From: Vandiemenella viatica
Lineage: Eukaryota; Arthropoda; Insecta; Orthoptera; Morabidae
Length of the DNA stretch: 64,000 nucleotides
Assembly (NCBI GenBank): GCA_031002005.1
Contig: JARYHS010013630.1
Location: 238,769,539 to 238,833,538 of the forward strand
Reading direction: 5' to 3'
Both the position numbers and the translations under genes were made by a program. Positions 1-64,000 of this stretch are shown in pieces. The notes beneath the pieces were generated by a model. That model worked only from the letters and a program-made list of their open reading frames with translations. It ran no database searches and was not told the origin of the DNA. How positions within the stretch are numbered: the first letter of the stretch is position 1; every line of letters begins with the position of its first letter.

Positions 1-589
1 CGCTCCGTCACGGTGTAATTACTTGTACGCAATTATACTTGACACTCGAAAATCATTCTTGTATTTGTGATTATTCTTGAAAAAATAATTTTTCATTGAA
101 AGTAAATATAAAAATCGTTCACTTTTCAAAAGCAAAAACGATTCGCTGTGTTCAAACTTCTTTAATTCTTCGTATTCTGGCACTGCAATTGCCATAGAAT
201 CCGAAAAACTAAATTAAAAATTACTTCAGTTCATCGCTCTTTTCTAAAGCCTTTTTCCTTTTCGACAAATGTTTGTTCTAAATTACTGGAAATAAGCAAC
301 TATATTTTCCACAAACATTATGACGCATTTCTGACTTGATGCTCGTATAGCACGTTATTGTTATGTTTAACACAATGTTAATATTGCTTTCTTCACTCCA
401 GGATTTTTTTTTAAGGGTTCAATACCCCAAGAGAAATTAAGCCCTATTACTGCTGTTCTGATATCTATTCGTATGTCGCAGGTTTATTGCTCTTAAACGA
501 AATAAATTTCAGGCTTAAAGTTTGCACTTGTTAGGCGTTTAGTTTAAAATTTTGTAAAATTGTACTGTTAGGTAGTTACATGGAAGTAA

Positions 590-1112
590 GGTAAGATTGC
601 GATTCCGCTAAAACTTCATTAATGACGTCTTAATCTCAGTCAGTCACAAGATGATTTATTTTCAAGCAGTAATTCCGTTGTAATACAGCCTGGACCATTA
701 TTTTCGAGCAGAAATTCGGTTGTAATAAACTCGGGACCTCCACGACAGCGTTAAATGCACTCTGAAAAGTATTTCTAGTGGTGTCTCGCGTTTGATTTCT
801 GCAGTACTATGATGTCCAGTTCCTTGTAGAATCACGAACTCCAATAATCCCGTATTTACATTGAAGTAATGGTAATCAAAATTTTCGAGACTACTGAACA
901 TCGCGAACCCGAGAGAAACTGGCGTCGCAATACTGCAGTAGTCAAAAACAAGACCCGGTAGAAATTCTTTTCGAAATAGTTTTAGCGGTTTCATGCTAGT
1001 CCAGGTTGTATTACAGCCTAATTACTACTTGAAAATATTACGTCTTGTAACTGACTACTGCAGTAGTGAGCTGGGTGCAATTGTGTAGCGGAATCAAGAT
1101 CTCCGGGAGACC
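590..1112. mobile_element. Foldback MITE, copy A
   Basis: The left end (GATTGCGATTCCGCTA near 595-610) and the right end (TAGCGGAATCAAGATCTCC near 1084-1104) are inverted copies. A second inverted pair lies inside: the stretch at about 640-710 matches the reverse complement of about 995-1065, sharing a block that reads like TGTAATACAGCCTGGACCA. It belongs to the same family as 45756-46032, whose interior is a shortened version. No coding sequence was found; the 98-codon minus-strand open frame across it is incidental. The left outer tip is diverged, so the target duplication cannot be read here. Confidence 0.7.
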
Positions 1113-1767
1113 CAATTTTTTATCCATCCCAGCGTGTTTTTTGTTGTTACCAGTATGTTGATTGATTTGACGCAATCCTCAATCTCTTATCTTGCGCTAA
1201 CCTTTTTATCTCGGCTTAACTCTTAAAATCTATGTCCTCAATTATCTACTTCATTAATTCTAAACTATCTTCCTTCTCACCTTCCACTATTCTCTCCACT
1301 AACAAATTAACCAATCCCACAGGTTTTAAAACGTGACCGCCATTCTGTCTCCTTTCAGTTAGACTCTTCGAAAAATCCTTTCGTCACTCAGCATTAAAAA
1401 CAAGTTAATTTCTTACTTTATCTGTCCTTTTAATTTTCAACATCCTTCTATAGCACCACATTTCAAATGATTCAATTTTCCTTTTGTTATGTATATATTT
1501 CTAATGTCCATGCTTCACTGTCTTTAAGTGCTGTGCTCCACACATATTTTTAAAAACTTATTTGGGTCCTAAGACTTTGAAATTAAAATTTCTCAATTTT
1601 AGGAAGGCTCTTTTCGCTAGTGATTTTCTGCTTTCAACATCATTCGTGCTACCTAATCAGTCGTAATATTACTTCCTAAGGAACAGAATATTCTATTACA
1701 TCTGATACATGTTGGATATTAATGTAATATACTAAACATTACAGTAAAATGTATTTGTTAAAATATA
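1113..1767. other. AT-rich stretch, nothing recognised
   Basis: No supported gene or repeat boundary seen. Confidence 0.5.
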
Positions 1768-1953
1768 TTTAGTCGCGCACGGCGGACCTGCCCAAGCCGC
1801 CGTTGGCCACCCATGGTGGACAGCAGAACCGGCGGGCGTGCTGTCGCCCACGGTCAGATGGAACAAACCGTCCATATAGACAGACGCGCTGCCGTCAGGG
1901 TTAAGTGGAATGTGAGCATCCTGTAAGCAAGAGTTGGTGTCACCCATTGGTTT
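1768..1953 (-). other. GC-rich exon-like stretch, product unknown
   Basis: A GC-rich island in AT-rich surroundings is open on the minus strand. Read on that strand it follows a good acceptor (CTCTTGCTTACAG ending near 1922) and encodes residues including HIPLNPDGSASVYMDGLFHL. A weak donor-like GGCAG/GTCCGC lies near 1790; otherwise the frame runs on to a stop near 1732. I do not recognise the protein. It could be a host exon, a retrocopy or a GC-rich transposon piece. Confidence 0.25.
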
Positions 1954-2218
1954 AGTTTACTGCCGAACTGGACGAGCGGACGTATCGCCACTCACGGTCA
2001 AATAAGATTTCGCAGAACGGCACACGGTCTGGTGCCGACTAGTATAAACGACCACAGTACCCACAGGTAGTGGTCAGTACCACCAAGTTGCTACGTACCA
2101 CTGTACAGTTTGGATCGCTGTACTGCTACGTATTATTGCTGCCGTAGTTGTCTAGTGGATCTGACTTGGGGAAACAGTAACTTTCTCTACTGCACCTAGC
2201 ATACCTAATTATACTAAA

Positions 2219-2474
2219 CGAGCGTGGTGGGTGAACGGTTAACGTTCTGGCCTCGCATTCGGGAGGACGCGGTTCGAATCCCCGTCCGGGCATCCAGATT
2301 TGGGTTTTCCATGGTTTCCCCAAATCACTCCAGGCGAATGCCGGGATGCTTCCTTCAAAAAGTGCCATGGCCGAATTCCTTCCCGTTTCTTGTCCTCAGT
2401 CCCATCCCCCCCCCCTCTAATGACCTTAGCCGTCGACGAGGCGTAAAGCAATAAGTAAAAAAAAAAAAAAAAAT
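2219..2474 (+). repeat. tRNA-derived SINE, family A (near full length)
   Basis: The tRNA-like head has an A-box-like GTGGTGGGTGAACGG segment and a perfect B box GGTTCGAATCCC. The body follows (CCAAATCACTCCAGGCGAATG, then GGCCGAATTCCTTCCC), then a tail GACCTTAGCCGTCGACGAGG and poly(A). At least nine copies or fragments of this family are in the window. Open frames across it on both strands are not genes. Confidence 0.85.
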
Positions 2475-2786
2475 GCTAACATCCTATTTCAAGCTGTCTG
2501 AAGAACAGTTTCATCTAATTAAACTAAAATAGCACTAGAATTGGCTTTTGTCATTTCTGTAACGATTTTTGACTGCCTACTTTCCATCAAAAATCCTTTG
2601 TCGATAGCCGCTCCTTGCCTCTGGTATCGAACCCGTGTCCTCAATATTTCAACAACAGTTAAGCGGCTTCGAATCTGGGATGGGACGTTAATGCGGAAAG
2701 ACCGAATCCTTAATTACACTATAACGTAATCTCATAATTTTATATACAACTTCTTTAAAATTTTAAAGATCTTGTCCCACTTTACA

Positions 2787-3168
2787 TTATAAATAGCTTT
2801 TTGTGCTAACAAATTTCGTGAAAGTATCTTTGTTTTTCTTGATCCACCCTTCAGATATTAATCTTAAAGTCAGCGCTGCTTCTCTTGTACCCAGAATTTT
2901 CATATAGCCGTACTGATCATCTATCTCTTCTACTATCCTTTCTATTCTGATGTTGGTATTTTGAAGCATGTGATCTTAGACTTATAGTACAACAATTCTC
3001 ACATTTTTTAACTTCTGCTTTCTTCGGAAATGAGAATATAACATTTTTATTACAATCAATTGGAGTCCCTCCTGCTTGGTAACGTTTTGATATCAGTTTG
3101 AATAAACTTTGGATTAGAATCAACGGTGGCGGCATTGCATACCTTTTCCTGGAAGAGAATCTGGTCAT
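2787..3168 (-). pseudogene. LINE reverse-transcriptase fragment
   Basis: Two overlapping minus-strand frames (2917-3168, then 2787-2969) together cover a piece of a non-LTR retrotransposon reverse transcriptase. Visible are the lead-in IFSFPKKAEVKKCENCCTIS, which corresponds to the conserved segment just before the fingers, and GTREAALTLRLISE followed by NKDTFTKFV, leading to where the first catalytic aspartate block would be. A frame change occurs near 2965. The Y/FxDD catalytic block is absent, so the copy is dead. The arrangement fits the RTE/CFDP2-like group of insect LINEs, but the clade is not certain. Confidence 0.6.
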
Positions 3169-3169
3169 T

Positions 3170-5003
3170 TTTGTACCTTTATCTTCCGCCAGGATGACTC
3201 TATAGGTCCTAGTTTCGTAAACATTTCAAGACTAAGTTAATACATTAAATTTGGTGTCATTCATGTTATTAGTTTGGAAGTTATACATGTACAAATTTCA
3301 TCAATTTGGCCACTCGCTTATCACCAATAGTCTCAACGTACTTCCTGCAGTCGTAGAAATTACCCCACAGATCATAAGAAAAGTCTAAAATTGGAGTATT
3401 ACTACATATTTACCCCGTATCTACTCCAAAAGTGAATGCTTTCTACTCTAATACCTTTATATGGCACAGATTTTCATAAACTGAGGTTACTAAGCTAAAA
3501 TAATGATAAATTTTACTTTGGATAGCAGTACTATTAGGGCGTGCCAAGAAGCAACTGTACCTTTGGTCTGAAATTTGATACACACCACTAAAGAAAAGGT
3601 GAGGATTAAAGCAAAAATAAATTTCTTAGACATAATGCCACACGATATTCATCATACGCAATAGCGTCGGCAGTAAAGTCGGCGGTCATTTCTAAACATT
3701 TCTTTGGCGCGAACGATAGCATTTTCAAATATCTATGATATGAATGGGCAGCACCAAGTGTTAAAAGGTTGGAAAATTTTTGTGATACAATATTAAATTG
3801 CCACCCGAAAAGTAAGCAACCTTATATTATCAATGAAAACTAAATTCCTCGTGCCTTGAGCTGTAATAAAGTGCGTGAATTTTTTTTTTATTCTAATCCA
3901 GTTTGCAATTCAACCTAACCTTATCCACCTGTACCATCCTGACCTGTGCATTTCGATAAACAGGACCCAAAATTCCCTACGTCAACAATCATCTGTCGTA
4001 GGTTTACTGCAATGCGAAATAAGTCGGCGTATTACTATATTGGGAAATACAGAGAAATCCTAAGAGTCTTATATCTTTCTGTAAAGTATTACTTCTTCCC
4101 TACGTGCCAAATGAATACGGAATGTTTTTTATCCATGAATGAAGGATAAGAAACTATTCCAATAAATATAAACAGCGTTTTTCTTGCTTAAAGCTTATAT
4201 GAATCTACACGCACTTGAAGCTATTTTACTTCATTAGCGTATATTTAGTAGCTTTAAACCACACGTTTGTTCAAATAACACCGCCTAATAAATGCGTGTA
4301 GCAAATTTTAAACTAAATTGAAAATTCCTTCTCGATACGTCGCTCTTGAACCAGAGTATTAATTCTTTCCTTTCCTTCCTTGCTTTGGAAATAAGTGAAA
4401 TTCAAAGTTTTCAACACACGATGACCCTGTCATCATAACTCTAATGTTCGTTCCGTGGTTCTACAAGCAGGTAATTTAGTACACGTAGGCTACATGGTTT
4501 CATCTCCAAATTGTAATTAAAGTCCAATATTATATTTATTGCAATGTTTCGTCACATTCATACGTGAATTGATTTGCTCTGGATAACCCTATATGTCTTT
4601 ATTTTTTATTTTATTTTTTAAATTCTTTAGAGGTCAGTCAGCAAGCTTAACTAACAGATTAAATTTTACTTTGTTCTTATGCATAGGTTGGCTGTTGAAT
4701 CTATGGTAACCGACATCACTCACACAGAACGCACACCAAAGTTTACAAAGAACGCGCATGCGATATTGGACCCACGTATATTGATAATACTAATTCTGAA
4801 ATATCCTTATCCAAGGATTTTAAAGTGGAACAGTTACATCTGATTGACGACTAAGAAATTTCTTACATTTCATGTTGATCTGATTTCTAAAATTAGTGTA
4901 TTGCTTTCTTCCCACTTTATCCTTAGCATTATTGTGCCCTCTCCTCTGATCCATCAACTCTCAAAAATTTTCTGTGATCTAAGATTTTTGATCTGCTTCT
5001 TTC
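3170..5003. other. AT-rich stretch, nothing recognised
   Basis: No gene, splice-bounded exon or clear element boundary seen. Short open frames near 3875-4149 overlap each other and look random. Confidence 0.5.
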
Positions 5004-5011
5004 CTAATGCC

Positions 5012-6034
5012 TAGGGTTGCAACGATATATCGGTCAACGGATAAACTGTCCAAAAATATCGATATTTTTAAATGGACGATACAATAATATTGATATGATG
5101 CAGTGAAATATCAAAAACTACAATTCCCTTCACGCTAAAAAAAAAAATATAAAAAATGCAAATGTATGGGTGAAAGGGGCCAAACTTTGCTAAACTCTGA
5201 TTTAGCTCGATAACATCCTTTTCTACTATGTGGATCCACTCCGTTTCGTGAGCGTTATTCTTTCCCCATTCATTTACGTTCACCGTTTTATTATTTAATA
5301 TGTTACGCGTTACGATTGGGTTCGTTAGTTCTTGTTTCTCTCTGGGACGTATTACAATATTCTAAAGGGGGTAAATAATACGACCGCCTAACCGATAGTA
5401 TTGCTTATTTTATCAGTGTTGATAATAGACCTTTTAATGCAGATTAAGGCAAAGGTCTTAAGTTTTAATGAAGCATTTGGCACCATTACACAAATTCCCT
5501 TTTCGTGGAACTATCAAAACAAAAATTGATAGAAAAATATGAATAATGTGAAGCATTTTTTATTGTTACGTATAGAATAACGCAGACTATTTGGAGATAA
5601 GGGTACATTTTTTTGCTGGAAAATTAAAATTGAATCAATTATGATTTGTATTCTGGTTGGATTAAGATATGCTGAAAATATCAATCATTTACCCAACGTA
5701 GCCTCGTCGATACCTTTTAAACGCCTTTTCTCACAGGCAGGAACCAGTGTCAAACTAGGAATGGGCTTCATGGGGAAAGGTTAAGCGAACTACCGTTTTC
5801 AGGATCTGTTGGCGCTTAATATTTGCAGACCAAATTTGTTTCAATAAACTACCTCAAATTTATTATTTGATTTTGATTTACATATTTATTTGTAATTTCT
5901 AATTTCTAATATTATATTTACAAATATCGGAAAATATCGATATTATCGATATGATGCGCCGATATCAATATCTACCTAGCGCCGATATAAAATATCGATA
6001 TATTTATCGATATAGATATTATTTTGCATCTCTA
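5012..6034 (+). mobile_element. hAT element with 8-bp target duplication
   Basis: The element is bounded by CTAATGCC at 5004-5011 and 6035-6042, an exact 8-bp target-site duplication as hAT transposons make. Its tips are imperfect inverted repeats (TAGGGTTGCAA against TAGAGATGCAA). Near 5685-5825 on the plus strand a decayed reading frame contains TPFKRLFSQAGTSVKLGMGF, matching the hAT C-terminal dimerisation region. Both subterminal regions are dense in ATATCGATAT-type motifs (5030-5075 and 5925-6020). At 1023 bp it lacks most of a transposase and is a non-autonomous deletion derivative. Confidence 0.85.
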
Positions 6035-6187
6035 CTAATGCCTCGTGTTTCTGTGTCAGATTTTATTGTTTCTCTCTTCAGTACATTATATTCGTCGTCG
6101 GTTGAATTCCTTTGAGTTATATTTCTTAGGCCATCACTACAAATTTTTCGCTCATGTGAGATTGTTTCAATTAGCTCACTTCCTTTA

Positions 6188-6193
6188 TTCGTA
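6188..6193. repeat. Target-site duplication, left (TTCGTA)
   Basis: Six bases immediately outside the left inverted repeat, identical to 19238-19243. Confidence 0.9.
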
Positions 6194-6338
6194 AGTAGTA
6201 GGACTAAGCCGGAGCTGGCGTCTTTTTTGACCTTGACCTTGAAGGGGGGTGGTGGGGGGGACCTCCCTCCCCCTCCCTCTCCGGCGGGCTTTTGAATAAG
6301 CCAATCAGCGGACCGTTAGTTCATTTGGTGGCCGCTGG
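6194..6338 (+). repeat. Adintovirus left terminal inverted repeat (cut by gap)
   Basis: At least 145 bp are nearly identical to the reverse complement of 19093-19237, with about a one-base length difference in the G/C-rich purine-pyrimidine tract and a mismatch at the gap edge. It contains G-run and C-run blocks (about 6245-6285). The true inner end is hidden by the N run. Confidence 0.9.
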
Positions 6339-7338
6339 NNNNNNNNNNNNNNNNNNNNNNNNNNNNNNNNNNNNNNNNNNNNNNNNNNNNNNNNNNNNNN
6401 NNNNNNNNNNNNNNNNNNNNNNNNNNNNNNNNNNNNNNNNNNNNNNNNNNNNNNNNNNNNNNNNNNNNNNNNNNNNNNNNNNNNNNNNNNNNNNNNNNNN
6501 NNNNNNNNNNNNNNNNNNNNNNNNNNNNNNNNNNNNNNNNNNNNNNNNNNNNNNNNNNNNNNNNNNNNNNNNNNNNNNNNNNNNNNNNNNNNNNNNNNNN
6601 NNNNNNNNNNNNNNNNNNNNNNNNNNNNNNNNNNNNNNNNNNNNNNNNNNNNNNNNNNNNNNNNNNNNNNNNNNNNNNNNNNNNNNNNNNNNNNNNNNNN
6701 NNNNNNNNNNNNNNNNNNNNNNNNNNNNNNNNNNNNNNNNNNNNNNNNNNNNNNNNNNNNNNNNNNNNNNNNNNNNNNNNNNNNNNNNNNNNNNNNNNNN
6801 NNNNNNNNNNNNNNNNNNNNNNNNNNNNNNNNNNNNNNNNNNNNNNNNNNNNNNNNNNNNNNNNNNNNNNNNNNNNNNNNNNNNNNNNNNNNNNNNNNNN
6901 NNNNNNNNNNNNNNNNNNNNNNNNNNNNNNNNNNNNNNNNNNNNNNNNNNNNNNNNNNNNNNNNNNNNNNNNNNNNNNNNNNNNNNNNNNNNNNNNNNNN
7001 NNNNNNNNNNNNNNNNNNNNNNNNNNNNNNNNNNNNNNNNNNNNNNNNNNNNNNNNNNNNNNNNNNNNNNNNNNNNNNNNNNNNNNNNNNNNNNNNNNNN
7101 NNNNNNNNNNNNNNNNNNNNNNNNNNNNNNNNNNNNNNNNNNNNNNNNNNNNNNNNNNNNNNNNNNNNNNNNNNNNNNNNNNNNNNNNNNNNNNNNNNNN
7201 NNNNNNNNNNNNNNNNNNNNNNNNNNNNNNNNNNNNNNNNNNNNNNNNNNNNNNNNNNNNNNNNNNNNNNNNNNNNNNNNNNNNNNNNNNNNNNNNNNNN
7301 NNNNNNNNNNNNNNNNNNNNNNNNNNNNNNNNNNNNNN
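6339..7338. other. Assembly gap (1000 N)
   Basis: Exactly 1000 undetermined bases; the length is probably a placeholder. It lies between the left inverted repeat and the first visible adintovirus gene. Confidence 0.99.
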
Positions 7339-7405
7339 TGTTCTGTGGTGGGTACACAAACACCCTCTTATTCTGTGTCGTTGAAGTTCTCCCAAACTTG
7401 TCCAT
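7339..7405 (-). pseudogene. Start of a minus-strand adintovirus gene, cut by gap
   Basis: Minus-strand frame beginning at an ATG at 7405, reading MDKFGRTSTTQNKRVFVYPP before it enters the N gap. It starts 33 bp after the ATPase stop, as the next gene of a minus-strand operon-like row. In insect relatives a gene at this position encodes a fibre- or tail-like protein, but only about 22 residues are visible, so the function is a weak inference. Confidence 0.4.
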
Positions 7406-7438
7406 GGTTGCAATGATGTCAGAAGACAGTGTGCGCAG

Positions 7439-8069
7439 CTATTTATTTAAAAATGAATCAAATCCGTTGCGATATCTTCCATGGTACATGTCGCAATCTT
7501 TGTCAATAACCAAAAATCCATGTTTACAATCATTCCAGCAGTACCCACATAGGTTCTTAAACTCCTTGAACGTCATGTCGGTGTTGACGTGGTCGTTGTA
7601 AATGTGTTTGAGATTCATATCATCCTGTTTAAAGATTACTATCAAGTTAGATTGTCTCTAACCAACTGTTTCGGTATACGGCTATATGTCTGACACAAGT
7701 AAAAAGAATCGACTGATCTGTGCCTGCCCATGCAAAAAGTAATCTCGTATATTATTCTGCTTCTCACACGAAACATCATCAAACACAAACACAGAATTAT
7801 GTAGAGCTTCACTTGGAGGAGGTACACTTGATTATCACTAAATGTCAAATACTGAATTTCTTTAATGGGTTCTAATATTTTTCCTAGTAACTGATACTTT
7901 GGTTGGTACAACGACTTTGAAAACACGTATACATTTTCAAATCTAAGACCATTGGGGTGTTCCAGCAGGGACAGCACAAGATTTGTTTTCCCACAATTTG
8001 ATGGACCACACATTATTGCTCTCACTGTCTCAGGGAACAGAGGTCCGTTCTTCTTCCGTCTAGTATTGT
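7439..8069 (-). pseudogene. Adintovirus genome-packaging ATPase (FtsK/HerA, A32-like), main part
   Basis: This is the motor ATPase that would drive viral DNA into the preformed capsid. On the minus strand it shows a P-loop GPSNCGKTNL (near 7985-8015), then NGLRFENVYVFSKSLYQPKY, and in another frame the Walker B strand VFVFDDV (near 7770-7790). Then come ICMGRHRSVDSFYLCQTYSRIPK-type residues (frame of 7642-8025, near 7675-7740) and the C-terminal part NLKHIYNDHVNTDMTF in the frame ending at 7439. Frame changes occur near 7810, 7755 and 7650, so as read it is broken. Its first codons lie 6.3 kb away at 14409-14471, separated by the inserted LTR element. Length without the insertion (about 230 codons) is normal for the family. 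Confidence 0.85.
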
Positions 8070-8778
8070 TGTAGCGGGCTCTTAGTATATATTATGCCGT
8101 CCGTTACTTATTCGTCAGGATGGATAAGTCGTAATGTGGTCACTGTGAGCGTTAGCCAGTTTTTACTTACTTGGGGCGTGTCTGCTGCGGCTCCCGTTCT
8201 TGGTACTTCCGTCTCGGCTTTGGCTATCTTACTTAGGCTATGTACCTGAACCTGGATCTTACTGACTTGCACTAATGAAAGACACTAAGTGCGTACATAG
8301 TTTTATTCTTTCACTGCGGGCTGTTACATTCGTCCATTGGCCACGAGCAGGACTCCAAGCACTTGGTAATATAAAAGATTGATGGACTTACATTGGTATG
8401 GCAGATCAGCTGACTAGCGGGCAGAGCTGGCCTTCGTTCCCCTCGATGTTTAACGCAGCATAGTGGCTGCTTAGTCACTCGAACTTGGCTTGACCGACTT
8501 CCCCGACTTCGAGCCTCGGTGAGCTCGCGCTTATATTTCGTCAGTTGCGTACTCTGTCCCGTTCTAAGGGCAATCAACTGACAGCTAGCGTTCTCGAAGC
8601 TTCTACACGAGCCCAGTTTCCATAACTATTGCTCGCCGACCTGGATTTATTGCTGAGCTGTCTTGCGACATCCCACGCCAGGCGCTTACTGCCAGTGAGT
8701 GCCGCCGCTCATACATTATCATTATAAATATTTTCACATCTCCCAAAATATACTGTAATTATTAAAACGGTCCATACA
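8070..8778 (-). repeat. 3' LTR (left copy) of nested retrotransposon
   Basis: About 95% identical by eye to 13683-14408. Most differences are one-base deletions in this copy (for example near 8099, 8437, 8461, 8500 and 8636), unlike ordinary LTR divergence, which should be mostly substitutions. Confidence 0.9.
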
Positions 8779-8793
8779 ATCTCTCCCTCCTTA
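8779..8793 (-). other. Polypurine tract of nested retrotransposon
   Basis: The plus strand reads ATCTCTCCCTCCTT; on the minus strand this is a purine run abutting the 3' LTR, where plus-strand DNA synthesis is primed. Confidence 0.7.
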
Positions 8794-9339
8794 ATCGAAG
8801 ACCAGCTTTGTCCCCAAAGCTTACTACTCCTCCATTGTTGAGGTTACTCACTAACTAGTCTAGTATACATGATTCGTGCTTGGATTCTTGCTTCGGGCTT
8901 ACAAAGTTATAGCAACATTCTTTTATAATCGCAAATGCTTTATGGTGTGGCGTCCAATCCTGTATAACAACAAAATCAATTCTCGTTAAAATCATAAGTA
9001 TAAAAGACAAGGCAATAAAAGAGAAAAATAATCATTTGACAAAACAATAGAACATCAATGACAAAATTACAGTTCCGATTTAGTTGTGCAGTTTTCAGTG
9101 TCCTTAGCACTATTCTTGCCAGAAGATGTTAACGTCATTACAATTTATTCTGCGGTTGGTATGGGTCTCTCAATATCAAATCTTGTTAATTTTTATACTA
9201 TCCATTTGTAAATTAACAGTATCCAAATTATTACAATAGATAATGATACAATAGTTGTTAAATCACAGTGGTTACCATGGTTTTGTGCCTTGATTGTAAT
9301 TAAACTTGAGTTTCTATGGCTGCTATTGATTGATTATAT

Positions 9340-9771
9340 TTAATTGAATCCCTTGGTTGTTGCAAATGTTTTGATAATTCTGTGCTCAAGATTGCGGGAT
9401 TTGTTTGATTTAATTCCACTAATTCGGACTAGGGTATGTTTCTTTACTGAAAGTAGGTAACACGTATTTTTGACACGACAAATAGATATGAATAATGGTT
9501 TTATGCAACACTGGTATCTCAACGTCAAATGAGGTGAGATTTTGAAAAGATACATCAATAGGTTAAATCCAGTATCCAGCTGCCGACTGTACTCCCATAA
9601 TTCTCTGAAATTTATCTGAGCCACAATGGACCAAACTAATGGCGAATGAATAACATTATCTTGCTTGACAAACATTATACCACTCTTAAGGGGTGTGACT
9701 TGATAACATTGTATTGGGACCCTGCCCAGTGAAAGAATTAGTACTACTATTAAACCCTTAAAACGCAACAT
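9340..9771 (-). pseudogene. Env-like fragment of the nested LTR element
   Basis: A minus-strand frame of 143 codons begins with a hydrophobic signal-peptide-like segment (residues 5-22, rich in L, I and V, ending near a cysteine). It continues into a segment with SGIMFVKQDNVIHSPLVWSI and VAQINFRELWEYSRQLD, features I associate with envelope proteins of insect gypsy-type elements. Such proteins are normally several hundred residues with a fusion segment and a C-terminal anchor; neither is present, so this is a 5' fragment followed by decay. Its position just before the polypurine tract supports the call. No function remains. Confidence 0.5.
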
Positions 9772-9779
9772 TATTCTTC

Positions 9780-12700
9780 TAATAACACCCTTGGAGAAAT
9801 TATCTACTAAAGGTTACACACCAATGTTACTATACGATACTACAAATTCCCTAATAGATAAAGTTCTTACTACCTAAAATATTTTTCACCAAGTCTTAAT
9901 CTAAAAGGTCTGTAATAATGTTTTGATACTTAGAGATTACAACGATGTGCTGGTCACTGCTACGCAAGCATTGTCAGCGCAGCCCCTCGCTGTGTCGACA
10001 TACGTCACGCCGCGTGGTCAGCAACACACTTCGCCGCTCGACCTACGGAACATTACACCACAGCGAAATTCTGCACATCGGTGTTTACATGACACAACAG
10101 CTGTGTCGGACAACAATAAACACACAACTTGCTATTGTATACACAGCACTTGACACAGTTTTTAACTTGCACTTAGGTTCACTCAAAAAAAATTCTCTTG
10201 ACTAGAATTCAACACAGATTCGTTGAGTCGAAACCAACCCAGTTTACAAGGTTTCATTAAAATTTTAATTCACAATTCTGGTCTAACTTTAAATTGCTTT
10301 ACTTATTGACATTAAAATTCTTACTTTGCAATTACTGTTCCACTTCCTCCTTGGCAGCACCTTTGCAGGGTTAAAACAATCATTATTTACAGCTTATTTC
10401 CCAGGTAACTACTCTTATTTCTTAAGTTATCTGAATGATTCTGTTGCAGTGATGTGTCCCTTTCCCACTTTCTTTTGGTGGTATTACGTGTTTCCCTTTT
10501 ACTCATTTGCTTGTTTCCCTCAAATAACATGTGATTACATTGTAATTGGATTTGCCCTTCGCGCGAGATTAAAAGCGTTATCTTATTTGCTTTTGTTAAG
10601 GAACTCCCATTTGAACTGTTTTATCGATTCTCCTTTTAAAGATCCTTATCCATATTTCATACTTAAAGGATTAATTACAGATTATCCCATAATTTACTAT
10701 CATCATACGTGAATGAGTTACCAACTACTACCCAAATAGTGATACACTGACATTGAACCATACTGAGTGAATTAACTCGAGGATAATTTTCTAGAAATAA
10801 ACATGTGTTTAGGATTGTGAACAAGTAACAGAGACCTAGAATGCTGGTTTGGTCTCCAAAATTCAAATTGACCTACTATGTCATTTAAAGAGATCATTTA
10901 TCACTCCACCTGCCCTATTTCTTTAATACTACCCCGGGTTTATTTTACGTTCCTTGAGACAACCTGCACTCAGGACCCGTCGCTTCATAGGCACAGCCGT
11001 ATTCTCTTTTTGACCGTCCTATTAACCAACAATACTCTCGTACCTGCAGCGTAAAGTATGAAAAACACGTCTTCACATGACATCGTATGCCTAATTTTCC
11101 ACATGCCAAAGAAATCAATGAAAAATCTATTTTCTAATTAACAAGGATTTAATACAATGCAGACTTACGCAAAAGGATGTAATTATAGAAGAAATTACGT
11201 TTAACAGAGAAAGAAAGACAAACAAAATGGTATGGCAGAGATGCAAAACATTTACATTAATTCTACGTTCATCGTACCAAATGTTATACTTTTTCTTAGT
11301 AATTTAGCTTGCTCGGACTTAGAAATATTATCCTTTAGTGACTTAGTAGTTAATTCCATGTTATTGTGGCTTAGCATTCGTTAGACTTAACTTTTACGCT
11401 TCATTATACTCCTCGTGGCTTTACTGTTTATTACTCTTGTGGCTGGTTCTAAACTTTATTTCTTCCTGGTGCTCATTACAATATTAACACCACATTAATT
11501 CCCACAAAAATAATCCCAAAAGGTGAGTTACTTTGATCGCTCCTATCCACCCCTGGGTATCATATTTCTGATATCAGTTTAAAATCTTTTTACTCCCTGC
11601 TGCATTCCCTTACAGCCTTAAGGGTATCACAAATCATTCCCTGCTACAGCCTTACGGGTTACCACACATTCCCTGCTGAGCCTTACGGGTATCACATTAT
11701 CATTATTTCCACAATTACACATTTAATCACTTAATCCACATGCATGTCTTACTTCAACACTTTTATGGCCATATTTATTCAATTGCTACATTTACATCTC
11801 AATATTCGCGACTTTACTACGATAGAAGACTACTGCCTCACATCGCCTGAACGATGAAGAACATGTCTCCGTATCATTACTGCATTATTTTTATCTTTCT
11901 TAAGAACTTCCTAGGGCTATTAGACAATCACGCAACTCCGATCTACATCAATCACATCACACTATTCCCTGTGAACGAGCTTGACCTTGGACGGGTCGTA
12001 TAGCAGAACACACATTCCCGACTCCTCATACTGGCGTATTTGTTAGGCGGTTTGGATCCGTATTGCGGTAACTATTTTAGGTGCGCATTTCCAAAAAATC
12101 ACCTGAATCCTCGTATGGCCCTTAAAACGATCGCAAAGGATACACTCGCGTGATTTGCACTAAGCAACCGTTGAATACTCCAAGTACGGATACTCAATCC
12201 ATCGAAAATTTACGCTACGGTCTGCCCTTCGATAATATTTGCCACATTTTCAGAAATTCTGCCACGTTTATACAATATTTCGCCACAATGCTTTACATAG
12301 GATATTATGCCACTACAATGAATTTCACACACATTACTATTTCAGTTTCTTTTACATTTAATTGCAATCATTACTTTACTGTATAAAATCTCCAATTTTA
12401 GTCCTACCACAAATCTTAAACCAAACTATGCACAAGTATGCCTAAACTTTCATAGAGAGTCCGTGAAACAATGAAATTACTCCGCGCGTATTTTTATTGC
12501 ACCCGAGGGACTGGTAGACATCTCTTACTTTTTACCACATAACATTACTACACATCAATACAGAATTTTGCATGAAATATTTAATTTAATTTTTATTTTA
12601 AATACTGTTTCTCACATCCGATTTTATCTGGTACCGAATTTTGATTCTTAGCAGCACTTAAATTTCTCTCTTATTCTACATCACTTATAATACAATTCCC

Positions 12701-13180
12701 ATTAAGCCATTCCATTTCCCCTTCGAATTTGTAAAGTGCGCATCTATTTCCCGTTTCAACTTTACAGTGCGCTTGTCAGGGTTGCCACCGTACGCAACTG
12801 AGATTTTACACATTGTATACTTCTATTCGTCAGTTAATAACTTTAATTGAAGGTTATTCACAGGCAATAAGATTCAAGGTTTTGTGCAACACTAGTCGCA
12901 GGCTAAACATCTTATAACATAGAATTTCATATTACATTCCAACCCTATTTATACTATTTTAGCAGATGTACCCCGCAAATCCAAATAACCGACTTTCAAG
13001 GTTTCTTAATTTAATATCTGAAAACATGCTAAATACGTTAATCGATCACGAAGATCCCAAATGTCTTCCCATGATTGCCCGAAAAAGTGATGCCACGGGA
13101 TAAAAAGTGTACTAACTAACTGCAAATTTTTGGTAATAAATCTTACACAGCTTCCTGTCTGTTCTATTCTGAGACATACT
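9780..13180. other. Decayed interior of the LTR element
   Basis: AT-rich, no supported gene. A short imperfect tandem repeat is at about 11600-11700 (units around ACAGCCTTACGGGTATCACA, three copies of about 33 bp). A hydrophobic plus-strand frame at 10326-10712 looks incidental. Confidence 0.6.
11600..11700. repeat. Imperfect short tandem repeat (about 33 bp x 3)
   Basis: Three copies of CAGCCTTAnGGGTATCACA-like blocks, each followed by ATTCCCTGCT. Confidence 0.6.
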
Positions 13181-13184
13181 GGGT

Positions 13185-13457
13185 TTAGTTTCCACTCACC
13201 GAGTCTATCACCACCGTCGTCCAAAAGCTGCTATCACTCGTCGTCGACGGCCGCCACAGGTCCGCCGCGCCGCGCTCGAACTGCTGGCCGGTGACCCTCC
13301 CGTCGTCTCGCGTCAGCAAGGCTCCGCTCCTCAGCTGCGTCAAACCGCTCCCATTTTTCTGGAACAGCTGACTACTGCGTAACGTATTTGCGCCGACCTC
13401 CTTCTTCACCCGACCCGCTAGCACAGCCGTTTTACTTTCTTTAACCAATGCCATCAT
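13185..13457 (-). pseudogene. Possible gag-region remnant
   Basis: A GC-rich minus-strand frame (90 codons, KESKTAVLAGRVKKEVGA near its start) lies about 230 bp inside the 5' LTR, where gag would begin. No zinc knuckle or capsid motif is visible, so the assignment rests on position only. Confidence 0.25.
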
Positions 13458-13682
13458 TTTAAATGCCCAATAAAAAATTAAGTTCTTGTCTTCATAGTTA
13501 CTGTATACAATTTCAGTGATCTTCTGTAGCCAAAGAAATTACCTTCGCCACCAAGCAGTTTTAAGTTACTTAATTTTCCGTCCTTCTTCCTTTCCTGGCT
13601 CTAAATTTTTCTGACACCCGGTTGCGGTGTCCTTTTTACCCGTTTTCATCTCTTCCTGGCTCCAATTTTTCTGGCAGCCAAT

Positions 13683-14408
13683 TGTAGCGGCTCTTAGTAT
13701 ATAGTTTATGCCGGTCCGTTACTTATTCGTCAGGATGGATAAGTCGTATGTGGTCACTGTGAGCGTTAGCCAGTTTTTACTTACTTGGGGCGTGTCTGCT
13801 GCGGCTTCCCGTTCCTGTACTTCCGTCTCGGCTTTGGCTATACTTACTTAGGCTATGTACCTCAACCTGGATCTTACTGACTTGCACTAATGAAAGACAC
13901 GAAGTGCGTACATAGTTTTATTCTTATCACTGCGGGCTGTTACAGTTCGTCCATTTGCCACGAGCAGGACTCCAATCACTTGGTAATATAAAAGATTGAT
14001 GGACTTACATTGGTATGGCAAGATCAGCTGACTAGCGGGCAGAGCTGGCCTTCGTTCCCGTCTCGATGTTTAACCGCAGCATATTGGCTGCTTAGTCCAC
14101 TCGAACTTGGCTTGACCGACTTCCCCGACTTCTCTCGAGCCTCGGTGAGTTCGCGCTTATATTTCGTCAGTTGCGTACTCTGTCCTCGTTCTAAGGGCAA
14201 TCAACTGACAGCTATCGTATCTCGAAGCTTCTACACGAGCCCAGTTTCCATAACTATTGCTCAGCCGACCTGGATTTATTGCTGAGCTGTCTTGCGACAT
14301 CCCACGCCAGGCGCTTACGGCCAGTGAGTGCCGCCGCTCATACATTATCATTATAAATATTTTCACATCTCCCCAAATATACTATAATTATTAAAACGGT
14401 CCATTACA
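13683..14408 (-). repeat. 5' LTR (right copy) of nested retrotransposon
   Basis: 726 bp, the better-preserved copy; it pairs with 8070-8778. On the minus strand it begins TGTAATGGACC and ends CCGCTACA. Confidence 0.9.
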
Positions 14409-14471
14409 TTGTTGCCGACAGAATCAACATTACTCACGGGCAATGTGTCTCGCTGTTTGACAAAACTTCAT
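14409..14471 (-). pseudogene. N-terminal codons of the packaging ATPase gene, severed by LTR insertion
   Basis: A minus-strand ATG at 14469-14471 opens a short frame (MKFCQT...). A neighbouring frame reading TLPVSNVDSVGNN runs into the TTGT target duplication and continues in phase on the other side of the LTR element at 8065 into the segment before the P-loop. A one-base frame change lies near 14450. The retrotransposon therefore landed within the first 30 or so codons of the ATPase gene. Confidence 0.65.
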
Positions 14472-14527
14472 ATTGACAAGTTTAGGTGGTTGCTCCGGCT
14501 ATATATAGGCGCGCGAACAACTAAAGT
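14472..14527. promoter_or_regulatory. Divergent promoter with palindromic TATA box
   Basis: Only 56 bp separate the ATPase ATG (minus, 14471) from the PLA2-protein ATG (plus, 14528). CTATATATAG at 14499-14508 is a self-complementary TATA box that could serve both directions. It is followed on the plus side by GC-rich GGCGCGCG. Use in both directions is inferred. Confidence 0.6.
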
Positions 14528-14932
14528 ATGTTAGTTGGTAACAATGCCTCTACGAGGAAGAAGAAGAAGGGTCGTGGCTTTTTAAACAAGCTCATCGACA
14601 AGATGCCTTTTGAGGCGCATATACCTACATACCAGTTTTGTGGTCCCGGTACTAAACTGGAAAAACGGTTGGCACTTGGGCAGAAGGGTATCAACCCTAT
14701 ATGCAGCCTGCAGGAACACGATATTGCTTATGCACAGGGGGCAGATAGAGCTGAAGCAGATCGGATACTCGTTGAGAGGGCTGCAGATAGAATGAAGGCT
14801 AAAGATGCAAAGTTTGGTGAACGTGCAGCGGCATTCTTGGTTAATAGGGCCATGCGTGCCAAGTTAAAGTTTGGCGGAGGTGTTAAGAAAAATAAACCGA
14901 AGAAAAAAAAGAAGGGTGGTATTCTGCCATAA
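14528..14932 (+). CDS. Phospholipase A2-domain capsid-associated protein
   Basis: 134 codons, intact. A lysine/arginine-rich N-terminus (about residues 10-25) is followed by the PLA2 calcium-loop-like segment YQFCGPGT (about residues 36-43) and the catalytic-type helix CSLQEHDIAYAQ (about 60-71, with the His-Asp pair). The C-terminus is again very basic, rich in K and G. PLA2 domains of this type occur in parvovirus capsid proteins and in adintovirus/Polinton structural proteins, where they are thought to help virions leave endosomes. In relatives this domain can be fused to the hydrophobic segment that here starts in another frame at 14926, so a one-base frame change near the stop is likely. 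The ATG at 14528 is 20 bp downstream of the TATA box. Confidence 0.8.
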   Translation: MLVGNNASTRKKKKGRGFLNKLIDKMPFEAHIPTYQFCGPGTKLEKRLALGQKGINPICSLQEHDIAYAQGADRAEADRILVERAADRMKAKDAKFGERAAAFLVNRAMRAKLKFGGGVKKNKPKKKKKGGILP

Positions 14933-15153
14933 TACCTTTATTTGCTGGCTTGTCAGCTGCTGGTGCTTTAGCAGGCGGGGTGGCTAATGTCGTCAAAGCT
15001 GTTAAAGCAGCGAAAGAGGCGAATAAGCAGTTGACTGAGGAGAAACGACACAACAAAACGATGGAAACACTTGCAATGAGGGGTAAAGGTCTATATTTGA
15101 AGCCATACCGGAAAGATGGGTCTGGATTAAAAAAAAGTCGGTTCAGCCGCTGA
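14926..15153 (+). pseudogene. Hydrophobic/basic small structural protein (likely continuation of the PLA2 protein)
   Basis: An open frame without its own ATG overlaps the end of the PLA2 frame. It has a glycine/alanine-rich hydrophobic segment (LSAAGALAGGVANVVKAV), a lysine/glutamate helix (KAAKEANKQLTEEKRHN) and a C-terminal KGLYLKPYRKDGSG. This resembles the membrane-active or core-type minor proteins coded in Polinton/adintovirus capsid modules. The lack of a start and the overlap suggest it was one polypeptide with the preceding frame; a separate downstream protein started from a non-ATG codon (TTG at 14950) is less likely. Confidence 0.6.
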
Positions 15154-15487
15154 CGGACGATGACATACGTAAGCATGTAAAGCGTTTGCGCATACCCATT
15201 TTTCGTGGTGTTTTCATGCGTGACACATTACCCAAAAAATTCGTGAACGTGAATGTGGAATTGTGAACTTGGATAGTGCTAAAAGTGCTGGAACACATTG
15301 GGTTGCGTACATCAAGTACAAAGATGGTGTAGTTAAATACTTTGACAGTTTCGGTGACTTACTTCCTCCATTGGTTACAACGATACTTTGCAGGAACAGA
15401 ATACAATACAATGTGCAGCAACACCAGAAGTTTGGCACACATGTATGTGGACATTTGTGTTTAAAATTCCTGTATGAAAATGTATGA
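15115..15487 (+). pseudogene. Adenain-type maturation cysteine protease (frameshifted)
   Basis: This is the protease that trims capsid proteins during virion maturation (clan CE, adenovirus protease-like). The N-terminal part (PLTDDDIRKHVKRLRIP, then IFRGVFMRDTLP) is in one frame to about 15240. The catalytic part follows in the next frame: the histidine in GTHWVAYI, the acidic residue in KYFDSFG, and a glutamine-rich stretch leading to the cysteine in HVCGHLCLKF near the C-terminus. All catalytic positions are present. The frame changes at the A-run near 15232-15237, so a homopolymer error in the assembly is possible. No good ATG is visible for the N-terminus; ATG at 15115 is a candidate but needs another frame change. 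The stop is at 15485. Confidence 0.8.
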
Positions 15488-15522
15488 CATCAGTCTTGAA
15501 CGAACCTTGGACAAGATAACAC

Positions 15523-16206
15523 ATGTCTGTAACACTCTGCTTGTCAGGCACCAGTTCAGTCTTGGGCTGTGATTACTTCCCACCAATAGATTTGAGCCAA
15601 GGTGATTACACAGTCGGTTTGGTTGACTTTCAGACTTACAATTCGATTCCAAATATAGACGAATCAAATTGTAAATTTCATTACTCGAAGAATAAAGTGA
15701 TAGTCATACCCACAGGATCTTACGATATTGACGATTTGGCTAATTATTTGGTTCGACACACTAAAAACGACAAGCTAGTAATTAGAGCAAACAACAATTC
15801 GCTCAAGTGCGAGATAGAAACACCTGTGGAAATTGACTTCTCTAAACCAAACTCAATTGGATCTCTCCTCGGATTTTCGAAACGTGTGTTAAAGCCTGGA
15901 TTTCATACATCAGACTACACTGTGCAGATCTTCAAAATTAACGCCATAAGAATTGAATGCAGCATATGTACAGGAAATTACGTCAACGATAAGCTGGGAC
16001 ATACACTACACGAGTTTTTTCCAACAGTCCCGCCAGGGTACAAGATTGTGGAAGTACCCGCTAATGTCATATATCTACCCATCACAGTGAAAACTCTCAG
16101 TAATATCAACGTTAGAGTTGTCGATCAGGACGGCAATTTAGTGGATTTCAGAGGAGAAACCATCACTCTCAGACTACATATAAAAAAGAATGGGCGCTCG
16201 TTATAA
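15523..16206 (+). CDS. Penton-like minor capsid protein (single jelly-roll)
   Basis: 227 codons, intact, the best preserved virus gene here. It starts at ATG 15523, 36 bp after the protease stop. The N-terminal half has the strand pattern and motif DLSQGDYTVGLVDFQTYNSIP. The middle has GSYDIDDLANYLVRH and IGSLLGFSKRVL. The C-terminal end, NINVRVVDQDGNLVDFRGET, is the turn and last strand typical of Polinton/adintovirus penton-type proteins that fill the icosahedral vertices. Its place between protease and hexon genes agrees. Family membership is by recognition of motifs and position; the jelly-roll fold is family knowledge, not seen directly. Confidence 0.8.
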   Translation: MSVTLCLSGTSSVLGCDYFPPIDLSQGDYTVGLVDFQTYNSIPNIDESNCKFHYSKNKVIVIPTGSYDIDDLANYLVRHTKNDKLVIRANNNSLKCEIETPVEIDFSKPNSIGSLLGFSKRVLKPGFHTSDYTVQIFKINAIRIECSICTGNYVNDKLGHTLHEFFPTVPPGYKIVEVPANVIYLPITVKTLSNINVRVVDQDGNLVDFRGETITLRLHIKKNGRSL

Positions 16207-16316
16207 GAAGAGGCGGACTCACAACTGTCAGTCGTGAACCAACAGTGAAACGATTAACACCTGAGAACGTGCTCTTCCTACAGTCGTTAGGCTATACAGT
16301 TAAAAGTCATGGATGA
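16190..16316 (+). pseudogene. Tiny overlapping ORF between penton and hexon genes
   Basis: ATG at 16190 overlaps the penton end by 17 bp and opens a basic stretch (MGARYKKRRT). One base out of phase, a frame open from about 16221 to the stop at 16314-16316 reads LTPENVLFLQSLGYTV and overlaps the hexon ATG (16309) by 8 bp. The two halves would make a protein of about 42 residues if the one-base frame change near 16210-16220 is an error or decay. Overlap with both neighbours suggests tight packing by coupled translation or a shared transcript. I recall similar LTPEN...LQSLG tails in insect relatives, but the function is unknown. Confidence 0.45.
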
Positions 16317-17512
16317 TGTGCTAGACATAACTTCCAGTGTGGAGTTTGACGAGTCGGTGACGCGCAAACAATATTTGAGTCACCAGCCGCATACGCCAGC
16401 CACATTTAATAACAATGATGAAATCCGAATACCGATTCAAAACCAAGATACATATACACTACCATGCGAAAGCTACTTGCATATGGAAGGAAGATTCATC
16501 AAGTCAGATGGTTCAGGAGCTACAAATTCAATTACCACATCCAATGCATTCGCTTTTCTGTTTGAGGAAATTCGATATGAACTTAATGGAACTGAAATTG
16601 ACCGAAATAGAAATGTTGGTATCAAGCACATTGAAAACGCTTATTTCTGCAAGCCCCCCACAAATGGGCGTGTTGATCAATGCAGGATGGGAGCAACGCC
16701 CTCCTGGAAATGGCTACTTTGATGTATGTATACCACTGAGTATGCTCTTGGGTTTTTGCGAAGACTTTAAAAAGATACTTGCAAATGTAAAACAAGAACT
16801 AATATTGATTCGAGCTAGGGACGATACAAATTCATATGTACAAGCCAATCCAAATCCTCAGGAAAGTAAATTCACCATCAGCAAACTGGCATGGGTGATG
16901 CCTCATTTGCAAATAGGTGAACGAGAAAAGCTAGCGCTGCTTAAGATTGTAGACAGTGGGAAACCACTTCGCATTAATTTCAGAAGCTGGGATCTGTTGG
17001 AGTACCCGTTGCTTCCAATCAGCAAGACTCAAATTTGGTCTTTGAAAACATCAACACAATTGGAGAAACCTAGGTTCGTGGTTCTGGGATTTCAGACAAA
17101 CAGGAAACGGAATGCGGAATTAAGTGCAAACATCTTTGACAACTGCAATCTTACCAATGTCAAGGTGTTCCTAAATGATGTGGCGTATCCATATGAGAAC
17201 ATGAATTTGGACTTTAAGAAAAACCGAACCACGTTGTTGTATGATATGTATGCAAGATTCCAACAGTCTTACTACGAACGAGACCATCCTTTACCGCTAC
17301 TAAAACGTGAAGAATTTATAGAAACTGCACCTATCGCCGTAATTGACTGTTCACACCAAAACGAGTCTGTTAAAACGGGGCCTGTAGACATTCGTGTCGA
17401 GTTTGATAGCAGTGAGAATTTTCCTGCTTACACCGCTGCATACTGCCTGATCTTGCACGATCGTGTTGTAGAATACGTACCTCTAACAAGTGTCGTGCGC
17501 AAGCTGACATAA
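16309..17512 (+). pseudogene. Hexon-like major capsid protein (double jelly-roll), one frameshift
   Basis: This is the main shell protein of adintovirus/Polinton virions. The first frame (ATG 16309 to 16722) gives MDDVLDITSSVEFDESV through FEEIRYELNGTEIDRNRNVG. From about 16620 the sense continues in the next frame to the stop at 17510-17512, with VLINAGWEQRPPGNGYFDVC, LNMLLG-type SMLLGFCEDFKK, INFRSWDLLEYPLLPISKTQ, CNLTNVKVFLNDVAYPYENM, LYDMYARFQQSYY, VIDCSHQNESVK and AYCLILHDRVVEY. Total about 400 codons, close to a full-length protein, so a single-base change near 16618-16625 is the only visible lesion. It follows the penton gene, as usual in this group. Confidence 0.85.
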
Positions 17513-17546
17513 AATCAAGTAGCAGAGAGTCTTGTCAACCATTACC

Positions 17547-17987
17547 ATGCCGACCATCTTCCTGGACGCACAGGGATTCACGAAGAAGGATGGCGGGTTT
17601 AATTTCAAAGAAGTTGCCTGTGTGTGTAACACGGTCTGACAAAACTATCTCTACACATTGTATTTCTGTATCATCACCATCGCGTGGAGGTAATGAACCA
17701 TCAGTTAGATGGCTAACACATAATTACCATGGAATACCTTGGGATTCTGATTGGCGTTTCTCTCAGCAAGATGTGCTCTATACTACATGCAATAACCAAT
17801 GAGGATGATTCAATCATTTACGTTAAAGGACTGGAGAAGGCTCGATGGTTTACAGAAAATCATCATGAAGAAAGTATGCTACAATATAGAAGATTTAGGA
17901 TGTCCACCACTACGAGAACTCAAGAAAAATAATTTGAGAAAACTTTGTAAATTACATATATTTTGTAATAATATGTGTGCAAATTGA
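17547..17987 (+). pseudogene. Conserved adintovirus-associated protein of unknown role, broken in several frames
   Basis: Starts 34 bp after the hexon stop. ATG 17547 gives MPTIFLDAQGFTKKDGGFNF. A second frame near 17695-17740 reads VRWLTHNYHGIPWDSD, a third near 17815-17860 IIYVKGLEKARWF, and the first frame resumes near 17870-17987 with YNIEDLGCPPLRELKK. I recognise this spacing of DxQGF, NYHGxxWD, VKGxEK and DLxxLGCP from uncharacterised proteins that recur beside insect Polinton/adintovirus capsid genes. The acidic residues at these positions would suit an RNase H-fold nuclease, which is conjecture. At least three frame changes and a stop at about 17634 make it a pseudogene as assembled. 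An AATAAA signal follows at 18021-18026. Confidence 0.6.
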
Positions 17988-18020
17988 AAATGTATTTTTA
18001 GGTCGCCAATTGGTGGGCGA

Positions 18021-18026
18021 AATAAA
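18021..18026 (+). terminator. AATAAA polyadenylation signal after the capsid gene row
   Basis: GAAATAAAAGATTTT follows the last plus-strand gene by about 30 bp; a plausible shared 3' end for the plus-strand transcripts. Confidence 0.45.
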
Positions 18027-18372
18027 AGATTTTTTAAAAATATAGTACTATCTTATTATTTAATTAGGATAGGTGAAATGACAAAAGAAAAATCTGGTAA
18101 AATGATTTTATTTACTCACAATCAAGTACAATCAATTTTTTTAGTTGCAAAAGTCCAATTGTAGAACTATGGACTGAGGGTACTAATTATTAACACATAC
18201 GTCATCAACCCGCCGTCTGCTTAAATACATCAGTTTCCTTTTAAATCTTGTTCAACTTTGCGTTAACATCGTCATACACTAACAGCTTTTTATATGCTTA
18301 ATTTCTAACTTTAAACGTTCATAGACTAGTGTTGAACAGGGGCTGTATGACACTTCATTGACATGTACATTA

Positions 18373-18889
18373 TCAAAATGCAAATCTAGCAGGCCCATTC
18401 ACAGAACAACGGGGGTAGTCACGAATCACTTTCAGTGATAACGTATTCACAAACTCTTTGTAGTACTTGGTAACTTGATAATTCCAGAGCTTCATGGTGT
18501 TGATGGCACTGGTCACTGCAGGCAAGGCGTCGACCATGTTGCCCATGTTGATTCGCCGAGAAATACAACCATAGGCAGGAACAGCATTGTTGTAAAACCA
18601 TATAGTTTTCGCTCCAGCCACGGCTCGGGAAGAGATAGTGTGATTGCCTAGTGAGACACTCGTTTGCAAATGCTCAGTGTTGTTTGAAAAAGCCACCAAT
18701 TGTATAGACCAACTGTCTCAGTACATCCCACTCTTCATGTGTGAGAGTGACTTTTAATTGTAACCCAACTTTTCGAGTACAACTACTGGATTAAATTCCA
18801 ATTTAGGTGACAAACCAACAGTGATCCGCTTGGTGTCACTGCAGTTTTAACTTGTAGCATGTTGAAAACAGGAGAACCTCACTAGACAT
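18373..18889 (-). pseudogene. Minus-strand adintovirus gene of unknown role
   Basis: Minus ATG at 18889 starts MSSEVLLFSTCYKLKLQ. After a frame change near 18840 comes a stretch with KRITVGLSPKLEFNPVVVLE, then, near 18680-18755, LTHEEWDVLRQLVYTIGGFF, and finally the frame 18699-18373 with YCKEF-like KYYKEFVNTLSLKVIRDYPR. The pieces line up in order on one strand over 517 bp, so this was one gene of about 170 codons. It is convergent with the capsid row and lies just inside the right inverted repeat. A TATA-like CATAAATG lies upstream near 18945-18955 on the minus strand. I do not know the function; similar proteins occur in insect relatives of this element. Confidence 0.5.
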
Positions 18890-19092
18890 AGTGAACTGCA
18901 ATTGACGAGCGTCGACCGGGAACTGAGGGCGAGCTGGCTGGTGTAGTGGCATTTATGCGCTAGAAGTTCCTGTAGAGAGGCTGGTGACGTCACGCGAGCC
19001 ATGGAATGTCTGCGCAGATTGAGGTTTGTGCTTCCTCTGGGCGGGCGGTCAAGGAACTATCGTTTGCGCAAACGCGGCCGGTGCTGCCCCAC

Positions 19093-19237
19093 TAGCGGCC
19101 ACCAAATGAACTAACGGTCCGCTGATTGGCTTATTCAAAAGCCCGCCGGAGAGGGAGGGGGAGGGAGGATCCCCCCCACCACCCCCCTTCAAGGTCAAGG
19201 TCAAAAAAGACGCCAGCTCCGGCTTAGTCCTACTACT
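19093..19237 (-). repeat. Adintovirus right terminal inverted repeat
   Basis: Reverse-complement match to 6194-6338. It ends TAGTCCTACTACT at 19237, directly followed by TTCGTA. Confidence 0.92.
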
Positions 19238-19243
19238 TTCGTA
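19238..19243. repeat. Target-site duplication, right (TTCGTA)
   Basis: Identical to 6188-6193. Confidence 0.9.
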
Positions 19244-20596
19244 ATGTATTGCTACTTTAATTTCAGCCTGCACTTCATAACTACCAAATTGTGATTAGAA
19301 TCTGTTAGCTCCTGGGTATGCTTTACAGTCTAGAATTTGTTTGACTATAATGTAATCTAGCTCATATGTGCTCGTATTCCCTGGACGTATATTTTGTGTA
19401 TGATACTTAGTGTGTTCGTAATCATTCAGTCGCCAGGGCTTAGTCCGTAGAAACAATGTGCACCACGTGAATTAGGTTGGAAGACGCAAATATACTCTGC
19501 CAAATCCTTACACCTGCAGATCGTCAGCTGCAGAACTGAGCCTTTTTTTTTTAATAATTCACTGCTAAGTAAATACGTTAGCGTGCATCAAAGTTGTTAG
19601 TTTTAGAATATTTCTAAAACGTCATTACTTGAACTTGAAATGTGCCCATAATATTGACTATATCCTGTATGTAAACCAATAATACTGAAAACTCTTACAT
19701 GTGACACACGTTGTAAACTGTAAGCGAAAGAAGAAAAACGTTTACTCCTTGCTTATTTTTCCACATATTAATATTTAAAGTGCTCCTAATTCAGAGCGTG
19801 AGCAGTAACGCAGAGCGGCGTTTTACAGCCTTGGAGCGGAATACGCTACCCGACATGAAAATTTATTAAGCACAGATCTTTATACCAAGTAAACGCTGTC
19901 TAACCTACCACATAATTTGTATTTGTCTCTAGAACTCTATGCTCTAATTTCGTTAGACTCGACTTTCACTTGCCAGGTTTATTATTATTTTTAATCTGAA
20001 CGTAGTTTGGGGATTTCCGTTCCAACCGAACAAATGAATGCCTGCATGAAACGTGATGGCCGACTTTTTATTTACGCCTTGGAAAAGGAGGAGTATATTC
20101 TTTCTCTCCGTTCTTACCAACTTCTCGTTAGTTCTGTTTGTGTTCAAACGTTATCTACGAAAAAATTGTTTGTATGAAGGTATTTACGAAATGAGTGGAC
20201 ATTAAATTGCAGTTTTACTGTGGATGCTCTTTTACAAATTCGTACATTGTGGAAAACTTTATAGCTGTTTCAGATACACCCAACTATTGTGGATAGAAAT
20301 ATTTGGACGTTTTCTCTGGATACAGAGGGCATTGTATGTTTTATTTTGCTTATTTTTCACCGCACATTTCATTCTCCACAGACCACTAATAGTTGTGATT
20401 CTACCGAAAGTGAAACTAGCTCCACTGCAGACTCAATTTAGTGTCGCAGAAAGTAATAGTTATGAAAGAATAATATCGTTACACTGATAACTGTTACACT
20501 TTTGTATAGCAAAGAAAAATAGTTACGGAATGAAGGTTTATAACTTGTTATAAAATTCCTGCGAGTGATGTAAGCTAGTCTGCACGTGTTATTACC
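19244..20596. other. AT-rich stretch, nothing recognised
   Basis: No supported gene. Short open frames near 19953-20147 and 20224-20487 have no recognisable motif. Confidence 0.5.
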
Positions 20597-20599
20597 AGG

Positions 20600-21964
20600 G
20601 TGGGTACACACTAGGCGAACGGCGAGCGAACGTATACGGTCACTCAGTGTGTACGTGTAAACGAAGGCGAATGAACGCTTCCAACCGCATTCGTTTGCCT
20701 GCTCTCGGTTTCGCTCGGGAGGCGATACATCAAAGCAAAATGCGGACCGCAAGCTTTCGCCTTAATTATAGTGTGAACTTCAGGAAGAATGCTTTTGTTG
20801 TTTTGCAAGGAACATGGAGCCGTCTTTCACGGAATTCCTTATAATTTATAGAGCTATATAGAAAACACGAGTGTTTATGGAACCCTATTCATAATGATTA
20901 TAAAAATGAAATAAGGAAACATTGTGCAAGGAATAAAATTAGTAATATTATGAAAAGGGGGTCAAAAGACACGAAAAGGAAAATGAAATCTCAACTGGGA
21001 TCCTTCAGATGTGAACTTCAAAAAACAGGAAAATTAATTTAAACCGACATAGTTTGCATTTAAATACATGTTGTTTTTTCTGGATAAATTTGCACCAAGG
21101 AATAGAGAAAATACTGACGTTTTGAGATCTTCGGACCAATCTGCTGCAATAGCGCATCAAAGTCGGTTCATTTCATTCTGTAGAAACTTTTAAAAAGTCC
21201 ATATCTAATTTCTGCTGTAAGATCGCCTATTAAGTCTGTCCATCTATACAAATTTCTACTTTCGAATAAAGAAGTCATGCACCACCGTCGTTGTTATCTC
21301 CTGCGTCTTCTATTTTCATTAATTTAATTTTTAATTTAATTGCTAAGGAGCGCACGCTCCGGTGGCAATTTTCCCATACGCCCATTTTTCCCCCTATTCT
21401 TTACCTACCTACTTTACCCTCTACAAATTTCAACTTTAAATTGTTTCTACGTGTTTGGTAAATTATTCATCAATTCTCCAGGTAACTTATTCCAATCCCC
21501 TCCCCTTACCTACGAAAGAAAATCTTCCCACTCCCTTTGGCCTGAAATCGAGTTCCAGCTTGTGTTCATCTTTTCAGTTCCATGTATTACTTTTATTACA
21601 CCAATATCTTTTAACGCCTCATCACCAACATATGCCTTGTTCACTCCCATGACTTCACACTCCTCCAGTCTTCCAATGAATCCCATTAGAGCTTTTTTAT
21701 CATATCGGTTACTGATTGTGTTCTACGGTAATTTCCAGAGACAAATCTATAATGAATAATGTACGACGCACTAGCAATGATTAAAAGCATCTTCTACCGC
21801 CATTTTTATGGCAGCTATAAAAATATTTTTCCGCACAAAACCGCGAACTTGAAAGAATGACAAACAGCGCATACCTTCGTTGTAATGTGGACAAGCAAAT
21901 TCTTAACAAACACCGCACAGATTCTGCTGCATGCGTTTGCTTGCGTTCGCCTAGTGTGTGCCCA
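20600..21964 (+). mobile_element. DNA transposon with MADF remnant (PIF/Harbinger-like)
   Basis: The left end reads GTGGGTACACACTAGGCGAACG (20600-20621) and the right end its near-perfect inverse CGTTCGCCTAGTGTGTGCCCAC (21943-21964), one mismatch in 22. The interior has a MADF-domain fragment (20815-21042) but no DDE transposase. MADF/Myb-like DNA-binding proteins are the second gene of PIF/Harbinger elements, so this looks like a derivative that lost its nuclease gene. No clear target duplication is visible. Confidence 0.65.
20815..21042 (+). pseudogene. MADF DNA-binding domain fragment
   Basis: ATG at 20815 gives MEPSFTEFLI, then the sense shifts one frame near 20844 into FIELYRKHECLWNPIHNDYK and onward with KISNIMKRGSKDTKRKM to a stop at 21040-21042. 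The aromatic spacing (LYRKHECLWNP) is the classic MADF signature, a Myb/SANT-like domain that binds DNA. It has no BESS tail and the only other open sequence nearby is unrelated. It lies inside inverted repeats of a transposon, so it is the accessory protein of a Harbinger-type element and not a host transcription factor. Confidence 0.6.
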
Positions 21965-23900
21965 CTTTTACGAAGGCAAAACAAAAAGTAGTGTAATTTT
22001 GTATTTGTATGAGGCTCCAATTGTAGACACGTTAAGAATTCATTTTTCAATTTTCGATGCATCTAACAAAACTATTTAATAACTTTGGATTCTAAAGTAA
22101 CTTTTTTCATTTCACGGTTTGTTTGGTGATTACTCAAGTGAAATTTAATGCGCTGAGTAATCGAATCGCATCACAAAAATGAAAAGTATCCTAGCATAGA
22201 TGATAGTACGGAGTGACTGGAGTGGAAATTACTTGGCAGTAGGCGTGTTCTAAGTCTTCTACGAAACCAAAATAATAAGGCACCACCAGAGCAAGAAGTC
22301 CCCTTTGATACTATTTCTGCTGAATATTCCAGCTGAGTAAAGTTGTAAAGTTTGAAGTGTGTCTGCATCCTGAACATAACTTTGATTATAATACCTGTGT
22401 GGAGAACACTGAAAAGGAAGTGAACGTTTTCTGAAACTAACTTCCTGTTCAAATATTTTCGATGCTTTTTGAAAGCTAAGGAACGTACTAATTTTCTATC
22501 GGAACGGTGCCACCTTTGCCAAATTGTTCATATTTTGCGGCATTTCTCAGGTTGCTAAGACGTTCACATATATTCTCCATCGGCGCTTTGTTTTCTCAGA
22601 GCGTTGGCGTGGAGGATAAAGCAGAAAAAGCCCTGGCGGGTAACGTGGCTGAGTAGAAACAGTATTTATTTTAACTATTAATATAACGTACTATTGAATG
22701 TGACCTAATCTCGGCGCACGTGAATGATCGGACCCGAACTAGTCCCTTACTGAAAAACTGTATAACACAGCTGAAGTAAAACACAATTATTGTAGGTATC
22801 TAACCGAGGGTCTCTCACAATTTTTCGCACCACACCCCTCTGGGGAAAAAAAAAAAAAAAAAAAAAACAAAAAAAAAAACAAAAAAAAACACACCACCCC
22901 CCCTTTCCACGACTCTCCCCCCCCCCCCCCCAACCCCAACCACGATTTTATTATTATGGTACATTCCCACTTTTCAGCCCTAAGAATGACATCTCAGAGG
23001 AAAATCAGTAAGTATGTGATGTTAGAATAAAGGCTTTTTAACACCAAGAGGCGGTGTGGGAGACAGTGCTTGCGACGGTGTAGAGTGTAGACTGTAGAGC
23101 TAGGGTATCGTTCACACAGCCGGGGAAGCTTCCTGCGCTCTTCCCCCCACCCCCTCTCACAAGTTTGGGAACCTCTTTATTCTAACCTATAACAAGATGG
23201 AATGACGACAAATTTGGTTTATGTCATAGCCATGGACGGCTGTCAAATTGATTTTCATGTCGTGGCGGTGACAACATTCTTCAGTGAGTACCGACGTACA
23301 GCAGATAACAGGTAGACGGGCGGCAGGGAACGGCTGATCTACCTCTCAGGATAACAGTGCTCGAATAATCATCATGAGAGTCGCAGGATCTACCCCAGCA
23401 CAAGTGCTGTTATTTATATCTGGGATCAGACGCGATCGGCGCAGAAACTAACAATATCGAAGCTGCAGTAGTGGAGCCGCGCATTAGCATCACTGCGTCT
23501 TAATCAAGTGAAGATCACTCGGCTGGAAACCTTGTTTACGGTAACTAGTTCATTTATTTTAGAACGCAATACAAGTAGCTAGAAGAGCTATACACGCAGA
23601 TCGTGTTATTGTTCTCCATGTCGACTACTCTGGCTGTAACAGACTTGTGTGCGCCAAACCAGATACGCCTGGTTGCGTTAAGTGATGTAGCGCACATCTG
23701 ATTTATCTTGTCTGGACCGAATAGGTCCTATATTTTAGTTCCATCTTCCTATGAATTTGCCAAAAGACTTGTCAAATAGTCGTAACCACTTTGTTTGGAA
23801 GTTATACTCGGATGGTTTAATTTCTGCAAGCAGGATTTTATGGTATGAACTGGCGAGGATATTCAGTACTCTTGTACGCTGGGTTGGGGAACTATTTTCC
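21965..23900. other. Mostly unrecognised; includes low-complexity A/C block
   Basis: No supported gene. 22843-22935 is a run of A with interspersed C, then almost pure C. The remainder shows nothing I can name. Confidence 0.5.
22843..22935. repeat. Poly(A)/poly(C) low-complexity block
   Basis: About 50 bases of near-pure A interrupted by single C, followed by C-rich sequence with a 15-base C run. Sequence accuracy here is doubtful. Confidence 0.8.
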
Positions 23901-24296
23901 GTCCTCTGATTTTGTGGATTTTTGAAGTGAAAACTTCTACAGCCGCGTTAACCGATGTTTGGACGGGGATGAATCTCAGAGTTCGCAACTTCCCGTCACC
24001 GTCACGCTATGACATGTTGCGCTTGGACAGCCATGAAAGTATAGTTTATGCTCTTATCTAATAGGCTACATAAAAATCAATTTTTTTAACAATATTCTTC
24101 ATATAAACAGTTTTATCCGATTTTGATGGAATTTTTTACATGTATACTTTAAAACAAATAAAAAATACTGTTTAGATAAACCTAAACCATCTCCTCCTTT
24201 CACCCCTCATTTAATTTCTGTCAACGTTGTTAATACAAACCCACCGTTTTTATCCCATTTTGATAATACTTAACACGTATACCGCAAAACAAGGCT

Positions 24297-24379
24297 GTCC
24301 GGTTGCTCAGTGGTTAAGGCGCTTAGTTCCTAACGTATCTCTCTCCGGTCGCGGGTTCAAATCCCGTGGTGAGCAGGAC
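24297..24379 (+). repeat. tRNA-like segment in tandem unit 1
   Basis: A box GCTCAGTGGTTAAGG and B box GGTTCAAATCCC are present with long-variable-arm spacing, but the acceptor arm does not pair well. It is a repeat part, not a tRNA gene. Confidence 0.55.
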
Positions 24380-24825
24380 ATTTTAGATGTATTTGATTAA
24401 ATGAACTGTAGTCCCCTTGAGGAAAGGAATTGACTTTCTTGCCTCCGACACAATAGCTTGGTGCTTTTCATCTCCCTCGAGAAGATCGACCAACCTTCGG
24501 GTCGTGGACTAAGTTAGATTTTTAGTTTTTGGAGTGAAAACTTCTATAAGCGGGCTGTAGGCTGGTGTAAATCTATGAATTCGCGTCATCGACATGCTAT
24601 GGCGTGATGCGCGTATGATTTGCACGTTGGAGGAGCTTTTAGGAACTCAGTTTTTATCCGTTTTTGATGGAACATTGAATACGTATACCTTAAAACAAAT
24701 GTAAAAATACTGTTTGTTTAATTTACAAAAACCTAAGCCCTCTTCTTAATTTCTGTGAACAGTTTTTCATAAAAACTGTTTTTAATCAGATTTTCATAGT
24801 ACTTGGCACACACTACAAAACAATG

Positions 24826-24907
24826 CGGTGTGGTAGCTCAGTGTTTAAGGCGTTTACTTCCGAAACTTTTTCTTTCCGGTCGCAGGTTCAAATCCCATGG
24901 TGAGCAG
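24826..24907 (+). repeat. tRNA-like segment in tandem unit 2
   Basis: AGCTCAGTGTTTAAGG and GGTTCAAATCCC, same layout as the first copy with substitutions. Confidence 0.55.
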
Positions 24908-25193
24908 AAATTTTTAGAACTTGTATTTGATTTCATGAGCTACGCATAGATCTTCCGTGGTTTCGATTCCACGCTAAATTGTAGGTCCCTAAGAAAAGGA
25001 ATTGCCCTTCCTGCCTCTGACACAATAACGTGGTACATCTCCTTTGTAAAGATTGGACTAACCTTTTGGTTGTGGACTAAAATTTTTAGTTTTTGAAGTG
25101 AAACACCTTTTAGGTGCATTTGGTGATTTTTGGGTAGGTAAAATCTTAAGAGTTCACGTCAGCGACATGCTAATGTTAACAGTAAATCTGTAG

Positions 25194-25272
25194 TGGTCTG
25201 GTGGCTCAGTGGTTATGGTGTCTGAATGGGGATCGAAAGGTACTTGGTTCGAGTCCCTGTCTCTGCGGGGAT
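25194..25272 (+). repeat. tRNA-like segment in unit 3
   Basis: GGCTCAGTGGTTATGG and GGTTCGAGTCCC; followed by GGGGATTTTCATAG instead of the body found after copies 1 and 2. Confidence 0.5.
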
Positions 25273-25505
25273 TTTCATAGATCCTTAAACCGACTAAGGG
25301 ATAAATTCACTAAAGTTTCTTTATTCTGTCTTACCACAGAAAATAAAATGGTATCTATGAAAGCCTAAAGACTGAAATCCAAACATAATGAGTTTTTACC
25401 TAAGTACCTACCCATTTCACTCCGTGAAAGAATTTTCTTATTAGGATTTAGTAATTAAAGATGACTGACAAAATAGTGTATGTTGCGGTGCAGAATAGAA
25501 AATAG

Positions 25506-25770
25506 TCAATATTTTTTTTTATTATTATTATTTGATAGTGCTTTACGCCTCGCCGACGTCGGGGTAATTGGAGGCGGCGGGATGGGTCTGGGCAGAAAGA
25601 ACGGGAAGGAATTCGGCCATCGCCTTTTGAAGGAAGCAACCCGACATTCACTTGGAGTGATTTGGGAAAACTATGGAAAACCCAAATCTGGATGCCCGGA
25701 CGGGGATTCGAACCGGCGTCCTCCCAAATACTAGGCCAGAACGTTAACCACTCACTCACCACGCTCAGTG
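25506..25770 (-). repeat. tRNA-derived SINE, family A (near full length)
   Basis: Reverse orientation: poly(T) at about 25509-25518, CGTCGGCGAGG tail, body, and inverted B box GGGATTCGAACC at about 25705, ending in CCACGCTCAG. Confidence 0.85.
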
Positions 25771-27414
25771 GAAATTTTCATTCACATTTACTAAAATAGT
25801 GAATGATTTTCTTTTTGTGGAAACCGTTTACAAATGCACCAATCAGGCTATCTGAAAAGCGTATTCGTATGTAGTATTAAAAATTGGACATTACACATTA
25901 GCAGTTAACATTCGAAATTGAACATACTAATGGGATTGTAAATAACTAACTGCTAATCACTAGCTGGTAATATTTATTTATTAATGAATATAAGTACTGT
26001 CCCGCACTCCCAAAACTCTTTTCACTTGCGATCAAAGCGAGCATATCTAATCTAATCCAACCACAACACTTGCAATGCATGTTTCTAATGTGCATTACAG
26101 TTCCGTGAAGCTTGGATTAACACAAGAAATTATTATGAAAATTACTCCAGCCATCAACGTCTATATTGATGCGAGTTGTCAATTCAGAAAAAAATATTCT
26201 ATGATCTATGTTAATTTTTATATTCAACATTATACATTACAAACAATACTGTTTGCTAAAATAAATATTTTCTTAACTTCCTTTAAGTAACTTTTGACAA
26301 GTAAGAAGATAATGCCCAGTATAGTTAGTTTACTTTTTTTTTTTTTTTTAACCTAACTACAAAGCGACAATTCGTATCTCGACAAAATGCATTCTGGCAT
26401 CATCTGTTGCGACTAATTAGTCGCAAGTGTGCGCACACTAACATATTTGTTTTTTCCGACCTATTTTATATCGCAGCTACAGAAAAACGTAAGAGTGCGC
26501 CTAGCCTAAAGAGTTTTTGAAGTCATACATTTTCCGGATATGATTCAGTAAATTTCTAATACTTAATAACTTATTTTAATAACTGATTTCTATCACACTT
26601 TTTCCAGGCTTTGGACTGGCTTAGTGATTGAAATGCACGTAGCATACAATCTTTTAAGGATTATTTAAAATCAGCTTGAATTATGCCTCGTCAATATTTT
26701 TTTGTTTACAGTGTCACTCTATTTGCATTATTCGCATTTTTCTGTTTGAGTCTGTTAAGAAAGCAGATCTAACCCAGATTTTGTAAGTATGATATCGCTT
26801 TCAAATAAGAACTAATATCACCGACTGTACGAATGACGCGAAAGAGCCTAAACAATGTGCTGTACTGGATAGTCGGGGAAGAATTTTTCTTGGAATTCTC
26901 AACTGCAGGTAGGCGAGGGCAGGTATAACTACCCACCGAGCTTGGGTTGAGCGGTTTTGTCACTTGGCGCTTTTGTCATATATCCGGCTAAGACAGGGAC
27001 CCAGGCCTTTTCCTTCAATAGTTTGGCTAATATTTTCGGATTTGTTAAACGTTTTGATCTATCATATATTAGGATTACTTGCTCATATTTGGGTACAAGA
27101 AATCACAAAAAGAAATCTATATATCCACTGTTTGGAGGTTTATACAAAACATAAATAAACCCCCTTATTTTCTGCCATTAGGTCGTAGTACTATATAAAA
27201 ATGCGGGTTCCAAATATGACCCCCACCTCCTGCGGCCACCTGCCTTCAAAGGCGCTGCCACCCGCCCGGCACCCTGCCCCACCTCCTACAGTCAAGGCGG
27301 CGCCGCTCGAGGAAATTATGTACTGTACCTGCGGGACCGTCCGCCGCCTTGTTATTAGAGGCTATTACCTACCTGCGAAAATTGCTTCAGGCCGTCCTCC
27401 CGACCGACCCTTAA
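25771..27414. other. No recognised gene
   Basis: AT-rich to about 27180, then a GC-rich block (27200-27410) directly before the Harbinger left end. Nothing else is recognisable. Confidence 0.45.
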
Positions 27415-27553
27415 AGCTAGCCATACACGTGGGGGCCGGGCCTCAAGGTAAGAGCCTGCGGGCCAGACCTCTGGGATTTCATCGAAGTCGCCCTGCACAC
27501 ACACGGGGCGTTAAAATCCTCAAGGGTTTCTCGGTCTCAGAGTTGGTTTCACG

Positions 27554-28015
27554 ATGGCAGCCTCCGATGATTTTCACGCATTGGCTGCTGTTAGTTTGTT
27601 AATCGCGGCAAGTAGCGCTAAAACTCGCGCGAAACAGTGCATCAGAAGAAGTGTATGGTGCAAAGAGTGGCTACTCAAAAGATGAAAATATTATCACACA
27701 AATCTTCTTTCGGAATTGAAGTATTTTCCAAAAGATTTTCATAATTATTTGAGGATGGACTAAGAAACCTATTTACTTCTGTTATCGTTAGTCACTCCAT
27801 TTATTACAAAGAAAAATACGACTATGCGGGAAGCAATTTCGCACCACGAAAGACTTACCGCTACGCTGCGGTTTTTGGCAACTGGAAGAAGCAATGAAAA
27901 TCTCAGGTCTTCAACAACAATTTCTCAAGCCCTTGGATACATTATACCAGGAATATGCGAGGCCATTAATAAAGTTTTTCGCATAGTTTATAAGAGGATT
28001 TCTTTTACACACTGA
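27554..28015 (+). pseudogene. Harbinger transposase, N-terminal part only
   Basis: ATG 27554 in good context (ACGATGG) encodes MAASDDFHALAAVSLLIAAS and RRSVWCKEWLLKR, then a stop at 27683. Other frames continue with LLSELKYFPKDFHNYLRMD and, from about 27824, MREAISHHERLTATLRFLAT and QALGYIIPGICEAINKVF. These are the ordered N-terminal segments of Harbinger-type transposases, including the MREAIS...RLTxTLRFLATG helix. The DDE catalytic domain that should follow is deleted at about 28015. There are two or more frame changes. Dead. Confidence 0.7.
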
Positions 28016-28173
28016 TATTATTTAATATAATTGATTTATTCCTATTCGTAAATACATCAACAATATAAAAATAAGCTTAAACGACATAAAAACTAAATTA
28101 AAATAATATTAGTTTAAAATCAAGTAGTCCTTAATATAGTAGATAATTTTGTAGAGGTAAACCCAAATTCAAA

Positions 28174-28566
28174 TCATATGACATCATTTGCATTATAATT
28201 TGATACAACAATTGCTGCTGTGTCGTTCGTTTGAGGTAATTTATCAAAATGTGCTGGTGGTTTATGATCTTGCGGGTGTTGCTGGAAAAGGTTGTGGTCT
28301 GGACAAAAAAATCCAGAACTGCTGCTCGCAGAATAGTACAGGCAGGAAGTAGGTAACCGTTGCTCACTGCAAGGCATTCTTAAACAGCCCATTTCGGCTT
28401 GAAACAGAGTGCCATCAATTATTTTTTCTGTTATTAGCGTTTGATTGATCTGAAGGCCACGTAATTTCATTGCAACGGTTTTGCCAACAACGTCAAAGCG
28501 ATCTTCTTGCAGCCGGTTTTTTTTAACTTTAATTTGATGCCAACACATCACTTCGCAAAGATTCAT
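28174..28566 (-). pseudogene. Harbinger MADF/Myb-like accessory protein, C-terminal part
   Basis: A minus-strand frame of 130 codons. The segment FDVVGKTVAMKLRGL followed by ITEKIIDGTLFQAEMGCL is the BESS-like C-terminal end typical of the DNA-binding partner encoded by PIF/Harbinger elements. The N-terminal Myb/MADF fold is not visible, and the rest of the frame is low-grade glutamine/histidine-rich sequence. It is convergent with the transposase remnant, as in the family. Confidence 0.6.
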
Positions 28567-29319
28567 TTCCTATTGATTTAATTTTGCTGATATTTTTTAC
28601 TATACATTCTTTTTTTGCATTTGGCTCATTCTCCTTCAATATTTCTGCCAGCTTGGTGTAGGCAGCTTCTCGTTTGTTTGTGTCGTGGTATTCCTGGCAC
28701 TTCACTTCCTATCGACAGGGCTCACTTTTATAAACACGGAACACACGAAACGGAACAGTACAAACAAAACAGAGAAATAAAATCGCAGCACACGCAGGCA
28801 CTCACAAGAAATCCTCGAAGGCCGATTGACCGCAGGACACACACACTGAGGTTTTCACCCTCCGTCCCGGCCTTCGAGGAAATAAGAATTGTTTTTCGGT
28901 GAGGATTTGGTCGCACGAGCTGGCCACTGGGGTGCGGCCACGGCCTCAAGGAAATACCCGCACACGTTCGGGGATCGCGCGGGGCCGGAACCATTCTGTC
29001 CAAATCCCGCAGGTTTCCCGTACGTGTGTGGCGGCCTTAATACGCATGCGACGGTCCCCGACAGCGGTCTGCGCTATTGTATATAAGGCAGACTAATCAC
29101 AATTTTGTACTTAATTCAGTTTAATATTCACATTTTCCTCTGTTTTTCTAAACAGTGGTATTAAAATAGTAATTATTCACGATTTCATCGATTTTGCCAA
29201 AAGTATTGATTAATCTCGATTTTGTACTGAAATTCCTCCGTTTTTCTATACAGCGATCTTAAAATAGTAATTATTCTCAAATTAATCGTAACTACTGAAA
29301 TAATTATCATATTTTCGTA

Positions 29320-29475
29320 AAATGTGGTGAACAGTTCGAAACCCCGTTGGTTTAATAAAGCGGAAAGGAATTCTGCAAGTTGAAGAAGGGAAATGGTGAA
29401 ACCTGGTGCCGCCACATTCAGGCCTACTCTTCCGAGAGATACCACAAGGCTTAACGTCCCCATCCAAGGTAGTTT
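29320..29475 (-). repeat. tRNA-derived SINE, family B (fragment)
   Basis: Inverse of the family seen at 30400-30560: GGTGAAACCTGGTGCCGCC, then CTCTTCCGAGAGATACCAC and GGCTTAACGTCC. Two different SINE families therefore share this window. Confidence 0.6.
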
Positions 29476-30399
29476 ACTAGAATTCTGTGAGTTTAGTTTT
29501 GCGTGATACGTGAACATATAACAGTAATTATTATTCGTATGGCTTTATTATTTTGGATTTCACCCCCACCCCCCCCCCCCACCCCAGAAGGGTTTGGCCG
29601 CCGATAGACAGAGTATCGATTTTCTATGCATGCGGGGTTTGTTATGAAACCCCAAATAGCCGTTTAGTGTCAGGAGTCACCGCGGACACTAATATGACGC
29701 AGGACACAGTTATTTATAAACTTGGCATGTTTGCCACACGGATACGCCCCTAAAGACCTCTGTATTCAGCTTTGCGATTACTGACATCCTCCATACTTAT
29801 CAAACGATTTATTTGGCATTTTTTCCCCTAAACGCTGTGCAGCATAAATGTCGTAGAAGTTCTTCAGTGCTGTTAATGACAGTCTTAGATTAATTTATTC
29901 TGCTTTCTAGTTCCTCCATCGTAAGTAATCGTCCTTGTTATCCAAGCGCCCATTCAGTTTAAATTTTCCTCCGCATGCGTGCCAGATGCATTTCATTTTC
30001 TGCATTTGTTTCAGCGTCTGTATTCTCTATTGTTTGACACGCCAGCATTGGCTGTTGCCCTGTGCCTTCCCAGTTAACAGCGTGAAGCTTCTGCTCGCAA
30101 CTACATTCCTCAAAATGTGTGAAGAGCTTTTGCTAAGGGTAACACAATATACCTTCTCCGAAACTTGTTTAACTATTTCATTTACTACTGGAAAGTCTGT
30201 CCAACTCGAAGAAAATAAATTTTTTATGCTTTTTACATCTTTTCATCACGTTTACATTTTGGTTTCCCACTTAATGTTATTTACTGAAATCTACCTTAGA
30301 ACTGCAATCCGGCAATTCACCGAGGCATGAAAACATTACAATTTGAATGGCAAAGAATTGAAAGTATGAAAGAAGATTGTGCACTTTTCCTAATCACCA

Positions 30400-30625
30400 G
30401 ATTGTGCATCAAAGACCTGAGTTAAATCCCAAACTTCTCCGCATTAAGTATGGAGTGAGATTATACGACACTGTTGGTGACGTTAAACCTGGCAGCTCCC
30501 GAGGTGTCTTTCGGAAGAGTTCGCATGAATGGGCCGGCACTGGGTTTCACCCACTCCCCTCTTTCATATCTCATTCACAACAAAAACAATCTACTCTGAA
30601 CACACATCATCTCCACCTACAATAA
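30400..30625 (+). repeat. tRNA-derived SINE, family B
   Basis: GACGTTAAACCTGGCAGC, then GTGTCTTTCGGAAGAGT, GGCCGGCACTGGGTTTCACC and CACTCCCCT. Matches the inverse of 29320-29475. Confidence 0.6.
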
Positions 30626-31355
30626 CACTTACTGCCACACTGAGGATGAGTAGATGGACTTCTTGTGTTCTATATTCGCATAAATTATCAGGGCACTTGC
30701 AGGGACCACGCAGAATAATCGAGGACAATTCCAGAGATCACACCGATTAAGTACCGCTCCCCTCGTCTTTAACCAATTAAGGACACAAGCTGTGATAAAT
30801 TACCTCTACATCCAAAGTATTTTACCTTCCTTGTACTTTGCTCTGTTATTTGAGACTTCGAATTTTTGACATGTGTTTTGCTGTTCCGAAAATGAGTACA
30901 CTAATTTTTTTTTTGTAAAATTATATTCTAGGGTGTAATAATTCCTAACTTCTGAGAAACTATTTTTTTAAATGCGTCTGGAACCATCTTCAAGTTAGTG
31001 TACTATGTACTATATTGTTCAAAATGAAAGGATCAGAAGCACTAAACGTTGCATGAAATTTGCAACAGTTATTAATCTGGTACGGAAATGACAATCTATT
31101 GGGACAATGTGAGTAATACAATTATAATCCTCCTTAGTAATATACTGCAAAACTGATTTGAAATAACGAACAAACAATGTTTACACAGCCAAATACTTTA
31201 ATAACAGTAATCCTTCAACTCTGCGACGTATAGCCCATCTTTATACTTCAAATATAAGTTAACATGGGTAAAAGTATTAGTGCCAGAACGGGTCTCACAA
31301 GCAACACAATATTTGTTGCAAACTCTCAAAAAGCTTACAACAAAACCAAAAAGTC
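30626..31355. other. No recognised gene
   Basis: AT-rich; nothing supported. Confidence 0.5.
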
Positions 31356-31362
31356 GCTACTA

Positions 31363-31560
31363 GAGATATGAATTGTTTTAAATACATGTATTTAAAAAGC
31401 AAATACAAAATTTAAAATACCTATTTTCATTCTGTATTTAAAATATTTCTATATAAAAAGCATTTTTTTTATTATTTGAAATACTTTTTCAAATATATTT
31501 TCAATTTGAAAAATGTAAAATACTGTTTTTAGTTTTTCATACATAAAAAACGTAACTTAT
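31363..31560. repeat. AAATAC-rich transposon terminus (hAT-like)
   Basis: TAGAGATATGAATTG followed by many AAATAC/GTATTT motifs in both orientations. Such subterminal clusters after a TAGAGATG-type tip are typical of certain hAT elements. The partner end was not found; the hAT coding fragment at 33420-34080 could belong to it. Confidence 0.45.
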
Positions 31561-33360
31561 TCCACAACCCGAACGTTGGTTGGATTCTCCCGAAGGAGGT
31601 ATACTAAGCCGTTGTCAGACGTAGGATGGCCAGTACCTTTCCTCTGGGACCTACTGTTTAACGAGGAATCGGAACCACGGAACGACCTGGCATAGCTCGT
31701 GTGATCAAACACAAATCATAAAAATTTCTACGCCCACTTGTATACTGTATTTGATATTCATGGCGTGTCTCATGAATATTGTTTTATTAACTCTTTCAAA
31801 CTGTTGGTAACATTACCAAACAAAAGTCAAATGGCAGCTTGGTCCATTACCGAAATAAAGAATTTGACCATTTTGACACATCTAACGATGCCACCGCCGA
31901 CTTGGGTGTTGTGGTTGTATTGTTTTTATACCAGTATTATCTGCTTGCTAGACAGTTATTGAAATGTAAGTAAAACATCGAATATAGATTTTTATTTACT
32001 ACTGCTCACCGTACAAAACATATCTCATTTGGTACTAACTTAAAATTGGATTGCTACTTTGTCTTTGTTGTAACAAGTTAGGTTAATTCTTGCTGATTCG
32101 TCAGTTTACAATTTTTGTCAGGGGCTGATTGGCCAAGACTAGTGGGCGTGTGTGTGGATAGGTGTGCTGACGAACTAACCTTGGGGAATTCTAGTTCTGC
32201 TCGAAGCGTCTCTTCTGTCCTTCTGGCAGCTCCACTAGAACCTTACCATTGGGCTGTTTGGACTAATGCTTGACACCACTGTGGATTGACGGCCACAGAC
32301 CGAAGGTCACTATGTTCTTACTACATGAAGGAAGGCGAGACTTGCAATGGAACAGTTTATTGGCCTTGAAGACTGAATAATACAGTTGATAACATGCCGC
32401 AAAGTGGATTCCCATTGCCGCCAATTTATCTAAGCCCTCATACGGTAGTTAGTGAATCTCTTAGTGCAAACTGTAATAGTTAATTGTTAGGCAGATGGTC
32501 GCCCCCGGATGCGAGGTCCATGGGAAGCTGGCAGGCCCCTAACAGGTGGCTATGTTTGACTACTCTCGATGACTGCCCGACAGTAAATATCACTCCTTGA
32601 CCGCTTGTACTGCCCAAGCCGCCTCGGCTGACCTACAATTAGGAAGGGGACTGCAAGCGAGCAGATTCCTGGCTGGTCACTGCTCGAGCACGCTCAGCGT
32701 CAATGATCGACGATTGCCAGTAGCTCGATGACTGAATATTCCTATAATTCCCCAAATAATTATGGTCTTCAAAATTATCTTTACATTTTCTTTGTCAGGG
32801 ATACCAGCCAAAACATTTAATGAATGTTGAAGCATTGTTTCAAAAAAGTTGTAAAATATAGAGCTGGAAGTGAAACCAACGTATCTGCACTCCCCCAGTG
32901 GAAGGCCCGAGAACATTTTAGGAAACGTATATGCAGTTTGCAAAATATGTACAAAAATTCCTAAAGAATGTGTTAGCGCTACTGCAAACTTTTTAAACTA
33001 TATAGCAGTAATTCAGTAGGTTATAATTATTTGCTATTCTTGTTTTTTAGTACCAGTACCAAAAGTTCTGATCTGTCACCAAAGTACAAAAAAAACCTAC
33101 TTAGTATATTTTTGTTTACATTTAATTTAGTTGTGTTTGTAATGAGACGAGTGAGGTGAGAATGCACATATTATATATTTATTTTCATAGAAAGAATCAT
33201 GCCGACTTTTACAGGGACTATGAGAAAATCTAACCTCAACATACAAACAAGAGGAACAGTATTGTAGCTGGCACTTCAAAAAAATGAAATTTTCTTGCAA
33301 TTTTCTTACCGGATTCAATTAATTTTTACAAGTTAGTAGTGAATTTGGTAGTTGTTACTG
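31561..33360. other. No recognised gene
   Basis: Includes a GC-richer block near 32460-32650 without a recognisable product. Confidence 0.45.
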
Positions 33361-33419
33361 TCATCAAAATGGACTGGGAAAAATGATTCATTTAGGACGC
33401 TAATTGCAGGTGGTGTTCA

Positions 33420-34080
33420 GCAATAACAGACCCATCAAAAACTGTGTGCTCCGCACTTGCAATAAAAATATTTACAGAGGAACATATGGAATACAAGGAA
33501 AATGCAAAACTAGCTTGAAAAGAGATTGATTTTGTATGCACCACAGCGGATATTTGGTATTCATCCAAGAGAGTCTTTCTTGGTATGACAGTTTATTCGA
33601 TTGATTGTAACTTATTTGAAAGCAAAAGTGCTACAGTTTTTTCTTGATTTTAAAGGATCTAGTACATTTGATAAAGTAGCTGAATGATTGTTCACGTAAA
33701 TTATGAGTTTGGCAGGAAATTACCAAAAACTGTGAAGACGATTACTGACAAAGAATCAAATAAAGTCAAAGCCTCTCAAATATATGGGAAACCTGGTTTG
33801 AGAGCATACACAATGTGACTGAGATTCAGCTAACATTGAAAACATAGAAGATGTTGATGAGGCGTTCATACTGACAGGATAATTAGGTGTTGTGGGTGTC
33901 AGTGTGTGCGATACGACACATTCTGTATCAATATTCCACCAGTTACCTCTTCTACACCACTTTCTTGCTTCCTCCAATTGACAAGGGCGTTCTTACAATC
34001 CTCCGTTTCCCGACAGACTCTCCAACAAATTGCATGTTATGCCAGTAATGAGTAGTTGTATTGTGTTGTTGCTGCCACTC
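33420..34080 (+). pseudogene. hAT transposase fragment
   Basis: A plus-strand frame near 33530-33610 reads CTTADIWYSSKRVFLGMTVY, the strongly conserved strand carrying the first catalytic aspartate of hAT transposases. A neighbouring frame near 33640-33690 reads FKGSSTFDKVAE. Downstream sense is lost in stops, with a possible NIENIEDVDEAFI acidic block near 33830. No complete domain survives. The frame changes and stops make it a relic of a hAT element, perhaps the one whose end lies at 31363. Confidence 0.65.
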
Positions 34081-34199
34081 GAAGCAAATAGTGATAGCTG
34101 CTTCCCAACAAATAACTGAAATTTAATCATGCTCATTAAGAACACGTGCAGCAACACCTAACGTAGTCGTATACCTAATATTTTAACGTCTCCATGGGG

Positions 34200-34480
34200 C
34201 GTCCATCAATTACGTGAGATGTAATTGGGGGGGGGGGCGGGGAGGAGGGTCGACGGAAATGTTACTCATTTTAGGGGGGGTACAACGACGCCGATACCGA
34301 CTTTAGGGGGGTGCAACCATCTTAAGAAGCAGGAGAGCTAAAAAAAAGTCTCAAAAAACTAGGTCGGTAAGGGGGGGGGGAGTCCTCTGAAGATCTCAAG
34401 TGGTCATAAGGGGTCCGATCAAATCTCACCACGGGGGGGAGGGGTTCCAGAATTCCGAAAAACACGTCCCCTTACCACGC
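34200..34480. repeat. G-run-rich repeat beginning GGGCGTCCATCAATTACGTG
   Basis: Four or more G-runs of 7-11 bases (about 34229, 34275, 34303, 34372, 34433). The opening motif resembles the ends of a class of non-autonomous DNA elements in arthropods. Confidence 0.4.
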
Positions 34481-35046
34481 AAAGTTGAGTCATAAAATAG
34501 GACTAATTACAAGATCACTCACACTGACACCAGATTTTTTCATTTCTTTTGTTACTATTATTGAATAACATATGTGCAAACTAACTTATAACAATCTCAA
34601 TACATATACGTAATATATTTGGTTCACAGTTCTGAAGCTTATTATGTTTCCACACTCCTAACAAGCATTGCTTCTTAGAAAGATCTTGTATTATGGGAAA
34701 AAAATGTATTGGAATTGCTTTACACACCCTCTATTCCATAAACGTTTGTGTGATATAAATATTTGCGTCGGTAGCTGACTGGAATTGAGCCCTAGCTATC
34801 CTCCCTAACCCATTCATATAATAGTGTTACACACAGACATATGTATGAACATCTGTAAGTCTTAGAATGGAATGCCGAGATACACTATTGAATGTCAGGA
34901 AACTTTTCTGTCACTAACGACAGAAATATCTTCTTACAATTGAAGAGTGCGGGGGAGGGGGGAAGGGGAGTTGAGGGACCATTTTTAAAAAATCTAGAAA
35001 GCAGTTTAATATACCGTAGTAGTCCTAGCTAAGATGGCAGTAAGGA

Positions 35047-35272
35047 CAGAGCGTGGTGGTGTAACGGTTAGCGTTCTGGCCTCGCATTCGGGAAGACGCC
35101 GGTTCGAATCCCCGTCCGGGCATCCAGATTTGGGTTTTCCAAATCACTCCAGGCAAATGCTGGGATGCTTCCTTCAAAAGGCATTGGCCGAATTCCTTCC
35201 CATTCCTTGCCCCCCATCCTTTCCCGTCTCTAAAGATCTCTCTGTTAAGAGACGTTAAGCAGTTAAAAAATG
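35047..35272 (+). repeat. tRNA-derived SINE, family A, with exact target duplication
   Basis: Full copy with A box GTGTAACGGTTAGCG and B box GGTTCGAATCCC, tail GACGTTAAGCAGTT and short A run. GGCAGTAAGGA flanks it at 35036-35046 and 35273-35283, an 11-bp target duplication from LINE-driven insertion. The body is slightly deleted (the CCATGGTTTCCC block is missing). Confidence 0.92.
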
Positions 35273-35283
35273 GGCAGTAAGGA

Positions 35284-38200
35284 TGACGGTGCAGATAACA
35301 AGGGGTTGGGCAAGAAGGATGAGGGCGCTACAGAATGTATGTAAGAAAGATACTGTAACAGTCTCTTTAGTGGTGGCTCTACTAGTTAGGGGCACTGTAT
35401 TGTGGTGTGACAGCGTCACCCACAATGAATATAATTAAATTGTTATTAATTATATTCATAATTTTATTAATTAATTTCAGTCTTATGATGTGTAAATATC
35501 GTAAATAATGGGGGTTGTATGGATAAATTAAATGTGTATTAAACCAGGGCAGCCCAAGGTAGAATTGTTATAAATTTATTTTCTGTAAAGCTCGTGGCTC
35601 AGAAAGGTGGTGAATATTGGAGGCTGGAAAACTGCCATTTTCGGACGGTTGAGAGAGGGACAATAGAGGACGCGGCGACACATCGGCGCCGGGCCCACGC
35701 GGCTACATTTCCGTTAGGGTAGGAGCGCTGACCTCGCCCCACTCCGCTACTGCACTGAAGGCCATGCAGAAAACGCGCGGAGGGATGCAGCGAATGCGAG
35801 ACGCGATATAATACACGTGACGACGGAAATGTGTAGATAGCCAATCATGAACATTTATTGGGGTCCACAATACTAATTCTAGGGAGTTTGTTACATGTGG
35901 AGTGGCGACTTTCCGAAGAAGGAAGAAGCCATCTTAAACAACACTTGCTGCCGGGACGAGGTGATGAACAGACGTGTCAGCCGACACGCTCTCGTCTGGT
36001 GATCATTGTCTGGTTGTGATCACTCTCTTGCTTTGGGAAGCGAGAGGTTATATGGCATGCCTGCCATTATCTGGAAGTCATTCTAATAACGCGGTCGTAC
36101 CCGCTTATCTGGCTTCCACGGCTGCAGTGACATTGAGCATGTCACGCTCCTTCACGGCGTTGATTTTATGGTAATGTACCAGATGCATACGGTCACTATT
36201 CATTGGGTTTTAACGGACTTGTGAACCCTTAAGCGGCACTGGGATAAGACTATGCTCCCGCAACTAAATCACTGAGCTAGCTGATTTTATGTTTCACTGT
36301 AAATTTCAAGCATCTTGCTGATTGTAAATTCATTTTGATGCTTTTCTTTAACTTTATACGGCGCCCCTGGGATAATCCTTTGTTACAGTAAAATGTTAGC
36401 TTCAATTTGATGGCCTGTGTTGCCATATTGGTCAATGTTAACTTTGCTGTTTTTATTTGTTGAAATATTTCATTCAGTTTTGTTTGCTTTCATCGGCGGA
36501 TTGTAAACGTCGGGTATTGCTTGTTTTGTTGGTCCAACTATGTTTAACGTAAAGTTAATTATTACCCGGCCTTGTATAAGCCATAAGAATCAATAAATAG
36601 GATATTATTTTGTGTCTAATATTCATGGTTCTGGTTCCTTTTTAGCTCCCTTTATTATATTTTTAAATGTATTTCATTTTTTTCAGATTTATATTAATAA
36701 ATCCCCCCCCTTTTCCGCCACAATTGAATTCAATTACAGTATTGCGTCAGCAATTAAAACTACTTGATCTTATTCCATCAACATATTATTAACATTGAGC
36801 CCCGCGCGTGACACGTCTCAAGGGTTTACAAATAAAACTAAAACTGGGTTAACAAAAGGCACTGAATTTATTTAACCAACAAAGTGATCATGGTTACAAC
36901 ACAAAATTTGATATGTAAACAGTCTTGCAGATTGTTAGCTCAGTAGGCTCTTTCAAACAAGTCCCTTGTTAATTGGAGAAATTTCTCAAGGGTATTTTAC
37001 GGGCTCATTGACATGTTGCAAACTGTCGCACATTACCGTGTCAGCGCACTGCTGGTGACGGGAATCGCACCTCAGACCCAGAGATGATTGCGGTAGTCTT
37101 GTACGTCCGTCTGCACACTTCGACCCTCCAGCCAGAAGTGTCTCTTCTCCACTGCCAGCCTCGGGGCAGCATTCCATGAAACAAAGTACAAAGAAATATC
37201 CGTGTGGTGTGTCCTATATTTCATAGGCTGGTTGTCTCCATGTTATCGATGAGGAGTCCTCGAAAGACGCGGTTGCTCGTAACTTCTTACAGTGCGTCCC
37301 AAAGCTTTTGTCACCGCGGTTGGACCATCTCACTGCTTCATTCATATTGGCGACAGCGCAGCGGGTGGCTTGACGAACGGCCTAGCAGCTGCAGCTCGCC
37401 TAGAACAGCTTTCCCTCGATCGTCTCACATTTCCTCGCTTTGGGAAAGCGACTTATCATAATACATTGCCTACACTGATATCATAATTTGCCACATAGAT
37501 TATTTTTAGGTGTGTGCCGTTCACAGAAATATTATTTCAAAATTTAATCTACATTTGTCATGTAACCAGCAATCATGTCATCTTCGTGGTTTAATTAGCT
37601 GTAAACGCGTCAAATTCCAGTACGTTAAAAAAAAATTTCTCGCATTATATGCAATCACTGCCGAAAGAGTACAAACCCTACAAAATGACCTTAAAACAGG
37701 CTTAGCTCCATGAGATATGCGAGGAAAAACATTAATAAACCTAATAAGCTTCCCAGTAATTTTTTAAACTCTGTAATGCAACATACCCTTTCTTTCGAAA
37801 GTAGAAAAAAGATATTTACCAGAAGAGCTCACTGTAAAAGAAATGCATTCTATAAATGAGTTAGCGTACACTAACAAAATTATATCGTATGAGAAATACA
37901 GAGAAATATTCACAACAAAACTTAGTATAATATTTAGCTATTCAAGGAGTGATAGTTGTAGCAGCTGTGATGAGTTTAAGGTCAAAGTAGATTCTTCACA
38001 GTAAAAACTAGGCGAACATGATTTCATATACGCTGAAAGAAACGAAGTAACTTCCAGTGAAAATCACTACAGATAGAATTATTTAATATAAGAAAATCCG
38101 ATTCCTTATACAAGAGCTGTTGAATACAGGTAACTTTCCATTCACCAATATATTTTTTACAATTGTATTGATTTTTATTTCAACTAGCCCAAAAAATTAA

Positions 38201-39050
38201 ACTTTAAACCTAATTTATTGAACTATTGCACACAATTTAGCAGCCACTCTTCAAGTTTGAATGTGTCTTCAGTTGTGCTAATACTAACGTTCACTTCGTT
38301 TCCTACCAAGCTTTTTATACAATTGACGAAGCCTTTATAGGTTCACACGATATCGGAGTTCCCACGGAGTAAAGATTAAAAGTTGTATTAAAAATAAGCC
38401 CTGTTGTAGAAACTGACAACTTGATGTGGTAAAAAATGGACTGTGCATCAGTTGCTGTTTTGATTCACATCCATGTATGAACATCTTCCTCACTCGAATA
38501 TTCCTTCACTCACCCCTATACATCTGAAATGCCATTCATCACCTGCAGTTAGGGTTTTCTATCTACTTCTATATTCTGCAAAAAATCTTGTGCGACAGAG
38601 AACGACTTACACTAAAAACTAATCCTTACTCTATGCATTCCAATCCAGATTTACATAAAGGGGAAGGGGGAGGGGCGGGGAGCATCAATACGGCACATTA
38701 TTTCTCTAATATTACCTCTCCTATCATTGCACCCCAAACAGAATAGTAGGACGAAGTATTAGATCGCACTCGCAAATGAAAGTGGATGTTCATATGTTTA
38801 CCAATGACAGGATTTCATGTTACATCCAGTTACTTCAGTCAACCATATTAATAACTAAACTATTCCTGGAAAAACAGATTACGAATTACCTATTACATGC
38901 AACACGCTGAAATAATTTCTAACCAGTCGGAATTTCTTAGTTCCCTATTACAAACTATCGTTTATAAAAATTGAGCAAAGAAATTGTACTATTACATTTA
39001 GATTAGAAGAGGCTCCCCCAACAACCGACCAGTGAGAAAATCTCATATCC
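35284..39050. other. No recognised gene
   Basis: A GC-rich block (35600-35850, 35930-36150) begins soon after TGTGGTGTGACAGCG at 35394 and could be a decayed LTR; I could not find a second copy or a tRNA-primer site. 36990-37470 is also GC-richer without a recognisable product. Confidence 0.35.
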
Positions 39051-39052
39051 AC

Positions 39053-39451
39053 ATCTAATCTCTTCTGTAATGCTTGAAATCTTCAATATAAAGGTCGGTT
39101 GTATAGTATAACTTGGGACCCTGCTTCAATACTTCACAGTAAGTCACACGAAAATAGTCCAATCTGTTTTGCAGATGATAAGGATCAGTAGTTTTCAGTA
39201 TTTTTTGAATCTCCTCATTTGAAAGACGTGAATTTTTCCAGTCGGAGGGGTGTTTTATTTTAAGGATTTTGTTTACAGTATATATCAGACATAAATGGTT
39301 TCAATAACTCTTCCTGTGATACGCCTTTATTCCCCACTTCAGGAGCTCTAATTGCATTACACCCCTTCTCTAACTTCACACTATCTGGAACATAGCTACA
39401 TTTGCAATACTCGATGTACACTATTCCTCCAACAACGTAGACTTGTAACAA
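39053..39451 (-). pseudogene. Unrecognised coding-like stretch
   Basis: Two minus-strand frames abut: 39451-39260 (VYIEYCKCSYVPDSVKLEKG, then EELLKPFMSDIY) and, one frame over, from about 39272 to a stop near 39053 (KHPSDWKNSRLSNEEIQKIL, then YFRVTYCEVLKQGPKLYYT). Amino acid composition is protein-like and the frames meet within a few bases, suggesting a single old coding region with one frame change. I do not recognise the family. It could be a transposase fragment or retrocopy. Confidence 0.35.
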
Positions 39452-39620
39452 GTGACAAGGAACTAGTTACTCAAACAGAAAACCCACTTAGAATTTATAA
39501 TGAATTAAAGTAAAATATCCAAGCCCACAACTGAGAATATTCTTTAACATAAGTAACCAACAGTAGGAACGTCAAAATTGAGTTCAGACGTGGCACTCTG
39601 TTTCATTATTCATACTGTAT

Positions 39621-39720
39621 TTCAGTTTTTCGCGTTTTCCGAAATCACTGGAGGCAAATGTTGGGCTTGTCCCTTCATCAAGGCCATGGCCGATTGACCT
39701 CCACAAAACCCATTCTTCTT
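39621..39720 (+). repeat. SINE family A fragment
   Basis: CCGAAATCACTGGAGGCAAATG and AGGCCATGGCCGA; body only, head missing. Confidence 0.6.
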
Positions 39721-39885
39721 GCCTACAATCCTGTCTCTACTTTCTTGTCCTAGTCGTAGAACCATAAAAAGAAACTACTTCAAAATTGTCCTTCGGAAAC
39801 ACTTCAAGTTCTATAAGACGCCATGGACTTTTCTAATAATACGTCACGAAACTAAAGCTATCGGTTTTTCTGAAACTCGTTCCAG

Positions 39886-40003
39886 GTGCTGCCATGGGAA
39901 CCGAGCGGACACCACTGCTTGAGCAGAAGCCTTCAGGGAGCAAACAGACGCAGACCATCCAGTATGGAGCAGCAAAATATTACGTGGCGCCGGTTTCATC
40001 CAG
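39886..40003 (+). CDS. Gamma-glutamyltranspeptidase-like gene, first coding exon
   Basis: Acceptor TTTTTCTGAAACTCGTTCCAG ends at 39885. ATG at 39894 in a strong context (GCTGCCATGG) starts MGTERTPLLEQKPSGSKQTQ, and the exon ends at 40003 with donor AG/GTGAGT in phase 2. The peptide is a short cytoplasmic tail; ERTPLL is an acidic di-leucine sorting signal of the kind that routes membrane proteins to endosomes or lysosomes. The next exon at 58343 has the matching phase and begins just before a membrane anchor, so the two make the N-terminus of a type II membrane protein. An earlier untranslated exon is implied by the acceptor. Gene identity comes from the second exon. Confidence 0.7.
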
Positions 40004-40304
40004 GTGAGTGACATGCTGTCTAATAACAGGATGTGACGAATTTCCATGTTTATAGCTTATTTTATAAACAAATAATTTCGTGTGGTAATAACAATGTATC
40101 CCAATATTGTTTTTTCATACTGCATTCCTGTTCATTGAATCTATGGTATGTGAATGTTAACGAATACAATTCAAAATTATTCGTCTGAGATAAAGGTAGA
40201 CACAATTTAATTTTCCTCAATTAAGACTCCGAAACTGGGCAGCTTAGTTTTAAAATAAATTCATTTTTCCTGCGGAATATTTATTTAAATTGAATCCCGT
40301 ACAC

Positions 40305-40468
40305 GGAACGTGGTGTCTGATCGGTAACGCTCTGGCCCCACATTTGAGACGACACGTGTTCGAACCCCGTCCAACCATACAGACTTGGTTTTTCCATAGT
40401 TTTCCCAAATCACTTTAGGAGAATGACGGGATGGTCCCTTCAAAAGGGCCAAATTCCTTCTCATTCCT
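40305..40468 (+). repeat. SINE family A, 5' part, running into gap
   Basis: Diverged head GTGGTGTCTGATCGGTAACG, B box TGTTCGAACCCC, body to AATTCCTTCTCATTCCT, then N. Confidence 0.75.
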
Positions 40469-41468
40469 NNNNNNNNNNNNNNNNNNNNNNNNNNNNNNNN
40501 NNNNNNNNNNNNNNNNNNNNNNNNNNNNNNNNNNNNNNNNNNNNNNNNNNNNNNNNNNNNNNNNNNNNNNNNNNNNNNNNNNNNNNNNNNNNNNNNNNNN
40601 NNNNNNNNNNNNNNNNNNNNNNNNNNNNNNNNNNNNNNNNNNNNNNNNNNNNNNNNNNNNNNNNNNNNNNNNNNNNNNNNNNNNNNNNNNNNNNNNNNNN
40701 NNNNNNNNNNNNNNNNNNNNNNNNNNNNNNNNNNNNNNNNNNNNNNNNNNNNNNNNNNNNNNNNNNNNNNNNNNNNNNNNNNNNNNNNNNNNNNNNNNNN
40801 NNNNNNNNNNNNNNNNNNNNNNNNNNNNNNNNNNNNNNNNNNNNNNNNNNNNNNNNNNNNNNNNNNNNNNNNNNNNNNNNNNNNNNNNNNNNNNNNNNNN
40901 NNNNNNNNNNNNNNNNNNNNNNNNNNNNNNNNNNNNNNNNNNNNNNNNNNNNNNNNNNNNNNNNNNNNNNNNNNNNNNNNNNNNNNNNNNNNNNNNNNNN
41001 NNNNNNNNNNNNNNNNNNNNNNNNNNNNNNNNNNNNNNNNNNNNNNNNNNNNNNNNNNNNNNNNNNNNNNNNNNNNNNNNNNNNNNNNNNNNNNNNNNNN
41101 NNNNNNNNNNNNNNNNNNNNNNNNNNNNNNNNNNNNNNNNNNNNNNNNNNNNNNNNNNNNNNNNNNNNNNNNNNNNNNNNNNNNNNNNNNNNNNNNNNNN
41201 NNNNNNNNNNNNNNNNNNNNNNNNNNNNNNNNNNNNNNNNNNNNNNNNNNNNNNNNNNNNNNNNNNNNNNNNNNNNNNNNNNNNNNNNNNNNNNNNNNNN
41301 NNNNNNNNNNNNNNNNNNNNNNNNNNNNNNNNNNNNNNNNNNNNNNNNNNNNNNNNNNNNNNNNNNNNNNNNNNNNNNNNNNNNNNNNNNNNNNNNNNNN
41401 NNNNNNNNNNNNNNNNNNNNNNNNNNNNNNNNNNNNNNNNNNNNNNNNNNNNNNNNNNNNNNNNNNNN
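40469..41468. other. Assembly gap (1000 N)
   Basis: Exactly 1000 undetermined bases beginning inside a SINE copy; probably a placeholder length. Confidence 0.99.
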
Positions 41469-43105
41469 ACTCTTGACCAATGTGTAATGGCAACATATTG
41501 ATTTTCATTAAAGAGATAAGTAATGATTAAACTCTTTCTTGTTTACAATAACAGGAACAGAAAATACGAGCTCCACATCTCTAATCAGTGTTACATGTGT
41601 TTACATTCTTTGTAAACGATGTGAAAATTGAAGGGAGATGATTGCTTAAACACTACATTGTTAGACGCGAACAATATGCAAGGATGTTCAGTGACTCGAA
41701 AGTGAAATAGAAATAGATCAAATGTAAAACGGGCAGTCCAGTGCGTCCATTCATACTGATTGAAGAATAGGATACATAACAAGCAGTAAACGAAATTAAG
41801 ATTTTGATGAAGGGTGGCATGCTTCATCACTAAATGCCACAGCCCACGAGGTAATTTTACTGATTAGGTATATCGTACGCGATGATTCATAGAGATAGAA
41901 GCAAGATTTCAAAAAATTTATTCAAATTGTCTGCGATGGAATATACTGCTTATACTGGATACATAGATCGAACCTGAATAAGTGGACAAAACTGAAGATA
42001 CGAGTTATCATTTTTCCATCACGACATAGTGTAATGGTTTGAAATATACTGGTCTGATACTGTGACGTACCATCAATGCAGTTAATTGTTGAAAACTGAT
42101 ATTGATAGGTACAAAAACATTGTGTATGACAACTTTCTCGTAGGACTAAGGACATAACGTCTTTCAAATAAGTAATCGAATTAAGACCTTCAGGTTCAGC
42201 CAGTGGTTATAACGAAACAACTAACAAGAAAATCAAGTATGGTCGAATGAAACAGAAATAAAACGAGGAGAGGTATCTCACAGTGTGTGTGCTGAGCGAG
42301 TATGTTGACGCCGCAAACGCCAGCTCAGCTATGTTATCTGTTCTGCTCAGCACACGGGTCTACACAAACAGAAATAAGACACTAGCCGTAAGCACCTCGG
42401 CTTCCTGCCACCCAGACGCTTACTTGTATATCCATCCAGTCTCCGTGCGCATGTCGCTGCTTGTATGTTACTTCACTAGCTGTTGCCAGCAACTTCGTTG
42501 GCGTGGACTGTTAATGTACAGATTTTTCTTAAATCAACATCAAAAGCTACATGACACACGGTCCTTATGGTTCACTGAATGTAAATACTTTTAGGAATGT
42601 AGGATCTCCCCAATAAACCGTAACTTAATTCCTTCAACATGCAGCTCGTACCCTGAAATCACAATAAGCATTTCGACTGCGATAAATAGCTTACCTATAA
42701 ATGGAAACTAATTTGTGGACACACATGCTACACTGATTTTGGACGTCGCAACAAAATAAAACGCACTTTATTCTACTTATGAAACCACTGTTCGAAACCC
42801 AATCATAAATCTAGATCGGGTTTTTGCGTGAACCGCGTTGAACGAAATATGGATACTGATTTCCTGACACTGACACTTCTACCTTAATTTCTCAGTGATG
42901 CGAAGTCACATTAAAATGAAAGATACTCTACTCTACCCCAGGGACCATGCTCTGTACGTTATTCGAAAACCCATCAGAATATGATCAGCAGTTTTTGCGT
43001 GAATCCAGTTAATTCAAACAGACACGCAAATATTAAAAACAGTTTATTAATTCTTTGTAGCTTACGAGCAGTATCCCACTCATTTTTTTAAATTATCTTA
43101 AATAT
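41469..43105. other. Intronic, no gene recognised
   Basis: GAGCTCCACATCTCTA at 41571-41586 may be the right tip of a hAT element whose left part lies in the gap. Otherwise nothing supported. Confidence 0.4.
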
Positions 43106-43113
43106 ATGTAGAC

Positions 43114-43711
43114 CATGGGTCCTCAAAGTGGTTGATATCGACCACAAGAACTCTCCAGGGGTCGATTAATACTAAAGAGGATCAATTAAACTGTCTAGAG
43201 AAAAACAGGAATGCTCCAATAAAATTAAACCTCATCCTCTCAATTTGCGACTTTTTACGAAGCTATGTGGAGAAATTCGTGAAACTTGCAACCAATTACT
43301 TTTACACTTTTGATCATTCTGCAGAAGCTTTTTGACTTATATGACTCATATGAAGTGTTTCTGAGGAGTGTGGCTCCAATACTATTTGACGAGCTAAAAT
43401 AGTGCAAGAACTATCTGTTACATTTGGCAGCCCTTTTTTCTAAATTTATTCCATCTATCCATAATTCTGTTATTGCTTTTAAGGTTATAACAACAGTGCA
43501 AAATATCTCTTTTTTTAAAATGATATTAAGTAGATTTTATAAGATATTGGAACTATAAATTCTTTTGTAGGGTTGTTATACAGGTCTCTATTGCTTAACC
43601 TTAGAAGTGCCAAAAATGATTTAGCATTTTTATTACATACTTAATCTGGGGTTCGGTAAGAAGGCTGATTATGTGAAGGAGTCGACGGCGTAAAAATTTT
43701 GGGGACCCTTG
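43114..43711. mobile_element. hAT-type non-autonomous element (598 bp)
   Basis: Tips CATGGGTCCTCAAA and TTTTGGGGACCCTTG are imperfect inverted repeats. The flanks ATGTAGAC (43106-43113) and ATATAGAC (43712-43719) match at 7 of 8 positions, an 8-bp target duplication. No transposase domain recognised. Confidence 0.7.
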
Positions 43712-44445
43712 ATATAGACTTTGCCCTGTTATAGTATTTTTTTATTTTATTTTTTTCCCTCTCAGCCACCAACAACAACGCGAAGATTGGCTACCAATGT
43801 GGTTCATGAAAGAATGGGGGAGGAGCCCGGTGTACTAGATCTATTAGAGGAAAGTCTGCGTTTCAATATCTCTGCGAAAAGTTTAAGTTTGTGTGTTCTG
43901 TATAAGTTCATTTTTTGTTTCTGAAATGTGTAGTTTATGAGGAGATTGGAGACCGTCCCAGGACTTGCTATCAGGACGGCCGGTACAGTGTGCAGCGCAC
44001 TGTGCCACACTGGTGGGTTACAGTATTATATTTACAGATTTCTTGGCTTTTTGCATCACATCAAAAAGAAATCTATCTTATTTTACCCGCGAGACCATGG
44101 GATATACATTAATCAAAAGTCCATAACAATCCGACCAATCGTTTCTGCGTGAATTGCGTTTAACCAAAAATTGTTTAAAATTTCTCAGCTTTATGTAATC
44201 ATATCAAAATGAAACGTACTCAATTTTGTCCTCGTGACTGAGGACTATTCATTAATCACAACCCAATCAACATACGAAATATAGTTTATACATGAATCAC
44301 GTTCAACGAATACTGATCCTAAATTTCTCAATACGTATATCGATGTCACACCAAAATAAAACATAGGTACTATTGTATTTTACACAGGAAACAACGGACC
44401 CTATCAAAATGCGACCAGCGAATTTTGCGGAAAGGCATTCAACGA

Positions 44446-44675
44446 CCAGGCGTGGTGAATAAGCGGTAACGCTTTGGCCTTGGCATTCGGGAGGGCGAAG
44501 ATTTGACTCCCCGTCCGGCCTCCCAGGTTTCGTTTTTCCATGGTTCTTCGGAATCACTCCATGTGACTAATGGAATGGTTACTTCAAAAACCAATGGCCG
44601 AATTCCTTCCCGTTCCTCCACCTGTTCTTTCCCGCCTTTAATGACCCCGACATCGACGAGGTAAAATTAGTGTTC
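44446..44675 (+). repeat. SINE family A (diverged full copy)
   Basis: GCGTGGTGAATAAGCGGTAACG head, then CCCGTCCGGCC, GGCCGAATTCCTTCCCGTTC and tail GACCCCGACATCGACGAGG. Confidence 0.8.
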
Positions 44676-44749
44676 AAAGATTTTTTCCTTCCAGCTACAG
44701 GTCTCATGAACGTAAAGATCATTAAAAGTAATGGAGGAGTGAGGACAAG

Positions 44750-44905
44750 GAAGTTGAGCGAATTTAGCAGTATTCTTTGAAGGAACAGCTCTAGCCTTCA
44801 CTTGTGAATGATTTTGGGAAACCGTGGAAAACGGAAATATGGATGGCTGGACGGGGATATGAACCGGGGCCCTCCTATCGCGTGTGAAAGGCGACCAGAG
44901 TTCTT
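44750..44905 (-). repeat. SINE family A (older partial copy)
   Basis: Reverse orientation: GAAGGAACAGC, GTGAATGATTTTGGGAAACC, GGACGGGGATATGAACC. More diverged than its neighbours. Confidence 0.65.
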
Positions 44906-45621
44906 AGCGAAATGAAGACGGCATGCGCTGCCTTGTTAGGGGCAAGCGATCGTGGGATCTTTGAAATCCACGTACAGTCTGATAATAAACCATTTCAAAA
45001 TGGAACTATGTATTCTGTTAAGGATCTTCACTTGCCCAAAGAAGATGGAATGACGTCAACCATTATAGAATTTCCGCTGACTATAATTCACTTTCGGACT
45101 CGTTTTCTTCACTCTTAGCAATTTAAACATTTTTCTCCCTCTTCAAGTAAGCTAATTTAACTGATCCGGAAAGATGTTAGCATTTCAATAATGGTAACGT
45201 ATTTATAAATGGCAAACTGATGAAATACCAGTTCACAATTTTAAGAGGTCGGAGCCCAAACTAAGTTTTCTTCTGGAGTTGAGCAATCATTTTCTGTTCA
45301 ATTGAAAGACAAAATATGACATTCATCGCATTAAAATGATGAATCTGATCCAGCAGTTCATTATGAAAGTAACCGAAGGAGAGGTTTGCCTATTCTATTG
45401 CGAACGTTTTTTGTTCCTCGTTGTACTAACATCTTTCCCTACTAAAGACCGTGGAGGAAGGAATTATATGGAGGAGAAGTGACGTTAAATCGGTGAAGCA
45501 AGCACTAATCTCTCCCGCATGGTGGCAGCACCGGCAGCGACCATATGGCGCTTCCCAACAATTAAGGTGTTCACATTGTGGTAGATGCAGTGATTATTTC
45601 ATTTAGTATAAGTGTTTAAAA

Positions 45622-45692
45622 ATGCCAGCTTGTGTTGCGTACGGTTGCACAAATAGGCCAGACAGGAAAGAACCTGGAATATCATTTCATAA
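45622..45692 (+). CDS. THAP zinc-finger domain, first coding exon
   Basis: ATG at 45622 opens MPACVAYGCTNRPDRKEPGI followed by SFH, then a consensus donor AA/GTAAGT at 45693, phase 2. The start matches the THAP domain N-terminus: Cys-x4-Cys directly after Met-Pro, the NR turn and the ISFH strand, with an intron at the place common in THAP genes. THAP domains are C2CH zinc-dependent DNA-binding modules of host regulators and of P-element-type transposases. The rest (second Cys, His and AVPTIF-like end) must be in later exons, which I could not find within the next 2 kb. It sits inside the big intron on the same strand, so it is a nested gene, a transposon-derived exon or a relic. Confidence 0.6.
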
Positions 45693-45755
45693 GTAAGTTG
45701 AATTGTAATTATCGTTGTTGAAGTGAGCGGTAGACACCGCAAACTTTGCAGCACG

Positions 45756-46032
45756 GGGATTACTGGAGATCGCGATTCCGCCAGGAATTGTCATTATAAT
45801 ACTACAGTGGTCAAACGCAAGACTCCACTATAAATTCTTCCCTAAGTACATTTAACGGTTTCACACTGGTCCAGGTTGTATTACAACCTAATTTGTGCTT
45901 GAAAATAATGGTCCAGGCTGTATTACAACGGAATTACTGCTTGATAATAATACGTCTTGCGACTGACTACATCAGTATTCCAACGATATTACTATATGTT
46001 GTTGTAGCGGAATCGCGATCTCCAGTAGACCC
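45756..46032. mobile_element. Foldback MITE, copy B, with 8-bp target duplication
   Basis: Starts GGGATTACTGGAGATCGCG and ends with the inverse CGCGATCTCCAGTAGACCC. Exact GCAGCACG duplication at 45748-45755 and 46033-46040. The inside holds two tandem forms of the GGTCCAGGxTGTATTACAACC block that copy A carries as an inverted pair. 277 bp, non-coding. The 8-bp duplication suits mobilisation by a hAT or P-type transposase. Confidence 0.9.
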
Positions 46033-46896
46033 GCAGCACGTCTATAAATATTTAGTCATAGCTCTCAATGGGATGACTTTGTTCTCAAATTTTTCTTGGT
46101 GTAGTGTAGAAAATCAGCAAACTTGCTATTTTGCACATAATAGACTAGCATTATTTTTTAACGAGTGTTTAAAATGAGATTTAAAGGGGCGTGTTTTACT
46201 TCGCGATTCAGTGAATTTACTATTACGATTTCTTTCGTCACGTTGCTGATTATACTGACAATGGATGATGAAATTAACTGTTATGTGAGAAGCTGTGAGT
46301 TTTATTAATTTTTTAAATAGCTATTTCAGGCCATTGACTTAGGTTATTTTTAAAGCTTCATATAAGACTTGTTTCTGTTTGTAAATACGTCTATACCTAT
46401 TTTTACCGATTTTGAAATCTTTCTCATCTATTTATGTCGAAACAGGTTCATGCAGAAATAAAAATGGGCTTCATAAATAAAGAAGTTATTGGCCTTTGAA
46501 CAAAATCAATTTGGGGAATGTGTTTCTAATTTAGTCTCTTTTTTTTTTGTACAACATTCTCTCTCCCCCCCCCCCCCGTATCTAAATCTAACTGAGAGAT
46601 AATTTTTTTACAATTGTCCTAATAAGTAGGGCTGTGAAATTAGACAACACATCTTGATCAAGAGAATGTTCATTAAGGTGACTGAATAAACATTTTATTT
46701 CTGGTACCAGCCTACAAAATGTCTGGGTTGCTCATCCCTAGAGTGGGTCCTCTTACTTTTTTTCTGGTCTAGGACACATTTCAGACTAACCACAAGTGGT
46801 AGTAATAAAACTGAAATATCCATTCTGCATGTCAACCATGTAATCATTGTGGCTTTGACAGAATTAATTTTTGGTCCAGCCTGCATCCAAACCTAA

Positions 46897-47305
46897 ACCC
46901 CTCAATTTGGATGTTGTATATCCCCCAAACTAAGCAAGATATCGAAAACATTTATTCTTTATAATCGAGTTTTTTCGTCGTGTTACATAAGAATCCATCA
47001 TTAAATTTGACTTTTGCGAAATTTTTCTTCTGCATTTCAACTCAAGACACCTCACTTTTGAGACAGTATATCTCGAGAACTAGGTGAAATATCGAAAAAT
47101 TTGACTCTTTATTTTTTATTTGTCTCGTCTTTTTAAATAAAAATTCATCATAAAATTTGACTTTGAATAATTTTTTCTTCTGAATTTCAACCAAAACCAT
47201 TTCACATTTGAGACAGAATATCTCGAAAACTAAGCAGGATATCAAAAAATTTTATTCTTCATTTTTTATTTGTCTCATCGAGTTACATAATAATCCATCA
47301 CCAGA
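46897..47305. repeat. Tandem repeat, about 160-bp unit, 2.5 copies
   Basis: The blocks GACAGTATATCTCGAGAACTA, AATATCGAAAAATTTG, TTATTTGTCTCGTC, AATTCATCATAAAATTTGAC and TTCTTCTGAATTTCAAC recur in the same order from about 46905, 47060 and 47212. Open frames here derive from the repeat. Confidence 0.75.
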
Positions 47306-48164
47306 TTGCGGCGTCACGTTTATCCTAGAGTCCCCTTGAGGTGTTTGTACATATTCCCCGTGTTTGTTGGGAAGCGGTCAAGCCCCCACCACTCCGGCCA
47401 TGCCCCCCCACTCCTCCGCCGGCCTGCTTCACTCCCATGCGTGGTAAAGGTCTCTTGCGTCGTCTCCATATTATTCCTTCCTCCATGCTAAAGACTTAAC
47501 AATTTAGCACATGGCTCTATGAAATCTTAACATGATTTATACCTTGCTAATCAAATTTTACCATTACTGGCCAAGGCCAACAAAATATATTAAGACATTT
47601 CTCACATAACGTATTACTTCAGTGAAACTCCACCCGTGGTTTCAAATTATGACCTTGTATGTTAAAGCCACTTTCCCTTCTATTCTTTTTATTCACTCTT
47701 TGCATAGTCCAGAGATTACCACCAGTTTAGCTGGCAAGATGCCAATGTCTACATTAATTTTATGCTATCATCAAATCAACATATGGAGAGTAAAATTACA
47801 AAATTAATAGCAATCATTCATGTGAGAAAACAAGGAAAGTAAATAAAAGAAGTTAACTTTCTTTTATTGATTCTAAAACAGCATAGTTATGTTTAATTTC
47901 TGTCTGATTCGCATTTTATGCTTTTCATTACGCTTCTTGGGACATGGTCAAGCTGCACATATTCTTCTTGGTTTCTGACTTCCTTATAAACATATTCAGA
48001 AAGAACTGGCATACAGTATTTCTTTCTTTTGGAGGAAATCGAGCAAGTCTTCTGAAAAATATTACATACTGTTGATACGAGTAATATATATTTCATACAG
48101 CATTAATTTAGAAAAGAAGGAACAATTTCCTTAAATATTTGTTCACAAACCGATGGTAGTGTCA
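47306..48164. other. Intronic, no gene recognised
   Basis: Nothing supported. Confidence 0.5.
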
Positions 48165-48545
48165 CAAACCCAAATCACTTCAAACGAATGCTGGGATGCT
48201 TCCTTGAAAAGACCATGGCCGAATTCCTACCCCGTCTCTTGCACATAGTCCCATTCTGACCTTTTTTTTGCATGCGGCTTTACGCCTCGTCGACGGCTAA
48301 GGTCATTAGAGGCGGGATGGGATAGGGAACAAGGAACTGGAAGGAGTTCGGCCATGGCCTTTATGAAGGAAGCATTCCGGCATTCGCCTGGAGTGATTTG
48401 GGGAAACCATGGAAAACCCAATCTGGATGCCCGGACGGGGATTCGAACCCACGTCCTCCCGTATGCGAGGCCAGAACGTTAACCGTTCATCCACCAAGCT
48501 CAGTCATTCTGCCTTTAAAGACCTCGACGTCGACGAGGCATAAGT
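48165..48545 (+). repeat. SINE family A fragment split by another SINE
   Basis: Body at 48165-48255 (CCAAATCACTTCAAACGAATG, CCATGGCCGAATTCC) and tail at 48509-48545 (CTTTAAAGACCTCGACGTCGACGAGG) are one plus-strand copy interrupted by the minus-strand copy at 48258-48505. Confidence 0.75.
48258..48505 (-). repeat. SINE family A, inserted in reverse into an older copy
   Basis: Complete reverse-orientation copy: T run, CGTCGACGG, body, inverted B box GGGATTCGAACC at about 48438, GTTCATCCACCAAGCTC end. CATTCTG-CCT repeats on both sides as the target duplication. Confidence 0.85.
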
Positions 48546-49780
48546 TCACAAAAAAGAAAGTTCAAACAGTGCAGTGTTTTACATATGAAGCAGCTTAAAT
48601 AATAAAGGTTAGATGCTAATAGCATTACAGTATTTTGTATATTCATTATTGCAAAGCTGATAGTCCTTACCTTCGATACATTGTCTGGAAAGCAGAAAAT
48701 TGATTGCTGGCAGCGCAAAAGGTTTCAGGATCGCTTTTTTTTCCAGTAACATTCTTTCTGGAAATGCTGGGAACATATAATACAACATTCCAAGAGAGTA
48801 AAACAATATCGGCATATTTTAGCCAATCACTCCCTCAGTTTTTTTCAAATCTCTGAGCTGAAATCTGAATCGAAAGAAAATATTAAACATGTGATCAACA
48901 CCGTCCAATCACATCCAGGGGTTAAGACAGCAGAAATCCTGAACTTATTTAAATGTATACTTATCTGTGAAACGATAAAGTTGTGCCTTTTGTAGTATGG
49001 TTGGTGCAGTTATATGCAGCGCAAGACTTAAACATCGTAGAAAACACGAGTAAGAAAAAAAAAAAACTCTATCACTTCGACACGTCTCAACTGTACAAAA
49101 GTATACGCTGAAAGCTACCCGTTGCCCCTAAAATGGCGGCAGGCGCATCGTTCAAGTTGCGAAGGAACACTAGCGCCGTTGCTCCTTGTAGTGTATAATA
49201 TTCAAACTTCTTTGATATGATCCAGGCACCTTCGGGATACTAGACCTGAGCATTTCGCACACCGGCAAGGCTCGAAGTTCGATGAGAAATTAGTAATAAT
49301 TTGTGGACACACTAATTTAAAATTTCTCAATTTTAGCATCGTCAAAATGAAGTATACAGTTCTTTTACAAGTGGGACCACGGACGGTACATTAATGGAAA
49401 CGCCATCAAAGTCTGACAAGAAATTTTTAAGTGAACCCCGTTCATGCTATTCCTGACAGACGTTAGAAACATTGATTCTATCCTGGTAACTTGCACCAAA
49501 CTAATTTATTTTAAAATATCGTAAATGTACTGACGTTTTCCATGTTTTATATGTTCACAGTAAAAGTACCACTATCCTCACAGATCGCTGTTTGGAGGAG
49601 CAGATTGATTTGCGAGGGGAACTCGAAAAATAATTATCTTCTGGTTGGATGTTGGATTCGACTTCTGACTGTGCCTTCACTAAAACATCATTCTGGATCA
49701 GTTCCCTAACGGATTATGGTTTGGGAAACGTCTGATCGTTCACTGTGAATTTTAAAATCGCTGTTTAACATATTCGGCGA
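48546..49780. other. Intronic, no gene recognised
   Basis: Nothing supported. ATGGCGGCAGGCGCATCG at 49133 opens only 22 codons. Confidence 0.45.
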
Positions 49781-49787
49781 TGTTGCT

Positions 49788-50530
49788 ATGGCTAACATTA
49801 AAGGACATCGTGGTAACATCAATTTTTGTTTCCTGTTGGTGAAATCAGCATCTGATACCGTCGCAATACTAGGGAGGGCTTGTATGGACGATACATTGAG
49901 CCACACAATGATTGCGTTGTTTGTCATAAAAATAGTTGAATGTAAATTTAAAATTAACCTAAACGTGGATAACATTCGATTTATGCAACTAAAGAAACTA
50001 TTGATGTCCTATCGGAAAAGAATCGAAAAACCGGCATAGCTGACATGAATTTCTGTTTGTGCCAGTGAATTTCGAGTGAGGATTTGAAAGCGAAACTTTT
50101 CGCAGCGGCATTCGTTTCGTGTATGCTTCTGAATGATCGTTTGATCATGCGCTATGAATTGAAAAGGCAGTATAAACCGGTATGAATTTTGTTTCAAAAG
50201 TAAACGTGACTAATCTGGTTATTGCGGAACTGACCCAGAAACCAACCAACACTCATCTGTTTGAAATCTGCTTAGTGACCAAAAAAGAAAGGCAAGTGAG
50301 ATCCAAAACGAAGACGATTTGTTTTTTAGACACTAGGGGATCTTGCCTGATGAATTTCTCCGCGGGCCTTCATAGCTAACCAACAATACTACTCTGACAC
50401 GCTAAAACGATTACGCGAGACAGTAAAGGTCCGCATTTAGGCGATCGGCAGATTGGGTCCTACATGACAATGCCCCTGCACACTTGGCGTCGAGTTTCTG
50501 CAACTTTTGCACCTAAAACTGAATAATATC
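49788..50530 (+). pseudogene. mariner-type transposase pseudogene
   Basis: The N-terminal frame 49788-50039 reads MANIKGHRGNINFCFLLVKS, then DTVAILGRACMDDTLSHTMI, the first helix-turn-helix region of mariner transposases. Further pieces follow in order on the same strand: KTKTICFLDTRGSCLMNFSA (50310-50360), QQYYSDTLKRLRETV (50385-50430) and, out of frame near 50446-50500, WVLHDNAPAHLASSF, which includes the second catalytic aspartate in the HDNAPAH block. Middle parts are unrecognisable and there are several frame changes. Family length is about 345 residues; roughly 740 bp remain. Dead. Confidence 0.75.
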
Positions 50531-50545
50531 AGTAAGTTTCTTGTG

Positions 50546-52475
50546 GGGATGTTTATAATATATTATTTGAACTATAATTATAAAGCCTGCAGCTAAAAAC
50601 ATTGTATATACGTAATATTCACTGACCAATGCATTGAAGGACTCTAATTCTGAGAAATAAAAAACTTAGGCGTTATTTGAGCGAGCAAAAAAATATTTTT
50701 TGTGATAGTAAGATTTACTCTGCATTGTTGATTGTAAGATGTATTAAACGATATCTCTCCATCAAGCATTACGTGTGCTCAAATGTTTAATAACAATACG
50801 GGAGTATTTAGTTGCCTCTGAAATTTGAGAAATCCTGCAGCCATGAAATAATAATAATAATAAAATAATCATGACATCTTTCATATTATGATTCTATAAT
50901 GGTGAGAAATGTCATTGTGAAATGGACCTCCATTCCTGTTAAGGAAGTTCAAAACCTTTTTGCAAATAAAAATGTAGCTTATTTTGCATTAAATACATAA
51001 ACTTGGGTGTAAACATAATTTTATAGCGGTTCACTAAATTTATTATTACGTAGTTGGTGATACAGTTAAGGGAGCACTCCAGATCCCTGTAAATGGAAAA
51101 TCTACATTGAACTATTTGATGAAATGCAGTTTAATAGGTACAGGAGAAATGCCATAATTAAATAACGTACCAGTGGGTTGTAAGATTCACGCTACTGTAC
51201 ATTCAGCATAGTAATCGACCGTGAAAGTTGTGATAATCTTGATGTCTAGGTGTCCAGAATCATAAACCGATACCAATGAAACGTCACAATAAATTGACCA
51301 AAATTATCTAAGATTGTCATAAACAAATGAGCTGGCTACAGCTTCCTCTGCTGGACATATACCCGTGTTGAGTTTTGCAATGTTTCCTTTTATTCGGAAT
51401 ATTAAATTCTTAGAAAATACTTCAAATTTTTTTCACAGACTGGAACGCCGTTCTGTAACAGTACTTAGGTCACCCCCATCTCAGTTTACTGTTTACAAGC
51501 TGTTTATTTACAAGGGGGGAAAAATCATCTATGCCCAATACAATAATGCGCGTACGGTACATGTGTCGATTTTCTAGAAGAAACATTGGCGGATGTTGTG
51601 CTTAGGTCGAATTGCAGCCTGGACCAAAATGAACCCTGGCATTCGGTGTCACAGTACCCAAACCATCCCATTCTGGATAATTTGCGGATTGATTCCGGAA
51701 ATGGCTGGTGTGAATTTTATGAAACTTTGTGAATATGTTTATAATTGGTTGACTAATAGTACATAGGAAAATCAACCTCAACTACTCCGGGAAACGCCTA
51801 AATTGCTAGTAATCTGTCGGGTAGTTTTAATAAAAGTACAGAATCACAAGACATACATCAGTAACATAAAGTGAGACGGAGTTGAAGTCGGTCACCACTA
51901 ATATAGAACTTGCTTGTAGAGGCAGCAATCGGGAAGTAAAAGGAAAAATTTAAATGTGGCATAAGCATTAAAGATGAAACTATCTGTATGCTGTGATTTA
52001 TAGAATACATTGTCCTGTTGAGAGAATAGAATATTGAGAAATTTCTAAATACGATGAACAAAACAGAGAAAAATTTGTACTAAATATAAATCAAAGTAAG
52101 ACAAAAAGCTGCAATCCTAAGTAACTGAATTCATTTATAACACATGTAGATTAAATGAATACATTTGAAAGTTTGTATTTCGTAAAAATTAGATCTTTAT
52201 GTATAAATTTTAAAATTTTAATTAGTTTTATTCAATTTCAAGTTTATTGCAATGGTTTTGGTTATGCAATGTTTTTGGTATTCCAATCGGTGTAAATACA
52301 AAAAAAAAAATCTGTGTTACTTTTGGAGATAAATGCTAAACAGAGAAAGGTTGCACGTGTAAATCAGTCTTAAGAAAGGTGAAACGGGAGAGCAGGTGCT
52401 ATTTCGTAAACTAAATATGAACATCATTTTCACTTATTTTAAAGCATGTGTGTTCAAACTTCCATCGACATCAAA
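50546..52475. other. Intronic, no gene recognised
   Basis: AAT microsatellite at about 50850-50868; otherwise nothing supported. Confidence 0.5.
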
Positions 52476-52479
52476 TAAC

Positions 52480-52545
52480 GCTAATCACCTCGATGTCGAC
52501 GGGCCCTAAAGCAACAACAGCAACAACAACATCAACAACATCAAA
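52480..52545 (+). repeat. SINE 3' tail plus CAA microsatellite
   Basis: ACCTCGATGTCGACGGGCCC followed by CAACAACAGCAACAACAAC; a 3' end only. Confidence 0.55.
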
Positions 52546-52699
52546 TAAAAACTATAGGTTTGTGTGTTGTCATCAAAACTTTAAAATAATTTTTAAAATT
52601 CAAGTTCGAATTTCTTGGTAAGCAATTGTCCGATCGTAATCTGTCCAGTGCTGTTTAACAGGAAATAATGTGTACTTTAATAATGATGATATTTACTTT

Positions 52700-55515
52700 G
52701 TCTAATTTCCCCAACGTTTTCAAGATATTTCCAAAAAAACTGAATGGTTTCAAGTGTAAATTTTGCTTAGTTGGGGTGATAGGGAAAGTGGGTGGGTTTT
52801 GTACACCAATGATAGACAGCATTTTTCTCTTTGCTTTAATTTATACATGTGCAAAGTTGCATCCACATTGAATAAAGTTAGTGTAAGGAACATTGGAAAT
52901 TAAGAGAGGAGGGAATAAAGGGGATGAGGGATTGGGATTTGGGACCCACATGTAGACAGTATTTTTCTCCTTGTTTTAAATTATACCTGTCGATATCGGA
53001 TAAAAACTGTAATTATGTATAAAGAACATTGGCAAGAAATAAGGGAGGAGGTAAAGAAGAGGGTTTCGTTTCTTGCAATCTAAATATAGACCACATGTTT
53101 CGCTGTTTTATAGTTTGCGTGTGCAAAGTTCCATCGATATCGTTTAAAAACTGTGGGTATGTATATGAAATATTGACAAAAATTAGGGGGTTGGGGTAAA
53201 GGGGGACAGCAGTTGGTTGTTTAAAACCAAATGTAAATAGCATTTTTCTCCTGGTTTGAAGTATACTGAAGCGGGTACGGTATACCGCTGTACTGAATGG
53301 TAATTAATATTTATTTTAAATTTACCAAAAGCTTACGAGTATTTATATTGTGGATTTAAAAGGGTTCTCAAAATGATTTTTTTAATCACTAATAAGAATG
53401 AAAAGTCATAACCTGACAATATATTCTTTGAATGAAGGCTCACAGACATAAAGTGATTTAAATTTAATAATTATAAACGATCAAAAATTATTCACAAACA
53501 CCTTTGTCGTACATTAATGGCCACTAAAATTAAGTAATACAAACGAAGAAATATCCGTTCAGATTTTCCTATACAAACTAACAGTTTAGTTTTCATCAGG
53601 ACACGTAATGAGATTATTTGTTAAAAGCTAATTTCCTTCGTTTCAATCACAGAAACTACTGAATTCAATTTATAAAATGCCACAGCTAATCTCTTAGTTT
53701 ATATATCGGAGAGTGAGAATTCTTATCGTGCGGACTTCTCCGCTCAGAGCGTTATGTTGGGTAACTACGGAGGTTTAAAGTGCAAACACAATAATTTTTA
53801 CTGGTGCAATGTTTGTCCTTTTCCGTCTGTCCGGCATTGATGTAGTCAGCAAACTCCGACCCCACACTGAATTTATCTGTCACCTTGTGACTCAAAATGA
53901 AGACACAACCGATCGCATGATATGCTGTCGGCTTTCTGGGTCGTTCTTGTGCCCCAGCACAATTGAACACGAACCAGTCAGACCCAAAAAGACCACGAAG
54001 AGCATCTTGTGCCACCTTTTAAAACCTCGGGATCTTGCTTCTCCTCCTTCGTCGATTTTCTCTGGTCCTATCGTCGATGTAGAAATTCCTGCTTCTCTCC
54101 TCATTGGCGGACATGAAACAAGAGTATATACAAAAAATAAGAACTATTCTATATACTAAAATATTATTGGCAAAACATTCGCCCCTCCAAGCACTCTCAG
54201 GTTCAACACATAATTCCTATGACGCGGTTGGAAGATTTATTAGGAAACTGTCGTTTTTCTTTCGTGTTCACTCGGTTTTACTCGTTTCTCGCAGTAAGCA
54301 TTCACAGAATCTCTAATTTGGCATGTCTTGACGTTATCACGTATCTGCAATTGGTCACGCGATATATATCTCATTCGACAAAGCTGTCCATGCCGACCCC
54401 ATACGAGTAGGAAAGGTCGTAGATCTGCCTTTTCAAACTGGCGAGTGCTATTGTGTTTCGTCTTTCTTCCAGCCTGAATGGAGAAATCGCCGGAATACAC
54501 TTGAATTCGCTGACCCCTGTCCTGCAGAATGTCCTTCTAAGCCAGCGTAATGCGTGCCTTGTTTCGTTACCCACATACCTCATGTTAATGTGGTTCTTTG
54601 TCACACCACAATACCAATACAAAGTTCCATCGAAATCAGAAAAACTGTGGATTTCAATAAAGATCACTGGAAATTAAAAGGGGAGGGGTAAAGGTGGATG
54701 GGGTGAGGTTGGTCTTTGGCAAACTGAATGTAAACAGTAATTTTCTGTTTGTTTTATAGTATACGTGTGCAAACTTGATTCAAAATCGGATAGGAACTGT
54801 AGCTTTGTATAAAGAAATTGACAATAATGAAGGGATGGAAAAGGGGAGAGGGAGTGGGTTTTTGAAAATCTAATGTCTACAGCATTTTTCTATTTTTTTT
54901 TAAAAGTATACGTGTTCAATGTTCCTTCGAAATCGGATAAAAAGTGAGTATTTGTGTAAAAATTGAGGGGGTGGGAAGGGGGACTTAAGTTGTGTTTTTG
55001 GAAACCATATGTAGGCGTTATTTTTCTGTTTGTTTTGAAGTATGTGTGTCCAAATTTCCATCAAAATCGGATAAAATCTGTGGTTATTTTTTAAATTATG
55101 GGTTGTAAAGGGGAAGAGGGGGTGGTTTTGGGGTGAAAAAGGGAAGAGGGGTTGGTTTTTTGTAAAACTAATGTCTACAGTATTTTCCTATTTTTTTAAA
55201 AGTATGTGTGTGCAAAGTCCCATCGAAATCGGATAAAGTGTGGATTTGTGTAAAAAGTGAAGATTAGGAAGGGGGAGAGGGAATGAGTTTTTGGAAACCA
55301 AATGTATGCTTTATTTTTGTTTGTTTTACAGTATACATTTGTAAATTTCCGTAGAAATCGGATAAAATCTGTCGGCTTTTTAAATTATGGGGTGTTACGG
55401 GGAAGAGGGGGTGTTTTATTTTTTTCTCAGGAACCTTCTCTGACGTGCACTCGACAACTCACTAAAGTTTCACCGTAATCGGATGAACGGTTTAGGAGCG
55501 CATAGAGGACAAACT
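52700..55515. repeat. Diverged tandem array, about 170-200-bp unit, interrupted
   Basis: At least eight units share: CCATCGAAATCGGATAAAA, CTGTGG..., a G/A-rich block (GGGGAAGAGGG-like), GTTTTTGGAAACC, AATGTxxACAGTATTTTTCT and TTTTAAAGTATACGTGTGCAAA. Units are clear at about 52840, 52990, 53125, then 54620, 54780, 54930, 55060, 55220 and 55345. A 1.3-kb foreign stretch (about 53265-54605) splits the array. It ends with TTTCACCGTAATCGGATGAACGG near 55468. Confidence 0.75.
53265..54605. other. Insertion splitting the tandem array
   Basis: Unlike the array in composition. Minus-strand frames at 54371-54667 (ALRWLRRTFCRTGVSEF, FRLEERRNTIALASLK) and 53752-54104 are protein-like; the former is reminiscent of the region after the reverse transcriptase in LINE ORF2, but weakly. 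Boundaries are approximate. Confidence 0.3.
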
Positions 55516-55949
55516 AAAGTACATTGAAGAACTGCTGCTGTTGCTTTCATTTCTGCAAGGAAGAAAAATTGCAGCTGATGGTCAAAGAACGATGATAAAA
55601 GCAGAAAAGCACTAGTGAAAAGAGCTTCCTTAAAAAAATCTTTTAGTTTTAAATATTAATCTAACACTTAAAACAAACTCTAAAACTGTATGTATGGACC
55701 ACAGCACTTTGTGCTAACGAAGATTGTATTTCATAAATACTGGGAAAGATGAAGACTGGAGAATTTTAAATGTGGCCCTATAGAAGCATGCTGATAATTA
55801 ATTGAAAAGATAAAATATGAAATTATTATTTTTATTAGTATTAATATTATTACTCCGTGATTCACTAAAAGTGTGTGGCGGAGGGTGCATCGCACCTATC
55901 CGAAAGTCTAATAGTTTGGAAGGGATATACGGGATATGGCAGGAGGCGC

Positions 55950-56040
55950 CCATCGGCTATTTTGATGAACCATCCCGGCATTCGCATGGAGCGATCAGGG
56001 GAAACCATGGAATGCCCAGATCAAGATGGTCGAAGTGATT
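55950..56040 (-). repeat. Short SINE-like fragment
   Basis: CATCCCGGCATTCGCATGGAG and GGGGAAACCATGGAATGCCC resemble the inverse of the SINE family A body; head and tail absent. It lies in the LINE 3' UTR. Confidence 0.4.
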
Positions 56041-56071
56041 TATCGAGAACTTCTACTGTTGGATTTTAAGT

Positions 56072-56380
56072 TTATTCGCCCGGTAAATCCTTCCTATTCC
56101 ATTCCCTAATCGCTCGTGGAAAAAATGAGTACAGAAATGAATCGGTTCTAGCGCTGATTTCTCTTTTTTTACGCTCATTCTTAGATATGAATTTTGCTGG
56201 TAATATTTGTTTGCTGTCATTCCAAAATAAGTCAGTCATGAATTTTTCCGTTAGCTTCGAGCAACGCGTTCGGTGTTCCAGGTCTTCCCAAGCTAACTCC
56301 TTCAGCATCGTACTTACGCTTTCCCTCCAACTGCATATACCTCTCACGAATAGGACGGCTCTTCTTTGCACTTTCTCCAA
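56072..56380 (-). pseudogene. LINE ORF2 C-terminal segment
   Basis: 102 codons ending at a stop: MEKVQRRAVLFVRGICSWRE, MLKELAWEDLEHRTRCSKL and a final SFLYSFFPRAIREWNRKDLP. The LEKVQRRAxRF...SVTxML..L.W..L..RR pattern and the closing SFFPRTIxxWN are the standard end of insect Jockey-type ORF2. Confidence 0.85.
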
Positions 56381-56908
56381 TGCCTCCGTAATCCCCTTTT
56401 GATGGAGACCCCATACCGAACAATAATTTCTAAGTGAGGACGCACTAGTAACTTGTATGCAATCGATTTAACTTCTGGAGTGCATTGTTTTAAATTACGA
56501 CCTAGAAATCGGAGCATACGATTTTTTTTTTTTCATTTACCTTCTCGATATGCTCATTCTTTGACAAATTATTACGAATTGTTACCCATAGGTATTTAGG
56601 GGAATCTACCGTTCTAAGTAAGTACCATTAATTGTATATTCAGAGCTAACCTTTTTGAATACACTCCTGACTTGGAACTTTTTAACGTTTCACTCCAACT
56701 GACAGTTTTTACACCACGGAGTTATTTTCATAATATCGACAAGGAAAAAAGCTCATTTGCCCTGCGTTTTGATTTCACGATAAATAATAGCATCACCGGA
56801 AAATAATCTTTTCTTCCCCCTTATTATGTCGCAAAAATCATGAATGTATATGAGAAACAAGAGGACCCCTGGGGATACCCGAACCTCACTTCGGTAAGTG
56901 ATGAACGC

Positions 56909-57094
56909 TCACCGTCGAGAACTACATTGTGTTCTGCCCTTCAAAAAGTCTCCAACCCAGTCGCATATTTGTGAAATTATGCCATAATCACGAAGTTTCC
57001 TAAGTAACCTAGTTTGAGGCACAGTGTCAAAAGCTTTTTTAAAATCTAATAAAACTAAGTCATCCTGGGATTGCTCATCTATAATACGGCACAA
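56909..57094 (-). pseudogene. LINE reverse transcriptase, catalytic-region segment
   Basis: 61 codons with DDLVLLDFKKAFDTVPQTRL and LRDYGIISQICDWVGDFLKG. The aspartate in LLDFKKAFD is the first catalytic metal ligand of the palm. It continues the 57240-57482 fragment after a frame change. The later YxDD block should lie at about 56700-56850, but the sense is too broken to call. Confidence 0.8.
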
Positions 57095-57239
57095 GTCGTA
57101 AATTAAAAATGTAAGTTGTGTTTCGCAGCATCGGCCCTTCTGAATCCATGTTGATTTGGGTTTAAAAGCTCACCTCCATCCAAAAACTGCACGACATGTG
57201 AATAGATGATGTGTTCTAAAATCCTGCAAAATATTGAGG

Positions 57240-57482
57240 TTACGAGATCGGCCTATAATTTTGAGGATCATTAACATTCCCATTTTGAAACAGTGGACTT
57301 ACGATGGCGGTCTTCCATTCAGCTGGTATTTTTTCTTGATCCAAGGAGGCGGTATATAATTTCATCAAATACGGTGCAATTTCTTTTGCGTACCTAGAGT
57401 AGAATCTTGTAGGAATACCGTCTGGTTCGGGAGCCTTATTGGATTTTACGTTCATAAGCAGTTTACTTATTCCCTCCATCAA
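57240..57482 (-). pseudogene. LINE reverse transcriptase, N-terminal segment
   Basis: 80 codons reading KSNKAPEPDGIPTRFYSRYA, PYLMKLYTASLDQEKIPAEW and FQNGNVNDPQNYRPIS. This is the KAPGPDGIP...NYRPIS block that opens the reverse-transcriptase domain of Jockey/CR1-type LINEs; here P replaces the usual G in APGPDG. The frame breaks immediately after the conserved YRPIS. Part of the truncated copy at 55825-57500. Confidence 0.8.
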
Positions 57483-57500
57483 GAACGAGATTTACCATAA

Positions 57501-58050
57501 CTTTGTTGGTACGATTGTTAAACATAGGAATCTGCTATACGTTTTCTGTTGTGAAAGCTTTTTTTAAATATACGAGTCAAAATTTCTGTTTTCTCTTTAC
57601 AATGAAAGTGTGTTGGAAATGATGGGCGAAAAACAGAAGTTTGATGAAGAAAGTTATATAAATAAGAGGCAGTATGGGGGGTCACATTTAAAGTCGAAGG
57701 AAGAAAACTGTAGAGGAAGGCCAAAGGTATTTGTAGCAGATAATTGAGGACGTAGTTTGTGATGGGTATGTTACGTTGATGAGGCTAGATCAGTGCAGAA
57801 AGAGATAGAAGATTGCATCAGACCAGTAGAGAGACTGGCAACAAAATAAAATTACGATTTTTGTCTGAAGAAAATTCTCATGCCACGTAAATATGTTACA
57901 TATGGACAGCGTTCAGCAGAGACTCATCTTAAAGATACCATCTATATGCGTCTACATCTGGAATGTCTTGCAGGAATACAGGTGGTTTTCTTGTATCTAT
58001 TTTAGATTTTCTTCGCGAGGTTATGCTAAGTATAAGGAACTGGTGTCCAA
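57501..58050. other. Intronic, no gene recognised
   Basis: Nothing supported. Confidence 0.5.
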
Positions 58051-58059
58051 ATATTTCTC

Positions 58060-58170
58060 TTGACCTCCAACTAGCTCGGTATTTAGTGCTCAACTGGAGC
58101 CCTTGTTTAGAATCCCGGTCTCGGACGGAAGTTTTATACCCCTAAAAGTGATGGTATCAACTTTCTACAG
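58060..58170 (+). repeat. tRNA-like SINE fragment, family C
   Basis: GAATCCCGGTCTCGGACGG, then TTTTATACCCCTAAAAGTGA; the same block returns at 58960-58990. Confidence 0.5.
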
Positions 58171-58342
58171 ATATTCATTACTGGAAGCGCATGATTGAGT
58201 CTACAAAATTCAATAGCTATCTAAATGTTTCGTGCATTATTCGGTAACATCGAAATAAAAATTTATTGACTTGTTTTAAAGGTGTGATATTTACTCCCTC
58301 TTGACTACTTTGCATCTGGTTGCAGTGTTGTGTTGTCCACAG

Positions 58343-58507
58343 CAAGTACGGCCGCTCCCTGGTTCTGGCGACTGTGGTGGGCGCGGCGGTGGTATGCATG
58401 CTGGGCCTGGTAATAGCGCTACCAGCTCATCTCCGTTTCCGCAGAGATCAGCACTTTTGGAGAGCCGCTGTCGTATCAGATAGCCCCGACTGCGCTCAAG
58501 TTGGCAG
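58343..58507 (+). CDS. Gamma-glutamyltranspeptidase-like gene, membrane-anchor exon
   Basis: The 165-nt exon lies between acceptor TGTTGTCCACAG (ending 58342) and donor CAG/GTCAGT (58508). The first base completes the codon left open by the exon at 39886-40003. It encodes KYGRSLVLATVVGAAVVCML and then GLVIALPAHLRFRRDQHFW, a single hydrophobic signal-anchor of about 22 residues with positive charge before it (type II topology). It ends in RAAVVSDSPDCAQVG, the AVVSDxxxCxxxGR motif that opens the catalytic domain of gamma-glutamyltranspeptidases. These surface enzymes cleave glutathione and transfer its glutamyl group. The catalytic threonine lies in later exons beyond this window. Exon end phase 2. 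A different GGT-family paralogue is possible. Confidence 0.75.
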
Positions 58508-58874
58508 GTCAGTACAACGGTCGTAGAATTGATTCCAGTCGGTCTAGTACATAATGCAGGTCTGCTTTCCTATAAATGGTTATTGTTAAATTTCTTATTT
58601 ATTGGTTTTATCTCAAGTTTACGAAATAATTGGGGGTTGTCAATTGTAATTTTATATTAAGTAGGCTATTATTATGTCTTCTTATTCACTTATGTTATAG
58701 GGAAAAAATTGAAATTAGCAAAGCTCTCTAGCCGACTTGGTGAATAATATTGAATATTATAGGGGATATTGAAAAGCTCTGGAAATGGAAGCGTACTAAG
58801 CCTTTTTCCGGAGTTCACTGCCACCATCCCCACGTTTAGTTCTCCAACGCTCATTTACATCAATGAGAGGGGGG

Positions 58875-59060
58875 TCTTAAATGTTAGCTAGCGAGCTGTG
58901 TGGTAACTCAGTAAAAATGCCCGAGTGGAGATCTTTTTGACCTTGTTTTGAATCCCTGTCTCAGACGGAATTTTTACTGCCCTAAAAGTGACATTCACCA
59001 GTGTCAAAGTGACATTTAGATGGGCTGCAGATTCTCTTTACCAGACATCCTAAAGTTAAG
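58875..59060 (+). repeat. tRNA-like SINE fragment, family C
   Basis: TGTGGTAACTCAGTAAAAATG head, GAATCCCTGTCTCAGACGG, TTTTTACTGCCCTAAAAGTGA. Shares the latter blocks with 58060-58170. Confidence 0.5.
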
Positions 59061-60237
59061 ACATGATAGAGGTAGAATGCTAGGTTAGACAGTTTATTTG
59101 TCGACCGAACATCCGTCGGTTTCTCCCGGCCAATAAGTGTTCAGTTTTATAGTTAATCGGTTTTTAATTTCAAACTACACACTAAAACATATCTGCGAAG
59201 TACATTCTTTTATGCAACATATGGAACTGTAGAGAGGAGAGAATATTAACTAATTTTATTGAATTTGTCCTCAAAATTGGTAAAGGCATTATAGTATCAC
59301 TGAAAAACTATTTTAATGAAGATTTCCTAAATGAAAGTAATAGCAGATATTAACAAATATCAAAGGTGTAAGAGTGTCTCTTAGTGCCATTTATAAAAAT
59401 ATGCGGTAACTCTTTCAACATATGATTAGGCGTTGCTATCTGAGTGTTGTGGCAGGATAAAAAAAAATTAAAAAAATACCTAGGGTATAGAATTGGAACA
59501 AGGCAGATTTATTAAGGTGCTACTGTTTGCTTATTATTTCCTGGTGACAGAGAATAAATAAAATTGATCATGCAGACACTTCTACAAATTAAGGTTAATG
59601 CATGTCAACTTGAAAATATCCTAAAATCCCACAAAATTGATGGTTCTCTGAGAAATAGCTCCTACAGAAGCATAAATAGCCGTCAATGCCAAACTGTTTG
59701 AGCAAATACCGCAGTTAAACTATTTTTACAGTAATTTAAATTTATTCCATATGTACAGCGTAATAAATGGAATAATGAGAAATATGATACCCAAACACAT
59801 TCCGATGAAATTTTTTAACGTAACAGCAGTTCACTTGCTTTTGGGCGATTATCGTGGAAAGTAAAGACAATTGTGATAGCTGTATACGAGCAGCAGAGAT
59901 GAAATCTTTAAAATCTGTGAAACTATTTACAAAAACGGCTTCCAGTAAAAAATGAAATGAGAGGAACTGTAAACATAGTGCAAATGACGAATTACAGTAG
60001 CATAAGAACCGCTGGAGAAATTATCTGCATAGAATGAAATGTACCAAATTGGGATTCTATTGATATGTTGGCAGCTCTTGGCGTAAGCGGTAGAGTGAGG
60101 TGAAGCATGAATAGGATATGGCTTTCCTGACAGACATAAAAGTTTAAAAAATGGCCAAGCGAACCTAAGAAATACTAAGAATTATTAATTGTGATAATGC
60201 AGTTGGAATTGAAAGACCTGCAACATCGTAGGCATTG
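59061..60237. other. Intronic, no gene recognised
   Basis: Nothing supported. Confidence 0.5.
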
Positions 60238-60245
60238 GTCTAGTG

Positions 60246-60576
60246 CAGTGGTTCCCAATTAGGGGTAAGCGTACCCCCAGGGGTACGTGAGGTTTCTTCA
60301 GGGGGTACGCGCGGTAGTCTCTTGGCTAAGGTGATCACTAAAATAATTGAAAAAAAAAAATCAACTTTTATCAGCCAAAATAAACATTACTATCACCCAA
60401 ATATATTTTAAGATAAACTGTGTTTGTGTCAATTATATCATTGTAATCCTGTAGTTGTGAGAAGCACTCTACTGGGATGAACGAATTCATTTATTTATCA
60501 TTTCAGCTGTAAGGGGTACGCGCGGTTGAGCTCCTTCTTGCAGTGGTACTCGGGAAAAAATAATTGGGAACCACTG
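60246..60576. mobile_element. hAT-type MITE (331 bp) with exact 8-bp target duplication
   Basis: Tips CAGTGGTTCCCAATTA and TAATTGGGAACCACTG are perfect 16-bp inverted repeats. GTCTAGTG flanks both sides (60238-60245, 60577-60584). Subterminal GGGGGTACGCGCGGT / GGGGTACGCGCGGTT repeats occur in the same orientation. Non-coding. The perfect duplication implies a fairly recent insertion. Confidence 0.95.
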
Positions 60577-60654
60577 GTCTAGTGGGAACCTAACTGAAAA
60601 GTTCATGACCGACTTATGACAGATGTGGCTCTTTGTCACCCACTTTCCGCATCA

Positions 60655-60850
60655 CCCTTGGTGGCTCAGTTGGTTAAGGCGCGTAACTGGCGAACAGATG
60701 TTCCCTTCTCGAATCCCGGTTTCTTTTGGAATTTTTACGGATATTATAGGTGGCAAAGATTGGGATAACGCTCGGTTCGGATTTCACGTTAAAGTGCAGA
60801 TACCCTATACCTGATGGGATTGCCGAGTTAGGCAAATGCAGCCGCGACAT
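60655..60850 (+). repeat. tRNA-like SINE
   Basis: GTGGCTCAGTTGGTTAAGGC (A box) and CTCGAATCCCGG (B-box like) followed by GGAATTTTTACGG, similar to the 24.3-25.3 kb and family C heads. Confidence 0.5.
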
Positions 60851-61405
60851 TAGTGCACAAGCGCAGCAATTCTAGAAACCTTAGTCATTTTGCGGCCAGA
60901 CCCTTCGGAGATTTCCCTGCCAATATCGCAACATGCATTTAATTACCAACTTCCAGGCGTTTTAATTTTTTCTAAATTTTGCACACGTATTAAGAACGTT
61001 TAACAACACAATAATTTCACATCTGTAATCTGGTATTCTAATTACTTGGACAGTAACAACAGAAAAAAGGTTTTGTTACGCAACATTTTGCACATGCGCA
61101 ATTGATGATACTTTGATACAAGCTACTATGATAATGTCTGTACTCGTTTAGTATGATGTTAAATAGTGAGTACTCGAAACATCGTTTTCAATTACTTTGT
61201 ACTATTGTACTCGTACTATTATAGAAGAGTAGTCTTCCACATTTACACTGCTATTGGACCTCTGGTGGGGTTGACCATTTAATTGTGTGTTACTCGTGGG
61301 AATAATATTTAAAACTGAAACCACAACACACAATAAGAAAGATTGACGAAGAAAAGCCAACAGTAAGAAACATACTTATGAAACAATCTGAACTAAAAAT
61401 TTAAA

Positions 61406-61550
61406 AATAAAATTGTAGTTAAACTAAATATACGCTTTCGTAGTAATGTAAACTAAAAGGTTAAAAATAATCTTTAAATATGAAGATTTTATTTAACAGT
61501 GATAAGACGTCCCACAATTAAAGATAAATTTTTTGAATAGGCTTAAAGAA
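61406..61550 (+). repeat. Inverted repeat arm, left
   Basis: ACGCTTTCGTAGTAATGTAAAC, GGTTAAAAATAATC, TTAAATATGAAGATTTT and GTCCCACAATT reappear inverted at 63002-63150, about 85% identical by eye over roughly 145 bp. Confidence 0.75.
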
Positions 61551-61764
61551 TATAGTGTAGTGTCCCCCTCTGTATGCCTCGCGATTTACTACTTTATAAA
61601 CAATTTTATTAATTATCACAAATAAGTGATTGTGGGGGGGGGTTTCTCTTCCGAAGTGGTCCTTCACATTAATCCAAGTGAAACATAATATATTCAAAAG
61701 AAACATATTTATTTTATATATAGAAAGCAAACTTTATTTGACGAAACAATTATTGAATGGATAA

Positions 61765-62175
61765 ATGGTTGTTCCCGCTCAGGTAATGGAATTTACAGTT
61801 CATAGGTTCTTTAACCTTGGAGCTCGTTGTGGTCACTCTGTAGATGATTGCGTACGTAGGAGTTACGGTAATGTTGAGCAGCGCGGTCCACGCGAAGAGT
61901 CATGTCAGCGACCCGCGAGGAGAGCTGTGTCGAGTCGATCTGGCGTGTTGTCGCCAGGCCCCAGGGTGAGCCGAGCGTCTGGTGTCTCTCATGTCAAAAA
62001 GCCACGTTGTCGGTGTCGCAGGAGACCCTCAGCACTGCGCGAGCGAAGGTGGCTCGCTCCGTCTTGACATGCCGAAAAACCAAGTGTCCGCCTCCGTCCA
62101 TTGTAGGCTACTTCCCTCGTTGACTCGCCTTGGACGAAGCTCGTCCCCCTTTCCTCTTCCTTTTGGACGAACATA
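61765..62175. other. GC-rich island, product unknown
   Basis: GC-rich with arginine-rich open frames in all three forward frames, a sign of composition, not coding. No acceptor/donor pair leading to the expected next gamma-glutamyltranspeptidase exon was found. Confidence 0.3.
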
Positions 62176-62822
62176 TAACAAACATAAACAATTTATTAGC
62201 AACTAGCGGGAATGAATTCCATTGGCTGGGATATGTACCACCACATCCGGCATTTCCTTGGGAGGTTCTCACCTACGTGCTGTCCCCTTTCGGCTCTTTT
62301 CATTGGCTGCAATTCTTACGTGCAAACAGTTTCTTGTTAATGAACGTTTCGTTTCCAGCGACGTCTGCAAAGTGTCTGACAGCTCAGCTCCACAACACTT
62401 TTATTATGGGTTTTGAAAGAAGTCTTTCATTCGTCGAACATCCAAACAGACGCGCTCATAATGTCACACTGTGTCCATTGTTTTAAACAAACCCGCACTT
62501 TATCTGAGAAGCTCTCCATCACTTCAGTAAATTAATGACCCAAAACATTCGATAACACAACGGATGTCTGTTCTTTTGAACGTCAACCAGACCTCGATAA
62601 AGTACATTCTTTATTACTCACTAGCCTGTCCACTAGATTACAACCATTATCCTTGTTCACATTAAATATTCCTTGCGATAACCTTGTCGGTCGAGAACCA
62701 CATTCAAATCAAATCATACGAATTTATGGAAATTAAATACAGTATGGCAATAAAACGACTGAATCTAACAACATTTCTTGTTACTGATACACAATGAGAT
62801 TTACAGAATGGGACATTTCAAT

Positions 62823-62995
62823 AGTTACTGATTACAAAATTAACTTTAATGTAAAAAAAACGTGGGGTGCTCTCTACGTAACTTTTGACAATGACTCTGT
62901 TTTTACAAACAGCCAGCGGCAGAAAATAAAAAGAAAACCGATACAGCACCCCAGCACGCTCTTTTACATTAAAGTTAATTTTGTAATCAGTGACT
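62823..62995. mobile_element. Small palindromic MITE (173 bp)
   Basis: Arms of 34 bp (AGTTACTGATTACAAAATTA... against its inverse ending at 62995), with a further inverted GGGGTGCT/AGCACCCC pair inside. Open frames on both strands across it mirror each other because of the palindrome. It sits immediately inside the right inverted-repeat arm at 63002. Confidence 0.75.
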
Positions 62996-63001
62996 TTATT
63001 C

Positions 63002-63150
63002 ATTAAGCTTATTCAAAAAATTAATTTATTCTGAATTGTGGGATATCCTATCGCTGTAAAACAAAATCTTTATATTTAAAGTTTATTTTTAACGTTTTAG
63101 TTTACATTACTACGAAAGCGTGATTTAAGTTTTTAAGCTATAATTTTATT
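63002..63150 (-). repeat. Inverted repeat arm, right
   Basis: Reverse-complement partner of 61406-61550. Confidence 0.75.
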
Positions 63151-63204
63151 TACAATTATTTTAGGATCGCTAATCATTGCAAAAAATAATTAAATTAGCC
63201 TGTC

Positions 63205-63345
63205 GAAAAACCACGCATCGCTATGCATAGCCATTTGAAGGAACCATTCCAGTATTCGCCAGCAGTGATTTAAGGAAGCCATGGAAAACCAAAATGTAGA
63301 TGGCTGAATGTGGATTCGGACCAGCGTCCTCCCGAATGGACATGC
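63205..63345 (-). repeat. SINE family A fragment
   Basis: GAAGGAACCATTCCAGTATTCG, AAGCCATGGAAAACC and GGATTCGGACCAGCGTCCTCC. It ends abruptly where LINE ORF1 sequence begins. Confidence 0.65.
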
Positions 63346-63870
63346 GAAGGCTCTAACGAAACGCTTCCAAGACTGAGCAGATGTGTGAAATGTGCACAGC
63401 TCCAACCGACGAATAAGTGTAATCTACCACAATCGGAGAAAGCTAAATGTGTTAATTGTACAGGGGATCATCCAGCATCATGGAGAGGATGTCCCAAATA
63501 CCAAGCTCTAATCAAACCACCTAAACCAGTCTCCAGTGAAAAAAAGAATTCTACAAACGATTCAAATAATAATGAAAAACCAACACAGAAGAAACAACAA
63601 TTAGGACACCAACGATCGTACGCCGATACAGCAGCTGATAGGTCACGAGAAGAAACGGGGCATTCCATGGAGGAGAAGAAGAAAAAGAGAGTAACCAGAA
63701 GAAAAGAAGAACCAGAAGATCCAAGTGATGAAGAGTCATCCATGTTTGGTTTCGGACTGCTGAAGATTATTCAAGGACTGAAATCGACGATGCAAAAAGT
63801 GAAAAAGACTAAAAACAAATGGGGAAAATTTTTTGCCTTCATCGAAGGAATAGTGAAAATATTTACTTGA
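63346..63870 (+). pseudogene. Jockey-type LINE ORF1 (gag-like), 5'-truncated
   Basis: The open frame runs to a TGA at 63868. The in-frame ATG at 63310 lies in the adjoining SINE fragment and is not the native start. The authentic part opens with a zinc-knuckle-like cysteine pattern: RCVKCAQLQPTNKCN, then KAKCVNCTGDHPASWRGCPK (CCHC type). A lysine/serine/glutamate-rich linker follows, and a hydrophobic tail KIIQGLKSTMQKVKK. This is the nucleic-acid-binding chaperone that coats LINE RNA. The upstream knuckles and N-terminal domain are missing, so the copy is 5'-truncated, yet the remaining frame is intact, suggesting a young insertion. Confidence 0.8.
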
Positions 63871-64000
63871 TGGCTAGACACGATAATACACAGCGTGACA
63901 CATTATTGGCAGTATGGAACGCCAATAGCATTAAAAATAAGCGACATGAATTTGAAGACTTTATGAAGCGTTATGACATCGATATAGCACTTGTCAGAAA
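63870..64000 (+). pseudogene. Jockey-type LINE ORF2, N-terminus, runs off the window
   Basis: ATG at 63870-63872 overlaps the ORF1 stop as TGATG, the usual coupling of Jockey ORFs. The 43 visible codons include TLLAVWNANSIKNKRHEFED and YDIDIALVR, the first strand of the apurinic-like endonuclease domain (WNANSI, with the catalytic Asn). The endonuclease nicks target DNA to prime reverse transcription. No stop within the visible part; the gene continues past position 64000. It is part of a 5'-truncated element, so it cannot be a full autonomous copy. Confidence 0.75.

Follow-up and report, generated by a model that had tools for sequence, protein, structure and literature searches.

Among described elements, the window's copy and its family are closest to the Polintons (Mavericks) of insects, including those of adintovirus type, with which they have in common inverted tips beginning with AG, a 6-bp duplication, a double-jelly-roll hexon, a penton and an A32-type ATPase, while the likeness in DNA polymerase B (PolB) and rve integrase rests on sister copies. 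The family differs from the insect Polintons in that palindromes, in which half of the genome is found twice, make up a large proportion of the PolB copies that were assessed. We know of no palindromic form of a Polinton, and a limited search of the open-access literature yielded no report of one.

Mirror-image genomes are found in two other systems. The hairpin plasmid of yeast, which Kikuchi and colleagues are said to have described in EMBO J in 1985, is reportedly a linear DNA in the form of a perfect hairpin that originates from a linear plasmid with a terminal protein. Here, too, one half of a protein-primed genome is mirrored, but the yeast plasmid is cytoplasmic, is not integrated in a chromosome and lacks capsid genes and integrase. 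The palindromic defective genomes of adenovirus are mirror-image molecules with the same end twice, which arise from strand-displacement replication. They are like the palindromes discussed below in this mirrored arrangement but, unlike these, are non-chromosomal, and a likeness in packaging or interference has no support in the present data.

A damaged Polinton in the window

The window, i.e., the whole stretch of 64,000 nucleotides of Vandiemenella viatica DNA that was analysed, contains one damaged Polinton, with inverted tips at its ends and a TTCGTA duplication outside them. Its features are (strand given where assigned, evidence in brackets):

6188–6193: left target-site duplication TTCGTA (direct reading)
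6194–6338, plus strand: left terminal inverted repeat, readable part, starting AGTAGTAGG (pairing with the right tip; genome-wide matches)
6339–7338: exactly 1000 consecutive Ns, probably a gap in the assembly; the real size may differ, and it likely conceals PolB and integrase
7442–8091, minus strand: packaging ATPase, 3' part, in overlapping open pieces 7442–7657 and 7645–8091 (PF04665 on 7645–8091; sister ATPase genes)
8066–8069: left copy of the 4-bp TTGT duplication around the LTR element (sequence flanking that element)
8070–14408: nested LTR retroelement, 6.3 kb, ends TGTA..TACA (LTRs 8070–8778 and 13683–14408)
14409–14412: right copy of the 4-bp TTGT duplication around the LTR element (sequence flanking that element)
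14525–14932, plus strand: phospholipase-A2-like ORF (PF08398, 23.1 bits, slightly below the cut-off of 23.9)
14896–15153, plus strand: small ORF of basic composition, perhaps for a core protein, this label being a guess (no family above cut-off)
15224–15487, plus strand: putative adenain-like protease ORF (H, D and C residues by eye)
15520–16206, plus strand: penton gene, open, 228 aa (predicted structure; mavirus penton as top PDB match)
16291–17512, plus strand: hexon, double jelly-roll major capsid protein, frameshifted (PF21738)
17513–17981, plus strand: disrupted ORF, homologous to the gene that follows the hexon in monomer C20 (tblastn)
18262–18798, minus strand: ORF remnant, homologue of a minus-strand gene of C20, 36% identity (tblastn)
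18989–19237, minus strand: right terminal inverted repeat (~249 bp common to loci; 19093–19237 is the part that pairs with the readable left tip)
19238–19243: right target-site duplication TTCGTA (direct reading)

The original prediction placed inverted-repeat tips at 6194 and 19237 and an exact TTCGTA duplication beside them, and both are indeed present: segments 6194–6338 and 19093–19237 are inverted repeats with no substitutions over ~143 bp and one internal indel, and the 6-bp target-site duplication characteristic of Polintons/Mavericks is found on each side, outside the terminal repeats. The predicted repeat length of 145 bp is correct for the readable part of the left tip, after which the Ns begin, but the terminal repeat common to several loci is ~249 bp long. 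In the 44.7 kb beside the element, no inverted pairs longer than 166 nt were found.

The virion gene set that had been expected between the tips was also recovered. The ATPase gene is divided by the LTR element, and one of its open pieces (7645–8091) matches the A32-type family PF04665 with 23.2 bits (cut-off 22.8). The predicted structure of the penton protein (pLDDT 90.1) best matches that of the mavirus penton (E=1.2e-10), and identical copies of this protein were found at 7 further loci among 150 scored candidates. The major capsid protein is of the double-jelly-roll type, its gene being frameshifted such that two frames (16291–16722 and 16379–17512) each match PF21738 (E=6.9e-9 and 1.9e-109, respectively). 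A search with the hexon returned 1182 related proteins at E<=0.001; the named ones among the best 120 are from wasps, ants, a bee and sawflies, with ~45–53% identity, which is consistent with insect Polintons. No hexon relatives were found in one scan of viral contigs, and searching PDB sequences for the hexon likewise gave no match. The ORF at 15224–15487 has no Pfam match and may be an adenain-like protease, a label that we assign by eye from a motif of H, D and C residues.

No coding domain was recognised in the nested retroelement. Its two LTRs are 95.5% identical by BLAST, and their alignment contains 11 substitutions over 703 paired bases and 26 gap columns. The proposal that the insertion is necessarily older than the Polinton was rejected; the 4.5% difference given by BLAST corresponds to these 11 substitutions, the remainder being indels.

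Because of the N run, the nested LTR element and the frameshifted hexon, the copy must be regarded as damaged. The term "complete-ended" thus fits the tips but not the interior, where, in addition to these three defects, neither PolB nor rve integrase was recognised in the readable sequence. Nor does the copy define the whole unit, as had been suggested, since its interior includes foreign retroelement sequence and a run of Ns; a natural unit of 13 kb was rejected, given that 6.3 kb of the span is retroelement and 1 kb is Ns. What is supported is an endogenous copy of Polinton/adintovirus type, flanked by a TTCGTA duplication.

Sister copies

The genome search with the inverted repeat that the original prediction proposed showed that the tip recurs: of 681 candidate matches 40 were scored, and 12 of these, including the window's own two, span tip positions 1–143. 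The window's Polinton family is very abundant, with 3114 penton candidates in the genome (150 scored, 90–100% identical).

In all three close sister copies examined, PolB, integrase, two ORFs and the ATPase are found in that order, with PolB and the rve integrase at the site that matches the window's Ns and the 3' part of PolB at the position expected from the window, i.e., that of the N run. Because both genes are located upstream of the ATPase in these sisters, the N run likely hides them. The integrase of monomer C20 matches PF00665 (E=5.7e-16) and has a homologue in each of the three sisters; no target duplication was seen at C20 itself. A family without PolB and integrase was therefore rejected, both genes being present in 3/3 sisters.

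Palindromic relatives and their turning points

Among 46 assessed PolB copies (91 scored), 35 are in a palindromic arrangement, 7 are in the ordinary order and 4 are not assignable. All 13 PolB pairs less than 20 kb apart are convergent and none is direct, which accounts for 26 of the 91 scored hits; a further 19 single hits comprise 9 palindromic, 6 monomeric and 4 non-assignable copies. Pairs of pentons among the 150 scored are divergent in four cases and direct in one, as judged by eye. The palindromes span ~11–17 kb, their arms are 90–100% alike where compared (in assembly sequence), and the symmetry ends at Polinton-type tips without running into the flanks. This mirroring of half a protein-primed genome, in which the two ends have the same tip, is seen in the relatives and not in the window copy. 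Left-left palindromes contain two PolB genes, and in the pieces read neither integrase nor capsid genes were detected; right-right palindromes contain capsid genes.

Both tips were found in 9 of the 15 palindromes tried, and exact 6-bp target duplications in 7 of those 9, which therefore inserted as palindromes; the palindromes C6490:180.0 and C7:264.5 have no target duplication, and the pairs C7729:123.96 and C5804 show no inverted match at the expected tip distance. An identical centre is found at several loci, so some palindromes spread as such. Renewal of both arms at each copying is an idea that has been weakened; judged by substitutions, the closest relative of an arm was its own partner in 8 of 20 cases, and judged by BLAST score in 12 of 20, some centres being imprecisely cut.

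Three junctions were resolved. Two right-right palindromes are centred on CTAAACTGAGG / 30 bp / CCTCAGTTTAG, an 11-bp hairpin, i.e., this capsid-side junction is found at two loci, and the hairpin pre-exists in PolB of ordinary copies (exact in 2/3, with one change in 1/3). At the junction of the capsid-side palindrome C3982 there is a 6-bp inverted microhomology, TAAAGA, and at the third junction (C7:129.2) a 5-bp inverted match in only 1/3 sisters. In left-left palindromes, the match to monomers runs through PolB and the following stretch and ends at a sharp breakpoint next to the integrase gene, and the centre is a segment of ~1.1 kb that is absent from monomers.

Origin of the palindromes

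With the window copy as a damaged Polinton with tips and TTCGTA duplication, we consider it reasonably probable that the family's 11–17 kb palindromes are fold-back (snap-back) products, likely inserted by the Polinton integrase. Protein-primed strand-displacement replication would free a displaced strand. From there we infer that this strand may fold at an inverted match and that its 3' end would then prime synthesis as far as the same tip. The product, a mirror-image molecule with a usable tip at each end, would be replicated and inserted, and integrase would come in trans for palindromes that have none of their own. In favour of this model are the Polinton-type tips and target duplications of the palindromes, the hairpin and the microhomology at capsid-side turning points, the convergence of all 13 PolB pairs and the lack of longer inverted pairs in the 44.7 kb beside the window's element. 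Against it count the two palindromes and the monomer C20 that show no target duplication, the two pairs that lack an inverted match at the tip distance, the comparison of arms and the third junction, with its match in one of three sisters.

The ~1.1-kb centre is absent from monomers, and a single fold-back of a monomer therefore fails for the left-left palindromes. These could instead constitute an independent, always-palindromic element family that has only PolB in common with Polintons, which would fit their own central segment, the centres common to several loci, the arm-specific variants common to L028 and L060 and the constraint on the left-left PolB ends (pN/pS 0.20). We regard this as unlikely, however, because the match to monomers extends through PolB and the following stretch to the breakpoint beside the integrase gene, PolB variants are common to left-left copies and monomers, and the hairpin junctions of right-right palindromes indicate that fold-back occurs in this Polinton family. 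Formation after insertion, through recombination or inversion between neighbouring chromosomal copies, would be favoured by the abundance of copies and by the two assessable palindromes without duplications, but it is highly improbable given that matching 6-bp duplications (7/9) and centres common to separate loci require insertion as a unit there. Equally improbable are assembly or library fold-back artefacts in a family of ordinary Polintons only: several palindromes do reside on small unplaced contigs, and N runs that lie within 1.7 kb of the tip, on its inner side, at 5 of 8 tip loci indicate that such regions assemble badly, but artefacts would not explain arm divergence of up to ~10%, symmetry that stops at the tips, exact outer duplications, the same centres at different loci or 13 of 13 convergent PolB pairs.

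It is conceivable, though we would put it somewhat short of probable, that a Polinton lineage has given rise to self-complementary palindromic replicons, i.e., PolB-only mirror elements with their own turning centre, which multiply and reinsert in palindromic form by means of the integrase of full Polintons, beside mirror-image capsid-side forms.

Polinton palindromes would represent a novel type of non-autonomous derivative and a likely cause of assembly breaks near Polinton tips. To our knowledge, little has been done so far to test whether Polintons exit the chromosome as free linear DNA with protein caps. Free molecules that replicated by strand displacement before integrating would be expected to leave scars of the kind seen here, namely palindromes with target duplications and with hairpins where they turn, so ordinary genome assemblies could be used to address this question. 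If a lineage of palindromic replicons does exist, the chromosomes would hold a record of the hairpin genomes that a virus-like element with protein-primed replication had formed, and the palindromes would in effect be satellites split from one genome.

Organization of the window element and its sisters

The element lies between tips at 6194 and 19237, which are inverted repeats (readable over 145 bp, with 0 substitutions within ~143 bp; they differ by one internal indel and at the end beside Ns), and TTCGTA is found exactly on the outer side of both. The inverted tips and target duplication of the complete-ended unit in the original prediction are thus present, but the span is not that of the native unit because it contains an N run of exactly 1000 bases (6339-7338) and a 6.3-kb LTR retroelement (8070-14408; direct repeats of 709 and 726 bp, start TGTA, end TACA, TTGT on each side), which sits within the ATPase gene. 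Similarly, the proposed 145-bp inverted repeat matches at both tips over its readable length, but the terminal repeat common to other loci is ~249 bp. A second N run in the window (40469-41468) is also exactly 1000 bases long, and both runs are probably placeholder assembly gaps. The predicted virion gene set was recovered between the tips in the form of a packaging ATPase, a penton and a frameshifted hexon.

Interior features of the window element, left to right
Leftmost: Ns, exactly 1000
After the Ns, minus strand: packaging ATPase, 3' part (PF04665)
After the ATPase: phospholipase-A2-like ORF (PF08398, just below cut-off)
Next: small basic ORF
After the small basic ORF: protease-like ORF (by eye)
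Before the hexon: penton gene, open (predicted structure)
After the penton: hexon, frameshifted (PF21738, E=1.9e-109)
After the hexon: two ORF remnants with homologues in the full copy on contig C20

The penton label is suggested by the predicted structure (mean pLDDT 90.1), because its closest solved structure is the mavirus penton (E=1.2e-10). The window lies on contig C7729 (238769539-238833538) of the host genome assembly G000 (3.72 Gb, 8965 contigs), in which a penton search gave 3114 candidates; among the 150 scored, identity was 90-100% and 143 had no internal stop, while 7 other loci encode a protein identical to the window penton. Over 3.1 kb, identity to the window copy is 96.2-98.2% in six close sisters. 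In all three for which the upstream part was fetched, the ATPase is preceded by PolB, which reads right, followed by integrase and two ORFs, which read left, and the same order is found in C20, an ordinary copy of ~13.8 kb tip to tip, at whose tips the 6-bp duplication is absent. Because these copies carry both genes upstream of the ATPase, PolB and integrase are most likely hidden behind the window N run. Judged by its sisters, the window copy, with its left half behind Ns, is likelier to be a monomer, i.e., of ordinary gene order, than a right-right palindrome (capsid side mirrored). It belongs to a known kind, as an ordinary copy that has suffered damage.

Elsewhere in the window, a dispersed repeat in both orientations (25578-25769, 35042-35226, 44450-44617, 48162-48508) contains a tRNA-like stretch, GGGGATTCGAACC, and resembles a SINE family of tRNA origin. 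A 42-bp unit is present as two tandem copies at 656-738 and again, on the opposite strand and with related sequence, at 45867-45951; the two arrays are probably parts of one repeat family. A COX1 search of G000 gave 114 matches among 504 candidates; many of the matches lie in chromosomes, indicating numerous nuclear copies of mitochondrial DNA. One COX1 copy, which could itself be nuclear, has its nearest relatives in grasshoppers (92% at best), and the host is accordingly regarded as an orthopteran.

Palindromic relatives

Some relatives of the window element have a palindromic architecture. Tip matches facing each other 11-14 kb apart marked elements that are palindromic in the fetched pieces (C6:172.37, C4537:141.9, C1:131.87 and C7:129.2; contig and Mb position); no recognised gene was found in the fetched pieces of the first three, which have window-like tips. 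In a PolB profile search, independent of the tips, 91 of 1591 candidates were scored, 89 without a stop in the match. Pairs <20 kb apart, identified by script, numbered 13, of which 13 were convergent and 0 direct; penton pairs, found by eye among 150 matches, were divergent in four cases and direct in one. Since PolB is oriented away from the left tip and penton is oriented towards the right one, convergent PolB pairs are left-left mirrors (PolB side mirrored) and divergent penton pairs are right-right. Inverted arms are visible in 7/13 PolB pairs (C6490:180.0, C4537:228.6, C7:264.5, C6:27.75, C7:112.1, C1:187.3, C7:103.1), a comparison of stretches spaced as the tips should be gave none at C7729:123.96 and C5804, and four pairs were called palindromic from position and strand alone. 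For 19 of the 65 single PolB hits, 4 kb downstream was fetched: nine are palindromic (L050, L051, L053, L057, L058, L060, L062, L063, L066), six have monomer order (L055, L056, L059, L061, L064, L065) and four are unassigned (L048, L049, L052, L054). The 46 copies assessed (26 paired, 19 single, C20) thus comprise 35 palindromic, 7 monomer and 4 unassigned, fractions that need not hold for all copies as the scored hits are the best ones. As a local control, a 44.7-kb stretch to the right of the element in the window was searched and contained no inverted pair >166 nt.

Both tips were sought in 15 palindromes and are visible in nine, seven of which have exact 6-bp duplications (ACTGCA at C6:172.37, ATCGTT at C4537:141.9, CCAGCG at C1:131.87, TATAGT at C4537:228.6, AATAAC at C6:27.75, AATAGC at C7:112.1, CTCGGC at C1:187.3), which points to insertion of the whole palindrome as one unit in these seven; at C6490:180.0 and C7:264.5 the duplication is absent. 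C7:129.2, C7:182.8, C3982, C7:103.1, C7729:123.96 and C5804 were left out of this count because of Ns or because no pair of tips could be located in the sequence fetched. At 5/8 tip loci (L001, L003, L004, L007, L008), the first 1.7 kb inward of the tip contains N runs; breaks in assembly seem to occur near these tips, as palindromes would cause. Among 40 scored G000 tip matches, 25 lack the outermost part of the window tip and start at its position 55 or 57, which indicates a second tip type with the same inner part and a different outer end.

The left-left elements match monomers over PolB and through the non-coding sequence after it. The match ends at a breakpoint next to the integrase gene, and from there ~1.1 kb of private sequence extends to the centre. 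The arms abut with no or almost no spacer in L027, L029, L051, L053 and L057; in other left-left elements, spacers or repeats occupy the centre. The fetched pieces, which read the arms incompletely, yielded neither an integrase nor a capsid gene. At PolB 3' ends, pN/pS is 0.20 for the left-left type (seven sequences, including the unassigned, frameshifted L052 and omitting L050, L062 and L066) vs 0.19 for six monomers; selection by high score, applied to all of these sequences, biases the sample towards intact genes. The two groups have PolB variants in common.

Turning points and a possible origin by fold-back

At the centre of the right-right palindromes C7:182.8 and C7206, a 30-bp loop lies between CTAAACTGAGG and CCTCAGTTTAG. 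This hairpin is found within PolB of ordinary copies (exact in two of three checked, with one change in the third), just upstream of the YMDTDS motif. In C3982, one arm tracks monomer L061 to a point, then jumps 1.4 kb and continues in the opposite direction; the two sides of the junction share 6 bp (TAAAGA). The centre of C7:129.2 shares 92-96% identity with sisters of the window copy, and its loop is 54 bp, with a 5-bp inverted match (TTACT/AGTAA) found in one of three sisters; its outer arms (L024-L025) hold ~140-bp units in tandem, seen as multiple offset matches. Self-primed fold-back synthesis would leave turning points such as those at the three resolved junctions.

Polintons are thought to replicate from protein-capped ends by strand displacement. 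The cheapest account of the palindromes is such replication, followed by fold-back and then integration, where we infer the replication and integration steps: displaced strands would fold at inverted matches and self-prime, yielding mirror-image molecules; with a usable tip at each end, these could be inserted by the integrase. Some palindromes would then have spread as such, because the same centre is present at several loci. The 1.1-kb centre peculiar to left-left elements, the mixed outcome when arms were compared (8/20 nearest to their own partner) and the palindromes without duplications all speak against the simple version of fold-back. As far as limited literature searches go, the palindromic relatives are a new variety of Polinton, and the main interest lies there.
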